From Methanoregula sp. (GTDB lineage Archaea; Halobacteriota; Methanomicrobia; Methanomicrobiales; Methanospirillaceae), in NCBI RefSeq assembly GCF_003170075.1, contig NZ_PMZU01000058.1, positions 1-52,498 of the forward strand: a stretch of DNA of 52,498 nt, read 5' to 3'. The notes under the pieces are model-generated. The model saw only the letters and a list, made by a program, of their open reading frames with translations. It did not search any database and was not told the origin of the DNA. Below are positions 1-52,498 of this stretch, in pieces. Both the position numbers and the translations under genes were made by a program. Each line of letters opens with the position of its first letter. Positions within the stretch are counted from its first letter, which is position 1.

Positions 1-45
1 CATTTTTCCGGAGCAGGGACCGCCACCCCCTCCGATCTCAGCATG

Positions 46-249
46 AGGAGGGGGTACCCCCCCTTGATTCCAGGGCCGTGACCTGTGGTTCGCGTGGAGT
101 CCTCGTCGGAACCACTCTTTTTCCGGCCCGTGTCAGATAAGGGGAGGCCCCCCCCGTACTCAACAAGAGGAGGGGGTCCCCCTCCAGGGGCTTTTGGATC
201 AGGCATACCCCCTCCCCCCCTTCCTCTTTCTTTGGAGGGGGACCCCCTG
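46..249. repeat. GC-rich palindromic elements in the leading intergenic region
   Basis: The first 320 bases carry no convincing gene. They hold three short palindromes built from a G-run followed by a C-run: GGGGGTACCCCC near 50-61, a 17-base perfect palindrome GGAGGGGGTCCCCCTCC at 169-185, and GGAGGGGGACCCCC at 234-247. Reading frames through this stretch are low-complexity Pro/Gly/Arg and look accidental. The elements could be structured RNA, repeats or protein sites. Nothing in the sequence decides between these. Confidence 0.5.
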
Positions 250-295
250 CACTATCCGGACAAATTCTGGTAAATTTATCTGATCCCCGGTCCCA

Positions 296-303
296 GTATA
301 ATG
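296..303 (+). promoter_or_regulatory. Possible TATA box for the 80-residue protein
   Basis: GTATAATG lies about 22 bases upstream of the ATG at 322. At this distance the transcript would be nearly leaderless. This is the only AT-rich patch close to the gene. Confidence 0.3.
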
Positions 304-321
304 AATTAACGGTGAAAACTG

Positions 322-564
322 ATGGGCGCAATGAACGGGATACAAGGGATGGTCGCAGCATATCTTGCGTCTCCAAACGGTCAGCAGACAATACGTTCCT
401 TCCTCTCATCTCCCGAAGGGAAAGAGGCCATCGATTCATACCTCGCAACCCCCGAGGGCCAGCAGATGGCCCGGCTCCTCCTCCTCCGGGCGCTGGACGG
501 CCTTGACATCCCCAATGAGGTCAAGGGCACGATACGGACGGCCCTTGGAGAGCCTGGGGCCTGA
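322..564 (+). CDS. Small repeat-containing hypothetical protein
   Basis: An 80-residue protein of unknown function. It contains three tandem copies of a motif of about 16-17 residues of the form (Y/F)LxxPxG, with cores YLASPNGQQ, FLSSPEGKE and YLATPEGQQ over roughly residues 12-50. A helical tail rich in Leu follows. There is no signal peptide or membrane segment. A TATA-like site lies just upstream, and ATG 322 and ATG 331 are both possible starts. Its codon use fits the neighbouring genes, unlike the overlapping frames. It stands alone before the M3 peptidase, and nothing in the context gives a function. Confidence 0.6.
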   Translation: MGAMNGIQGMVAAYLASPNGQQTIRSFLSSPEGKEAIDSYLATPEGQQMARLLLLRALDGLDIPNEVKGTIRTALGEPGA

Positions 565-702
565 GGCCCTGACCACACTCACTCTTTTCTCCGGACTCCC
601 CCTTGGAAGACGCTACCCAACCCCTTTTACTCTTCGGCATCCCAGTACCAGTCAGATTTCTGTATTCATTATCATCCCTGAACATTCCCCCGAGCATGTA
701 CC

Positions 703-2715
703 ATGACATCCCCTGCTCTGACTTTCCCTATAAAATCTCATTACCGGCCCGGTGAGATCACCGGACTGTGCGATGCAGCCATCAGCGCTGCTACCGCAGC
801 CCTCGCCCGGATCGCCGAACTGCCCCTAGAAAAGAGATCCATCGATACCACGCTGCTTGCGTTCGAGACCGCCATGGCGGACTTCGGTGACGCTACCCTG
901 CCCCTGACACTCATGGGCTACGTATATCCCGACCCGGCCATCGCGGCCGAAGGGTCGGCATGTGAGGAGAAAGCGGGGATGTTTGTTGTCAGCGTCTTTA
1001 CCCGCCGGGATCTCTACGACGCGATAAAAGATGCCGTCACCCGCACGCCGGAAGAGTCCCGGCTCCAAAAAGAGACGCTCCGGCAGTTTAAAAAGAACGG
1101 TCTCGCCCTGCCCGACGACCGGCTCGCGGTTGTCCGTGCCAAAAAAGAGCAGCTCACAAAACTTGAGGTGGAGTTTACTGCAAACCTCAACAATGACACA
1201 AGTTCTATCGGGTTCTCCGCAGCGGAACTCGACGGTGTCCCAAAAGAAGCGCTTGCCACTTTTGCGCGGACGGCAAGCGGCCTGTACCGGGTTACCACCA
1301 AGTACCCGGATTACATTCCGGTCATGCAGAACGCGAAAAACGGAGGGACAAGAAAACGGCTGTATACGGCCTTTGTCAACCGGCAGGCAGAGGCCAACAC
1401 CCTGCTCCTGATCGAGGCAATAGCAGTCCGCCGGCAGTGCGCAAAGGAACTGGGCTACGCGAGCTGGGCGGACTACCGGCTCGACGGCCGTATGGCAAAG
1501 AGCACCAAAACCGTGCTAGACTTCCTCGACGGGTTAAAAGAGCCCTTAAAGGAAAAGATCCGGTCTGACCTTGCCACGCTGCTTACCCTCAAAAAGGAAC
1601 TGGAACCGGGAGCAGTCCGTGTCGAGCCGTGGGATCTTGCATATCTTACCGAACAGGAACGGAAGCGGAAGTTTGCACTCGACGATGAGACGATCCGGAA
1701 GTACTTCCCGTTCGAACGGGTCGTGCAGGGCATGTTCAATTGTTTCGGCCCGCTCTTTGGGATCCGGTTTGCTGATGTGAAAAGGGCGAAGGTCTGGGCC
1801 CCGGGTGTGAAACTCTACCGGGTCATCAACGCCTCAGACAAACGGACGCTCGCGTATATTTACTTCGATATGTTCCCCCGCGACGGCAAATACGGGCACA
1901 TGATGATGGTGCCGCTGATCTCAGGCCGGGCAAAGGGGGGGGCTTATACGGTGCCGGTCACTGCCATTGTCGGAAATTTCCGGGCTCCGGCCGGGGACAT
2001 CCCCTCGCTCCTGACCCACGATGATATTGAGGGGCTCTTCCATGAGTTCGGCCACGCCCTCCATGGCAGCCTGACCCGGGTGCCTCATGCGAGCCTCTCG
2101 GGATCGAGCGTCGAGTGGGATTTTGTCGAGACGCCGTCGCAGGCGCTGGAGAACTGGGCGTGGGAACCGGCAGTGCTTGACGCCATATCCGGGAATTATG
2201 CGAACCCAAAGGAAAAACTCCCGGCAGCGCTCCGTGACCGGATCATCGCTGCCCGTGATCTCGACGCCGGCCTGAAATACACCCGGATGCTTGTCATCTC
2301 GACCGAGGACATGACGTTCCATACCGCTGACGGCCCGGTCGATGTCACGGGCATTGCAGACAAGGCCTACCGCGACCTGATGGGTATCCCACCGCTTGAA
2401 CGGGGCCACGAACCGGCGACCATCGGGCATTTCATGGGCGGGTACGATGCCGGGTATTACAGTTACCTCTGGGCCGAGGTCTATGCCCTGAATGTCTTTG
2501 CCCGGTTCAAAAAAGACGGCCTGTTCAATGCTACAACCGGTGCCGCATACCGTCACTGGATCCTCGAACAGGGTAACATGCAGGATGGGACGGTCCTCCT
2601 CAAAGGATTCCTCGAAAAAGAGCCGGGCATGGATGTCTTCTACGAGCGGCTGCACATCCGTCCCCCCGCAGAAACGCCGGGGTCGGGCAGTGTCAGCCGT
2701 CACGGGAGTTCCTGA
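703..2715 (+). CDS. M3 family zinc metallopeptidase (oligopeptidase)
   Basis: A 670-residue cytosolic oligopeptidase of the thimet/Dcp-like M3 family, expected to degrade short peptides. The zinc site is visible as H447-E448-F-G-H451. The third ligand is Glu476 in the DFVETPSQ segment, exactly 29 residues after the first His, as in thimet oligopeptidase and neurolysin. Length matches the family (650-700). The N-terminal helical half (residues 1-350) is typical of the substrate channel lid. Translation starts at ATG 703; no strong ribosome binding site is seen. The next gene begins 34 bases downstream, so the two may be co-transcribed, though no functional link is evident. Confidence 0.93.
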   Translation: MTSPALTFPIKSHYRPGEITGLCDAAISAATAALARIAELPLEKRSIDTTLLAFETAMADFGDATLPLTLMGYVYPDPAIAAEGSACEEKAGMFVVSVFTRRDLYDAIKDAVTRTPEESRLQKETLRQFKKNGLALPDDRLAVVRAKKEQLTKLEVEFTANLNNDTSSIGFSAAELDGVPKEALATFARTASGLYRVTTKYPDYIPVMQNAKNGGTRKRLYTAFVNRQAEANTLLLIEAIAVRRQCAKELGYASWADYRLDGRMAKSTKTVLDFLDGLKEPLKEKIRSDLATLLTLKKELEPGAVRVEPWDLAYLTEQERKRKFALDDETIRKYFPFERVVQGMFNCFGPLFGIRFADVKRAKVWAPGVKLYRVINASDKRTLAYIYFDMFPRDGKYGHMMMVPLISGRAKGGAYTVPVTAIVGNFRAPAGDIPSLLTHDDIEGLFHEFGHALHGSLTRVPHASLSGSSVEWDFVETPSQALENWAWEPAVLDAISGNYANPKEKLPAALRDRIIAARDLDAGLKYTRMLVISTEDMTFHTADGPVDVTGIADKAYRDLMGIPPLERGHEPATIGHFMGGYDAGYYSYLWAEVYALNVFARFKKDGLFNATTGAAYRHWILEQGNMQDGTVLLKGFLEKEPGMDVFYERLHIRPPAETPGSGSVSRHGSS

Positions 2716-2749
2716 AGCGTTCCTCTTATCACCCCTGCGCCCAAATCAT

Positions 2750-5392
2750 GTGAGTGTGATACACGAGCCGCCGGTAAAAAGGTACCTCTACTGGTGCGAC
2801 CAGTGTAACGTCCCGCTGATCGGCAGGACCTGCTCCTGCGGTGCAAACGGGCGGGAGATCGAACTCCTCCAGCCGTACGATGTACGCCCGGCGCTTTCTG
2901 CCGACATGGCACTTATCAAAAACCTCGTCCGCGAACGGTTCGGCAACGTCCCGATCCAGTCCGTTCTCCTTCTCAATAAGACCGGCGGGGTGGACCGGGC
3001 CGATCTCGTGATCGCCCACGGGCACCGGTTCGGCTGGCTCACCTTCGACCCCGTGACCCGAAAATTCTCGCTCGATATCTCCCCCGAGGCGCTGCCGTAT
3101 ATTCTCAAGCACGTGACCAAGGGAATCGTCGACCTCGAAACCGGCATCGATACCCCCGGCGGGCCCGGGCGGATGGGCGGCAAAAAGTTCCGGCTCAAAG
3201 AGCCCCAGCCCGATGGCACCGTGATTGTGAAATTCAGAAACCGGTTCGGCACCGGGGTGGTAAAGGAAGGGCAGATCCGGGTAAAGGAACTCATGCCGGT
3301 CGATCTCCGCACCGGGAAAAACCCGGACTGGGAACAGGTCGTGGAACAGAACCGGTACCATCTTAAAAACCTCGAACGGTCATCCGTCCGGATGATAAAA
3401 CAGCACATCCACGACCGGCCGAAGTGCAATGTCTCGTTCTCGGGCGGCAAGGACAGCACGGCGGTACTCACCCTCGCGAGGAAAGCCGGGGTCACGGAGG
3501 CGTTCTTCCTCGATACCGGTATCGAATTTCCCGAGACCATTGCGTTTGTGAAATCACAGGGCGTCCCGGTGATCGAGAAGGCCGGGGACTTCTGGCAGGC
3601 AGTAGAGAAGGCCGGGCCGCCCGGGAAGGACAACCGGTGGTGCTGCAAGCTCCTCAAACTGCGCCCGCTCAAACTCCACCTCGCAGAGATTGGAGCCTGC
3701 GTCACGGTGCAGGGCAACCGGTGGTATGAGTCGTGGAACCGGGCGGTGCTCGAAGAGACCAGCCAGAACCCGGCAAATCCGCTCCAGCTCAACATTTCCC
3801 CAATCCGGAACTGGCGGGCGCTTGAAGTCTTCCTCTACCTCTGGTGGCAGAAGGCTGCGATGAACCCGCTCTACGAGCAGGGGATCGAACGGATCGGGTG
3901 TTATGTGTGCCCATCCATGCTCGAAAGCGAGTATGAGGACCTCAGGGTCATGCACCCTGAGTATGCCCGTCGCTGGGATGCAGTTCTCGTGGAATACGCA
4001 AAGAAGAGGGGCCTGCCCGCTGCGTTCCACGAGTGGGGGCTCTGGCGCTGGAAGGCGCTGCCGCCCAAGATGCGGGAGCTCTGCCGGGACCGGGGCATCC
4101 CGGTACTGGATGATTATACCCTGCAGGCAGAACCGCCGGCAGAACGGGAAGAAACGGTTGAAATAACAAAAGAGAGAATCATGGAACCGGATATGGCAGC
4201 ACAGGAGACCGGGGGATACGCGGTGGAGGCGATCCGCAGGGATTTTCCCATCCTCGGCGACATTATTTATCTCGATAACGGAGCGACCAGTTTCTCTCCT
4301 GAACCCGTGATCGCGGCACAGGTCGAGTTCGAACACCGGTACCGGTCAAACGTGGGCCGGGGCGTGCACCGGCTCACCAGTATCGCCACCCAGCGGTACT
4401 GGCACGCCCACGAGAAGGTCGCGGACTTCATCGGTGGGAAAAACGGCGTCACCGTCTTTACGAAAAATACCACCGAATCGGTGAACATGGTCGCGCAGGG
4501 CATGGGCTGGAAGCCCGGCGACCGGGTTATCACAACCATCCTCGAACACCACTCGAACCTGCTCCCCTGGAGAAATCTCTCCAGAAAGGGAGTTGCCACC
4601 GATATTATTGGGATCACCCCGGATTACTCGCTCGACCTTGCCGCACTGGGACGGGCGATCACGGATACCACCCGGCTCGTGGCCGTCACGCAGGCTTCAA
4701 ACGTGCTTGGCGTTGTGACTCCGATAAAGGAGATTGCGAAGATCTGCCATGACCACGGAGTCCTCCTCCTTGTGGATGGGGCACAGGCCGTCCCGCACCT
4801 GCCGGTGGACGTGGAAAACCTCGACTGCGACTTCTACTGTTTTTCGGGCCACAAGATGCTCGGGCCGACGGGCACCGGGGTGCTCTGGATGAAGGAGCCC
4901 ACAATCGAACCGTCCATGCTCGGCGGCGGCATGGTCGATGCAGTAACGAGCGACGGCTGCACGCTGGCGCAGGGCTACCAGCGGTACGAGGCGGGGACGC
5001 CCAACATTGCGGGAGGCATCGGCCTTGGCGCTGCGGTGGACTACCTCCAGACGATCGGGATGGAAAAGATCCACACCTATGAGACCGATCTTACGAGCCG
5101 GCTCATCGCCGGCCTATCAGGAAACCAAAAAATCCATGTCTACGCCCCGCAGAATCCCGAGCACCGGATCGGGGTTGTCTCCTTTACGATCGAAGGCTTC
5201 CATCCCCACGAGGTAGCCCAGCAGCTCGATGAGATGGCGGATATCATGGTGCGGTCCGGCCACCACTGCTGCCAGCCGCTCGTTGAGAGTCTCGGGATTC
5301 CCGACGGGACCGTGCGGGCGAGCCTTGCGCTCTACAACACCCGGCAGGAGTGCGACATGCTGGTCGCAACCCTCGAAGAACTCACAAGGTGA
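2750..5392 (+). CDS. Fusion: APS-reductase-like PP-loop protein + cysteine desulfurase
   Basis: An 880-residue two-enzyme fusion, if GTG 2750 is the start (GTG 2756 is the alternative). N-terminus: a zinc ribbon (CDQC...CSC, residues 7-25) and a PUA-like region to about residue 200. Next comes a PAPS/APS reductase-type PP-loop domain with SGGKDST from residue 231, Cys298-Cys299 and Cys384-x-x-Cys387. This CC plus CxxC pattern binds [4Fe-4S] in assimilatory APS reductases. From about residue 490 there is a full class-V aminotransferase of the SufS type, with the PLP lysine in SGHK (Lys702) and the catalytic cysteine in GHHCCQPL (Cys840). The reading frame is uninterrupted. An internal ATG at 4181 could start the desulfurase separately. 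Likely role: self-supplied sulfur transfer to an unknown acceptor (inference). Confidence 0.85.
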   Translation: MSVIHEPPVKRYLYWCDQCNVPLIGRTCSCGANGREIELLQPYDVRPALSADMALIKNLVRERFGNVPIQSVLLLNKTGGVDRADLVIAHGHRFGWLTFDPVTRKFSLDISPEALPYILKHVTKGIVDLETGIDTPGGPGRMGGKKFRLKEPQPDGTVIVKFRNRFGTGVVKEGQIRVKELMPVDLRTGKNPDWEQVVEQNRYHLKNLERSSVRMIKQHIHDRPKCNVSFSGGKDSTAVLTLARKAGVTEAFFLDTGIEFPETIAFVKSQGVPVIEKAGDFWQAVEKAGPPGKDNRWCCKLLKLRPLKLHLAEIGACVTVQGNRWYESWNRAVLEETSQNPANPLQLNISPIRNWRALEVFLYLWWQKAAMNPLYEQGIERIGCYVCPSMLESEYEDLRVMHPEYARRWDAVLVEYAKKRGLPAAFHEWGLWRWKALPPKMRELCRDRGIPVLDDYTLQAEPPAEREETVEITKERIMEPDMAAQETGGYAVEAIRRDFPILGDIIYLDNGATSFSPEPVIAAQVEFEHRYRSNVGRGVHRLTSIATQRYWHAHEKVADFIGGKNGVTVFTKNTTESVNMVAQGMGWKPGDRVITTILEHHSNLLPWRNLSRKGVATDIIGITPDYSLDLAALGRAITDTTRLVAVTQASNVLGVVTPIKEIAKICHDHGVLLLVDGAQAVPHLPVDVENLDCDFYCFSGHKMLGPTGTGVLWMKEPTIEPSMLGGGMVDAVTSDGCTLAQGYQRYEAGTPNIAGGIGLGAAVDYLQTIGMEKIHTYETDLTSRLIAGLSGNQKIHVYAPQNPEHRIGVVSFTIEGFHPHEVAQQLDEMADIMVRSGHHCCQPLVESLGIPDGTVRASLALYNTRQECDMLVATLEELTR

Positions 5393-5778
5393 GGGTGGCG
5401 ACAGGAACTTTTTTGGAATTATTAAGGGTATTTCTTCACAGAAAGTAGGATCAGCCTGAAGAAGCCCCCCTCTTGCGCCAATGCGTCCCCCGAGGGGGAC
5501 GGGACGCTAGTAGCGATGCATCGGTATTACCTGTATTGGGCATCTCCTGAATCGCGCAAAAACGATAATACAGCACAATCGCAAATGGGGGGGGCCACAA
5601 GCGTGCGGGGGCGGAGACAGGCATGCCGGAGCCCCCAAGAGCGTCACTGTAAAAATTGAAAGACGTTTGTCAGATTTTCCACCCTTTACTGCGCTGCCAC
5701 GGTTTAATACGCCCCCCGTCCCATATTCGTGTACAAGTCACACGATGAAGCATCCGTGCGAAGAACCGGTGAAACGGT
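5393..5778. other. 386-base intergenic region with GC palindrome, no gene seen
   Basis: No supported coding sequence. A 16-base palindrome with arms GTCCCCC and GGGGGAC lies at 5485-5500. An alternative pairing of GCGTCCC (5483-5489) with GGGACGC (5501-5507) overlaps it. Further G/C runs lie at 5586-5632. I looked for a TPP riboswitch before thiM and did not find its conserved CTGAGA element. The 60 bases before thiM hold a pyrimidine-rich tract and no clear TATA box. Confidence 0.45.
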
Positions 5779-6579
5779 ATGGATAACCAGATCTTTTCCG
5801 AGATCTTTTTACGGGCAAGGGAGAGCCATCCCCTCGTCCATCACATCACCAACTACGTGACGGTCAACGACTGCGCCAATATCACCATCTGTGCCGGCGG
5901 TGCGCCGGTGATGGCGGATGCCCGTGAGGAGGCCGGGGAGATGGCAGGATTTGCCGGTGCTCTTGTCCTCAACATCGGGACGCTCAATGCGGGGATCATC
6001 GAGAGCATGATCCTTGCAGGGAAAGCAGCAAACGGCCGCAAGATCCCGGTCATTCTCGACCCGGTCGGGGCAGGGGCAACACGGCTCCGGACCGAGAGCA
6101 CCCGGCGCCTGCTCGATGAACTTGAGATTGCCATTATCAAGGGAAACGCCGGGGAGATCGGGGTGCTTGCCGGCGCCGATGCAAAAGTGCGGGGCGTGGA
6201 TTCGGCCGGTGTTGCCGGCGACATTGTGAGCATCACCCGGGACTTAGCGGAATCAACCGGCATCACGGTTGTCGCCAGCGGGGCGACGGATATCGTGAGC
6301 GACGGGAAACGGGTGCTCTTTGTCGAAAACGGCCATCCGATGATGGGTGGTATCTCGGGGACCGGCTGCATGGCGTCATCGGTCACCGGGGTCTGCGCAG
6401 CGGTCAGCACCGATATGGTGATGGCAGCGGCAACTGCCCTTGCCGCTTTCGGGCTTGCCGGGGAGCGGGCAGCGGCAAAAAGCCGGGGCCCCGGGTCCTT
6501 TAAGCCGGTGCTCTTCGATGAGATGGCAGCACTCACTCCGAAGGATGTTCTGGCAGGTGCACGGGTAACGTCGGCCTGA
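5779..6579 (+). CDS. thiM: Hydroxyethylthiazole kinase
   Basis: Phosphorylates 4-methyl-5-(2-hydroxyethyl)thiazole for thiamine salvage. At 266 residues it matches the family. The ribokinase-like fold signature is clear: [14 protein letters not shown] near the N-terminus, the [10 protein letters not shown] segment near residue 95, and the GTGCM anion-hole motif near residue 195. ATG 5779 follows a GGTGAAACGGT stretch that can act as ribosome binding site. It lies 9 bases before thiE, and both form a short operon with the phosphoesterase gene downstream. Confidence 0.95.
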
Positions 6580-6588
6580 ACTGGTGTT

Positions 6589-7227
6589 ATGAACCTCGAT
6601 CTTTATGTCATCACGGATGAGACGATCGCCGCCGGGCGCACTCATACGGAGATCGCCCGTCTCGCCATTGCCGGCGGTGCCGATGCGATCCAGCTCCGGG
6701 ACAAGTGCTGCGGGACGAGGGAACTCTGCCGCACCGGCCGGCAGATCCGTGAGATCACCAGAAAGACCGGGACGCTCTTTATCGTGAACGACCGGCTGGA
6801 CGTCGCCCTTGCCTGCGGGGCGGACGGGGTACACCTCGGTCAGGGCGACCTGCGGGTGGATGTGGTACGGCAGCTGGCACCCCGTTCCTTTGTGATCGGC
6901 GTCTCGGTCGGGAATGCCGGCGAAGCGGTTAACGCAGACAAGGCAGGGGCAGACTACGTGACCTTAAGCCCGGTCTTTTCTACAACCTCCAAGAACGATG
7001 CCGGCCCCGGCCATGGACTTGCGGCACTGCGGGAGATCCGGGCAGAAGTTTCGATCCCGGTGATTGCTATCGGGGGCATCAGCAGGGATAACGTGGGTGC
7101 AGTGATCGGGGCGGGTGCAGACGGCGTTGCCGTGATCTCGGCGGTCGTCGGGCAGTCAGATATTATGGCTGCCGCCCGCGACCTCAAAGACCGGATCACC
7201 GCGGCAAAACGGGAGCACCGGCGATGA
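6589..7227 (+). CDS. thiE: Thiamine-phosphate synthase
   Basis: Joins hydroxymethylpyrimidine diphosphate with thiazole phosphate to make thiamine phosphate, the step after ThiM. It is a 212-residue TIM barrel. Family motifs seen are QLRDK near residue 35, the FIVNDRLDVAL segment, DGVHLGQ, and the phosphate-binding IAIGGIS loop near residue 160, followed by GADGVAVISA. This is a stand-alone ThiE, not the ThiD-ThiN fusion that many archaea use. The stop codon overlaps the next gene's ATG by four bases (ATGA at 7224), indicating translational coupling. Confidence 0.95.
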   Translation: MNLDLYVITDETIAAGRTHTEIARLAIAGGADAIQLRDKCCGTRELCRTGRQIREITRKTGTLFIVNDRLDVALACGADGVHLGQGDLRVDVVRQLAPRSFVIGVSVGNAGEAVNADKAGADYVTLSPVFSTTSKNDAGPGHGLAALREIRAEVSIPVIAIGGISRDNVGAVIGAGADGVAVISAVVGQSDIMAAARDLKDRITAAKREHRR

Positions 7228-7610
7228 CGGCCGATCTGCCCGGGTTCGTGCTCCACGAGCATTTTTCGCAGCACCACCATTTCGACTTCCGGCTGGAGCG
7301 GGATGGCGTACTGAAGAGCTGGGCGGTCCCGAAAGGGTTGCCTGAGACACCCGGCGAGCGCCGGCTCGCCATCGCGGTCGAAGATCACCCGCTTGCCTAC
7401 GGGGACTTCGAGGGGACGATCCCGGAAGGGGATTACGGGGCTGGAGAGGTGAAGATTGCTGATTCAGGCACGTACGAGACGCTTGGCTGGACGGACGAGC
7501 GGATCGAGGTGGTGCTGCACGGCCGGCAGTTCTCGGGCAAGTACGTGTTACTCCGGTTTAAAAAAGCCGGGGAGAAGAACTGGCTTGTCCTGAAAGGAAA
7601 GGAGACCTGA
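7224..7610 (+). CDS. LigD-type 3'-phosphoesterase (stand-alone)
   Basis: A 128-residue protein corresponding to the N-terminal phosphoesterase domain of bacterial LigD, which trims 3'-phosphate or terminal ribonucleotide ends during DNA repair. Visible signatures are HHHFDFRLERDG near residue 12, the WAVPKG loop, EDHPLAYGDFEGTIPEG near residue 55 and YGAGEV. These contain the His/Asp/Glu metal ligands of the family. Stand-alone copies are known in archaea. It overlaps thiE by four bases. No ligase or Ku gene is near, so its partner must be encoded elsewhere. Confidence 0.9.
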   Translation: MTADLPGFVLHEHFSQHHHFDFRLERDGVLKSWAVPKGLPETPGERRLAIAVEDHPLAYGDFEGTIPEGDYGAGEVKIADSGTYETLGWTDERIEVVLHGRQFSGKYVLLRFKKAGEKNWLVLKGKET

Positions 7611-7679
7611 AGGCAGGTAAACCCATATTTCGGATGCGGTACCGGAGCGGGAGCCCCCGCATGGATCAGGCCGGCTGAA

Positions 7680-7688
7680 TTTTATATC
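7680..7688 (+). promoter_or_regulatory. TATA box of the lipoprotein gene
   Basis: TTTTATATC is a good archaeal TATA element. It sits about 27 bases before the ATG at 7711, implying a leaderless or very short-leader transcript. Confidence 0.5.
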
Positions 7689-7710
7689 TCATAAAAACAA
7701 CGATGAGTGC

Positions 7711-8193
7711 ATGAAAGTCCCGATACTCTGCCCCACGCTCTTCCTGATCGTTCTTTTTGCTATCGGTGCGGGATGCAGCACGACTGCCCCACCCTCCCAA
7801 AGTGCCCCGGTGACGACGCCTTCATCAGGTGCTGTTGCCATCCAGCCGGACATCACGCGCTACACGGTTCTTATGTCATCAGCGCCGGGTATCGGACTCT
7901 CCCCCAACGTCAGCGGCCCGCTCTCCGCTGAACACCTTACCTGTACATGGAAGACCGATTACGGCCACTTCCTCAGATGGGAGGCACCAGATTACACGGT
8001 ACAGGAACTTGGCAGTACCGTCACTGTCAACGGGACAAAAGTATACTGGACATACCTTGATGCGAATGCGAGCGCCCCCCGTCCTCCGGTCCATATCACG
8101 CTTGATGTTACTGACCCGACAACCGGTGCAACTCTCGGGCATGCAGAACAGGTGATCAGCTGGGGTGCAAACGATACAGCGGTGATCGGGTAA
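7711..8193 (+). CDS. Putative secreted lipoprotein, function unknown
   Basis: A 160-residue exported protein. Residues 4-20 form a hydrophobic signal peptide ending in a lipobox-like AGC (Cys at about 22), so the mature protein is probably lipid-anchored outside the cell. A Thr/Ser/Pro-rich linker follows (residues 23-45), then a compact beta-rich domain of about 110 residues with Trp-containing strands (TCTWKTDYGHFLRW). No enzyme motif is seen. A TATA box lies just upstream, and a T-run at 8241-8247 could end the transcript. Confidence 0.75.
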   Translation: MKVPILCPTLFLIVLFAIGAGCSTTAPPSQSAPVTTPSSGAVAIQPDITRYTVLMSSAPGIGLSPNVSGPLSAEHLTCTWKTDYGHFLRWEAPDYTVQELGSTVTVNGTKVYWTYLDANASAPRPPVHITLDVTDPTTGATLGHAEQVISWGANDTAVIG

Positions 8194-8236
8194 TACCGTA
8201 ATTCGGGTAAGATACCTGATATAGATTCCAGAATAG

Positions 8237-8247
8237 TTACTTTTTTT
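8237..8247 (+). terminator. Poly-T tract downstream of the lipoprotein gene
   Basis: A run of seven T residues (8241-8247) lies about 45 bases after the stop codon at 8193. Archaeal RNA polymerase terminates at such tracts without needing a hairpin. Confidence 0.35.
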
Positions 8248-8271
8248 AAAGGAATTCTACTTCTCTTCTGC

Positions 8272-8288
8272 AAAAACCGATCAAAAAC
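8272..8288 (-). terminator. Oligo-T terminator of tRNA-Thr
   Basis: On the minus strand two T5 tracts (complement of 8283-8287 and 8272-8276) follow the tRNA within 20 bases, a typical archaeal tRNA terminator. Confidence 0.45.
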
Positions 8289-8293
8289 AGGAG

Positions 8294-8365
8294 AGCCGCC
8301 GGAGGGACTTGAACCCTCGACCTGCTGATTACGAATCAGCCGCTATACCGCTAAGCCACGACGGC
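8294..8365 (-). tRNA. tRNA-Thr (anticodon CGU)
   Basis: Read on the minus strand, a complete 72-nt cloverleaf is visible. There is a 7-bp acceptor stem (GCCGTCG with CGGCGGC, one T-G pair), a short D arm, a 5-bp anticodon stem GCTGA/TCAGC around loop TTCGTAA, and a T arm GAGGGTTCAAGTCCCTC. The anticodon is CGT, reading the threonine codon ACG. The discriminator base is T and no CCA is encoded. No intron is present. Confidence 0.95.
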
Positions 8366-8423
8366 GCACTGCCTCACAATATCGACCTGCACGCTAATAA
8401 AATCTGTGTTTGGGTGGTGGGGT

Positions 8424-8720
8424 TTACGAATACCCGCGAAGCGTCGTTACGCTCTCGGCGGGATGGGCTTCCTTCGCCGGGGAGATCGTGCCGAACTTTC
8501 CTTCGTAGTCGGTGATGGTTTTCTGGAGCACGGCGAGCAGGTTCTTTGCGTGCGCAGGCGTGATGGAGACGATCGCCTTTGCCCGCGCCTGGTTGACCTG
8601 CGGGAGCTGGTGGAGGAACATGAAGGTGAACTCATCGTCCTTGTACGCGATCTGGATCATGTTGCTGTACACGGGGTCAAGCGTCGGGGGGATATTGACG
8701 GATATTTCCTGTCCGGTCAT
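8424..8720 (-). CDS. DUF3467 family protein
   Basis: A 98-residue protein of the small DUF3467 family found in bacteria and archaea, function unknown. Family features seen: an N-terminal segment DPVYSNMIQIAY, a central EFTFMFLHQLPQ, and a C-terminal TPAHAKNLLAVLQKTITDYEGKFG helix. It is likely a soluble beta-sandwich protein. It stands between the tRNA and the Cas4-like gene, which is transcribed divergently. Confidence 0.85.
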   Translation of the reverse strand: MTGQEISVNIPPTLDPVYSNMIQIAYKDDEFTFMFLHQLPQVNQARAKAIVSITPAHAKNLLAVLQKTITDYEGKFGTISPAKEAHPAESVTTLRGYS

Positions 8721-8803
8721 AATGATCCGTTTGCTGTTTCTGGTATGAATAGTTGGTCACAGGCCCTCGCGCAGCCCTGATCCGTGCATTCCCAAAAGTA
8801 TAA

Positions 8804-9514
8804 GTGGCCGTTTCTCCCCGGTTCAATAGAGGAATTATTCTGGCGGATCAGGGCGGGCATGTCACGATCTCGGAACTGGTGCGGGTGCATGCCTGCCCGG
8901 TCCGGTTTTACTACGAGAAAAACGAACCGGTCACCGAATCGGACCGGTACGCGATCTGCAAGCAGATCTCATACCACCTTGGCAACACCCTCGAAGCGGA
9001 TGCCATATGGGACGAGGTGCTCACAGTCCGGCCCGCAACCGACCCGGCGCTCCGGGAGTTCTTGGACGTCTGTATTGCCTCCTGCAGGAAGCACGACTGG
9101 AAGCCGGCGGCCCAGACCGATGTGACGGTGGTCTCGCAGAAGCAGGGTATTGCCGGGCAGATCGACCGGATGGCAGAGGACGGGACGTTCTCGATTGTGC
9201 GGGCCGCCGGTGCGATGCTGTTTGGTACTTACGTATCAGACCGGCTCCGGATCGCGGGCATTGCGTTCTGCCTTGAGGAGATGACCGGAAAAGAGGTCGA
9301 AGGAGGCCACGTGGAGTATATTCCGGACGGGATCTCGCGGTACCATGCCGTCCAGCCCCGGGACCGGCGCCAGCTCCTCACGACCCTGCACAAGCTCCGG
9401 GCGATCCACCGGGGCGAAGCACCCGTACACCCGCTCAACGCCCCCTGCAACCGGTGCAAGTACAAGGAGCGGTGCGATGAAAGCGGCGGGCACCGGTTGA
9501 GCGAGCTGCTGTGA
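8804..9514 (+). CDS. Cas4-like PD-(D/E)XK exonuclease
   Basis: A 236-residue protein of the Cas4/RecB nuclease group. N-terminal ISELVRVHACPVRFYYEK matches the Cas4 entry motif with the first cluster cysteine. The C-terminal CNRCKYKERC (about residues 212-221) supplies the other three, a [4Fe-4S]-binding arrangement. The nuclease core lies between, with GQIDRM near residue 115 as the likely Asp motif. No cas genes or CRISPR repeats are near, so it is a stand-alone member, possibly for DNA repair. The start is uncertain: GTG 8804 overlaps a TATA-like AGTATAAG, so the true start may lie further downstream. Confidence 0.8.
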   Translation: MAVSPRFNRGIILADQGGHVTISELVRVHACPVRFYYEKNEPVTESDRYAICKQISYHLGNTLEADAIWDEVLTVRPATDPALREFLDVCIASCRKHDWKPAAQTDVTVVSQKQGIAGQIDRMAEDGTFSIVRAAGAMLFGTYVSDRLRIAGIAFCLEEMTGKEVEGGHVEYIPDGISRYHAVQPRDRRQLLTTLHKLRAIHRGEAPVHPLNAPCNRCKYKERCDESGGHRLSELL

Positions 9515-9595
9515 GGGAAATTTTAATAGTGCTCATAAAGTTACGCCCGAAAATAAACAATTAGGTTAATTTTGGGAAAGTTTCCTTGTGTCAGC

Positions 9596-9618
9596 TGGGG
9601 GTTCACCCCCCTCCCCTT
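9596..9618. repeat. G-run/C-run palindrome in intergenic DNA
   Basis: GGGGGTTCACCCCCC is an inverted repeat with 5-base arms in the 185-base gap before the radical SAM gene. It resembles the palindromes at 50-247 and 5485-5500 in composition. Nothing else is recognisable in this gap. Confidence 0.4.
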
Positions 9619-9699
9619 GCCTTTACCGGATGGTTTTGGCCCTGAACCTTTCAAGAAGGGTTTTGAATCCCCGGCGCCAACGTACTACGCAAACTTCTG

Positions 9700-10731
9700 A
9701 TGACCGCTCCACGTTCCGAATCCCAAAAAGGACTTCCTGCAACCCTCGCAAAAGGCTGTGTCCTCTGTTACCAGGGCGCAAAGATGGTGCTCTTTGTTAC
9801 GGGACGCTGCCGCCGGTCCTGCTGGTACTGCCCGCTCTCGGAAGAGCGCAAGGGAAAAGACGTGACCTTCGCAAACGAGCACCGGATCGAGAGCCCGGAG
9901 CAGGCGGTGGCAATCGCTGAGCGCATGAGCGCGCTCGGGACCGGGGTCACCGGCGGCGAACCGCTCCTCTGCCTCGACCGGGTCGCGCAGTATTGTAAGG
10001 CGCTCAAGGATCATTTCGGGCCGGAGCACCAGATCCACCTCTACACAGCGCAGGCCCCGTCAAAGGCGGATCTGGAAAAACTCAAAGGGGTCGTTGACGA
10101 GATCCGGCTCCACCCGCCCCGCGAGTGCTGGGACCATATCCTCGATACGGATTTCATCGCCTCCGCGAAGATGGCAAAGGAGCAGGGCTTTGACATCGGC
10201 ATCGAAGTCCCGGCCCTCCCGGGGCTTGACCTGCTCATCCCGGCCCTTCCCTACCTCGATTTCCTCAACATCAACGAACTCGAATGGGGCGAGACCAACG
10301 CCGACGACATGCGGGAGCGGGGCTATGAACCGGCTGACGGCGTGCACAACGCAGTTGAGGGCGCACGCGAGTGGGCGGCAGAACTCGTAAAGCACACAAA
10401 AGTCCACTGGTGCGCCTCGTCGTTCAAGGACTCGGTGCAGCTCCGGGAGCGTCTCAAACGCATCGCGGAGAACACCGCCCGGCCGTTTGACGAGGTCACG
10501 GAAGACGGCACGATCGTGTACGGCGTGCTGGACCTCCACCCGGGCACCCGGGACGAGGTCGTCGCCCGGTGCCGGAAATTCCTCGCAGAGGACGAGTTTG
10601 CCGATTGCGGCGACCGGGTCGAGACCGCCTGGTGGCTGCTTGAAGAGCATAAGGACAAGATCCCCGGGAAAAAGTCCGTCGTCGAGCGATACCCTGACGG
10701 CGGCATGGTCGTCGAGGTGACGCCGCTGTGA
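9700..10731 (+). CDS. Radical SAM protein (COG2108-like)
   Basis: A 343-residue radical SAM enzyme. The [4Fe-4S]/SAM motif CRRSCWYC (CxxxCxxC) lies at about residues 37-44, followed by the GGEP SAM-binding motif near residue 86. An extra Cys pair just upstream (GCVLC, about residues 19-23) and cysteines near residues 138 and 241 may bind a second metal centre. It resembles the archaeal PFL-activase-related group of unknown substrate. Its stop overlaps the GTG start of the cis-prenyltransferase by four bases, so the two are translationally coupled, which hints at a lipid or glycosylation-related role (inference). Confidence 0.85.
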   Translation: MTAPRSESQKGLPATLAKGCVLCYQGAKMVLFVTGRCRRSCWYCPLSEERKGKDVTFANEHRIESPEQAVAIAERMSALGTGVTGGEPLLCLDRVAQYCKALKDHFGPEHQIHLYTAQAPSKADLEKLKGVVDEIRLHPPRECWDHILDTDFIASAKMAKEQGFDIGIEVPALPGLDLLIPALPYLDFLNINELEWGETNADDMRERGYEPADGVHNAVEGAREWAAELVKHTKVHWCASSFKDSVQLRERLKRIAENTARPFDEVTEDGTIVYGVLDLHPGTRDEVVARCRKFLAEDEFADCGDRVETAWWLLEEHKDKIPGKKSVVERYPDGGMVVEVTPL

Positions 10732-11495
10732 CCCTCCGTGGGCTTCTCGAACCCCTCTATGAGCGGTACCTGCTGATGCAGTGCACGCAGATCCCCACCC
10801 ATGTCGCCATCATTCAGGACGGCAACCGGCGGTTTGCAAAGGAGAGAGGCATCGACACCGCAGAGGGGCACCGGGCAGGAGCGGATAAGACCGAGGAGAT
10901 GCTTGACTGGGCCCATGACCTGGGCATCCGGTACATCACCATCTACTCATTCTCCACGGAAAATTTCAACCGGACTGAAGATGAGATACGGGAGCTTTTC
11001 CGGCTTTTTAAGGAGAAGTTCCTCTGCACCATCTCCGATGAGCGGGTGCACCGGTACAAAATCCGCATCCAGATGGTCGGCGACCGGTCGCTCCTTCCTG
11101 ACGACCTGCGGACCGCCGTGGAGGCCGCAGAAGAGGCGACAAAAAATTATGAGGGCTTTACCCTCAACGTCGCGCTTGCCTATGGGGGCAGGAACGAGAT
11201 CGTCCTTGCTGCACGGGAGATTGTATCAGATGTCCGCGAGGGAATGATCAACTCGGATGCAATCGATGTGCAGATGGTTGAATCCCACCTCCATGAGGCA
11301 AAGGGCATCCCGCCTGTCGATCTCATCATCCGGACCGGGAACGAGTACCGTACCTCCAACTTCCTGCCGTGGCTTGCAACCGGCCATGAATCCGCCGTCT
11401 ATTTCTGCGCCCCGTACTGGCCGCTCTTCCGGAAGATTGACCTGCTGCGTGCTATCCGGATCTACGACCAGCGGCTGAGCGTAAAATCGCACTAA
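10728..11495 (+). CDS. uppS: Catalytic cis-prenyltransferase (polyprenyl diphosphate synthase)
   Basis: A 255-residue cis-prenyltransferase that elongates isoprenoid diphosphates with Z geometry to make the glycosyl carrier lipid of the cell envelope. The catalytic aspartate is Asp31 in the QDGNRR motif. Other signatures are YSFSTENFNR near residue 79 and the PVDLIIRTGNEYRTSN segment near residue 200. A GTG start at 10728 overlaps the radical SAM stop. The C-terminus ends in IYDQRLSVKSH and lacks the RxG tail found in Nus1-type subunits. The gene at 12259-12900 is a degenerate paralogue that probably supplies the partner subunit. Confidence 0.92.
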   Translation: MTLRGLLEPLYERYLLMQCTQIPTHVAIIQDGNRRFAKERGIDTAEGHRAGADKTEEMLDWAHDLGIRYITIYSFSTENFNRTEDEIRELFRLFKEKFLCTISDERVHRYKIRIQMVGDRSLLPDDLRTAVEAAEEATKNYEGFTLNVALAYGGRNEIVLAAREIVSDVREGMINSDAIDVQMVESHLHEAKGIPPVDLIIRTGNEYRTSNFLPWLATGHESAVYFCAPYWPLFRKIDLLRAIRIYDQRLSVKSH

Positions 11496-11557
11496 AACCG
11501 CGCTCCCGCACCCTCCAAAAAAGCAATTCGCGTACTATATTTCCCGGGACATACCAG

Positions 11558-12247
11558 ATGCAATATGGTGAACCTATGGGTGCGGGAAAGTCAGCAGGAA
11601 CCGGGTGGCAGCAGACGCCGGTTCTGATCAGATCCGATATCATCGCAGCAGCAGAGCGGGAACATCTGGATATCAGTGATGCATGCAACCGGGCGCTTGC
11701 AAAGCATCTTGGGATCGAATACAATCCCCTAAAAAAGACCGTTCCGGAAGTATCGTCAAAGGTGATCATCGCACCGGATCCCGCACCGGCTGACCGTAAA
11801 GATCGCTCCCCGGCAGCGCTGCCGGTCATCAACGCCGAGGATCCCACGGTGCCGGGAAAGGTAATGAAGGAGAAAAAGGAGAGGAAGGCTCCGGCGGCTG
11901 CAAAACCTCAGGCACTCCCGCAGGAACCCGCCCCGCAGCGCCCGGTGATCCCCACACCCCCGGCACAACCTGCCAAAGCGGCGCCAAAGACCGGGCGGAA
12001 AAGCAAAAAAGAAGATCCCATAAATCGGTTTGTGAGTACCCGGATCGTACGGGAGACTGATGAGAGCCCCGATGCGATCATCGCAAAGGACGAACTTTAC
12101 CAGCGGTTCGAACGCTGGTGCCGGGACCATAATTACGCCACTATCCCGGACCGGAGGGCGTTTACGGTTATTCTCAAGAACAAGTACGCGCTCGAGGAAC
12201 GGACCGTGGGCGGCATCCCGAGCTGGACCAGTATCCGGATAAAATAG
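11558..12247 (+). CDS. CcdA-like N-terminus joined to a primase-tail-like C-terminus, function unknown
   Basis: A 229-residue protein with two small domains. Residues 20-55 resemble the CcdA antitoxin DNA-binding fold (HLDISDACNRALAKHL). Residues 60-150 are a Pro/Ala/Lys-rich disordered linker. Residues 160-229 (AKDELYQRFERWCRDHNY...) resemble the winged-helix tail found at the C-terminus of P4/D5-type primase-helicases. No CcdB toxin is adjacent. A TATA-like TACTATATTT lies at about 11533-11542. ATG 11576 is an alternative start that fits the TATA spacing better. It is likely DNA-binding; its role is unknown. Confidence 0.6.
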   Translation: MQYGEPMGAGKSAGTGWQQTPVLIRSDIIAAAEREHLDISDACNRALAKHLGIEYNPLKKTVPEVSSKVIIAPDPAPADRKDRSPAALPVINAEDPTVPGKVMKEKKERKAPAAAKPQALPQEPAPQRPVIPTPPAQPAKAAPKTGRKSKKEDPINRFVSTRIVRETDESPDAIIAKDELYQRFERWCRDHNYATIPDRRAFTVILKNKYALEERTVGGIPSWTSIRIK

Positions 12248-12258
12248 ATACTTTTTTG

Positions 12259-12900
12259 TTACTTCCCGAATCGACGTATGCGGGACTGGTAGTCGCGCAG
12301 CACCCGCAGGAAATCCACGCGCCGGAAGTATTTCCAGTTGACATCAGAGAAGAAGAGTTCCGAGTAGACTGACTGCCAGATCAGGAAATCCGTCAGGTGG
12401 TCACCGCCGGTCTTGACCACGATATCCGGGTCGTACCGGAAGGTCAGGCAGGACTCAAGCGTTTTCTCATCTATCTCTGATGGCGCGATCCCGTTCTTCG
12501 CCAGCCGGCGGATGCATTCCGTGATCTCTTCCCGCCCGCTCTTCCCTATAGCGACTACAACCTCAAGACCGGTGCCCGAGACCACCTCGGTTGTGCCGTG
12601 GTGCAGCACGAGCCGGGCAACCGATGAGATCTTTTTTATTGCCGGCAGGGAGCGTGACAGTTCTTCCGGTGAGAGCTGGGTGATGTGGAAGGTCAGGCCC
12701 TGGATCGCCGGGGGTTTTTGGCCGGTTCCCGTCACTCCCTGCCGGGCGAGAAGATCATTTAACTCGGAACTCCAGCTCGCCACCTGCACGCACTTTCCCG
12801 GATCCGCGGCCAGATCGGCACCACTGATCATGAAACAGATATGGCGGGGCAGAACCTCTATCTGCGAGAGAAGCATCCGTTCATAGATCCAGTGGAACAT
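12259..12900 (-). CDS. Degenerate cis-prenyltransferase, NgBR/Nus1-like subunit
   Basis: A 213-residue cis-prenyltransferase homologue that has lost the active site. The N-terminal helix (WIYERMLLSQ) aligns with LYERYLLMQ of the catalytic paralogue. At the DGNRR position it reads SGAD, with Ser26 in place of the catalytic Asp. The C-terminal half is well kept (PDIVVKTGGDHLTDFLIWQS and FFSDVNWKYFRRVDFLR). It ends in RRFGK, an RxG tail like the one in eukaryotic NgBR/Nus1, which is needed for activity of the heteromeric enzyme. A heteromeric enzyme of this kind has been reported from Methanosarcina mazei. ATG 12900 is preferred over TTG 12924 because AGGT precedes it. Confidence 0.85.
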   Translation of the reverse strand: MFHWIYERMLLSQIEVLPRHICFMISGADLAADPGKCVQVASWSSELNDLLARQGVTGTGQKPPAIQGLTFHITQLSPEELSRSLPAIKKISSVARLVLHHGTTEVVSGTGLEVVVAIGKSGREEITECIRRLAKNGIAPSEIDEKTLESCLTFRYDPDIVVKTGGDHLTDFLIWQSVYSELFFSDVNWKYFRRVDFLRVLRDYQSRIRRFGK

Positions 12901-13018
12901 CTGACCTAATCTTTTGGCAGCCAAGGTTAAGAGGGTTTACCTCTGTCATTCCCGTCGGATGGCGAAGGCCATGCGGCGCTGTCCTGCCGGCAAAGGCACT
13001 TATACGTCTTCTCATGAA

Positions 13019-13297
13019 ATGATCAGACAACAGATGTACTCCTATAAGAGCGGGATCCCCCTGAGCGATCAGGCTGCCGGGGGTTTTGATGCGGGAACCA
13101 ATCTCCTCCAGCTGGCACCATCCCCCAGTTATGCGGAACAGCTCGCCTGTGCCCTGACAAAACCCCTGCCCGGAGAGTACGCGATCATGCGCTCAACAAA
13201 TGAACGCGCCTCTGAAGTGATTGACCAGTTCAGGACCGCCGGTGCTGACAAGCATTTTGTTGGTATGGTCGATACGGTTACTAGGTTCATCTACTGA
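13019..13297 (+). CDS. Small conserved-looking hypothetical protein
   Basis: A 92-residue protein without a recognised domain. It contains a loop-rich N-terminus (SGIPLSDQAAGG), a helix PSYAEQLACALTKP and a C-terminal half with NERASEVIDQFRTAG. It has no membrane segment and no cysteine cluster. A TATA-like CTTATACG at 12999-13006 suggests transcription starts near 13026, so ATG 13034 may be the real start. It could be a small regulatory protein, but nothing supports a specific function. Confidence 0.5.
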   Translation: MIRQQMYSYKSGIPLSDQAAGGFDAGTNLLQLAPSPSYAEQLACALTKPLPGEYAIMRSTNERASEVIDQFRTAGADKHFVGMVDTVTRFIY

Positions 13298-13359
13298 TAT
13301 GTATGAAGGGAACCCCAGTAAAAACCGGTGTCCCCTTTTATTAAAGGAAAATCCCGAAC

Positions 13360-14112
13360 ATGCTCACCTTTATCGGCCTCGGCCTCTATGACAAGCGGGA
13401 CATCTCGGAGAAGGGACTTACCCTCATCAGGAACGCGGACCACGTCTTCCTTGAAGGGTACACGTCCCGGCTCATGGGGGCGACCAGGGAAGACCTCGAA
13501 GAGTTCTACCAGAAACCAGTCCGGCTGCTCCGGCGGGCCGACGTGGAGCAGCACCCGGAAGAACTGCTCAACTGCGCAATGAAAGAAAACACGGTCTTTC
13601 TCTGCGCCGGCGATCCGATGGTCTCGACCACCCATGCAGATCTCAGGATCCGTGCGGCAGACCGGGGTATCCCGACGGCGATCGTCCACGGTGCCTCGAT
13701 CGTAAGCGCGGTCTGCGGGCTCTCGGGGCTCCAGAACTACCGGTTTGGCAAGTCCTGCTCGGTGCCCTTCCCGCAGGCGCACTGGTCCCCCACCTCACCG
13801 ATGGATGTGATTATAGAAAACCGGAACCTTCGGCTGCATACGCTCGTATACCTCGACATCCAGGATGACCGGTACATGACCGTGAGCGAAGCGGTCAGCC
13901 TGCTCGAAGAGATGGCGCGAAAAAAACAGGTAACGATTCCACTGTATGTCGGCATTGCCCGGGCCGGTTCTGAGGCACCGGTCGTACAGGCCGGCACTGC
14001 CGAAGTCATCAGTTCCACGGATTTCGGCCCACCGCTCCACGTGCTGGTCGTCCCGGGAGAGCTCCACGATATGGAGCAGATGTATCTTTCGAGGTTTGCT
14101 GGCCTATGCTGA
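13360..14112 (+). CDS. dphB: Diphthine synthase
   Basis: Methylates the modified histidine of elongation factor 2 with S-adenosylmethionine, the second stage of diphthamide synthesis in archaea. At 250 residues it matches the family. Seen are the N-terminal [11 protein letters not shown] strand-loop, [13 protein letters not shown] near residue 85 (SAM site), [23 protein letters not shown] near residue 110 and YLDIQ near residue 165. Upstream TTTTATTAAAGG provides an AT-rich promoter-like patch. It overlaps the DUF357 gene by seven bases. Confidence 0.95.
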
Positions 14113-14687
14113 TCGCCGCGTGCGGTGAACTCCTCTCCCGCGAACTTGATGCCGTCTCAGTTGTCCCCCAAAAGAACACACCGCTTGGAGCGATTGCTGA
14201 CACCGTCCTGGGCATGGCACGAGCCTATGCGGACGATGGAGCCACGTTCTTTTCTGGCGGAGATCTGGTCAATGCGCTCGCCGCATACTATTACGGGTCC
14301 GGCTGGCTGCACTTCGGCCTCGCGTATGGCCTGCTCTCCCTTCCGGGAAAAAAGGCTGCTGGCTGCCCTTTTACCGGGTCAACGGAAACACTCCCTCCTG
14401 CTCTGGCTGCAAAACTCGACGAGAAGACACGGCGGTATGCCCGCCTGCTCGACACCGCATGCGCCTCGGTGGTCCTGGCTCCTGAACCTGATACGGCAGG
14501 AGGAAGATTTGCCCGGCGCGTTATTGCGATCGGCACCTGCTATGCCCGGGGCGGGCAGAACAGCCTTGCCGCAGGTGCAGAGGAGGAGGCCCTCGCACGC
14601 TTCAGTTACGGGCACGGGTGGCTGGATGCCGGCGTTCGGGCCGGGCTGCTTGCTCTCACCGGCAACCGGGAGATCTTCACGATCTGA
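14106..14687 (+). CDS. Tandem DUF357 protein
   Basis: A 193-residue protein carrying two copies of the DUF357 helical unit. The first is about residues 36-78 ([27 protein letters not shown]) and the second about residues 140-188 ([23 protein letters not shown]); each is a helical hairpin with the YGxGWL signature. The family is archaeal and of unknown function, usually as a single unit, so the duplication is notable. It starts inside dphB (seven-base overlap), implying coupled translation. A link to EF-2 modification or translation is only inference. Confidence 0.8.
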
Positions 14688-14794
14688 CGAAATGGCAGCC
14701 GAAACAAAAACGTTTTCCAATAAAAAGTGTTTATACTATGCCTCATAACCTTTTAAGATAAAACAGGCAGGCCGTGCCTGCCGGGATGGGCACC

Positions 14795-15814
14795 ATGGAG
14801 CGATCGCAAAAGAAATGGCTGTATATTTCCATCGCGTTCTCCCTCGTGGTGCTGATCGTCATCCTTTATTTTACCATCAATGAGAACACGATTCAGTACC
14901 TTAAAAAGATCAATCCCTGGTTCCTGCTCCTTGCATTTCTCACCCATATCCTGACCATGTGTTTCTGGGCGATGCGGGTCAAGAAAATGTCCGGGTCGCT
15001 CGGCTACCCAATCAAATTTTTCTATTCCTTAAACCTCGTTTTTGCAAACCTTCTTGCTGCGGCAGTCACTCCTGCGCAGGCCGGCGGCGAACCGGTCCGG
15101 GTGCACGAGCTGTACAAGGCGAAGGTACCGCTCGGGGATGCAACCGCGATTGTGATCATGGAGCGGGTGCTGGATGGGATTGCCCTTGCCGGCCTTGCGG
15201 CGTTTGCGATGTTTGCCCTTACCGAGCAGTGGAAGAGCCTCGGGGCTATCTCGGATATCATGATCTACATTACATGGGTTTTCGTTGCAGGATGCCTCTT
15301 ACTATTCTACCTCGCCATCCGGAGGCCCGATGTAATGAAGCGGGTGGCAGACCGGGCTGCACGCTTCTTTACCCGCAAGTGGGAACCGGAACGGGTCACG
15401 AAACTGCTCGAACGTATAGAACAGGAGATCGCAAACTTCCATGCGGCCGTGCTCAAATTCGTCAGGACGGCCAAATCCGGCCTGATCTGGGGGATGGTCT
15501 TTACCCTGCTCTACTGGGTTTCGGAGATCGTGACGGCTTCCCTGATCCTCATGGGTCTCGGGCAGCCGCCGCTCTTCTTTGAGTCGTTTGTAATCCAGCT
15601 CATCCTTGCCATCCTGATGATGCTCCCCTTAACACCGGGCAGTTCCGGCATCGCCGAACTCGGGGCAACCTCCATGTATGCCCTCTTTATTCCCGCAGCA
15701 ATCGTCGGGGTATTTGTCGTTATCTGGCGGATCGTGCTCTATTACTTCAATATCGCCCTTGGGATCATATCCAGTCTCATTATTGTCCGGCGGGAAGCCC
15801 AGAACCCCCCATAA
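14795..15814 (+). CDS. Flippase-like integral membrane protein (UPF0104/LPG synthase TM family)
   Basis: A 339-residue membrane protein with seven to eight transmembrane helices. It belongs to the family related to the lysylphosphatidylglycerol synthase membrane domain, whose archaeal members are annotated as putative flippases. Family motifs seen: PAQAGGEPVRVHELYKAK near residue 93, then VIMERVLDGIAL, and near the C-terminus LPLTPGSSGIAELG. Starts at 14774 (GTG), 14786 and 14795 are possible; ATG 14795 gives the usual N-terminus. The upstream CCTTTTAAGATAAAA at 14751 may be its promoter. A role in lipid-carrier handling would fit the cis-prenyltransferases nearby, but this is inference. Confidence 0.85.
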   Translation: MERSQKKWLYISIAFSLVVLIVILYFTINENTIQYLKKINPWFLLLAFLTHILTMCFWAMRVKKMSGSLGYPIKFFYSLNLVFANLLAAAVTPAQAGGEPVRVHELYKAKVPLGDATAIVIMERVLDGIALAGLAAFAMFALTEQWKSLGAISDIMIYITWVFVAGCLLLFYLAIRRPDVMKRVADRAARFFTRKWEPERVTKLLERIEQEIANFHAAVLKFVRTAKSGLIWGMVFTLLYWVSEIVTASLILMGLGQPPLFFESFVIQLILAILMMLPLTPGSSGIAELGATSMYALFIPAAIVGVFVVIWRIVLYYFNIALGIISSLIIVRREAQNPP

Positions 15815-15881
15815 CCCTCGTATATGCCGCGTGCCGACCTCAAGTCTTATCATACGGCAGGGTAATGTCTCTTGAACAGGC

Positions 15882-16331
15882 ATGCAGCCGGTCAGGTGTG
15901 AAGTCAGGGGAGTGTTTGTGGCCATAAACGACACGGCCACCGTACCGGCGGTGGTGCTGACCGACGACGCCGGGCACCTGCTGCCGATATTTATCGGCCT
16001 CTGGGAAGCGGTCTCCATCAACAGCGCACTGAATAAAGAGGTGACACCCCGCCCGTTCACGCACGAACTGTTCACGGACCTTATGGGGCGGTTCTCGATT
16101 TCCGTCCATCACCTCCAGATCGACAGTATTGAAGGAGGGGTTTATTATGCACAACTCGTCTTTGTCGCGGACGGCCGGGAGGAATGTCTCGACTGCCGCC
16201 CGAGCGACGGGATCACGGTGGCCCTGCGTGCCAATGCCCCCATCTTTGTCGATGAGGGACTGCTTGCTGCATCAGGACAGGGGGAGTGTGTCTCAGAAAT
16301 GGTCGATCTCTCCACATTCCTGCAGAAATAG
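15882..16331 (+). CDS. Bifunctional nuclease domain (DUF151) protein
   Basis: A 149-residue protein of the DUF151/BFN family, which takes its name from plant members reported to cleave RNA and DNA. Prokaryotic roles are unproven. Seen are LPIFIGLWEAVSI near residue 34, PFTHELFTDLMGRF near residue 58, and the acidic patch DCRPSDGITVALRANAPIFVDE near residue 105, which holds the conserved Asp/Glu residues. It is a single gene, convergent with hisE. It has no signal peptide and is likely cytosolic. Confidence 0.88.
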   Translation: MQPVRCEVRGVFVAINDTATVPAVVLTDDAGHLLPIFIGLWEAVSINSALNKEVTPRPFTHELFTDLMGRFSISVHHLQIDSIEGGVYYAQLVFVADGREECLDCRPSDGITVALRANAPIFVDEGLLAASGQGECVSEMVDLSTFLQK

Positions 16332-16365
16332 GAGAAGAGGGAACGGTTATAAAATGAACTGGCGA

Positions 16366-16680
16366 TCACTTGCGCCGGCGCTCAAGCTCGCGGATGACGT
16401 CTTTTAAGTCGACGTTTGCGGCGCGGAGCGCGACAAGGATATGGAAGAGGAGATCTGCCGTTTCCTCGGTGGTCCTCTCCGGCACCCCGTTTTTGATGGC
16501 AATAATGAACTCGTTCGCCTCCTCTCCTACCTTCTCGAGCACCTTGTCGATCCCTTTTTTATCTCTTAAGAGCCGGCTTGTGTACGAGCCCTCGTTCGGG
16601 TGCGCCGCCCGCTCGCAGATGACTTCCCAGAGTTCCCGGATCACCCGGGGATCGACTGCGTCGTTTCCTCCTGTACTCAT
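16366..16680 (-). CDS. hisE: Phosphoribosyl-ATP pyrophosphatase
   Basis: Hydrolyses phosphoribosyl-ATP to phosphoribosyl-AMP, the second step of histidine synthesis. It is a 104-residue MazG-like helical protein. The metal-binding pattern EKVGEEANEFIIA (near residue 50) and EETADLLFHILVAL (near residue 72) supplies the conserved Glu/Asp residues. Its ATG overlaps the nusA stop codon by four bases, so histidine synthesis is coupled to a transcription factor gene. No other his genes are nearby. Confidence 0.95.
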   Translation of the reverse strand: MSTGGNDAVDPRVIRELWEVICERAAHPNEGSYTSRLLRDKKGIDKVLEKVGEEANEFIIAIKNGVPERTTEETADLLFHILVALRAANVDLKDVIRELERRRK

Positions 16681-17120
16681 GATTCCTCCTGCGCGAGCAG
16701 GACTTCCCCGATCTCAATGCCGCAGAAGCGCCGGCAGAGGATACGCGCTTTCTCGATATTGCAGCCGGCTTTTCCGATCGCGATACCGAGATCGCTCTTC
16801 TTGTTCACGAGCACATTGACCGGTCCATCCTCGGCACCGCGCTCGATACCCGTTACTTCAGCAGGCTTGAAGATATTGGCGATGAATGCCTCGGGCTGCT
16901 CGGCGTACTCCACCATCTCGATGCGCCGGCCGAGAACGTTCTGGAGCCGTTTTATATTGTCGCCTTTTTTCCCTATCGCAAGCCCCATGTCCCCCTGCCG
17001 GATCACGTAGATCACCCGGTCGAACCGGTCGTCAATTACGCAGTCGAAGGCCGTCGACCGTGTAAGAATCCGCAGCTCTTCAATGTACCTTCGCTCTTTA
17101 AAACCGATATTGCGCTCCAT
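16677..17120 (-). CDS. nusA: NusA-like transcription factor with two KH domains
   Basis: A 147-residue archaeal NusA consisting only of two KH RNA-binding domains. The KH loops are visible as MGLAIGKKGDNIKRL (near residue 50) and LGIAIGKAGCNIEKA (near residue 115). It is thought to bind nascent RNA and modulate pausing or termination. The start MERNIGFKERR at 17120 is chosen because the upstream in-frame extension is unlike the family. In many archaea nusA lies in the rpo/ribosomal protein operon; here it is found with hisE. Confidence 0.92.
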   Translation of the reverse strand: MERNIGFKERRYIEELRILTRSTAFDCVIDDRFDRVIYVIRQGDMGLAIGKKGDNIKRLQNVLGRRIEMVEYAEQPEAFIANIFKPAEVTGIERGAEDGPVNVLVNKKSDLGIAIGKAGCNIEKARILCRRFCGIEIGEVLLAQEES

Positions 17121-17281
17121 ATCAAAATCAATCCTATTGTATCCGCAATTTTTTCGATATTCGATACTTGGATATGTGCTGGCCCGGATGGGCCGGATAC
17201 GTGTATGCTGGCTTATGAAATAATCACACGCTGCTTGGGTAAAAAAGTTTGGAAAATGTTTGGAAATGAACTGCTGCACGA

Positions 17282-18013
17282 TCAGCGGATCGTGTAGGTC
17301 ACAGATATCTGGGCGGTGACGGTTATGTCTCCCGACTGAATTGGGGTCGGAGCTGCCATGGATTTTGCCGAAGCTAAAGCCACGGTGTCGTAATTACTGT
17401 AGACTACCGGGGTGTATCCCTGGCTGATATCTGCAGTCTGGGTTCCCGTGATCGTGACGTTGAGGGCTGCTGCAACCGCATCCGCATCGGCTCTCGCGTT
17501 GGTAACCGCCTTAGTGAGTGCCTGGCTCCGGAGCGCCTGTGCCTGTTCATCTGAGAGCACGAACTGGATGGAGTTTACCTTGTTCGCCCCTGCGTTTACG
17601 GCTGTGTCAATGACCTGACCGGTCACATTTGTATCCTTGAGCGTGACCTTGAGGGTGTTTGTCACCTGGTAGGTCGTGATCTTGCCGGAGAGAATCGCGT
17701 TGGAGTCATCCTGGTAGACAGGGGTGATCGAATAGTCCGTGGTTTTCATCTGGTCCCGGGGAATGCCTGCGGCCACAAGTGCATCCACCACGTTGGTCAT
17801 TGCAAGAGCATTGTTCGACTGAGCGATCCTGACATCCGAACTCTCGGTCTCGACCGCGAAACTGATCTGCACCCGGTCAGGAGTGCCCGTAACCGAGCCG
17901 CTGCCGCTGACCTGGATGACATGGTCGCTTGTGGAATCCGCTGCTGATGCACAGCCGATCAGTGCCAGGGTAAGAACCACCAGGGCACAGGTAAGTACTG
18001 CCATTTTTCTCAT
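17282..18013 (-). CDS. SIMPL (DUF541) domain secreted protein
   Basis: A 243-residue exported protein with an N-terminal signal peptide (residues 1-25). Its end reads LIGCASA, so it may be lipid-anchored at Cys21 or cleaved after ASA. The rest is a SIMPL domain: VSGSGSVTGTPDRVQISFAV near residue 34, the DYSITPVY strand, and ADADAVAAALNVTI near residue 180. SIMPL proteins occur in periplasmic or surface locations and their function is not settled. It is transcribed divergently from the leuC-like gene. Confidence 0.88.
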   Translation of the reverse strand: MRKMAVLTCALVVLTLALIGCASAADSTSDHVIQVSGSGSVTGTPDRVQISFAVETESSDVRIAQSNNALAMTNVVDALVAAGIPRDQMKTTDYSITPVYQDDSNAILSGKITTYQVTNTLKVTLKDTNVTGQVIDTAVNAGANKVNSIQFVLSDEQAQALRSQALTKAVTNARADADAVAAALNVTITGTQTADISQGYTPVVYSNYDTVALASAKSMAAPTPIQSGDITVTAQISVTYTIR

Positions 18014-18167
18014 GGTATGTCAGGCCAATAGTTGGAAACCGGGGGGATTAAAGATTGCTTTGACTGCAAAATTATTCGTAGTTATCAAAAATGCACGGGT
18101 AGTGGCCCCGGATGGCCAGTCCCCAAAGTACATGTGCCGGCAGAGTACACAGTACAGGCGATAGAGC

Positions 18168-19418
18168 ATGGGAGCAACAATCGTCGAGAAGATCTTCTCA
18201 CGGAAATGTGGCAGCGATATCAGGGCAGGCGAAGTGGTCATGACGCCGATTGACGGGGCCATGATCCACGATATTACCGGCCCGCTTGCTATCCAGAAGT
18301 TCCATGAGATGGGAGGGGAACACGTCTTCGATCCGAAACGTGTTATCATGCTTTTCGACCACCAGATACCGGCTGATTCCCTGGAAGCGGCAAAAATCCA
18401 TCAGTACATGCGTACGTTTGCCGCTGAACAGGGCATCCACAACTACGATATCAACGAAGGGGTCTGCCACCAGGTGGTCCTGGAGAAGGGACGTGCGGCG
18501 CCCGGCGAGATCATGGTCGGTGCCGATTCCCATACCTGCATGTACGGTGCGGTCGGGGCATTTGCGACCGGCATCGGTTCGACCGACATGGGCTTTGCGC
18601 TGAAGTTCGGGGCCCTCTACTTTAAGGTGCCGGAAACGATCCGGGTGGAGGTTTCGGGCAGGTTCCAGAAATGTGTCGGGGCAAAGGACCTGATCCTCGC
18701 GATTGCGGCCGATATCGGGGCCGATGGCGCGACCTACCAGGCGATCGAGTTTACCGGGAAAACCATCGAAAAACTGGACATGGCAGGCCGGATGACCTGC
18801 TGTAACATGGCGATCGAGATGGGCGCGAAAGCCGGTATCGTCCCGCCGGATAAGGTCACGTGGGAATATATGAAAGGCCGCAGAAAAATGAAGCCCTTCG
18901 ATCTTGCGAGTGATGATGATGCAACGTTCGCAGAGAAACGGACATACAACGTTGCGGATCTCGAGCCGCAGGTTGCCGTCCCCCACAATGTCGACCAGGG
19001 GGTACCGGTGAGCAAGGTGGCCGGGACTCACATCGACCAGGTCTTCATCGGCTCGTGCACGAACGGGCGGTACGAGGACCTCAAAGAAGCAGCCGAGGTT
19101 CTGGGCAAGAAGAAGTTCCACGCCGGCACCCGGGTGCTCATCATCCCGGCATCACGGGACGAATACCTCAAGGCGCTCGAAAACGGCCTTGTCGAACGGT
19201 TCGTAAAAGCGGGGGCCCTTGTCGAGGCGCCCTGCTGCGGGCCCTGCATGGGCGGATCGTTTGGCCTGCTCGCGCCCGGTGAAGTCTGTCTCTCGACTTC
19301 GAACCGGAACTTCAAAGGCCGGCAGGGCAGCACCGAGGCGTTCGTGTACCTCTGCTCTGCGGCAACAGCGGCAGCAAGCGCGATGAAAGGCGAGATCACC
19401 GATCCGCGGGAGGTGTGA
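18168..19418 (+). CDS. Large subunit of isopropylmalate isomerase / homoaconitase type
   Basis: A 416-residue aconitase-family large subunit. With the small subunit it isomerises 3-isopropylmalate (leucine) or homocitrate-type acids (2-oxosuberate for coenzyme B). The [4Fe-4S] cysteines are visible in SCTNG near residue 290 and CCGPCMG near residue 351. The substrate-loop sequences VGADSHTCMYGAVGAFATGIGSTD are typical of the archaeal LeuC/HacA group. Which substrate is used cannot be read from the large subunit. It is followed three bases later by the small subunit and then the dehydrogenase, forming a complete isomerase-dehydrogenase operon. Confidence 0.9.
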   Translation: MGATIVEKIFSRKCGSDIRAGEVVMTPIDGAMIHDITGPLAIQKFHEMGGEHVFDPKRVIMLFDHQIPADSLEAAKIHQYMRTFAAEQGIHNYDINEGVCHQVVLEKGRAAPGEIMVGADSHTCMYGAVGAFATGIGSTDMGFALKFGALYFKVPETIRVEVSGRFQKCVGAKDLILAIAADIGADGATYQAIEFTGKTIEKLDMAGRMTCCNMAIEMGAKAGIVPPDKVTWEYMKGRRKMKPFDLASDDDATFAEKRTYNVADLEPQVAVPHNVDQGVPVSKVAGTHIDQVFIGSCTNGRYEDLKEAAEVLGKKKFHAGTRVLIIPASRDEYLKALENGLVERFVKAGALVEAPCCGPCMGGSFGLLAPGEVCLSTSNRNFKGRQGSTEAFVYLCSAATAAASAMKGEITDPREV

Positions 19419-19420
19419 CA

Positions 19421-19984
19421 ATGTCAGCAAAGAAAACCTCAACGGTAAAGACAATGATCGTTGACCTGTACCCCCGGACAAAGAACATGCGGGTCTGGAA
19501 GTTTGGTGACAACATCGATACCGATGCGATTATCCCAGGACGGTTCCTTACGATCAACAATCCCGATGAGCTCGCAAAACACGCTTTTGAGGGCACCCGG
19601 GACGAATTTGCAAAGAGGGTAAAGGATGGAGACGTGATAATCGGCGGGAAGAACTTCGGGTGCGGCTCCTCGAGAGAGCATGCACCACTCGCGCTTCTCG
19701 GGGGAGGCGTTCACGTGGTGCTGGCAAAGTCGTTTGCCCGCATCTTCTTCAGGAATGCCATCAACGTCGGGGTACTGCCGGTGGTCTGCCATGATACGGA
19801 TAAAATCGCCGACGGTGCGAAGATTACGCTCGACCTCAAAAAAGGATATGCAGAAGTTGACGGCAAAAAACTTGCCATCGAGCCGGTGCTCCCGTTTATG
19901 CAGGGCATTATCGATGCCGGGGGTCTTGTGGAGTATGCCAGGAATTTAAAGGAGGTGCCGGTATGTACAAAGTCGCGGCGATAG
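19421..19984 (+). CDS. Small subunit of isopropylmalate isomerase / homoaconitase type
   Basis: A 187-residue swivelling-domain subunit. ATG 19421 is chosen over GTG 19415 because GGAGGTG ends five bases before it. Signatures are [14 protein letters not shown] near residue 33, the [15 protein letters not shown] motif near residue 76, and [12 protein letters not shown]. The specificity loop reads RFLTINN. From memory, homoaconitases of Methanocaldococcus have YLRT and isopropylmalate isomerases YLVY there. This protein has Thr at the key place and so matches neither. The last 22 bases overlap the dehydrogenase gene. Confidence 0.9.
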
Positions 19985-21081
19985 GCGGGGACGGTATCGG
20001 ACCCGAGATTGTAACCGAAGGAAAGAAAGTGCTGGAGGCCGCCGGCGAGCGGTTCAACTTTGAGATTGACTGGACGGATTTTGATATCGGGGCAGACCGG
20101 TACCTTGCAACAAAGAAACTCCTGACCGAAGATGACCTAAAAGAACTCAAAAAGTTCAAGGCGATCTACTTCGGCGCAATTGGCGACCCCCGGATCAAGC
20201 CGGGTATCCTTGAGAAGGGCATCCTGCTTGCACTCCGGTTCTCGTTCGACGAGTACGTGAACCTGCGTCCGATCAGGCTGCTCGAAGGCGTCGAGACGCC
20301 GCTCGCAAACAAGACCTCAAAGGACATCGACTTCGTGGTCGTGCGGGAGAACACCGAGGATTTCTATGTCGGTATCGGTTCCCGTTTCAAAAAGCACCAG
20401 AAGATAGAACTTGAGGTTCTCCGGGACCTCTACAACGTGAAGTTCGGCCTTGATGTCGAGAGCGATGCCGAGGAACTGGCTTACCAGATCGGTGTTGTGA
20501 CACGGGAAGGGTCGCGCCGGGTACAGACGTACGCGTTTGACCTTGCACAGAACCGCAGGAAGAAACTCACCTCGGTTGACAAGGCAAACGTCCTCTCCGA
20601 TGTGTACGGTCTCTGGCGTGACGTCTTTACCGAGACCGCAAAGAAGTATCCCGATGTTGCCACCGATTTCAATTTCGTAGACGCGGTCACGATGTGGTTT
20701 GTGAAGAACCCCGAGTGGTTCGATGTCGTGGTCACGCCCAACATGTTCGGCGACATCATCACCGATCTCGGCGCGATGATCCAGGGCGGTCTCGGGCTTG
20801 CCCCGGGCGGCAACATCAACCCGAAGGGCACGTCGATGTTCGAGCCGATCCACGGTTCGGCGCCGAAATACAAGGGCATGGATGTGGCTAACCCGATCGC
20901 GACGATATGGGCCGGATCGCTCCTGCTCGATCATCTCGGGGAACACAAGGCTGCCGCTGCGATTGTCACAGCCATCGAGAAGAGTATTAAGGATGGCGTC
21001 GTGACAAAGGATCTCGGCGGGACAGCGGGAACGAAGAAAGCCGGCAGTTATATCGCCGAATGCGTGAAAAAGGGAAAATAA
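19963..21081 (+). CDS. Isopropylmalate / homoisocitrate-type dehydrogenase
   Basis: A 372-residue NAD-dependent beta-decarboxylating dehydrogenase. Signatures are GGDGIGPEI at residue 7, the substrate arginine region [12 protein letters not shown] near residue 88, [15 protein letters not shown] near residue 126, and the metal and NAD region [19 protein letters not shown] near residue 257, then HGSAPKY. It works downstream of the two isomerase subunits, either as LeuB in leucine synthesis or as AksF in 2-oxosuberate synthesis. GGAGGTG lies seven bases before ATG 19963. The gene overlaps its predecessor by 22 bases. Confidence 0.9.
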
Positions 21082-21087
21082 GCCCCC

Positions 21088-21118
21088 TTTTTTTGAGTAT
21101 TATCGTATCCTGTTTTTT
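21088..21118 (+). terminator. Poly-T tracts ending the isomerase-dehydrogenase operon
   Basis: A T7 run (21088-21094) directly follows the stop codon and a T6 run lies at 21113-21118, the usual form of an archaeal terminator. Confidence 0.5.
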
Positions 21119-21289
21119 ATTCGGACAATCCAGGTTCTGACCTGCAGCAGTGGATATGGACATGCATTCTCAAGCAGGGTGGGGAGCACGGGATTTCTTA
21201 AGATCTGGTGCGATCCCCCATCTCATCTTTATTGTATTTTTCCGGACTAACGGCCCGGGTTGGTTATCATCGGAAACCAGCACGGACTG

Positions 21290-22219
21290 TTACCGCAGGT
21301 TGTCCGGAATGTCGAGCGGGATTTTGTCTTCATTTTCATTTTTTTCATGCGAAAACAGGGATTTGAGCGCGGAAAAAGGCCCCCGGTTCTCTTCATCAAC
21401 CTGATCCTTCCCGCCCTTTTTCTGGCTCCCGTACCCTTTAAGGAGAATTTCGGCTTCAATAAGCCCCTCTTCAATTTTTTTCTTCTCCGTGACATCCACA
21501 AGGTACCCTGCAATCGCCACGGTCTTTTTGTTCTTTACCACCGGGATCTCGTTAACTTCTACCCAGATCTTCGCGTTATTCCGCCCGTAAAACTCCAGCC
21601 GGTACGGCGGTTCGCGTCGGCCGGTTGAGATCGCTTTGAGGGTCCGCTCCAGTCCTCGCGCGTTGAGTGGGTTGTCGGTGAGGTAATCAGTCCACAGCCG
21701 CTTACCTGATCGGGAGGTGTCCCCCAGAAGCGCCCGTATCCGGGGACTCACGTAGTGCAGGGCATGGTCGGGAGAGTGGGTAAAATACATCTGCGTGCCG
21801 CTCTCCAGAAGGAGCATCAGTTCTTCGTCCCGCTTCCTGATGGCCCGGTGCTCCTGCCTGATCCGCGAGATATCCCGCCCGGTGGCGACAATCGCAGTCA
21901 CGCCCCCGTTCCCATCTGTTATCGACCGTGCCGACCAGCTGATGCATCGCGATCCCAAGGGTGAGGAGATCCATTGTTCAACCTGACAGGTATAGGGGGG
22001 CCGGAAGAGATTTGCCATCCGGGTTGCCATGAGTTCAGTGGAGCGCTCATCGGTTGCCGGCATAAAGACACTGCCAATGAGATCCTCTTTTGTCTTTCCC
22101 ACCGCATCGCAGTACGCCGTATTGACAAACAGGAGGCGCCCCTCAGGACTGAACTTGACCAGCAGATCCTGCTGGTGCTCCACCAGTTCCTTATAGAGTG
22201 TATCGTCGTGTGCACTCAT
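21290..22219 (-). CDS. Two-PAS-domain signalling protein without output domain
   Basis: A 309-residue soluble protein with two PAS domains. The first is about residues 10-115 (DLLVKFSPEGRLLFVNTAYCDAVG, ending in TGRDISRIRQEHRAI) and the second about residues 128-250 (ending in GYLVDVTEKKKIEEGLIEAE). Each ends in the helix that normally joins PAS to a kinase. No histidine kinase, GGDEF or HTH follows; the last 55 residues are charged and probably disordered. It may sense a ligand or redox state and pass the signal by protein contact. The neighbouring response regulator at 34.5 kb is too distant to assign as a partner. Confidence 0.85.
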   Translation of the reverse strand: MSAHDDTLYKELVEHQQDLLVKFSPEGRLLFVNTAYCDAVGKTKEDLIGSVFMPATDERSTELMATRMANLFRPPYTCQVEQWISSPLGSRCISWSARSITDGNGGVTAIVATGRDISRIRQEHRAIRKRDEELMLLLESGTQMYFTHSPDHALHYVSPRIRALLGDTSRSGKRLWTDYLTDNPLNARGLERTLKAISTGRREPPYRLEFYGRNNAKIWVEVNEIPVVKNKKTVAIAGYLVDVTEKKKIEEGLIEAEILLKGYGSQKKGGKDQVDEENRGPFSALKSLFSHEKNENEDKIPLDIPDNLR

Positions 22220-22394
22220 TGCCGGTCTCCCGTGTGGTGAGGGGACAGTACCCGACTAAAAAAAGACCCCTCCATTGTAAGTACACGTTTCCTTTTGGGA
22301 CTATTAATGTTGCACAATGCAATCCCGGAGTCTTTCCGGAATACACGGGAAGATATAAAAAAAGGAGAGGGTACGAGAGAGGGGGGGCGCGAGA

Positions 22395-22814
22395 TTAGAC
22401 AAGTGCGCTAATCTGCTGCTGGCCGTTGACCCTGCGGTCTTTCCAGACCGGGGAGGCCGGCTGTTCGGGGATCCGTGCGATGGAGGCACGGCGCTCCCGC
22501 CCGTAGATGACTGATCGGAGGGCAAGAAGCGAAACCGTAAAGTTCCCTGCTTCGAAGAGTTCGATGTTGAGGGCTTTACCGGATGCTGATACCTGCGCGA
22601 GCCCGCTGGTAGTTCCCAGGTAGTAGTTCCACTCGCGGACGAGTGCCTCCACCTGAACGACAACCTGCCGCCCGGACATCCCCTTTGCCAGATCTGCCAG
22701 CCGGATCGCGTACCGGGCACCTACGACATGCAGTTCCACGACTTCATGGATCCTGCCGTCACGGTCAATTGCCCTGCATCCTGTCCGCTGGATATAACCT
22801 GCCTTCTGCATCAT
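22395..22814 (-). CDS. Hypothetical protein of unknown family
   Basis: A 139-residue protein with no domain I recognise. The central part (residues 15-105) looks like a small alpha/beta domain: VVELHVVGARYAIRL, then ALVREWNYYLGTTSGLAQVSASGKALNIELF, then NFTVSLLALRSVIYG. The C-terminal 35 residues are Arg/Pro/Gln-rich and likely flexible. A GTATATAAC TATA box sits about 45 bases upstream on the minus strand at 22858-22866, which supports the gene being expressed alone. Confidence 0.6.
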   Translation of the reverse strand: MMQKAGYIQRTGCRAIDRDGRIHEVVELHVVGARYAIRLADLAKGMSGRQVVVQVEALVREWNYYLGTTSGLAQVSASGKALNIELFEAGNFTVSLLALRSVIYGRERRASIARIPEQPASPVWKDRRVNGQQQISALV

Positions 22815-22857
22815 ACACGACCACCTTCTGTCGTACTAGTGCATCTTTACAGAGCAG

Positions 22858-22866
22858 TATATAACC
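22858..22866 (-). promoter_or_regulatory. TATA box of the 139-residue hypothetical gene
   Basis: GTATATAAC lies about 45 bases upstream of the start at 22814, so transcription would begin near 22834 with a 20-base leader. Confidence 0.45.
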
Positions 22867-22960
22867 CGGGGCCATGCGCGGGGTGAAAGTGAAATGAGAA
22901 AAGGAAGGCGGTCGTTTTCCGGGGTACAATGCCCCTGCCCGGAGGATTGTACCCGTGCAT

Positions 22961-24091
22961 TTACGTCTTTTTGTCCATGCAGGCGTTCAGGACCTCCTCG
23001 ATAAAATGGAGCGTGCCGCCGGTTCCCGCAAGAGGGGGATGGGCGAGCCTGACCCGTCCGCGGAGCGGGGGAATAATCCCAACAAAGGTACGATCGCCGC
23101 TCACCGACCGTTCAAACGACGATCCTATCACAAGATCCGGTGAGACCTCCGCGATCTTCCGGGCAACCTGCTCAAGGCCAGTCAGTTTCTCAACCGGGTA
23201 CTGCCCGGCCGGCGCTGCGAGGGGATCGTTCCGCGTCCCGACGGCGAGGATCTCTGCGTCCAAATACTGTTTGAGCGTATCCGCGGCAAAGAGCGCATAT
23301 GCGGTGCCGGCAAAGACTGCAACACCGGGGGGATCATAGCGGCGGAGATACTTGTCGCAGGCATGGATCACCCGCTCCTCCTGCACGTCAAGTTCGGCGA
23401 GGACCGGGTCCGCATCCGCACCTTCATACGCTGTGGAAAGGTTCTCAAATGTTGCGCGGAGCGCCGGTATCCCAAGCGTCCCGCCAAGATACTTCCCCAC
23501 ACCTGAGGCAAAATCGTCATTTGTCCCCATCGTGAGCGGCGCTGCATGTCCCGCCATCTCGGACCAGTCCCGGCAGAATACCGTTCCTACGGGAATGCCG
23601 GCACAGTGCAGCAGCCGGGAGACCTCCTGCACGTTTCCCTCGTAAAACGGATCCGAGAGGGACACCCCGTCAATATTGACCCCCCATCGTTCCGGGTCTG
23701 TTGTTGGGGCAAGCACGGCAAGTGCCGCCCGGTACCCGGTCTCCAGTTCCCCGGCAAACCCGGGGCTGTCGACAAGGATAACATCAGTCCCGTCAAGCAT
23801 CGATTTTATATCCTCCCCAAGCACTGACGGGACACACGTCGTGATGACGGCGATCCGTCCTCCCTTGCCCGACAGGTCGCCAATCACCTCACGAAGCCGG
23901 TCCCCTGACCCGAAGACCACCTCGTTTTCCAGGATAAATGTCCCGTGCAGGGGAGCGTGGAGCAGGGTTGCAGGATAATAATAACACCCGCTCGAACCGT
24001 GGATGACGACCGATATACCCTCAAAACCGGCAAGACATGCCGCAGCCCCGGTCATTGCACAGGGCCAGAGCGGGGTCTCGCATTCAGGCAT
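22961..24091 (-). CDS. Nitrogenase-like component 1, NifK-like subunit
   Basis: A 376-residue NifD/K-superfamily protein and the last gene of a three-gene nitrogenase-like operon. Three cysteines sit where nitrogenase places its P-cluster ligands: CAMTGAA near residue 11, HGSSGCYYYP near residue 36 and TTCVPS near residue 86. The third Rossmann domain is intact (VAVFAGTAYALFAADTL near residue 260, AVGTRNDP). It is much shorter than NifK (about 520). ATG 24091 overlaps the NifD-like stop by eight bases and follows GGAGG. Function is unknown: it may reduce a tetrapyrrole or a sulfur or carbon compound. Confidence 0.8.
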   Translation of the reverse strand: MPECETPLWPCAMTGAAACLAGFEGISVVIHGSSGCYYYPATLLHAPLHGTFILENEVVFGSGDRLREVIGDLSGKGGRIAVITTCVPSVLGEDIKSMLDGTDVILVDSPGFAGELETGYRAALAVLAPTTDPERWGVNIDGVSLSDPFYEGNVQEVSRLLHCAGIPVGTVFCRDWSEMAGHAAPLTMGTNDDFASGVGKYLGGTLGIPALRATFENLSTAYEGADADPVLAELDVQEERVIHACDKYLRRYDPPGVAVFAGTAYALFAADTLKQYLDAEILAVGTRNDPLAAPAGQYPVEKLTGLEQVARKIAEVSPDLVIGSSFERSVSGDRTFVGIIPPLRGRVRLAHPPLAGTGGTLHFIEEVLNACMDKKT

Positions 24092-25124
24092 GAAGCGCCC
24101 TCCTCCACCGGTGAAGCAGCCGGCGCACACCAATGATCCCGACTGGCGGCGTCACGGGTACCGGCACCGGGCAGCCGGAGGATGTAACATCGAGCCGAAA
24201 CGCCTGTGCGATATCCTGTGCCACCCGGCTCCCTTCGGGATCTGGCGGGAGTGGGGTAAAGGAGATCCCCGCACCCGCAAGATCCGCAAAATCATCAAGT
24301 GTCTGCTGCCGGAGCGTATGTTCCTCTTCCACCGCATGCCGGCAGTCAATACCGCAGGTATCAGCCACTGATTCGAGGAACGCGACAGTACCCGAGATCC
24401 CGACCGGATAGGCAGGAATGTACGGTGTTCCGAAGCGCTCTTTCAAGGATTCCCCTACGGGTATGAGTGAAGGATCGCGGAGAATATTGAGCCGGGCAGC
24501 CCCGAGTGACGCGATATGGTCTGTTGCAAGGTCGTGCACAAACCGGATATTCACGGACAGGCCAAGCAGGGCGAGCAGCCGGGAGACCTCGGCGAAGTTC
24601 TCCTCGACCTCGTATTCGAGATTCTTCTCGCCGATGATATTCACGCCCCCGTTTCTATCAGCCGGTCCCGCCATCCCGGCAAGGGCGATAAGCGCGTTAT
24701 TGACGCCGGTCTGGAACGATCCGCCGAGGAAGCCGGCGGTCGGCACCACAATGACCGGCACCCCGGCCTTCGCGCCGCAGACCATCCCGACGTCATCGCC
24801 GATCGTATCCACAATGCATGTCGAGAGCACAAAGACCGCCCCGGGATCGCGTGCGATCACCGTATCAAGCGTCCGGTCGAGTGCCCCCTCGCCGCCAAAG
24901 ATTACATCGGTCTCCGAAAGCCCGGTCGAGACAAGCGGGGGGAGAGCGATCCGGTCATTGTCGAGGCTTGTCGCATGCAGGAGGGAAAAATTGTGGTGAG
25001 TACACCCTTGGGGTCCGTGCACGACCGTTATCGCGTCGCGGACATGGGTGGTCACCGAGAGCGCTCCCGTAAGGGTGCAGCCGGCAAACCTACATATATT
25101 CGATGGCAAGGGCCTCAAGGTCAT
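24084..25124 (-). CDS. Nitrogenase-like component 1, NifD-like subunit
   Basis: A 346-residue NifD-like protein. Cysteines at [10 protein letters not shown] (residue 16), [10 protein letters not shown] (near residue 41) and [12 protein letters not shown] (near residue 102) match the three P-cluster-type ligands. [16 protein letters not shown] near residue 170 is typical of the CfbD-like group IV proteins. ATG 25124 gives a 35-base overlap with the NifH-like gene. Its C-terminal domain is short and ends [19 protein letters not shown]. It resembles CfbD, the F430-synthesis reductase, but CfbD normally works without a separate NifK-like partner, which is present here. Confidence 0.8.
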
Positions 25125-25902
25125 CGATCTCGAGCGGGGTGGGAATGGTAAACCGGGTGTTCTCCATAATATGGGTGGCAAGATCGCGGTATATCTGAGC
25201 CTGTTTCGAGTCAGGCTCGTACTCGATCACGGTCTTGCGGTTCAGTTCGGCCAGCTGCACGACGCGATCGCGGGGAATGAACTGGACAAGATGACTGTTG
25301 ACCCGGCGGGCAAATTCGGCCACCAGTTCCTCTTCTTTTGGCTGGTTCTTTGCGTTGCAGATGACCCCGGCAAGCCGGCACCGGCTCTTCGGGCGGGCAC
25401 TTAAGCGTTCTATCGCCTTGCAGATGTTGTTTGCCGCGTACAGGGACATGAGTTCTCCTGAGGTCACGAGGTAGACTTCCTGCGCATACCCCTCCCGCAT
25501 CGGCATGGCAAACCCCCCGCAGACCACATCGCCCAGCACATCATAGACGATTACGTCACCTGTCAGTGTCCCGAACTTCTCCAGCAGCTGGAAGGTGGCA
25601 ATGATCCCCCGGCCGGCACAGCCAACGCCGGGCTCCGGCCCCCCGGCCTCCACGCAGCGCACCCCGTTAAAGCCGGTATAGACCACATCGGCGGGTGTCA
25701 CCCCTGACGCGCCCCGCTCGCGTACCTGATCCATCACGGTGGGGATCAACCGCCCCTGCATCAGCATACGCGTGCTGTCGCGCTTGGGATCGCACCCGAT
25801 CTGGAGGATATCGTGCCCTGCAAGCGAGAGCGCGGCGGAGAGGTTTGCCGAGGTTGTGGACTTCCCGATACCGCCTTTCCCATACAAGGCGATCTGTTTC
25901 AT
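25090..25902 (-). CDS. NifH-like reductase of the nitrogenase-like operon
   Basis: A 270-residue NifH-family ATPase that would feed electrons to the two component-1-like proteins. Walker A is GKGGIGKST near residue 8. The bridging [4Fe-4S] ligands are the cysteines of VGCAGRG near residue 96 and DVVCGGF near residue 131. The arginine in the GRG site is kept. The P-loop-following segment reads [12 protein letters not shown], unlike the GCDPKADSTRLL of true NifH, which argues against conventional nitrogenase. The start MKQIALYG at 25902 matches family N-termini; ATG 25908 adds two residues. Confidence 0.9.
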
Positions 25903-25977
25903 CACCATACTATGGGGCGGCAGTTTATATTAGATCTTCTGAAGTTAAGAAAAGTGTATTTGTGTTTGTATCTCTTT

Positions 25978-27438
25978 TTAATCGGAACCCCTGAACAGCG
26001 CCATAAACAGCACCACGACCGGGATCACTTCGAGCCTTCCTACCCACATCACGACAATAAAAACCCATTTCGAGACGAACGGCATATCGGCAGAGACATA
26101 TCCCGAGGAGATCCCACAGGTGGAAAATGCGGACGTGATATCAAAGAGGACATCGGTGATCGGGTAGGTGGTCAGGTGGAACTGCATGACGACAATCGTG
26201 GCCACGAATATGACAATGACCGAGAGGATGATCACAAGCATCGTCTTTGCCGTCTCCAGTTCAGCGGTCGCACGCGGGATGACACGCCCTTCGCTTTTAA
26301 AGGGGATCAGTACCTTGCCGCTCACAAAGAGCCTGCGAAACCACCAGATGAGCGCACGAAACCCGAGGACCACCCGTTTTAATTTGATCCCACCTGAAGA
26401 ACTGCCGGCAGCCCCCCCGATAAACACAAGCATCAGAAGAAAAAGGAGCGTCACGCTCTCCCAGGTCTGGAGATTTGCGATCTGGAACCCGGTTGTCGTC
26501 AGAGCTGATACCGCCATGAACAGACCCTGCTCAAGGGCCAAGACAATATCAGTATTCCCAAAGTAGACCAGATCGTAGGTCAGTACTGCCGTCCCGATAG
26601 CCACGACAACAAAGAAGAGTTTGACCTGCTCATCGCCAAACAGGCTCCAGCGCCTGTTCTCCGCAATCAGGTAGTACAGGCGTAAAGGGAGCGCCCCGGC
26701 GATCATGAGCGGGATGAGCAGCAGTTCCAGGAGGATGTTCTGATAGGCAAGGATGCCTCCGTCGTGGATGGTAAACCCTCCCGTGGAGATCGTGGTGAGC
26801 GCGAGGTTGACCGAATCCCAGAGAGAGAGGCCGGTAAAGAGAATGAGCCCGATCGCAATAAACGTGAGAAGCCCGTAGATCTTCCAGATTCTCCGCCCCG
26901 TTGAGATAATGCTGGGCATGAGGGGTTCTTCCCGGCTCTCCGTCCGGTAAAGTTTTCCTTGGAAGAGCCCGGTGCTGCTCGCAAGAGCGATGACAAACGC
27001 GATGATCCCGATGCCTCCGATCCACTGCATGAAGGAACGCCAGAAGAGCAGGGTGTAGGGTGCCGTGTCAAGGGACTGCATCATGGTAAACGCGGTCCCG
27101 GTCCACCCTGCCATTCCCTCGAAGAGTGCATCGGTAAAACTCATGTGGAGGCCGAGCATGAACGGGATGCCGCACACCATGGCGCAGGCAAACCAGAAGA
27201 GGGCAACCGAGCAGAGCGCGGTTGAAAGCCGGTTCTCGCGCTCGTTTCTGGGCAGATGTTTTAAGGCCAGCCCAAGAAGGAAAAAGATGACTGGCACGGC
27301 AGCCATGGGCAGGAACATGTACCATTCAGAAAAGAGCACCGTAACGACCAGCGGGACTGCGGTAAGAGGGGCAATAAAGAAGAATATATCCCCGAGATCT
27401 GCGGCAATCGTCGAGATGTACTCAAGCCGGTGCATCAC
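25978..27438 (-). CDS. trkH: TrkH-type potassium uptake channel subunit
   Basis: A 486-residue membrane protein of the TrkH/KtrB family for potassium uptake, with about ten transmembrane helices. Four pore loops are visible: GWTGTAFTM near residue 111, TTISTGGFTI near residue 217, SALTTTGFQ near residue 320 and SAFSTCGISSGY near residue 449. The first loop carries Thr-Gly-Thr where most members have TTTG. No TrkA regulatory gene is adjacent. It is a single gene between the nitrogenase-like and oxygen-defence clusters. Confidence 0.9.
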   Translation of the reverse strand: MMHRLEYISTIAADLGDIFFFIAPLTAVPLVVTVLFSEWYMFLPMAAVPVIFFLLGLALKHLPRNERENRLSTALCSVALFWFACAMVCGIPFMLGLHMSFTDALFEGMAGWTGTAFTMMQSLDTAPYTLLFWRSFMQWIGGIGIIAFVIALASSTGLFQGKLYRTESREEPLMPSIISTGRRIWKIYGLLTFIAIGLILFTGLSLWDSVNLALTTISTGGFTIHDGGILAYQNILLELLLIPLMIAGALPLRLYYLIAENRRWSLFGDEQVKLFFVVVAIGTAVLTYDLVYFGNTDIVLALEQGLFMAVSALTTTGFQIANLQTWESVTLLFLLMLVFIGGAAGSSSGGIKLKRVVLGFRALIWWFRRLFVSGKVLIPFKSEGRVIPRATAELETAKTMLVIILSVIVIFVATIVVMQFHLTTYPITDVLFDITSAFSTCGISSGYVSADMPFVSKWVFIVVMWVGRLEVIPVVVLFMALFRGSD

Positions 27439-27510
27439 TAGGTGGTTTGTTGCTGGTGCTCTATGAGCATTTGCCTGTAAAAATAAAAAAAGAACTGCGT
27501 GCAGGCAGTT

Positions 27511-27891
27511 TTATGCCTTGTTGGTCCAGAGACCGTGGACATTGCAGAACGAGCGTACCTTCACGTTTATGTTACTGACCGGGAATTCGGTCTCTGCTTT
27601 CTCGCCGGGCCTGAACCACCGGACATAGACCTGCTCGCCATCACGCACCTCGACCCACTCAATGTAGTGCTTCTCCTCCATCGGGTGGGGCACAGAACCG
27701 ATTTTCACAAGGATTCCCTTCGCAGTCTTCTCAATGACCGGCACATGTTTCTCCTTACCCTGATCAGCAGTCTTCTCCTGCTGGAGCACCATCGGCTGCC
27801 CGCAGCAGACAAGCGTCCCACCGGAGGCATGGACGACCTTGATGGTGTTCCCGCAGACGCTGCACTTGTAAACCTCGAAGAGTTTTGTCAT
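27511..27891 (-). CDS. dfx: Desulfoferrodoxin (superoxide reductase)
   Basis: A 126-residue two-iron superoxide reductase that removes superoxide without producing oxygen. The N-terminal desulforedoxin-like site is C10-x-x-C13 and C29-C30. Center II ligands appear in SVPHPMEEKHYIEW near residue 67 (His) and FCNVHG near residue 116 (Cys, His). It lies 15 bases after fprA and is the last gene of the rubredoxin-fprA-dfx set, which fits oxygen detoxification in a strict anaerobe. Confidence 0.95.
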   Translation of the reverse strand: MTKLFEVYKCSVCGNTIKVVHASGGTLVCCGQPMVLQQEKTADQGKEKHVPVIEKTAKGILVKIGSVPHPMEEKHYIEWVEVRDGEQVYVRWFRPGEKAETEFPVSNINVKVRSFCNVHGLWTNKA

Positions 27892-27906
27892 AACCTGCTC
27901 CTTTCC

Positions 27907-29091
27907 TTACACGATGTTGATCTCTTTATGCTTCTTTAAGATTTCGTCTGCCAGCTGGTCGAGGGCCTGCATCGTCGCCTCGTCGGGCTCACCCAGCACC
28001 ATGACCGGTGGGATCAGCTCGACTTTGACATGATCGAGCATCTTTGTGATCGTCTCGACACTCTTGCCACCCCACCCGTAGGAGCCGATCACAGATGCAA
28101 ACCGGGTCTTGGGCCGGAGTGCGTTCGCGAGATATGTCGCGGAAACGACGGACGGGTGCGGGCCAAAGAGGACGGTCGGCGTGGCGATCACAACAGTCGC
28201 CGCATCGACAAGGGAGAACGCGAGGTCCCCGATATCGGTCCGGGTGAGGTTGAATGGCCTGACCACGATCCCCCGGGTGATGAGTGCCCCGGTGAGGTAA
28301 TCCACCATCTTTGCGGTGCTGCCATGCATTGAGACGTACGGGATGACGACCTCGTTTTTCACCGTATCCGATACCCAGTCTGCGTACGCGTCAAGAATCA
28401 ACTTCGGGTTTTTGTTGACCGGGCCGTGGCTGGGCGCGATCATCGCCGGTGAGAGCCCCCGGACTTTCTCAACGTAGCCTTTGATGCTCCCACGGAACGG
28501 CATCATAATTTCTGCATAGTACCGTTTTGCCGAACGGTATGCCCATGCTTCATCGGTTATGAACAGTTCGCTTGTGGCGGCGTGGAAGCCGAAGAGGTCG
28601 CAGGGAAAGAGGATCTTATCCTCGACGAGGTAGGTGATCTGGGTCTCGGGCCAGTGCGTCCATGGCGTAATGAAGAACTGGAGCGTCCGGTCGCCGAGAG
28701 ACAGGGTCTCCCCGTCAGCGATCACCTTAAAGCGTTCCTGCGGGACATGCAAAAGGGCAACAAGGAGATCCCGGCACTTTGCATTCGTGACCACCTGTGC
28801 ATCCGGGTAGAACTCCATGATCATCGGGAGCGTGCCGGAATGATCCTGTTCGGCATGGTTGATCACGATGTAATCTATGCGTTCGATACCCAGTTTTACC
28901 AGGTTCGAGATGAGGTCATACTCCTTTGCCGGGTCGACTGTATCGATGAGCGCTGTCTTTTGGCTGCCCCTGACAAGATAAGCGTTATAGCTCGTCCCTT
29001 CGGGAAGCGGGATCAACTCATCGAAAATCCGCCGGTCAAAATCGAGGGCCCCGACCCAGTAAACACCGGAAACAAGTTCACGAGATACCAT
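27907..29091 (-). CDS. fprA: F420H2 oxidase / flavodiiron protein
   Basis: A 394-residue flavodiiron protein. In methanogens this family reduces oxygen to water with F420H2. The diiron site motif HAEQDHSG lies near residue 80. The C-terminal flavodoxin domain begins near residue 250 (VVIPYVSMHGSTAKM) and includes GSYGWGGKSV. ATG 29091 gives MVSRELV; TTG 29103 is possible because GAGGAG precedes it. It lies directly after rubredoxin and before desulfoferrodoxin in the same orientation. Confidence 0.95.
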   Translation of the reverse strand: MVSRELVSGVYWVGALDFDRRIFDELIPLPEGTSYNAYLVRGSQKTALIDTVDPAKEYDLISNLVKLGIERIDYIVINHAEQDHSGTLPMIMEFYPDAQVVTNAKCRDLLVALLHVPQERFKVIADGETLSLGDRTLQFFITPWTHWPETQITYLVEDKILFPCDLFGFHAATSELFITDEAWAYRSAKRYYAEIMMPFRGSIKGYVEKVRGLSPAMIAPSHGPVNKNPKLILDAYADWVSDTVKNEVVIPYVSMHGSTAKMVDYLTGALITRGIVVRPFNLTRTDIGDLAFSLVDAATVVIATPTVLFGPHPSVVSATYLANALRPKTRFASVIGSYGWGGKSVETITKMLDHVKVELIPPVMVLGEPDEATMQALDQLADEILKKHKEINIV

Positions 29092-29103
29092 AACAACCAG
29101 CAA

Positions 29104-29274
29104 TTACTCCTCTTTTTTGAACAGGTTCTTTGACGCAAAACAGACCGGACATGCCCAATCCGCCGAAAGACTGGTAAAATCGACACCGGCCTTAATGTCC
29201 TGCAGCGGTTCGCCTTTAAGAGGATTGTAAACATGCCCGCAGATGGGGCATACGTATCGGTCCGTAAAAACCAC
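29104..29274 (-). CDS. Rubredoxin
   Basis: A small iron protein with CPICG near residue 9 and CPVCFASK near residue 42, both needed for the single iron site. It transfers electrons, probably to or from the flavodiiron protein or desulfoferrodoxin next to it. GTG 29274 gives 56 residues, the usual size, and a TATA-like ATTATTCG lies about 30 bases before it. A longer GTG 29358 start would add 28 residues without rubredoxin similarity and would begin directly after the tspO stop codon. Confidence 0.85.
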   Translation of the reverse strand: MVFTDRYVCPICGHVYNPLKGEPLQDIKAGVDFTSLSADWACPVCFASKNLFKKEE

Positions 29275-29358
29275 TCCCTTAACTGACAGGAAGAGTGTGG
29301 AGTATCGCAGCGAATAATCGTTTCGATAATGCACAAAAAAGGGTTCGCCCTGCCGCAC

Positions 29359-29880
29359 CTACGCGATACTATTTCCCCAGATGCCCCAGAGGGGAAGGCC
29401 AGGGGTCATCCAAAAGATCATCAGGTTGGCGCAGCAGAAAATCAGCATCACGATCAGGTACGGGACAAGGAATAACGCAGAACTCACCGTGGACCACAGG
29501 GTCTGTACAAGCGTACAGAGCATGAGGGCAATGACCATCAGCATCACCATCAGCGCACAAAATACTGCCTGAAGGTAGAAGAAGGCAACAAACCAGAGGA
29601 AAAACAGTACCCGGACGAACATGAAGATCAGGAAGGCTGCCTTTACTTCATGATTCGAAAGATCGGCATTCCAGATAGTATACAGCGTGAGGCCCAAAAG
29701 GCCAAAGACGATGCTGATCGCGTAAAAGACAATAATATCATGGGGAACAAAGTCTGGTTTCTTCAGGCCGGATTACCAGCCGGGGATAGATCTGGTGAAG
29801 AGGTAGAGCGCGACATACCCGGGGATGAGACAGGCTGCAAGGGACGCAATGAATCTGATGGTATGATGCTCGCTCGTCAT
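29359..29880 (-). pseudogene. tspO: tspO homologue interrupted by an in-frame TAA
   Basis: Read from ATG 29880, this is a 173-residue TspO/MBR (tryptophan-rich sensory protein) homologue with five membrane segments. Codon 36 is TAA (29773-29775), directly after the Trp of the family motif W-Y-x-x-L-x-K-P. Here it reads W-stop-SGLKKP, so the stop replaces the expected tyrosine. The rest is intact and in frame through LVPYLIVML near the end. A single third-base change (TAC or TAT to TAA) would restore it. It is a recent nonsense mutation or a sequencing error. The 113-codon piece from 29697 looks open but is only the downstream part. Confidence 0.85.
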
Positions 29881-29960
29881 TGTATGAGGTTATACTATTT
29901 TTGGCGGGGATGTAACGGTTATCAAACCGAGCTAAAATACAACCGTCCCCCCTTTCCCTT

Positions 29961-30773
29961 TCACCCGTTGCTGAAGATCATATGAAGACCGATCCCGATC
30001 ATGAGGACCACAAAGAGCAGTTTGATCTTCTCCGGCGGGGTTGTGTGTGCGGCGCGGACACCCAACCGGGCTAAAGGAACGCTTGCCGCCACAAGGACGC
30101 ACCAGTACGCAACATCGACATAACCAAACGAATACGGCGGTCGGCCGGCAACGTCAAGACCGTTGATGATGTAGGAGATGATGCCGCTCGCTGAAGAGCA
30201 GACCATGAATGCCGTTGAAGTTCCGATGGCCTTGCGGAGGGGAATCCGAAGAATGGTCGTCATTACCGGCACCATCACAATGCCACCACCGATACCAAAC
30301 AGTCCCGAGACGAAACCGAAGGCAAAACCCCAGGGGAGATACACCCAGGGACTTTCCGGGATATGTTCATTCCCCGGGGGTGCGTGGGAAAAGAACATCC
30401 GTACCGCGGCAAGAAAGAGCAGCACCCCAAAGAGGCACGCCATGAGCCTGCCGGGCGCATGAGTGGAGATAGCCGCACCAACAAAACCGCCGATGATCCC
30501 GGGGATGGCCATCAGCGCAAGGGGGCGCAGCAGCACGCAGTGCCGGCAGTGATGGCCCCAGGTACTGGAGAGCGCAGTCGGCAATATCACTGCAAGGCTG
30601 GTGCCAAATGCAACCCGGAGCGACAGCGTTGGATCAATGCCGAGACTGGTAAGTAACCAGTACTGTACCGGGATCATGAGAAAACCACCGCCGACCCCGA
30701 AAAAGCCGGAGGCAAATCCTATCACACTTCCGGTGATGACAAGGATCAGGGCAGAAAAGAGGAGGATATCCAT
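29961..30773 (-). CDS. TauE/SafE family sulfite/anion exporter
   Basis: A 270-residue membrane protein of the TauE/SafE (DUF81) family with about eight helices. Two internal repeats each begin with GGG-type loops: GFASGFFGVGGGFLMIPVQ near residue 18 and GFVSGLFGIGGGIVMVPV near residue 155. Members move sulfite, sulfonates or other organic anions; the substrate here is not known. ATG 30773 gives the usual N-terminus. It lies 80 bases upstream of the broken tspO in the same orientation, so the two may be co-transcribed. Confidence 0.88.
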   Translation of the reverse strand: MDILLFSALILVITGSVIGFASGFFGVGGGFLMIPVQYWLLTSLGIDPTLSLRVAFGTSLAVILPTALSSTWGHHCRHCVLLRPLALMAIPGIIGGFVGAAISTHAPGRLMACLFGVLLFLAAVRMFFSHAPPGNEHIPESPWVYLPWGFAFGFVSGLFGIGGGIVMVPVMTTILRIPLRKAIGTSTAFMVCSSASGIISYIINGLDVAGRPPYSFGYVDVAYWCVLVAASVPLARLGVRAAHTTPPEKIKLLFVVLMIGIGLHMIFSNG

Positions 30774-30964
30774 TCCATCACCAGAAACATACTCTTCTGG
30801 ACATGGGTACCAATCCTGTAAAAGATTATGCAATGGCGGTAGTGATTAAAAATTCCCGAACCCCGGTAATTTGGGGATGGCGAAGTCATGGGCTGTCCGC
30901 TTCCTGGGACCGCAGTCGTTACCATTGTGGCCAACTCGGCGGAGGTCCGGCTATCAGAACCCGG

Positions 30965-31828
30965 TTATTTTCCCGGGATCATAACTGTCGTATAATGTCG
31001 GGAAAAATACCCATGGATGCCCACCAGTACTCCGGTGGAAAGGATCCCGCAGAGTGCAACCACTGGATTGAACGGTGCGAGATACGCCGGATCGATGCGG
31101 GAGTTTTGTAGGACTATGAGGCCCGCGGTGACGACGATAATGGTCGCATAGATATCACGGACGGCAAAGAAAAAGAGGGCGGCCACGCACCCGAGTGCAA
31201 AAAACCAGACAAACATCTCCCGAAAATCAGCCGTTGCATACAGTGCCGACATGGATACGGCAAAGACGAGCGCTGTCAAAAGAACACCGGTAAAGACGGA
31301 GATCACCACCCCGCCGCTGCGGACATAGGCCTGGACATGAGTCCCGACAAGCACCCAGCAGATCATCACCGCTGCGATCGCTGTCGGGAGCAGGAGAATA
31401 AAGAGTGTGGCTCCGGTCAACCGATCCAAATCCTGCCCGGTCATGCTCATGAGGACAAAACCGGCATAGCCGACAAGGGCAGTCAGGCTGGCAGCAGCTA
31501 CCGTGCGGCGCAGAGACCGGAAGCCGATCTGGAACATGTTGACAGCGCCCGAAAGGAAGGCCGCCCGTATACGCACGACAGGAACGAGAATACCCACGAC
31601 GATACCGGAAAGAACCGTATAGATCACAAGACCCAGGAGACTGGCCTGCCGGAAGAGGTGGGAATTTCCTGCGAGCAGGTAGTTCTCCAGCAGCCAGATG
31701 ATGACGATCACGAGGGGAATAAGGATCAGGGTTACCCAGTCAGATCGCCCTTTGCCCTGACGGGGTACCTCAGCGCCATTTACATCAGGTTCGTCCATAC
31801 GCTCTTTCTTCTCGCCGGCACCGGTCAC
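30965..31828 (-). CDS. Integral membrane protein of unknown function
   Basis: A 287-residue membrane protein with about eight predicted helices and a polar N-terminal tail rich in Asp/Glu/Lys. No family recognised. GTG 31828 is chosen because GAAGGAGATCCC precedes it with ideal ribosome-binding spacing; ATG 31798 is the alternative. It follows the 2-oxoacid oxidoreductase genes in the same orientation after 79 bases that hold three 15-bp tandem repeats. The frame stays open through the repeats, which would encode repeated GSPVE, but without a start codon of its own. Confidence 0.65.
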   Translation of the reverse strand: MTGAGEKKERMDEPDVNGAEVPRQGKGRSDWVTLILIPLVIVIIWLLENYLLAGNSHLFRQASLLGLVIYTVLSGIVVGILVPVVRIRAAFLSGAVNMFQIGFRSLRRTVAAASLTALVGYAGFVLMSMTGQDLDRLTGATLFILLLPTAIAAVMICWVLVGTHVQAYVRSGGVVISVFTGVLLTALVFAVSMSALYATADFREMFVWFFALGCVAALFFFAVRDIYATIIVVTAGLIVLQNSRIDPAYLAPFNPVVALCGILSTGVLVGIHGYFSRHYTTVMIPGK

Positions 31829-31835
31829 GGGATCT

Positions 31836-31880
31836 CCTTCAACGGGGGATCCTTCAACGGGGGATCCTTCAACGGGGGAT
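31836..31880. repeat. Three perfect tandem 15-bp repeats
   Basis: The unit CCTTCAACGGGGGAT occurs three times without mismatch at 31836-31850, 31851-31865 and 31866-31880. On the coding (minus) strand each copy contains GAAGGATC, close to a ribosome binding site, and the array ends right before the real site of the membrane-protein gene. Copy number may vary between strains by replication slippage. Confidence 0.9.
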
Positions 31881-31907
31881 CCGGCCGGTACCGTGCCGGG
31901 ATAATCG

Positions 31908-32756
31908 TTACCTCGATGCCTCAAAAAGGTCACGGATCCGGCGCGTGCGTTCCTCAGGGGAGACGACCCGGATCGGGTACCGGTCATCGAAGGTGGGAAG
32001 AGCCCGCTCGTAGAACACCCCAAGCGCGATGGGCGCGTCACGGTTGTAGTCCCATTCCATCACTTTTGCACACGCCCTCTCAAAATCAGCGGTATCATGG
32101 CCGGTAAGATCGTACACCCGGGACTGGTAGTATTCGATCATGTTAAAGAAACTCGCGCAGATCTGGAGGACATCGATAAAGGCAAAACCCTTGTGGGCGA
32201 TGCCCTGCCGGATCAGCTGCGCAAGCTGCGGCATCTTCCGCGTGTACCCCCTCGCGATGTAAGTGGCACCGGCGGCAAGCATCAGTTCCAGAGGGTTGAA
32301 CGGGTACTCGGTGGTCCCCGTCGGTGTGGATTTTCCCTTGAACCCCAGCGGCGACGTGGGGGTGTACTGCCCGGTAGTGAGGCCGTAGACCCGGTTGTTG
32401 TGGACGATCATGGTGATATCGATATTTCTCTTTGCGGCGAAGATCAGGTGGTCGAGACCCTCGGCGTACGCGTCCCCGTCGCCCGCACAGCAGATGACGG
32501 TAAGCTGGGGGTTTGCAAGCTTGATCCCCGTCGCTACCGGGATCGTCCTCCCGTGGAGTGTGTAGACACTGTTGATATTCAGGTAATCGGCGATCTTCGC
32601 ATGGCAGCCGATACCCGTGACCAGCACCACGTCGTCAAGGGACCGTCCCTCATTTTCCATCCCGGCAAGGATCTCCTTGAGTGTATGCTGGAGGGCAAAG
32701 TTGCCGCAGCCGGGACACCAAGTGTTCTGCGCAGGGGTGATCAGGTTCCGGGTCAT
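31908..32756 (-). CDS. 2-oxoacid:ferredoxin oxidoreductase beta subunit
   Basis: A 282-residue thiamine diphosphate-binding subunit that decarboxylates a 2-oxoacid to the acyl-CoA while reducing ferredoxin. Seen are WCPGCGNFALQ near residue 13 (cluster/TPP region), GIGCHAKIADYLN near residue 48, and the TPP-Mg motif GDGDAYAEG...NRVYGLTTGQ near residues 92-128. The C-terminus ends IRDLFEASR. Its start overlaps the alpha subunit stop by four bases. The substrate is probably 2-oxoglutarate or another 2-oxoacid; sequence alone does not decide. Confidence 0.9.
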   Translation of the reverse strand: MTRNLITPAQNTWCPGCGNFALQHTLKEILAGMENEGRSLDDVVLVTGIGCHAKIADYLNINSVYTLHGRTIPVATGIKLANPQLTVICCAGDGDAYAEGLDHLIFAAKRNIDITMIVHNNRVYGLTTGQYTPTSPLGFKGKSTPTGTTEYPFNPLELMLAAGATYIARGYTRKMPQLAQLIRQGIAHKGFAFIDVLQICASFFNMIEYYQSRVYDLTGHDTADFERACAKVMEWDYNRDAPIALGVFYERALPTFDDRYPIRVVSPEERTRRIRDLFEASR

Positions 32757-34426
32757 GGGGTGATCACCTCCTGCACCCGCTGGCGCAGTTCATCTGGAGT
32801 GAACGGGCGGCCATCGTATTTGAGGATCGTCGCCTCAGTACTCACGCCGTGCTCCCGGGCAAGCGCCGCGAGCTGCCCGGTGGTATTTTCCTCGACAGCG
32901 ATCAGGTGCTGCACCCCGCGGCACGCAGCTGAAAACTGCTGGTCCGGGAAGGGGGAGAGCACCACGGGCTGGATCACCCGGAGCCCCAGCCGGGCTGCTA
33001 CTTCATCGCAGGCATTACGGACAGAGCCCCAGCAGAGGAGCGCAGTTGTCGCGTCTGCCGTGCCCCGTACACTGACGCACGGGTACCGGGTCATCTCCTC
33101 TTTGAGCTGCGCCTCCTTTTTCCGGCGCTTTTCGGTCATCAGGGTAACCAGCCCCGCATCCTCTGTCGTGATTCCGTCCTCGTCATGTGCATAACTGTTC
33201 ACCTTCACGACGGCATCTTTCCTGCCCGGGAACGTGAGAGGGGAGATGCCGGCCGGGGTGTCGCGGTACCTCCGGTAGAGTGCCTGCCCGTCCCAGAGTA
33301 CAGGATCAACCACCGGCAGCCCGGTGAGCCGGTCATAGTCAACGCTGTAGGTCCCTTCGGACAGGGTCTTGTCGGCAAGCACAAATGCCGGGATCTGGTA
33401 TTTCCAGGCAAGGTGCATCGCGGCAGCAGACCAGGTATAAGCCTCCCCGGCATCGGCAGGCGCCACGACCAGCCGGGGGAACTCCCCTTGCCCGGCATAC
33501 AGCACGAACCGGAGCTCAGCCTGGCCGGTGTATGTCGGGAGGCCGGTCGACGGCCCGGTCCTCTGGGAAACCACAATCACGATCGGGATCTCCGCCATAC
33601 CGGCAAACGAGAGTCCTTCGGTCATCAGGCAGAACCCGCCTCCCGAAGTACCGACCGCCGTCCTCGCTCCTGCTGTGGCGCTGCCAAGGGCCATCAGGAT
33701 GACGGCGATCTCGTTCTCCGGGTGGATGACTTTGAGCCCGAACCGCTCCGCATTCCCGGCAAGGAAGTGGAGCAGGGTCGAGGACGGCGTCATCGGGTAG
33801 GAGATATACGCAGAAAGGCCGCCGGCGACAAGTCCGAGCCCGATCGCTTCATTCCCGGAGAGCAGGGTATGCGGCGGACCGGAGATCGCCGGTATCGGCC
33901 GGGTGGTGAGGCCTTCATCGTATGCCCGCCGGGCGACCCGGATATTCTCGTCTGCTGCTTTTGGCATGTGCCGGCGGAAGACATCCCCGACAATCTCCCA
34001 GGGAATGCCGGCCGCTTTTGCAAAGGCGCCGATCATTACGGAGTTACCGGTGATGGGGGGAGCGGATTCTGCCTTAAGGATGGTATTTATGGAAACGGTC
34101 TGGCCGCTTTTTATTGACTTTACCAGATCCGCATTCGCTATAACGGTACAGTCCGGGCAATGCGGGAGGTGCAGATCGAGCGTCTCCTGGTTGAGTGCAA
34201 CAAGATAATCGATACGATCGTTGTATGCCCCGATGGGTTCATCTGCCGCACGTACCAGCGCAAAATTGTGCCCCCCGCGGATGAGGGACGGGTAATCAGT
34301 ATAGATGTAAACAAAATAGCCGAGATGGTTGAACAGCTGGGCGACCATCGCCCCGGCATTGTTGATCCCGTCCCCGGCCTTCCCCCCGACGAGCACGGAT
34401 ACTTCCTTCATACGTGGTTTCCTCAC
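32753..34426 (-). CDS. 2-oxoacid:ferredoxin oxidoreductase, fused gamma-alpha subunit
   Basis: A 557-residue subunit in which the gamma domain (about residues 1-185, starting KEVSVLVGGKAGDGINNAG) is fused to the alpha domain. The alpha active-site loop reads YPMTPSS near residue 214, matching the YPITPSS motif of the fused type. GTSGGGFCLMTEGLSFAGM and the C-terminal region with ENTTGQLAALA follow. Together with the beta subunit it makes a two-subunit enzyme, unlike the four-subunit KorABCD and PorABCD of many methanogens. No ferredoxin-like delta subunit is adjacent. Confidence 0.9.
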   Translation of the reverse strand: MRKPRMKEVSVLVGGKAGDGINNAGAMVAQLFNHLGYFVYIYTDYPSLIRGGHNFALVRAADEPIGAYNDRIDYLVALNQETLDLHLPHCPDCTVIANADLVKSIKSGQTVSINTILKAESAPPITGNSVMIGAFAKAAGIPWEIVGDVFRRHMPKAADENIRVARRAYDEGLTTRPIPAISGPPHTLLSGNEAIGLGLVAGGLSAYISYPMTPSSTLLHFLAGNAERFGLKVIHPENEIAVILMALGSATAGARTAVGTSGGGFCLMTEGLSFAGMAEIPIVIVVSQRTGPSTGLPTYTGQAELRFVLYAGQGEFPRLVVAPADAGEAYTWSAAAMHLAWKYQIPAFVLADKTLSEGTYSVDYDRLTGLPVVDPVLWDGQALYRRYRDTPAGISPLTFPGRKDAVVKVNSYAHDEDGITTEDAGLVTLMTEKRRKKEAQLKEEMTRYPCVSVRGTADATTALLCWGSVRNACDEVAARLGLRVIQPVVLSPFPDQQFSAACRGVQHLIAVEENTTGQLAALAREHGVSTEATILKYDGRPFTPDELRQRVQEVITP

Positions 34427-34448
34427 ATCTCTGATGTTTCCGGGAACG

Positions 34449-34456
34449 GTATATAG
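34449..34456 (-). promoter_or_regulatory. TATA box of the 2-oxoacid oxidoreductase operon
   Basis: The sequence TATATA within GTATATAG lies about 27 bases upstream of the ATG at 34426, so the messenger may be leaderless, although GAGGAAACC also precedes the ATG. Confidence 0.45.
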
Positions 34457-34506
34457 GTTGGGATAGTGACGGCCCCTGGAGACGGAGGTCGCTTTAAAAA
34501 GGAACG

Positions 34507-34896
34507 TCAGCTCTTCCGGATCATGTCTTCAAGCAGCGTTTTCATTTCGTTGATCCGATAGGGTTTGGTGAGTCTGCCGGAAAAGCCGTAGCGCGTAAAG
34601 TCCTGCATGACCGGATCATTGGCATACCCGCTCGACACCACTGCCTTTACACCAGGGTCATATCTGCGGAGTTTCTCTATTGCTTCCCTGCCGCCCATCC
34701 CATCAGGGATGGTCAGATCGATGATGACAAGATCAAAAGGCCGGCCCGCCTCCTTTTCCTGTTTATACAGTTCGATCGCCGAAGCACCCTCCTTTGCAAA
34801 GGCAGCATCATACTCAAGGAACCGGAGCACCTCCCGGGACACATCGAGAATAATCTCCTCATCGTCCACCAGAAGTACTTTTCCTTTACCGGCCAT
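34507..34896 (-). CDS. Stand-alone response regulator receiver domain
   Basis: A 129-residue CheY-like receiver with no output domain. The acidic pocket is DDEE at residues 11-14, the phosphoacceptor is Asp60 in LVIIDLT, and the conserved Lys is in RLTKPYR near residue 112. It probably relays a phosphate from a histidine kinase encoded elsewhere. No kinase gene is present in the window. A strong TATA box (34937-34944) lies about 40 bases upstream. Confidence 0.92.
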   Translation of the reverse strand: MAGKGKVLLVDDEEIILDVSREVLRFLEYDAAFAKEGASAIELYKQEKEAGRPFDLVIIDLTIPDGMGGREAIEKLRRYDPGVKAVVSSGYANDPVMQDFTRYGFSGRLTKPYRINEMKTLLEDMIRKS

Positions 34897-34936
34897 GCCC
34901 TATCCTCACTATTTTATACTTCACTCATTGGCCACC

Positions 34937-34944
34937 ATATATAT
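34937..34944 (-). promoter_or_regulatory. TATA box of the response regulator gene
   Basis: ATATATAT about 41-48 bases before the start at 34896, consistent with transcription from near 34915. Confidence 0.45.
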
Positions 34945-35026
34945 TCCCTCCCCAGAAGAGTGCAGATCCCTCAAGAACCGGTCTGACCTGATTTTTTATG
35001 AATCTGCTGTTTCCGCGCGATTTTCC

Positions 35027-35311
35027 TTATTTAAGGCCTTTTTTAAGGGCCCGCAGCCGTGCAGCTTCTTCTGCATCCTGTACCCGCAACAGGAAGGTCC
35101 CGTGGCAGGGTTTGGTGTACGGGAAGATGACAAAATCCCCGTCAAGGCCGACTGCAATCGGGGGGACGCCGATAGTATGGACATCGAAGATCTTGAACCC
35201 CGGCTCGACATCGATCGATTCGGAAAAGTGGCCCCTGATGTATTCCCTGCACTCCTTGAACGAAGCATCCCGGATCAGGATCTCGTAATTGAGCGCTTCT
35301 ACGCAGCCCAT
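35027..35311 (-). CDS. DUF1894 family methanogen protein
   Basis: A 94-residue protein of the DUF1894 family, as far as I can tell restricted to methanogens and of unknown function. Features: YEILIRDASFKECREYIRG near residue 9, the hydrophobic core FKIFDVHTIGVPPIAVGLDGDFVIFPYTKPCHGTF near residue 40, and a charged C-terminal helix. Its start overlaps the end of the DUF1890 gene by 13 bases, so the two are translationally coupled and probably act together. Confidence 0.82.
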   Translation of the reverse strand: MGCVEALNYEILIRDASFKECREYIRGHFSESIDVEPGFKIFDVHTIGVPPIAVGLDGDFVIFPYTKPCHGTFLLRVQDAEEAARLRALKKGLK

Positions 35312-35775
35312 GGTGCCACCTCGTCGATTGCTTTTTTCAGCGGCAGGGGGTTGTGCACGGCCTTTGCCGCGATCTTCGTGCAGGGGAAGGTGATCTGCTG
35401 TACGAGATCCTCCTGGTGCTCGCCATACACAAGGACATACAGTTTCGCTTTCGATATTGCACTCATCGTCGCAGCGTAACTGATACCTGCATCATTATGG
35501 ATGAACACGAAACACCGGTCGAAGTCACGCTTCTTTTCCATGATCTGGGCGACGGCCCGGTCAAGATCCATGACCTCCCCTAGGTAGTGCCGGTCTGGAT
35601 CGGCGACCACAAGCAGGGTGTTTGCCGCTTTGTTGCCGGCGATAATTGGGGTTATACCGGCTTTTTTGAACCGGCTGACGAGGTACAGTGCGATGCTTGT
35701 TTGCACCGGCACCTGCGGGCACCCCAGTACGAGGAGCGCTGTTTTCGGGGGTTGTACAGTGGTATCTGATTCCAT
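35299..35775 (-). CDS. DUF1890 family methanogen protein
   Basis: A 158-residue protein of the DUF1890 family, a methanogen-associated family with a Rossmann-like fold. LLVLGCPQVPVQTSIALYL near residue 14 and GITPIIAGNKAANTLLVVADP near residue 40 form the first beta-alpha units. CFVFIHNDAGISYAATMSAI near residue 87 carries the only recognisable signature. It has no signal or membrane segment. It is adjacent to DUF1894 here, which fits a conserved pair, but the biochemical role is unknown. Confidence 0.82.
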   Translation of the reverse strand: MESDTTVQPPKTALLVLGCPQVPVQTSIALYLVSRFKKAGITPIIAGNKAANTLLVVADPDRHYLGEVMDLDRAVAQIMEKKRDFDRCFVFIHNDAGISYAATMSAISKAKLYVLVYGEHQEDLVQQITFPCTKIAAKAVHNPLPLKKAIDEVAPWAA

Positions 35776-35872
35776 GACCTGCTCACGTTTTTTGTACAGT
35801 TCTCCTGTTTGAGAGCCTTAGGCAATAACCCTGTGTATCCTGCCCAACTGCGCATCTGTTTGCAGCAGGAGA

Positions 35873-36196
35873 TCAGGGAGTGCCTTCGATCTCTTGCCGC
35901 ACCCAGTCGAGATAGGGAGTGTAACCTGATATTACCGGCAGCACGATGATCTCCGGGACTTCGGCGCTGTGCATCGAACGGATGACGGCGACAGCCCGGC
36001 CTGCACCCTCTTTTGTGGTCTTTACGATCATCAGGTGTTCAGGATCGTTGCAGAGTTCACCTTTCCACCGGTAGGTGGACTGCACGGGAACAATATTGAC
36101 GCATGCGGCAATCCGCTGGCGAACGAGTGCCTGCGCCATCGATGCCGCCTCGGCCGGTGCCGCCGTGCAGAGAATCACCACGATATCAGTTGCCAT
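35873..36196 (-). CDS. cutA: CutA1-like divalent cation tolerance protein
   Basis: A 107-residue trimer-forming protein of the CutA1 family, linked to copper and other divalent metal tolerance. Seen are RIAACVNIVPVQSTYRWKGE near residue 28 and the C-terminal PEIIVLPVISGYTPYLDWVRQE. The family's ferredoxin-like fold is expected. The precise role in archaea is uncertain. It is a single gene, divergent from dapL. Confidence 0.93.
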   Translation of the reverse strand: MATDIVVILCTAAPAEAASMAQALVRQRIAACVNIVPVQSTYRWKGELCNDPEHLMIVKTTKEGAGRAVAVIRSMHSAEVPEIIVLPVISGYTPYLDWVRQEIEGTP

Positions 36197-36350
36197 TTTT
36201 TGTTTACTCCCTCCCGACAGGCATATACGTACCGTATGTCACTGGTTCGTGCCTGCCCGATATTAAGCATATCTTCCGGGGGCAGCACTCCGTTTTCATG
36301 CCGACCCGATCGTTAATTACTAGAGCCGGGGAATCGAACGTGTATTACCT

Positions 36351-37499
36351 ATGTACTCAACACGCATGAGCAATCTCCCGCCGTATCTTTTTGCACGGAT
36401 CGATGAGATGAAAGCAGAACAGCAGAAAAAAGGTGTTGACATCATCGATCTCGGTGTCGGCGACCCGGATCTCCCCACCCCCCCGCATATTATTGATGCT
36501 CTCTGCACGGCCGCACATAACCCGGACAACCATCATTACCCTTCGTATGCCGGGATGCCTGCCTACCGGCAGGCTGTCGTCGGATGGTATCATAAGCGGT
36601 TCGGTGTCACGCTCGATGCGTCAAAGGAGACCCTTGCCCTGATGGGGTCAAAGGATGGGATCACCCATATCGGGGAAGCGTTTGTGAACCCGGGCGACTA
36701 CGTGCTCGCCCCGAGCCCCGGCTATCCCGGGTATTCGACCGGCACCCTGTTTGCCGAGGGTAAAGTCCACGAGATGCCGCTGTTACGGGAGAACAACTTC
36801 CTCCCGGTCCTTGATGCGATACCGGAGAAAATTGTCCACTCTGCAAAGCTCATGTTCATCAACTACCCCAATAATCCCACTGCGGCCATTGCACCGCTCT
36901 CGTTCTATCGCGAGGTTGTGGATTTTGCCGCCGATCACCATATCGTCGTGGTCTCGGACAACCCCTACTCGGAAGTTGCTTTCGACGGCTACCGTGCCCC
37001 TTCATTTTTAGAGGCAAAAGGAGCCATGGAGGTCGGCATCGAGATGCACTCGCTCTCCAAGACCTACAACATGACCGGCTGGCGGATCGGCATGGCCGTG
37101 GGAAATGCGGAGATCTTATCAGGTCTTGGCCGGGTCAAGACCAATGTCGACTCGGGAGTCTTTAACGCCGTCCAGTACGCCGCGATCGCAGCGCTTTCGG
37201 GCCCGCAGGACTGCGTAAAGGAGGCCTGTGCCATCTACCAGGAGCGCCGTGATGTGCTTATTGCCGGGCTCCGTGAACTGGGCTTTGATGTGCCGGCTCC
37301 GAAGGCCACATTCTATGTCTGGATGCCGGTAAAAGACTGCATGTCCTTTGCGGCAAAACTCCTGAACGGGGCAGGCATCGTCGTGACACCGGGAGTCGGG
37401 TTTGGCTCTGCGGGAGAAGGCTACGTGAGGTTTGCTATCACCCGGCCGGTGGAGCGGATACAGGAAGCCATCGAACGCATGCGGAGGCTTGACCTGTGA
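36351..37499 (+). CDS. dapL: LL-diaminopimelate aminotransferase
   Basis: A 382-residue PLP enzyme that makes LL-diaminopimelate directly from tetrahydrodipicolinate, the short lysine pathway used by many methanogens. Seen are DLGVGDPDLPTPPHI near residue 32, the NYPNNPTAA motif near residue 170, SDNPYSEVAFDG near residue 202 and the PLP lysine in SLSKTYNMTGWRIG near residue 236. It overlaps lysA by four bases. ATG 36351 and ATG 36366 are both possible starts. Confidence 0.93.
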   Translation: MYSTRMSNLPPYLFARIDEMKAEQQKKGVDIIDLGVGDPDLPTPPHIIDALCTAAHNPDNHHYPSYAGMPAYRQAVVGWYHKRFGVTLDASKETLALMGSKDGITHIGEAFVNPGDYVLAPSPGYPGYSTGTLFAEGKVHEMPLLRENNFLPVLDAIPEKIVHSAKLMFINYPNNPTAAIAPLSFYREVVDFAADHHIVVVSDNPYSEVAFDGYRAPSFLEAKGAMEVGIEMHSLSKTYNMTGWRIGMAVGNAEILSGLGRVKTNVDSGVFNAVQYAAIAALSGPQDCVKEACAIYQERRDVLIAGLRELGFDVPAPKATFYVWMPVKDCMSFAAKLLNGAGIVVTPGVGFGSAGEGYVRFAITRPVERIQEAIERMRRLDL

Positions 37500-38788
37500 A
37501 ACTCCCCCCGCATCTTTCCATTAAAGGTGGGCACCTCCACATCGGCGGCCATGACTGCGTTGCCCTTGCAGAAAAATACGGCACCCCGCTCTACGTGACA
37601 AGCGAGGACCGGATCTGCGAACACTTCAGAGACTACCAGAAGGCTCTCTCTGCCCGTTACAACAAAGTACAGGTGCTCTTTGCAGCAAAGGCAAACGGCA
37701 ACCTTGCGGTGATGAGGACGCTCGCGCAGCTGGGCGCCGGGGCTGATGTTTTTTCCAGCGGCGAACTTGCGCTCGCGCTCGAAGCCGGCATGCCGGCACA
37801 GAAACTGCTCTTCAACGGCAGTTCAAAGACAAAAGCTGACCTTGCCCTTGCAGTACAGCATGGTGTAAAGATCTCGCTTGACTCCCTTGACGAACTCCAC
37901 CAGCTTGATGCAATCGCCGGAAAAGCCGGTAAAGTTGCGGAGATCTCGTTCCGGGTCAACCCGGCGCTCGAAGTCCCGACCCACCCGAAGATTGCCACCG
38001 GTCTTGCCACAAGCAAGTTCGGGATCCCCCACGGGCAGATCCCTGCCGCATATAAGGAGGCACTCTCCTGCAAACACGTAAGACCGGTCGGGATCCACTG
38101 CCACATCGGGTCGCAGATCCTTGACGTGGTACCGTTCGCAAAGGCCGCAGAGGTCATGGTGAGGATTGCAAAGGAGCTCTCCGAAAGGGGCGTGAAACTC
38201 GAGTTTCTCGATCTCGGGGGAGGTCTTGGCATCCCGTACCACCACGATACCGACCCGGCGCCGACACCGGAGGATTACGCAAATGCCGTCATGCCGGTCT
38301 TCCTTGCGGGGATCAAAGCGGCCGGAATAACACCCGAACTCTGGATCGAACCGGGACGGTTCCTCGTTGCCGATTCGACCGTGCTCCTCACCCGGGTCAA
38401 CTCGACAAAAGCGGCGCACAAGCGGTTTGCAAACGTGGATGCAGGATTTAACCTGCTCATTCGCCCCGCGATGTACGATGCCTACCACGAGGTAATCGTG
38501 GCAAACCGGGCAGATGCACCCCTGACCACACAGTATACGGTCACCGGGCCCATCTGCGAGACAGGGGACATCCTTGCTCCCGACCGGGAACTGCCGGAGC
38601 TTGCCGCCGGCGATCTCATCTCGGTGCTGGACGCCGGCGCATACGGGTACGCGATGTCCTCGCAGTACAACGGCCGGCCCCGCTGCCCCGAAGTGCTGAT
38701 CCACGGGAAAGATGTGGCGCTCATGCGGCGCAGCGAGACTCTTGCCGATCTGACCGGTACCATGCTGCGCCCGCCCTGGCAGCGGTAA
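37496..38788 (+). CDS. lysA: Diaminopimelate decarboxylase
   Basis: A 430-residue PLP-dependent enzyme that converts meso-diaminopimelate to lysine. The PLP lysine lies in VLFAAKANGNL near residue 62. The phosphate and substrate motifs are HCHIGSQI near residue 200, LDLGGGLGIPY near residue 240 and EPGRFLVADS near residue 283. The C-terminal catalytic Cys motif is GPICETGDIL near residue 350. With dapL it forms the last part of lysine synthesis. A start codon GTG at 37496 overlaps the dapL stop. Confidence 0.95.
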   Translation: MKLPPHLSIKGGHLHIGGHDCVALAEKYGTPLYVTSEDRICEHFRDYQKALSARYNKVQVLFAAKANGNLAVMRTLAQLGAGADVFSSGELALALEAGMPAQKLLFNGSSKTKADLALAVQHGVKISLDSLDELHQLDAIAGKAGKVAEISFRVNPALEVPTHPKIATGLATSKFGIPHGQIPAAYKEALSCKHVRPVGIHCHIGSQILDVVPFAKAAEVMVRIAKELSERGVKLEFLDLGGGLGIPYHHDTDPAPTPEDYANAVMPVFLAGIKAAGITPELWIEPGRFLVADSTVLLTRVNSTKAAHKRFANVDAGFNLLIRPAMYDAYHEVIVANRADAPLTTQYTVTGPICETGDILAPDRELPELAAGDLISVLDAGAYGYAMSSQYNGRPRCPEVLIHGKDVALMRRSETLADLTGTMLRPPWQR

Positions 38789-38804
38789 AGCCGGGGGGCT
38801 TTTT

Positions 38805-40115
38805 GTGGTACTCTTCCACTACGCGCTTGTCGACGACCTCATTTCGCAGGAAGAGTTCGAACGGCGCGTGGAGGAAAAGATCGAGGAATGTGGCGATCTC
38901 CTTGACGAACCGACCGCTGCGATGCTCGTTGTCGGGGCACTGGGGAGGCAGCATGTCAAGGTCCGGGAACTCTCCGGGAAATCCAGCCTTTTTTCGTTTT
39001 TTGCCAAGGTGATTGACAAGACCAAGCCAAAGGAGTTCGTCAGGAAAGATGGCGAGAAGGGCTGGGTTGCCACGATCCTTGTGGGTGACGAGACCGGTAC
39101 CACCCGGATTGTGCTCTGGGACGAGAAGGCAGGTGCAGTTCTTGAGATTGCGTTGGGCGACGTCCTGGAAGTTATCGGAAGGCACCCGGGAAAGAGTACC
39201 CGGGAGATTTACGCACTTGCCCTGCGCAAGGCCACTTGCGAGATCAACTGCACCGCGACCGCTGGCGGGAACGGATCGGGACTGTCGACGGAACCGGTCG
39301 ACCTTGATGTGCTTCTGATCGGCGCAGATGCACCCCGTACGTTTACGCGTCGTGACGGGACGAACGGGGAGATGACGGACTGCGTGATCGGCGATGCAGC
39401 CGGGACTGCCCGCCTCGTTGCATGGGCGCCGGACCTGCTCCGGGATATCCCGGCAGGGAGCGTGATCCATATCACGGGGGCAAAACCAGACCGCCGTTCT
39501 GAGGTGAGGGCCTATAGTATCGATGAGACGGGCACGGTAAGTCTTTCCGCTGCTGTCGTCACCGTTCCCTTTGCCGAGCTTGCATCGGTCAGCGATACCG
39601 GGCACTATTCCGTGCGGGGCGAGATAAAAACCGTGCAGGAACCCCGGTCGTTTACCTCACGGAGCGGGGCGGCCTCGTGGGTACGGAATATCCGTATTGG
39701 TGAGGGAGACGAGGAACTCAAAGTCGTGCTCTGGGGTGAAAATGCACTGGTGCCGGTGCATCCCGGCGATCGCATTGAGATCTACCATGCGGCGGCAAAG
39801 CCCGGCCGGTTCGGTGGGATCGAGCTCGGGGTGGGCCGGGGGAGCATCTTCCGGGTCCCGCACGAAGAAACCCGGAGGATCACCTTTACCGGGACGATCA
39901 TTCCCGGCAACGGGTGCACGTTTGTCGACAACGGCACTGACCGGTACCTTGTCGACGGGGAGTTCCCGGCCGGGTGCGATATGAGGATAACAGGAGTACT
40001 TTCGGGAAGCCGTATTATCCCGGAAACCGTGGAACCTGCGGATAAAAACCCGGAAGAGGTGGCAGGCCGTCTTGCAGCCCTTGTTGCACAGCTGGACATC
40101 CCCTTCCCTCCATAA
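38805..40115 (+). CDS. RPA-like single-stranded DNA-binding protein (OB-fold)
   Basis: A 436-residue protein related to archaeal replication factor A. A helical N-terminus (residues 1-60) is followed by three OB-folds at about residues 65-155, 165-250 and 260-350, each with a (V/I)LWDE/VAWAP/VVLWGE-type strand. A shorter fourth region of about 50 residues ([13 protein letters not shown]) follows. The zinc finger found in some archaeal RPAs is not seen. The GTG 38805 start lies 17 bases after lysA and GGGGGG precedes it. It is expected to protect ssDNA during replication and repair, beside RadA. Confidence 0.85.
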
Positions 40116-40143
40116 ATCACTTTCACCCCCCGCATGGCCCCGG

Positions 40144-40151
40144 GTTATATG
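40144..40151 (+). promoter_or_regulatory. TATA box of radA
   Basis: GTTATATG about 45-50 bases before the ATG at 40195. This leaves room for the ribosome binding site GGAGATG that precedes the start. Confidence 0.45.
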
Positions 40152-40194
40152 GGTGGGGTTAAAATGTTGTTGTGCCATAGGAGATGTACTAGAA

Positions 40195-41172
40195 ATGGCT
40201 GACAAACCTTTGGATATTGAAGATTTACCCGGCGTCGGACCAACTACTGCCGACAAGCTTCGCGAAGCAGGCTACCTTTCCGTTGAGAGCATCGCAACCG
40301 CCGCACCGGCCGAGCTCTCTGAGATCACGGAGATCTCAGAGTCCACGGCAAAAAAGATCATCAAGGCGGCCCGCGAATCCGCAGATATCGGCGGTTTCAA
40401 GACAGGGAAAGATATCTTTGAGCAGAGAAAGGATATCAGGAAACTGTCTTTCCGGGTCCCGGAACTCGACGCACTCTTAGGTGGCGGCATGGAAACCCAG
40501 GCAATCACCGAGATGTACGGTGAGTTTGGTTCTGGTAAAAGCCAGATCGTCCACCAGATGGCAGTCAACGTCCAGCTGCCAGAAGAGCAGGGCGGCCTTA
40601 ACGGCAGCGTGATCTATATCGATACCGAGAACACGTTCCGTCCCGAGCGTATCGAGCAGATGGTCAACGGCCTTGGTATCGATGGCATCCCGGACGCCCA
40701 GGAGTTCCTGGACAATATCCATATCGCCCGGGCGCACACATCCGACCACCAGATGCTTCTCGTGGAGAACTCCCGGGACCTCGCAACCGAACTCAAATCG
40801 AGCGAAAAGCCGGTGAAGCTCTTCATCATCGATTCGCTCACCGCCCACTTCCGGTCCGAGTACGCAGGGCGGGGGACACTTGCCGCACGGCAGCAGAAAC
40901 TCAACCGGCACATGCACGATCTCTTCAAGCTCATCGATGAGCACAACGCGGTTGGCCTCGTCACGAACCAGGTCATGTCAAACCCGGCCGTGTTCTTCGG
41001 AGACCCGACAAAACCCATCGGGGGAAACATCGTGGGCCACACGGCAACCTTCCGGATCTACCTCAGGAAGAGCAAGGCCGGCAAGCGTATTGCACGTCTC
41101 GTAGACAGTCCCAATCTTCCCGAGGGCGAAGCACCATTTATGGTTGAAGAGGCAGGACTCAAGCCGTGTTAA
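40195..41172 (+). CDS. radA: DNA repair and recombination protein RadA
   Basis: A 325-residue archaeal RecA/Rad51 recombinase. The N-terminal helix-hairpin-helix domain covers residues 8-60 ([12 protein letters not shown]). The ATPase core has Walker A GEFGSGKS at residues 109-116 and Walker B LFIIDSLT near residue 205. The polymerisation motif is likely in the [10 protein letters not shown] stretch near residue 86. GGAGATG precedes ATG 40195. Its stop codon overlaps the following phosphatase gene by seven bases. Confidence 0.96.
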
Positions 41173-41864
41173 AAGCGCTGTTGACAGATGTTGACGGAAC
41201 GATAACAGATTCCACCCGCAGGATCGACACCGGGGCGATCGAGTGTATCCGGTCGCTCGTAGATGATGGCATCGAGGTCGTCCTTGCGAGTGGGAATACC
41301 TCCTGCTTCATGGACGCCCTATGCAAAATGGCGGGTACTAAAGGGACGTTTATCGCAGAGAACGGTGGGGTGTACCGGATCGGGTACATTGGTGCCCTCC
41401 GCATCACCGGGGATCAGGGAGTCTGCCGGATCGCGCTTGAAACTGTGCAGGCCCATTACCGGAAGAAAGGGATCGAACTGGATCTCTACAACCCCACGTA
41501 CCGGTATGCGGATCTTGCATTTGCCCGGACTGTGCCGGTTGAAGAGGTTCGGCAGGTGCTTTCAAGCCAACCGGTGCAGGTGATCGACACCGGGTATGCC
41601 ATCCACCTCCAGTCCGAAGGTATCAGCAAGGGAACCGCTCTTGTCTCCCTTGCACGCGACATGGGCCTTTCCCCAAAAGACTTTTTTGCCATCGGCGACG
41701 GAACTAACGACATAGAGATGCTCAAATGGGCCGGCAAGGGCGTGACTATCGCAAATGCCCACCCGTCCACAAAAGCGGCGGCATCCGATGTGATGGGAGA
41801 AGGATACGGGAATGGCTTTGTACAAGCCGTAAAAAAGTATTTACCTTATCTTCGGGCAAGGTAA
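41166..41864 (+). CDS. Archaeal phosphoglycolate phosphatase (HAD family)
   Basis: A 232-residue HAD phosphatase of the archaeal phosphoglycolate phosphatase type. Motif I is [11 protein letters not shown] at residue 6, the catalytic Thr/Ser motif is [10 protein letters not shown] near residue 38, and the metal motif is [12 protein letters not shown] near residue 175. It could clear 2-phosphoglycolate, possibly arising from DNA 3'-phosphoglycolate ends, which would fit its place after radA; this is inference. GTG 41166 overlaps radA by seven bases, and the 3' end overlaps the PRC-barrel gene on the other strand by 19 bases. Confidence 0.9.
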
Positions 41865-42100
41865 CGGTCGACGACGATATAATCCTTGATGTCTTTTACT
41901 GCCTCAAAGGGGACAATCAGCAGGCTGCCATCCTCCAGAGTGTATCCATCGGTGACAAATGACTGGTCCGGGTGGATGATCAGGTCGAGGACCTGTCCGG
42001 AATCGAAATCGACCCTGATGTTCTTAAGCGTGCCGACAAGCTTACCATCATTGCTCATGACTTTTTTCCGTGAGAGGCTACGGGCAAATGTACGAGTCAT
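41846..42100 (-). CDS. PRC-barrel domain protein
   Basis: An 84-residue single PRC-barrel domain. The characteristic strands are KLVGTLKNIRVDFDSGQVLDLIIHP and LLIVPFEAVKDIKDYIVVD. Similar small proteins are common in methanogens, often of unknown function, and some may bind RNA-processing partners. A TATA-like AATATTTAA lies about 20 bases upstream. The 3' end overlaps the phosphatase gene tail to tail by 19 bases. Confidence 0.9.
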   Translation of the reverse strand: MTRTFARSLSRKKVMSNDGKLVGTLKNIRVDFDSGQVLDLIIHPDQSFVTDGYTLEDGSLLIVPFEAVKDIKDYIVVDRYLARR

Positions 42101-42268
42101 AAAAAAAATGACGATGTATTAATATTTAAAGTGATCTGAAATGGCGGGGCATAGAAGGTTATTTTGAAAAATCAATCCGACATTTTCGTTCTTTTTTGTG
42201 CGCAGCCCGCGTGAATTAAAAAAAATGCGTCCGGTACAGGAAGTACCGGGGGTAGGGCAGAGCCCGCA

Positions 42269-43147
42269 TCACAGCGAGGGAAAGACCCGGATAATATCCG
42301 TCTGGGTGAGAATACCCACCGGTTTCCCGTTCTCGGTCACCACCAGGCGGCCGATCTCGCGTTCCTTGAAACGCCGGATCACCTCAAAGAGCTTGATATC
42401 TGACGGCGCCTCGACCACATCATGGGTCATCACCTCTGCGGTCTTCGTCTCAAAGGGCAGGCCCCGGTCAAGGGCTTTTGTGACATCGCTTATGGTGATG
42501 ATGCCCGCCAGATGCTCGTCATCTATGACCGGCGCGCCGTGGATGTGATGCTGGTTAAAGAGAGTGATCGCATCCCGAAGGGTCTGGGTACTCGTAAGTG
42601 ACTTGAGCGGTGTGCTCATGTAGGCTTTTATCGGCTGCTTCGGGAGCGAGATCATCTCAGAGGTGGCGATAAGAAGCGACTGATTGGACTCATCTTTCCC
42701 GAAGACCTCCCCCCGGATCAGGAGCTTGTTCACCGGCGTCGGGCCAATCGTGATCTTGTCGCCGATCTTGAAGAGCTTTGCACTGCCGACGAGCTTGATG
42801 ACCGCATGGCAGATGTCAGGGTGGCAGAGTGTGGTAAAATCGATCTCCTGCGCATGTGCCCCCTTCACCTCCGCGCCGTCACGGCTGATTGGTACATCGT
42901 AGTCCCCCCCGGATGTGTTCAGGTTGAGCTCCTTGTATGCCAGTTCGGTGGGGATATAGCCGCCCTTTGGCCCGGGGACCCCGTCCACAAGGCCGACCGC
43001 TTTTAAAGACTGCATCTGGTTACGCACCGTACCCGGGTTCCGCAGGATCATATCGGCGATCTCTTCGCCTTTGATGGAATGAGATTGCTGGTGGTAGAGG
43101 GTAATGAGCGTGATCAGGATATCCTTCTGGATAAGGGACAGCTCCAT
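42269..43147 (-). CDS. HTH and CBS-domain regulator
   Basis: A 292-residue protein. An N-terminal winged helix (residues 1-60: GEEIADMILRNPGTVRNQMQSLKAVGLVDGVPGPKGGY) probably binds DNA. A middle domain (about residues 75-160) is conserved in archaeal members and includes GPTPVNKLLIRGEVFG. A CBS pair follows at about residues 170-292 with VIDDEHLAGIITISDVTKAL and GKPVGILTQTDIIRVF. CBS pairs bind adenosyl ligands, so this may be a metabolite-responsive regulator. Start ATG 43147 faces NOG1 with a shared TATA region in between. Confidence 0.85.
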   Translation of the reverse strand: MELSLIQKDILITLITLYHQQSHSIKGEEIADMILRNPGTVRNQMQSLKAVGLVDGVPGPKGGYIPTELAYKELNLNTSGGDYDVPISRDGAEVKGAHAQEIDFTTLCHPDICHAVIKLVGSAKLFKIGDKITIGPTPVNKLLIRGEVFGKDESNQSLLIATSEMISLPKQPIKAYMSTPLKSLTSTQTLRDAITLFNQHHIHGAPVIDDEHLAGIITISDVTKALDRGLPFETKTAEVMTHDVVEAPSDIKLFEVIRRFKEREIGRLVVTENGKPVGILTQTDIIRVFPSL

Positions 43148-43174
43148 AACGATAAGACGTATCACTGTCTATGG

Positions 43175-43182
43175 ATATATAG
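43175..43182. promoter_or_regulatory. Shared TATA element between the CBS regulator and NOG1
   Basis: ATATATAG lies in a 61-base gap between two divergent starts (43147 minus, 43209 plus). It is about 31 bases from each ATG, so it could serve both directions. The near-symmetric sequence reads as a TATA box on either strand. Confidence 0.45.
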
Positions 43183-43208
43183 GTTGGAGTTTTGTGGAAT
43201 TCGAACGG

Positions 43209-44186
43209 ATGCCAACAGTGCCCACTGCAGATGAGATCCTTGATCGGAGCTTTCGCCGTGCAGCAAAGAAGCGTAAAGAGAAGACAAACAAGGATCGGGC
43301 AAACGAGGAATTTGTGCGAGCCGTCGGCGCGGCAATCCACGACCGGCTGGTCTACATCATCCGGGGGTTCCCCGAGTTTGAAAAGATCCCTCCCTTTTAC
43401 CGGGAGATGGCGGATATCCTCTACGGGGTTGACAACATCAAGCAGTCCCTTGGGGCGGTAGGCTGGGCGGCAAAGCACACCAAGATGGTGGGCCACGAGA
43501 TTGCCGTGCAGACCCGGAGGTCGACCGAGACTCTCGTGCTCCGGAAACGGGCGGTCGCACGCCTCGCCTCGATGGTCCATCAGATCGATAAGGATCTGCT
43601 GTTCTTAAACAAGGTGAGGAATACCCTGCGGAAGCTGCCCCACATAGAGGACGCATTTACGGTTGTGATCGCCGGTTACCCCAACGTGGGCAAGTCATCG
43701 TTTATCCGGCTCGTCTCGTCCGCGACCCCCGAGATCGCGTCCTACCCGTTCACGACAAAAGGTGTGATTGTCGGGCTCCGCGAGGAAGGCAGGATCCGCA
43801 TCCAGTTTGTGGATACCCCGGGCATCCTAGACCGTCCCGCAGAGGAGCGAAACCCCATCGAACGGCAGGCACTTTCAGCGATGATGAACGTGGCAAACGT
43901 GATCCTCTTCATCCTCGACCCATCCGAGCACTGCGGGTACCCCATGGAGATGCAGCTGCGGCTCCTTGATGAGGTAAAAGGTATGGTGAACGTGCCGCTT
44001 ATCGTTGTGGCAAACAAGTCCGACCTCAAGGTGCAGGAGGGTTATCTCTCCATGTCCACCGAAACAAAAGACGGTGTGGATGAGGTGCTCAAAGAGATCC
44101 TCAGCCACCGCAAGGCCTGGGAAGCATCACGCAAAGCTGATGAGAGCCAGGCCGATCAGAAACCCGATAATAGTCCCGCCGTTTAA
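43209..44186 (+). CDS. NOG1-type GTPase (ribosome biogenesis)
   Basis: A 325-residue GTPase of the NOG1/Obg group, linked to large ribosomal subunit assembly. The N-terminal helical part (residues 1-150) starts MPTVPTADEIL. GTP-binding motifs are GYPNVGKSS near residue 157, DTPGILD near residue 203 and NKSDLK near residue 276. ATG 43209 suits the TATA spacing; GTG 43194 would give MEFERMPTVPT, which resembles family N-termini more closely. The gene overlaps the presenilin-like gene tail to tail by 60 bases. Confidence 0.93.
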   Translation: MPTVPTADEILDRSFRRAAKKRKEKTNKDRANEEFVRAVGAAIHDRLVYIIRGFPEFEKIPPFYREMADILYGVDNIKQSLGAVGWAAKHTKMVGHEIAVQTRRSTETLVLRKRAVARLASMVHQIDKDLLFLNKVRNTLRKLPHIEDAFTVVIAGYPNVGKSSFIRLVSSATPEIASYPFTTKGVIVGLREEGRIRIQFVDTPGILDRPAEERNPIERQALSAMMNVANVILFILDPSEHCGYPMEMQLRLLDEVKGMVNVPLIVVANKSDLKVQEGYLSMSTETKDGVDEVLKEILSHRKAWEASRKADESQADQKPDNSPAV

Positions 44187-45107
44187 CGGGGGAAGGCCGG
44201 CCTGTGGTTTGCCGGACATGACAAAGTGGAGCAGGACGATAAGGCCAGCGATGGAGCCGATAATCGCCCCGAGCGCCGGCAGGTTGATGAGCCCGAAGTA
44301 TTTTGTCCCGTGGACAAAGACGTTTGCTGAGACGACGAGGATCGCGGGCATGATCATGTCACCCATCCCGATAATAAAGGCGGAGCGCTCGCCCCCGTCA
44401 GTCAGTTTCCCGATCCCCTCCTTAATAAACGAGTAGTCCTTCCTTTTCGGGATCACAAAAAGGATCGGGGTCTTCTGGTCGATCACGCCTTCCGCGAGCG
44501 TGAGCATGTGTTTGGTCTTGTACACGGAGATTGCATCGTAGACCGCAAGGAGCACGAGAAGCAGGCAGACTGGCAGGATGTCAAGCGAGGCACCGAAGAT
44601 CGCGGCCACCCCGGCGCCGAGCAGGATCCCAAGGCCGTCGATCACATACCATTCCGGGTATTTGTACAACAGGACCGTCGCGAGCACGGAAAGGATAAGC
44701 ACGATGCCCGTTGTTATGAGGGTCTGGGCGGTCGTTGAATAGACCACAACCGCAGGCAGCACCGCCTCCCACCATTCCGTCGTTGCCACAGAGGTTTCGC
44801 CCATCGCTGCAAAGACTATTGCCGCGAAGATATACACGAACGTCAGGAAGAGCGCGATCGTGATGACGGCCCCGATCACCTTTTTTAGGTTGTACTTGAT
44901 CAGGACGAGCAGGAACGCGGTGAAGACAAGGAGGATCCCGATGAAGATAAGCGGGTTCTCCATCGAAGTCGGGTCCTGGAAGGCAACGATCCCCGAGACC
45001 TGGACGGGAAGCGTGAGGAGCAGTGCACCGATTTCCACGGCGATGAGGAGGGCCGGCATTGCAAGGATGGGCATGAAATTCTTGAGCCTGGCAGTCAGGG
45101 TGTCCAT
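44127..45107 (-). CDS. Presenilin-like A22 intramembrane aspartyl protease
   Basis: A 326-residue membrane protein with about nine helices, of the archaeal presenilin/SPP homologue (PSH) family that cleaves substrates within the membrane. The catalytic aspartates lie in VYDAISVYK near residue 190 and GMGDMIMP near residue 248; the C-terminal GLPPLNGG is the counterpart of the PAL motif. It overlaps NOG1 tail to tail by 60 bases, and the overlapped codons encode the last 19 residues of both proteins. Confidence 0.9.
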   Translation of the reverse strand: MDTLTARLKNFMPILAMPALLIAVEIGALLLTLPVQVSGIVAFQDPTSMENPLIFIGILLVFTAFLLVLIKYNLKKVIGAVITIALFLTFVYIFAAIVFAAMGETSVATTEWWEAVLPAVVVYSTTAQTLITTGIVLILSVLATVLLYKYPEWYVIDGLGILLGAGVAAIFGASLDILPVCLLLVLLAVYDAISVYKTKHMLTLAEGVIDQKTPILFVIPKRKDYSFIKEGIGKLTDGGERSAFIIGMGDMIMPAILVVSANVFVHGTKYFGLINLPALGAIIGSIAGLIVLLHFVMSGKPQAGLPPLNGGTIIGFLIGLALISFA

Positions 45108-45164
45108 GAAGGTGTCTCCGGAGGAATAGTTAGCTTAATGTTGTGCGCTCTATCATCTAAAAGC

Positions 45165-45479
45165 ATGGACATTCCCGAGTATCTCCCCGACATCCTGCTT
45201 ACGGCAGTGATGGTCATCTCCACCCTCTTTCTCATCCTGCGGTTCTGGCAGGACCTTACGATTGCCATTGCCGCCGCCCTCATGATGCTCTCGCTTGGCG
45301 GGCTCTTCTTGTCCCTCCAGATCAAGGTGCGGAACCTCGAAAAGAACGTGGTCACCCGGGAGCGGATGCTGCGCACAAACCTTGAGGAGATCTCAACCCG
45401 TATGACCCAGAAGTACGACCAGACAACTCTCCACCTAGACGATCTGGTCGGTGAGTTCTCAAAGCGGGTGTACAAATAA
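45165..45479 (+). CDS. Small membrane protein with coiled-coil tail
   Basis: A 104-residue hypothetical protein. Two membrane helices (residues 6-25 and 29-50) are followed by a coiled coil (residues 52-104) that starts LQIKVRNLEKNVVTRERML and ends KRVYK. ATG 45165 is chosen because upstream in-frame codons do not look coding. It is 40 bases before fen in the same orientation. No family or function is recognised. Confidence 0.7.
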   Translation: MDIPEYLPDILLTAVMVISTLFLILRFWQDLTIAIAAALMMLSLGGLFLSLQIKVRNLEKNVVTRERMLRTNLEEISTRMTQKYDQTTLHLDDLVGEFSKRVYK

Positions 45480-45519
45480 GAGCCCGGCCGGCTTAATAGT
45501 ACGGCAGGAGAGATAAATC

Positions 45520-46521
45520 ATGGGTGTCGCACTCCGGGATATCATCGCCGACTACAAGGTGCCGGTCACCTGGGAGGGGCTTTCCGGTGTGGCGGCGGTC
45601 GATGCGAACAACGCGCTCTACCAGTTCTTAACGATCATCCGGCAGCCGGACGGGACGCCGCTGATGGACCATCACGGGAGGGTAACCTCCCACCTCTCGG
45701 GGATCCTTTTCAGGATGGTCAACTTCCTTGAAAAAGGGGTAAAGCCGGTCTTTGTCTTTGACGGGAAACCGCCCGAGCTCAAGGATGCCACAAACGCGGA
45801 GCGCCGCAAAAGCCGGGACGAGGCCGGGATAAAGTGGAAGGAGGCAGTGGAGCGGGGCGATGACGAGGAGGCGTACAAGCAGGCCCGGTCGTCGACCCGG
45901 GTGGACGAGACTATCCTTAAAACCTCAAAGGAGCTGCTCGGCCTCATGGGCATCCCGTACGTGCAGGCCCCGACCGAGGGTGAGGCACAGGCGGCATTCA
46001 TGGTGCAGCGAGGCGACGCCCGGTACGCGGTCTCGCAGGACTACGACACGCTCCTCTTTGGCACCCCCCTCCTTGTGCGCAACCTCACGGTGAGCGGGAA
46101 GCGGAAGATCCGGGGCCGGGTCGTGACCGTGAACCCGGAGCGGGTGGTGCTCGCGGATGTGCTCGCCGGTCTGAAACTGACCCGGGAGCAGCTCATCGAG
46201 ATCGGTATCCTTGTCGGGACCGACTTTAACCCGGGAGCCGACGGCGTGGGGGCAAAGACGGCGTTAAAGATCGTGCAGAATGGAGAGTTTGCCGCAAAAC
46301 TTGCCGAGAAGTGCCCGGGCTTTGATCCGGCGCCGGTGATGGAGTTTTTCCTGCACCCGCCGGTGACGAGCGATTACACCCTTGTGTGGGGCCACCCGGA
46401 CACAGAAGGGATCAAACGCCTGCTCTGCGACGGGTACGATTTTGCCGAAGAACGGATCGATGCGGCGCTCGAACGATACACGGTAAAAGCCGGGCAGAAG
46501 ACGCTGGAGAACTGGTTTTAA
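45520..46521 (+). CDS. fen: Flap endonuclease 1
   Basis: A 333-residue archaeal FEN-1 that cuts 5' flaps during Okazaki fragment processing and repair. The N-terminal nuclease motif is [14 protein letters not shown] near residue 24 with DGKPPELK near residue 86. The internal nuclease region contains [11 protein letters not shown] and [10 protein letters not shown], and the helix-hairpin-helix part [17 protein letters not shown] near residue 233. The C-terminus QKTLENWF is a classical PCNA-interacting peptide (PIP box). The start ATG 45520 gives MGV, as needed for the family's active N-terminus. Confidence 0.96.
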
Positions 46522-46597
46522 GAAAAGTGTGTCCGGGTCCGGATGAGCCGGGCGGACGGCAGAAAATGAGAGGCAGGGGGAAGTCTCCCCTGCCCGG

Positions 46598-46735
46598 TTA
46601 CTTCTTTTCTGTTCCTTCGCTGCTTTCCATATGGTCGAGCACACGGTCCCACATCACGAGCAGGCCCGGGATGATCGCGTAGGCGAGCAGTCCTGCGCCG
46701 AGGAATGCCCCGGTGATGATGAGCTCGTTGTCCAT
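46598..46735 (-). CDS. 45-residue single-pass membrane protein
   Basis: A small gene on the minus strand: an N-terminal stretch MDNELIITGAFLGAGLL, a hydrophobic helix (residues 6-28, ending IIPGLLVMW), then a charged tail ending GTEKK. ATG 46735, stop TAA 46598-46600. The amphipathic pattern is protein-like, but no homologue is recognised. A putative short ORF ends 10 bases upstream (46746-46889) on the same strand. Confidence 0.6.
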   Translation of the reverse strand: MDNELIITGAFLGAGLLAYAIIPGLLVMWDRVLDHMESSEGTEKK

Positions 46736-46745
46736 GATCGTTGCC

Positions 46746-46889
46746 TCATGCAAGGGCCGGTACTCCGTCCGCCCAAGTCTCGATAACGGTCCGGATGGAG
46801 TAGTCCTCGTAGGACGTGATCGATACTTGTGGAGTAATGGTGCGGTCCCTAACGAACCGCCCTAACCAGCGACTGCCCGAAGCACTCAC
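46746..46889 (-). CDS. Possible 47-residue ORF
   Basis: From GTG 46889 a frame of 47 codons ends at TGA 46746-46748. Its C-terminal half (VSITSYEDYSIRTVIETWADG) looks more like real protein than random sequence, but the GTG has no spaced ribosome binding site and no homologue is recognised. The frame is open further upstream to a TAA near 46947 without another start. It may be a gene remnant or an upstream partner of the 45-residue membrane protein. Confidence 0.3.
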   Translation of the reverse strand: MSASGSRWLGRFVRDRTITPQVSITSYEDYSIRTVIETWADGVPALA

Positions 46890-47084
46890 CCTCGTTAACC
46901 GCGGGGAGATGGAGACGGGTGCGTGGAGCGTAAGGAAGGGTTATTCCCACATCCTCTGTTCATCGGAATAAATCCGACACCGGTTCATGGCCGCGCTTGC
47001 GGGATCGGATACCGGATTCTGAACCCTTGGTAAAATAACGCGGGAAAAAAGAAGGGCCTGTCCGAACTTTTTTAAGGGATATCC
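46890..47084. other. Intergenic stretch with an inverted repeat
   Basis: No gene is supported here. TCGGA-ATAAA-TCCGA at 46963-46977 is a perfect 5-5-5 inverted repeat with an AT-rich centre, a possible operator or transcription-start element for the minus-strand small genes. I looked for SRP or RNase P RNA signatures and found none. Confidence 0.4.
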
Positions 47085-47948
47085 TTACAGCAGGGGATCG
47101 GGAAGTTCCGGGCCATAGACCGGAAGTTTTGACCCTGACACGAGCACCGGCCGGTCTGACCTGGCGATCTTATCGAGGATCAGCTGCTTGCCCCTTTTCG
47201 TCAGCGCAAAGACCGGGACTGCGGTGCCGGCCTGCAGGAGTGCCTTTGCTCCCGCAATCTGCCAGATCCATTTCGAGGCGCAGGCTGTGATTATATCCGC
47301 GACCTCGACAAGCCGTTTGGCATCCGCCTCGGTGATGCCGCTCATATGTACCCCGAAGATGAATGTATCCGGGTGCTTTGCATGGATCGCGGCCGCCACA
47401 TCGGCAGAAGCGACGGTGACCGCAACATGGGAAAACCCCCTTTCATAAGCACGGGACACCCCAAGCAACGGGTCGATCGTTGCATGTGCCCGGTCAAGGA
47501 CAATTCCCCCGTCCTGCTCGATGCGGTCCATCTCTTCTTTTAGCGGAGAGGTACTCACGAGTCCCGACATCCTGCCGCCGATGCCCTGCACCATCTCCGG
47601 TGTTGTCACGATCACTGTTCCCGCCCCGTCGCAGGCAAGGACCGCCGCATCAAGACTCCCGGAGAGAATGCCGCAGCTGATCAGTTCGGACGCCCCGAAA
47701 CCGACGAAGTCCACGCTCCCGCTGATCTTCCGGTGCGGCTGGCACATGCCCCACGAATTCATCCGGTGCTCGATGTTTGCCTTTACCGCATCCGGGGTAA
47801 TTTCGTCAACGGGCAAAGCAAATTTTTTCGCAAGCGGGCAGTGGCGGAGCTTTGAGACCGAGACTTCGGCCACTTTTCCGTCTTTTATTACAATCTTCGA
47901 TCGTCCCACCGCTTCGATCACGTGAATATCGTCTTCGTTTTCAGACAT
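47085..47948 (-). CDS. Methanogenesis marker protein 8 (DUF2099)
   Basis: A 287-residue protein of DUF2099, a family shared by methanogens and of unresolved function. Signature segments are HRMNSWGMCQPHRKISGSVDFVGFGASEL near residue 63, LDAAVLACDGAGTVIVTTPEMVQGIGGRMSGLV near residue 100 and FIFGVHMSGITEADAKRLVEVADI near residue 200. It has no signal peptide and is cytosolic. ATG 47948 gives MSENEDD; the in-frame upstream extension is not supported. It is a single gene, which places the organism among methanogens. Confidence 0.9.
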   Translation of the reverse strand: MSENEDDIHVIEAVGRSKIVIKDGKVAEVSVSKLRHCPLAKKFALPVDEITPDAVKANIEHRMNSWGMCQPHRKISGSVDFVGFGASELISCGILSGSLDAAVLACDGAGTVIVTTPEMVQGIGGRMSGLVSTSPLKEEMDRIEQDGGIVLDRAHATIDPLLGVSRAYERGFSHVAVTVASADVAAAIHAKHPDTFIFGVHMSGITEADAKRLVEVADIITACASKWIWQIAGAKALLQAGTAVPVFALTKRGKQLILDKIARSDRPVLVSGSKLPVYGPELPDPLL

Positions 47949-48107
47949 ATGCAGCAGTCCCTCTTTTTTTCCCGCTTCCCGTTGGGGTATCATCCCGGCT
48001 ATACCTTCGGGACGGATGCCGTCATTTTCGGGACGTAACGGTTGTTAACCAAAAGGAGTCTTTTGAGATTCATGGAATAATAATCCCGTGCATCCCCGCA
48101 ATCACCG

Positions 48108-49016
48108 TTACAGCGCGAGCATGCGTTCGATGGCGCCGCGGGCACGGGAAGCGATATCTTCCGGCACCGTGATCCTTGGTTTGAGCGTGACCAGCGCGTC
48201 GCGGACTTTTACAAGATCAGTTTTTTTCATGTTCACGCAGACGGCTTTATCCGAGAGGGGATAACAGCGCTTGCCCGGGCATTCTTTTGCGAGCCGGTGC
48301 AGGATGCCGATCTCGGTGCCGATGATAAACTCGTTTTGGGGGTCAGATTTCACGTGGCTGATGATCCCCGAGGTACTCGCCACGTGATCCGCGAGATCGA
48401 TGACATCCGGCCGGCACTCGGGATGGACAAGTACGACCGCATCCGGGTGTGCCTGTTTTGCGAGGGCCACATCGGCCGGGGTATAGCGGTCGTGGACAAG
48501 ACAGAACCCTTCCCACGACAGGACTGTCTTTTTTGTAAAGCGTGCCGCGTACTGCCCGAGATTTTTGTCCGGTACAAAGATAACCGTATCCTCTTTCACC
48601 GAATTTACCACTTTTACCGCATTTGCCGAGGTGCAGCAGATGTCGCTCTCCGCCTTGACGTCTGCTGTCGTGTTGACGTAGCAGACGACCGCGGCCTCCG
48701 GATGGCGGGTGCGTGCGAACCTGAGCTCGTCTGCACTCACCATCCCGGCCATGGGACAGCAGGAATCCGGTGCCGGCAGCAGAACGGTTTTTTCCGGTGA
48801 GAGGATCGCGGCGGTCTCGGCCATAAAATCGACTCCGCAGAAGACGATAACGTCACCTTTCATCCCCACAGCAGCACGGGCGAGCTCCAGCGAATCGCCA
48901 ATGATATCCGCGATGTCCTGCACCTCGGGGCGCTGGTAGTTGTGCGCGAGGATGATTGCGTTCTTTTTCTCCTTCTGCCGCAGGATCTCTGCCTGCAGCA
49001 TGGTGATGTCCTGCAT
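48108..49016 (-). CDS. nadA: Quinolinate synthase
   Basis: A 302-residue [4Fe-4S] enzyme that condenses iminoaspartate with dihydroxyacetone phosphate in NAD synthesis. Seen are ILAHNYQRPEVQDIADIIGDSL near residue 22, FCGVDFMAETAAIL near residue 59 and DICCTSANA near residue 128. The other likely cluster cysteines are in DSCCPMAGM and PGKRCYPL. ATG 49016 gives typical length; 49058 adds 14 residues. NadB/NadC or the aspartate dehydrogenase must lie elsewhere. Confidence 0.95.
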   Translation of the reverse strand: MQDITMLQAEILRQKEKKNAIILAHNYQRPEVQDIADIIGDSLELARAAVGMKGDVIVFCGVDFMAETAAILSPEKTVLLPAPDSCCPMAGMVSADELRFARTRHPEAAVVCYVNTTADVKAESDICCTSANAVKVVNSVKEDTVIFVPDKNLGQYAARFTKKTVLSWEGFCLVHDRYTPADVALAKQAHPDAVVLVHPECRPDVIDLADHVASTSGIISHVKSDPQNEFIIGTEIGILHRLAKECPGKRCYPLSDKAVCVNMKKTDLVKVRDALVTLKPRITVPEDIASRARGAIERMLAL

Positions 49017-49152
49017 CAGGTAACACGCTCTCCCGGTTGTATCGTAGTAGTATGTCATGGTGCATCAAATACCCGTTGGCAGATAGTCATGCGGAAGATG
49101 GCCTGTACCGGGATGTTTATGCCCCCGGCTTTCCTATTATCTCATCACGACA

Positions 49153-49347
49153 ATGAAAGTTATTCTGCCGGATCAGGGCATCCGGGTGATGGAGCACTGT
49201 CCCGGGACAGTCGGGGCGCTCCTGCACGAGATCGGGGCGAATCCCCTCGAGGTGATTGTGTCCCGGAACGGGAAACTCGTTCCCGAGGAGGCTACAATCG
49301 GCAGGGACGACGAGATCCGGATCATCCGTATCGCGCACGGGGGATAA
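49153..49347 (+). CDS. ThiS/MoaD-like sulfur carrier protein
   Basis: A 64-residue ubiquitin-fold protein ending in Gly-Gly, the tail used as thiocarboxylate donor. MKVILPDQGIRV, GTVGALLHEIGANPLEVIVSRNGK and DEIRIIRIAHGG match the ThiS/MoaD/TtuB pattern. It lies four bases before the Ncs6-like thiolase, so it is probably the sulfur carrier of that enzyme, analogous to TtuB of Thermus or SAMP2 of Haloferax. The activating E1-like protein is not in the window. Confidence 0.88.
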   Translation: MKVILPDQGIRVMEHCPGTVGALLHEIGANPLEVIVSRNGKLVPEEATIGRDDEIRIIRIAHGG

Positions 49348-49351
49348 GCCG

Positions 49352-50287
49352 GTGGAACCACATGCCGTACCCGGTGAGTCCCCGGTCTGCGCCTGCTGTG
49401 CAGAACCGGCAGTAGTGTACCAGCCGGTCATCCGGCGCTATCTCTGCGGCACGCACCTTGTCCGGGATGTGGAAGAGCGCGTCCGTACGACCATACTGGA
49501 GACTGGGCAGATCCATGCGGGCGACCGGGTCGCAGTGGGCCTGAGCGGGGGAAAAGACAGCACTGCACTCCTCGTAATTCTCTCGCGGCTCCTGCCAACA
49601 TTGCCGGGTGCCAGTTTCGTTGCGATCACCGTGGACGAGGGCATTGCCGGTTACCGGGCCGACACCATGCGGGCAGCGAAGAGCCTGACACAACGGCTTG
49701 GGGTTGACCACCGTATTGTCACGTTTCGCGCACTTATCGGAGACGACCTCGATACCCTGCTCATCGGGCGCGAGACGCATGCCTGTACCATCTGCGGCAT
49801 CCTGCGCAAAAAAGCCCTCGCGGATGCAGCGCGGGCAGCTGGTGCAACTTCGATCGCCACCGGCCACAACCTCGATGACGAGGCACAGTCGGTGCTGATG
49901 AATGCGTTCAGGGGCGATCTGCCCCGGCTTGTCCGCACGACGGGTACTGGTACATCGGAAACATTTCTCCCGAGGATCAAGCCACTTATGGCAATCCCGG
50001 AAAAGGAGATCGCGTCCTATCTCTTCGTGCAGGACCTCTTTTCGGTGTTGCCAGAGTGCCCGTACACGAAGTATGCCCTGCGGGCCGAAGTCCGCGCCCT
50101 GCTTTCAGACTATGAGTGCCACCATCCCGGGACTATGCAGCACCTTATCGAAAGCAAAAAAACGATCGAACAATATTGTGCAGGGACGCCGGTCATGGAA
50201 CCCCTGCACCGCTGCCGGGAGTGCGGCGACCCCTGCTCCGGGGATCTCTGCCAGGTCTGCCGGCTCCGGCACTCATTGGGGAAGTGA
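49352..50287 (+). CDS. Ncs6/TtuA-type tRNA 2-thiolation enzyme
   Basis: A 311-residue PP-loop enzyme of the TtuA/Ncs6 (CTU1) family for 2-thiolation of tRNA uridines. N-terminal zinc site CACCAEP...CGTHL (residues 13-33), PP-loop SGGKDST near residue 67, a CxxC in TCTICGILRKK near residue 150, and a C-terminal zinc ribbon CRECGDPCSGDLCQVC near residue 290. The GHNLDDEAQ loop is typical. GTG 49352 starts four bases after the sulfur carrier gene. The tail overlaps fdhD by 15 bases on the other strand. Confidence 0.93.
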   Translation: MEPHAVPGESPVCACCAEPAVVYQPVIRRYLCGTHLVRDVEERVRTTILETGQIHAGDRVAVGLSGGKDSTALLVILSRLLPTLPGASFVAITVDEGIAGYRADTMRAAKSLTQRLGVDHRIVTFRALIGDDLDTLLIGRETHACTICGILRKKALADAARAAGATSIATGHNLDDEAQSVLMNAFRGDLPRLVRTTGTGTSETFLPRIKPLMAIPEKEIASYLFVQDLFSVLPECPYTKYALRAEVRALLSDYECHHPGTMQHLIESKKTIEQYCAGTPVMEPLHRCRECGDPCSGDLCQVCRLRHSLGK

Positions 50288-51052
50288 GGGGGCGCCCTGC
50301 AGCCTTTCGGGATGGGAATAGACATTCATTTTTGTGCTTCGGACAAAGCCGATGACACACACCCCGTTCTGTTCCGCGATGGTGACGGCAAGCGTCGTGG
50401 TCGCGCCGCGTGAGACGACCACCGGGATGTTTGCAATCAGGGACTTGCGCACCATCTCCGATGAGATCCGGCCCGAACAGATAGCAAACGTCTGCGAAAA
50501 ATCGATCCTGTTCCGGAGCCCGTAACCGATCACCCGGTCGAGCGCGTTGTGCCTCCCGATATCCTCGGAACGGGTGATGATACCCTTCGCCGACGCGAGA
50601 CCGACGACGTGGATGCCGCCGGTCATTTTATGCAAATCTGATTCGAGCACATCTCTTACCATTGTCCGGATCAGTTCGGGGGAAAGGGAAAGGTCCGAAG
50701 TAATCTTTGGCAGTTTTTCGGTATCGATATAGGATGTGGCGCCCCCGCACCCGGAGAGGATAGTCTTTTTGGGGCCAAGCACCTTGAAGAGGTTCTTTGT
50801 GATGACGCTGATCCGGTTCTTTTCAATCCTGATGGATTCGATCTCATCGGCGCCCTTGATGATCTGTTCGGTAAACAGGTAACCGGTGACAAAATCCTCC
50901 AGATCCGTTGGGCTCATCATCGCGGTCATCGCGTGCCTGCCGTTCACGAACAGGGCCTCGGGGACCTCATCGATCACCTCGTGGGTTCCGGCTTTTGCCG
51001 ATTCGCCATCGATTTTTATGCAGGGCAGGTTCTTGAACATCGGTATGGTCAT
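50273..51052 (-). CDS. fdhD: FdhD-like sulfurtransferase for molybdenum/tungsten enzyme maturation
   Basis: A 259-residue homologue of FdhD, which transfers sulfur to the metal cofactor of formate dehydrogenases. Signatures are VTGYLFTEQII near residue 54, the loop ILSGCGGATS near residue 98 where the catalytic cysteine lies, RSEDIGRHNALDRVIGYGL near residue 162, and CSGRISSEMV. ATG 51052 is supported by GGTGACACAG. It sits between the tRNA thiolase and larE, all sulfur-transfer genes. Formate dehydrogenase is not in the window. Confidence 0.92.
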   Translation of the reverse strand: MTIPMFKNLPCIKIDGESAKAGTHEVIDEVPEALFVNGRHAMTAMMSPTDLEDFVTGYLFTEQIIKGADEIESIRIEKNRISVITKNLFKVLGPKKTILSGCGGATSYIDTEKLPKITSDLSLSPELIRTMVRDVLESDLHKMTGGIHVVGLASAKGIITRSEDIGRHNALDRVIGYGLRNRIDFSQTFAICSGRISSEMVRKSLIANIPVVVSRGATTTLAVTIAEQNGVCVIGFVRSTKMNVYSHPERLQGAPSLPQ

Positions 51053-51077
51053 CTGTGTCACCACGAGTGGTTGTCGA

Positions 51078-51896
51078 TCAGGTTTTCCCGCCGGCAGGCG
51101 CGAGCACTTCATCCATGCTCCCGCTGCGGTATCCCTCGAGGTCGAGTGTCACGTAGGAGAACCCGAGCGCGGAGAGAGTGCCTGCCACCGCAGCATGCAT
51201 ATCCAGTAATGCGTGCATCTCCTCTTTAGGCACTTCGATGCGGGCAATTGTCCCGTGCACCCTCACCCGTACCTGCCGGAACCCTTTTTTATGCAGGAAC
51301 GCTTCGGCCTCTTCGACCATGTGGAGTTTTTCTCCTGTTATCACTTCCCCGTAGGGAATCCTGGATGAGAGGCAGGCTGCCGAGGGTTTGTCCCAGAAGT
51401 CAAAGCCTCCGGCACGGGCGCATTCCCGGATATTGTTTTTGGTCATGCCGGCGTCAAGAAACGGGTGGACGATCCCCTCTTCGGTGCTCGCAGCAAGGCC
51501 CGGCCGGTGCTCCCCGGTGTCCGAAACGTTGATGCCGTCGGCGACACAGGCAAGTCCCAGTTCCTGTGCCCGCCGTTTCAATACCCCCGCCGAGGTCTTC
51601 TTGCACCAGTAGCAGCGCTCGGCGGGGTTTTTCGTGAACCGTTCGTCGTCCATCAACGTTAGCTGGAGAATCTCAAGATTGAGGTTATAATCACGTGCGA
51701 TACGCTGCGCCTCGTCGATTGCTTCACGGGGGACAACCGGACTGTCAAGAAGGACGCACCGGCTTTTGTCCCCGAATGCCTCCCGTGCAAGTACCGCAAG
51801 CAGGCTGCTGTCCACGCCGCCGGAGAAAGCGACAAGCATGGACCCCCTCTCTGTAATTTTTCCGAGGAGATGTTTGCGACAGGCAGTAGTGTCCAT
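51078..51896 (-). CDS. larE: LarE-like ATP-dependent sulfur transferase
   Basis: A 272-residue PP-loop enzyme of the LarE family. The loop is FSGGVDSS at residues 24-31. Cys175 in PSAACLSSRIPYG is the position of the sacrificial Cys176 in Lactiplantibacillus LarE. An additional CxxC (Cys95 and Cys98 in NPAERCYWCKK) makes three cysteines, the set used by the Fe-S-cluster type of LarE. It may thus transfer sulfur catalytically through a [4Fe-4S] cluster. No larA/larB/larC genes are near, so the substrate is unknown. It lies in the same direction as fdhD and 25 bases before it. Confidence 0.92.
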   Translation of the reverse strand: MDTTACRKHLLGKITERGSMLVAFSGGVDSSLLAVLAREAFGDKSRCVLLDSPVVPREAIDEAQRIARDYNLNLEILQLTLMDDERFTKNPAERCYWCKKTSAGVLKRRAQELGLACVADGINVSDTGEHRPGLAASTEEGIVHPFLDAGMTKNNIRECARAGGFDFWDKPSAACLSSRIPYGEVITGEKLHMVEEAEAFLHKKGFRQVRVRVHGTIARIEVPKEEMHALLDMHAAVAGTLSALGFSYVTLDLEGYRSGSMDEVLAPAGGKT

Positions 51897-51942
51897 AATA
51901 CCTCCATCTGGTCTTAAAATCGGAGATTAAAATTAAATGAAA

Positions 51943-52281
51943 TCAGCTGCCGCACCGGTGACTATCAGTACTGCTCCCGCACTGGTATTCCTCGCCCTCC
52001 CGGAGCTGGTGGCAGATATCGCAGATGCGCCGCACGAGGTTCACGTCTTTGCCCTCTTTTAAATCACGGGCAAGTTGTTCTATTGACTGTTTTATATCGT
52101 TCTCGAACTCGATGCGGTACCCGCGTTTCCCGGAGAGGTACTGGGAGACCGCCGACGGTGCGATCTCCAGTAACCGCGCCGCTTCAACCTGCGACACGCC
52201 GCATTTCACGAGCTCCACTGCGATAGCTGCACGGATCGCCGGCAGGACATCCCATACGATCTTCTGGCAGGGGGCTTCCAT
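51943..52281 (-). CDS. XRE-type regulator with cysteine-rich C-terminus
   Basis: A 112-residue predicted transcription factor. Residues 20-55 form a helix-turn-helix (CGVSQVEAARLLEIAPSAVSQYL). The C-terminus carries four cysteines in CDICHQLREGEEYQCGSSTDSHRCGS, a likely metal or Fe-S binding tail. It lies 46 bases before larE in the same direction and so may control larE and fdhD. Palindromic sites lie immediately upstream, suggesting autoregulation. ATG 52281 and 52284 are both possible starts. Confidence 0.85.
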   Translation of the reverse strand: MEAPCQKIVWDVLPAIRAAIAVELVKCGVSQVEAARLLEIAPSAVSQYLSGKRGYRIEFENDIKQSIEQLARDLKEGKDVNLVRRICDICHQLREGEEYQCGSSTDSHRCGS

Positions 52282-52300
52282 CATATCACAACTTTTAAAT

Positions 52301-52343
52301 TATCACAATTGTTACATAATATGTTGTATTCACAATTGTGAAT
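52301..52343 (-). promoter_or_regulatory. Two operator-like palindromes around a TATA box
   Basis: ATTCACAATTGTGAAT at 52328-52343 is a 16-base perfect palindrome. TATCACAATTGTTACA at 52301-52316 repeats its core TCACAATTGT with centres 27 bases apart. Between them an ACATATTATG stretch (complement of 52315-52324) can be the TATA box of the XRE regulator. A further TCACAA half-site overlaps 52286-52291 at the start codon. The pattern fits a regulator binding its own promoter. Confidence 0.6.
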
Positions 52344-52498
52344 CAGTTGTGCGACAATAAAAAGCAATGTCTCATTTGCTTCAGAATGGGAAAACGGCGC
52401 GTCATCTTTGCGAGGACCGGTTCATGTGAAATAACCGGGCCAACCGGGATATACAGGGTGACCCCATTGTGACAACAAAAGAATAATCAGACGACGAG
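52344..52498. other. End of window, no gene recognised
   Basis: A short frame starting at ATG 52386 (28 codons) has no support. The stretch may hold the promoter of a gene that begins beyond the window. Confidence 0.3.

Follow-up and report, generated by a model that had tools for sequence, protein, structure and literature searches.

A conserved fusion of a PP-loop protein and a cysteine desulfurase in Methanomicrobiales, linked to fdhD, is a candidate sulfur-transfer enzyme

The window, by which we mean the whole 52,498-nucleotide stretch of Methanoregula sp. DNA analysed here, encodes in one open frame of 880 codons (2750-5392, forward strand, GTG start, TGA stop) a protein whose APS-reductase-like PP-loop half is followed by a SufS-like cysteine desulfurase half. 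With confidence a little short of even, we read it as a two-part sulfur-transfer enzyme rather than an APS/PAPS reductase: the C-terminal half would feed sulfur to FdhD and also to the N-terminal half, which would act as an Fe-S thiolase, probably on RNA.

The GTG at 2756 is a possible alternative start, and alignment shows that the relatives begin at the place of the start at 2750. Residue conservation was scored in 46 distinct fused proteins, and motif counts refer to 52 family members. The protein begins with a zinc ribbon (Cys16, Cys19, Cys28 and Cys30; 2795-2839), whose cysteines are invariant or nearly so in both sets, followed by a TGT_C2-like and divergent PUA-like region (residues 36-185; 2855-3304) with a confidently predicted fold. 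The PAPS-reductase-type PP-loop domain (residues 226-389; 3425-3916; Pfam PF01507, 118.6 bits) carries the PP-loop motif SGGKDS (residues 231-236; 3440-3457) and two cysteine pairs, Cys298-Cys299 (3641-3646) and C384-x2-C387 (3899-3910), which align with the corresponding cysteines of the APS reductase of PDB entry 2goy and are the presumed [4Fe-4S] ligands. All three motifs occur in 52/52 sequences, and their residues are likewise invariant or nearly so in the fused proteins. Cys445 (4082-4084), the only cysteine in the tail of the PP-loop half, is conserved in the fusion clade and is mostly replaced by Ala, Val, Leu or Met in the unfused basal relatives, so that it is not general in the family. 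A linker (4097-4225), variable in the alignment and disordered in the model (pLDDT <50 at residues 464-488), leads to the desulfurase domain (residues 506-871; 4265-5362), in which the PLP lysine Lys702 in SGHK (4853-4855) and the catalytic-loop cysteine Cys840 in RSGHHC (5267-5269) are invariant. All of these features lie on the forward strand. Thus the motifs named in an earlier note on this DNA, from the zinc ribbon to the catalytic cysteine, are all present, and the open frame, the Pfam domains and the relatives show that the fusion it described, of an APS-reductase-like PP-loop protein of [4Fe-4S] type with a desulfurase, is real and conserved.

The fusion architecture is not new. In 2018, putative methanogen APS/PAPS reductases were reported to have a C-terminal 'cysteine desulfurylase' domain (PMC6286981, Fig. 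3), and in 2024 a CysH-SufS fusion, cluster 536, was described as exclusive to Methanomicrobiales (PMC11237513). These reports concern the same protein family, with the same architecture and in the same order. In their relevant passages the function stops at the CysH or APS/PAPS reductase label; the link to fdhD and the near-absence of sulfate activation throughout the order are added here.

A full-length match to the fusion is found in 130 of 232 Methanomicrobiales genomes, belonging to all six families and 25 genera, and nearly all of these matches lie in one open frame; through its named loci, the family can be assigned to Methanoregula and Methanoculleus. This breadth rules out a frameshift or assembly artefact. 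Nor are the halves separate in all close relatives, which together with a frameshift here had been named as the observation that would speak against the fusion. The halves are separate yet adjacent in genome G155, separate and distant in G085, G088 and G207, and only the PP-loop half is found in G106, G109, G112 and G120. In the tree of the N-terminal half, a single clade (100/98) holds all 27 fused rows and five unfused ones, with the remaining unfused rows outside it; the tree of the desulfurase half was computed in quick mode only and is used lightly. This pattern fits, and does not prove, a single fusion event with splitting or loss in a few later lineages.

The C-terminal half is best read as a predicted cysteine desulfurase of fold type I. 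Its match to Aminotran_5 (408.5 bits) and the invariance of Lys702 and Cys840 agree with this assignment, while its score with the SufS model TIGR01979 (423.6 bits) remains below the NCBIfam cut-off of 475.1, hence the designation SufS-like only. It resembles SufS in its full-length domain, PLP lysine and catalytic-loop cysteine, and differs from it in this lower score, in being fused and in its link to fdhD; sufBC were not seen among the recurring neighbours of the fusion. The genome also contains a separate NifS-NifU operon, which is its own route for general Fe-S assembly. This operon, together with a published survey in which 30 of 32 Methanomicrobiales genomes had SufS (PMC8351635), speaks against the premise of the earlier note that methanogens often lack cysteine desulfurases.

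Clustering of the neighbours of 20 fused loci revealed one recurring gene, which is fdhD. Among the 130 genomes with the full-length fusion, fdhD lies within 1.5 kb of it in 62, which represent 19 of the 25 genera and all six families. The gene is downstream and convergent in 40 cases, downstream on the same strand in 13, upstream on the same strand in five and divergent in four, a variety implying that the two genes stayed, or again became, neighbours in the course of rearrangements. In G085, G088, G126 and G128, fdhD follows stand-alone sufS orthologues with 76-79 bp between the matches, and several fusions are followed by fdhD at a spacing of 77-83 bp. Since fdhD follows sufS whether fused or not, the link belongs to the desulfurase half. 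The FdhD protein of E. coli receives its sulfur from the desulfurase IscS (PMC6239281, PMC10609526), while the donor elsewhere differs between organisms or is unknown according to a 2018 comparison (PMC6239281) and a 2023 review (PMC10609526). A search of open-access literature revealed no paper linking fdhD with the Methanomicrobiales desulfurase, and fdhD does not figure in the relevant passages of PMC6286981 and PMC11237513. The linkage is the new and testable part of the proposal, from which a physical hand-over of sulfur to FdhD is suggested by gene order. With this tie to fdhD in 19 genera, the desulfurase is a direct and testable candidate for the sulfur donor of the archaeal formate dehydrogenase cofactor.

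The adjacency is missing from all 28 Methanoregula genomes, as well as from genera g8 and g25. In the window, fdhD (50273-51112, reverse strand; TIGR00129, 193.1 bits, cut-off 140.9), whose product is the proposed recipient of sulfur from the desulfurase half, is located 45 kb from the fusion in a cluster with nadA, an NcsA-like PP-loop gene and larE (48108-51896). The stand-alone sufS of G085 has fdhD, nadA, an NcsA-like gene and a CysE-like gene around it; compared with this, the cluster of the window resembles a sulfur-trafficking neighbourhood from which the desulfurase is missing. In genus g25 (family f3), a tandem double match to FdhD is present in one frame of about 490-540 codons (G020, G022-G025, G027-G030, G040, G041, G043 and G044); it appears to be a duplicated, fused FdhD.

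The N-terminal half is probably an ATP-dependent Fe-S sulfurtransferase resembling DndC, SspD and TtuA. Its AlphaFold2 model has a pLDDT of 91.5, and the structural matches include, besides the APS/PAPS reductases that are nearest by score, CysD, FAD synthases and TtuA; a search of viral structures returned only generic PAPS-reductase-like proteins. At the sequence level it matches BrxP (120 bits), SspD (41 bits) and DndC (25 bits), and the desulfurase half matches SspA and DndA (176-178 bits). The P-loop is ATP-pyrophosphatase-like, judging from the motif: all 52 members carry SGGKDS, the aligned APS reductase 2goy has SGAED, and the fusion does not have a P-loop of the APS-binding type. The combination of SGGKDS with the cluster cysteines, also found in 52/52 members, is that expected of TtuA/TtcA-like enzymes.

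The zinc ribbon and the PUA-like region suggest RNA, probably tRNA, as the substrate. The PUA domain announced in the earlier note holds in a weakened form, as PUA-like and divergent: Pfam does not recognise it in the fused protein, while the region aligns with the Pfam PUA domain (PF01472) of two other proteins, a paralogue (L119, 59.3 bits) and a relative from Thorarchaeota (L051, 70.3 bits); in L051 a weak TGT_C2 match precedes the PUA domain. In the alignment, the family of the window protein is about ten residues shorter at this position than L119 and L051. A profile search of the N-terminal 190 residues against PDB sequences gave only chance thioredoxin matches, so the proposed RNA binding rests on homology to the relatives with a Pfam PUA domain, and a literature search on PUA domains combined with PP-loop thiolation found nothing relevant. 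An RNA sulfurtransferase is the most economical reading of the N-terminal half, which probably acts on RNA. The genome encodes other thiolation genes, namely ThiI twice and one NcsA-like protein. L119 (G000:C48), the paralogue of the N-terminal half in the same genome, has a clear PUA domain and is closer to the PRK13795 models (522 bits); paralogues of this type are present in nearly all genomes examined.

Over the zinc ribbon, PUA region and PP-loop, the N-terminal half is homologous to the archaeal PP-loop families PRK13795 (NF010366, 389.7 bits) and PRK08557 (NF006327, 223.3 bits), although its scores are under their cut-offs of 745 and 366, respectively, and the NF010366 model runs past the matched part to where the fused protein has its desulfurase. 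Pairing of a desulfurase with a PAPS-reductase-like PP-loop enzyme is shared with the DndA-DndC, SspA-SspD and type-4 BREX BrxP systems. However, in those systems DNA is modified and the parts are separate, whereas here a single chain includes a PUA-like region, and neither dndB/D/E or sspB/C partners nor defence genes were recognised among the clustered neighbours of the 20 fused loci. The tRNA thiolases TtuA, TtcA and NcsA share the PP-loop and the presumed [4Fe-4S] cluster but belong to a different subfamily and lack a fused desulfurase, and an NcsA-like gene and ThiI are encoded separately in the genome. The eukaryotic Moco sulfurase (PMC10609526) also contains a fused desulfurase, and in the present case gene order links the desulfurase to Mo/W-cofactor sulfuration. 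The partner in Moco sulfurase is a Moco-binding domain, while here it is a PP-loop enzyme and FdhD is separate.

The data show the architecture, the residue conservation, the distribution with its one fusion clade, the gene order at fdhD and the scarcity of sulfate activation in the order; we infer the catalytic steps, the cluster, the RNA target and the hand-over to FdhD as follows. The PLP-dependent C-terminal half would convert cysteine to alanine, leaving a persulfide on Cys840, from which sulfur would pass to FdhD and so sulfurate the Mo/W cofactor of formate dehydrogenase. Persulfide sulfur would also cross the flexible linker to the N-terminal half, where ATP bound at SGGKDS would activate the substrate by adenylation and a [4Fe-4S] cluster held by Cys298, Cys299, Cys384 and Cys387 would insert sulfur, as in TtuA and DndC/SspD. 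The substrate would be RNA, probably tRNA. Cys445, next to the linker, is a possible persulfide relay; it marks one clade and may be a single inherited change. The bolder proposal, that one polypeptide both feeds FdhD and performs ATP- and Fe-S-dependent RNA thiolation through one cysteine-sulfur relay, in which Cys445, found mainly in the fusion lineage, would be a relay residue, is unlikely. If true, a single cysteine-sulfur relay in Methanomicrobiales would join formate energy metabolism to RNA modification. The fused protein also offers a natural single-chain model for the supply of sulfur by a desulfurase to a PP-loop sulfurtransferase.

The two-part sulfur-transfer enzyme is favoured by the pairing with fdhD that survived repeated rearrangement, by the use of IscS by E. 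coli FdhD and by the availability of NifS-NifU for housekeeping Fe-S needs. It is weakened by APS/PAPS reductases being the nearest folds, by the activity reported from Methanocaldococcus jannaschii (see below) and by the missing fdhD adjacency in Methanoregula, g8 and g25, as well as by the unrecognised PUA domain, the empty PDB search with the N-terminus and the model of the full-length protein (pTM 0.56), which has no confident contact between the halves. The suggestion of the earlier note that the protein is a one-polypeptide thiolation machine is at best half the story, since the gene conserved beside the fusion throughout the order is fdhD.

In a rival reading, rather unlikely but the likeliest of the alternatives, the desulfurase works chiefly for FdhD and the overall supply of sulfur, and the PP-loop half modifies RNA on its own as a housekeeping enzyme; joining the two would only secure their co-expression or stoichiometry. 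It agrees with the linkage of fdhD to sufS, fused or not, with the existence of genomes that have only the PP-loop half, and with a long variable linker without a predicted interface. Moreover, unfused PP-loop orthologues precede grpE-dnaK-dnaJ and a TrmG10-like gene, as identified by reading their sequences, with no desulfurase nearby. However, mere co-expression does not readily account for the retention of the fusion in 25 genera and the rarity of splits within its clade, or for the conservation of Cys445 near the linker in the fusion clade and not in the basal unfused relatives; similar PP-loop/Fe-S enzymes are, in addition, paired with desulfurases (DndA/DndC, SspA/SspD).

According to the published reading, the N-terminal half would be an assimilatory APS/PAPS reductase (CysH) making sulfite, and the desulfurase an extra sulfur-assimilation activity. 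The best PDB sequence matches of this half are indeed the APS reductase 2goy and PAPS/APS reductases, as are its best folds, and both the PAPS_reduct domain and the conserved CC...CxxC pattern of APS reductases are present. Homologues from M. jannaschii, MJ0973 and another, were reported to reduce APS or PAPS, MJ0973 at a low rate (PMC3448663, PMC6286981). However, the sulfate activation that such an enzyme needs is missing. ATP sulfurylase (PF01747, Sat) is found in 1 of the 232 Methanomicrobiales genomes. CysD was not found in the genome analysed here, since its PF01507 proteins are only the fusion, the paralogue and a third that overlaps a LarE gene, and a profile search for APS kinase gave marginal partial matches with no full one. 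The PP-loop has SGGKDS in place of the APS-binding variant, and no ECG motif is found in the fused protein, the 2goy alignment ending before the ECG(L/I)H-type tail; the lone tail cysteine, Cys445, is not conserved in the unfused relatives. The passage of PMC6286981 on these enzymes itself calls the source of APS/PAPS in these genomes unclear. Taken together, these data make the published reading improbable and the published label doubtful; the fusion is probably not an APS/PAPS reductase of sulfate assimilation, and sulfur transfer rather than sulfate reduction, as first proposed from the DNA, is supported. Caution is thus needed in deducing sulfate assimilation in these genomes from a 'PAPS reductase' label. 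The single ATP sulfurylase is located at G167:C1:571756-572382, and the fusion is present in G167 too, as a single frame of 933 codons.

A main role of the desulfurase half in building or repairing the [4Fe-4S] cluster of its fused partner, for which the assembly of the DndC cluster by DndA, reported in the title of You et al. 2007 (cited in PMC12839542), is a precedent, is less probable still: unfused orthologues with the same four cysteines manage without a desulfurase half, NifS-NifU is present in this genome, and the link to fdhD would be left unexplained.

Very improbable is the production of a free desulfurase alongside the fusion from an internal ATG (4181-4183, forward strand), as proposed in the earlier note from the AAGAGAG at 4170-4176, although an ATG with a purine-rich upstream stretch exists here and in several relatives. 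The null model left the amino acids of the linker unchanged and resampled its synonymous codons from those used in the gene. Pairing of this start with the 16S 3' end, for which the common archaeal core was taken and not this genome's own sequence, is -3.3 kcal/mol, weaker than the shuffle mean of -5.4 (p=1.0). Among 33 relatives, only 1 has p<=0.05, and in about a quarter of the fused genes the linker contains no ATG. This start is rejected as unsupported and not conserved. Linker ATGs do score better than other internal ATGs, which is due to the Lys/Glu/Arg-rich composition of the linker.

Elsewhere in the window, a nitrogenase-like triad is encoded on the reverse strand (22961-25908). It comprises a NifH/CfbC-like protein (419 bits with the CfbC model, cut-off 402) and, next in order, two short NifD/NifE/NifK-like proteins of 365 and 390 amino acids for which no model scores above its cut-off. 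The triad may represent a CfbCD-related or an uncharacterised nitrogenase-like system.
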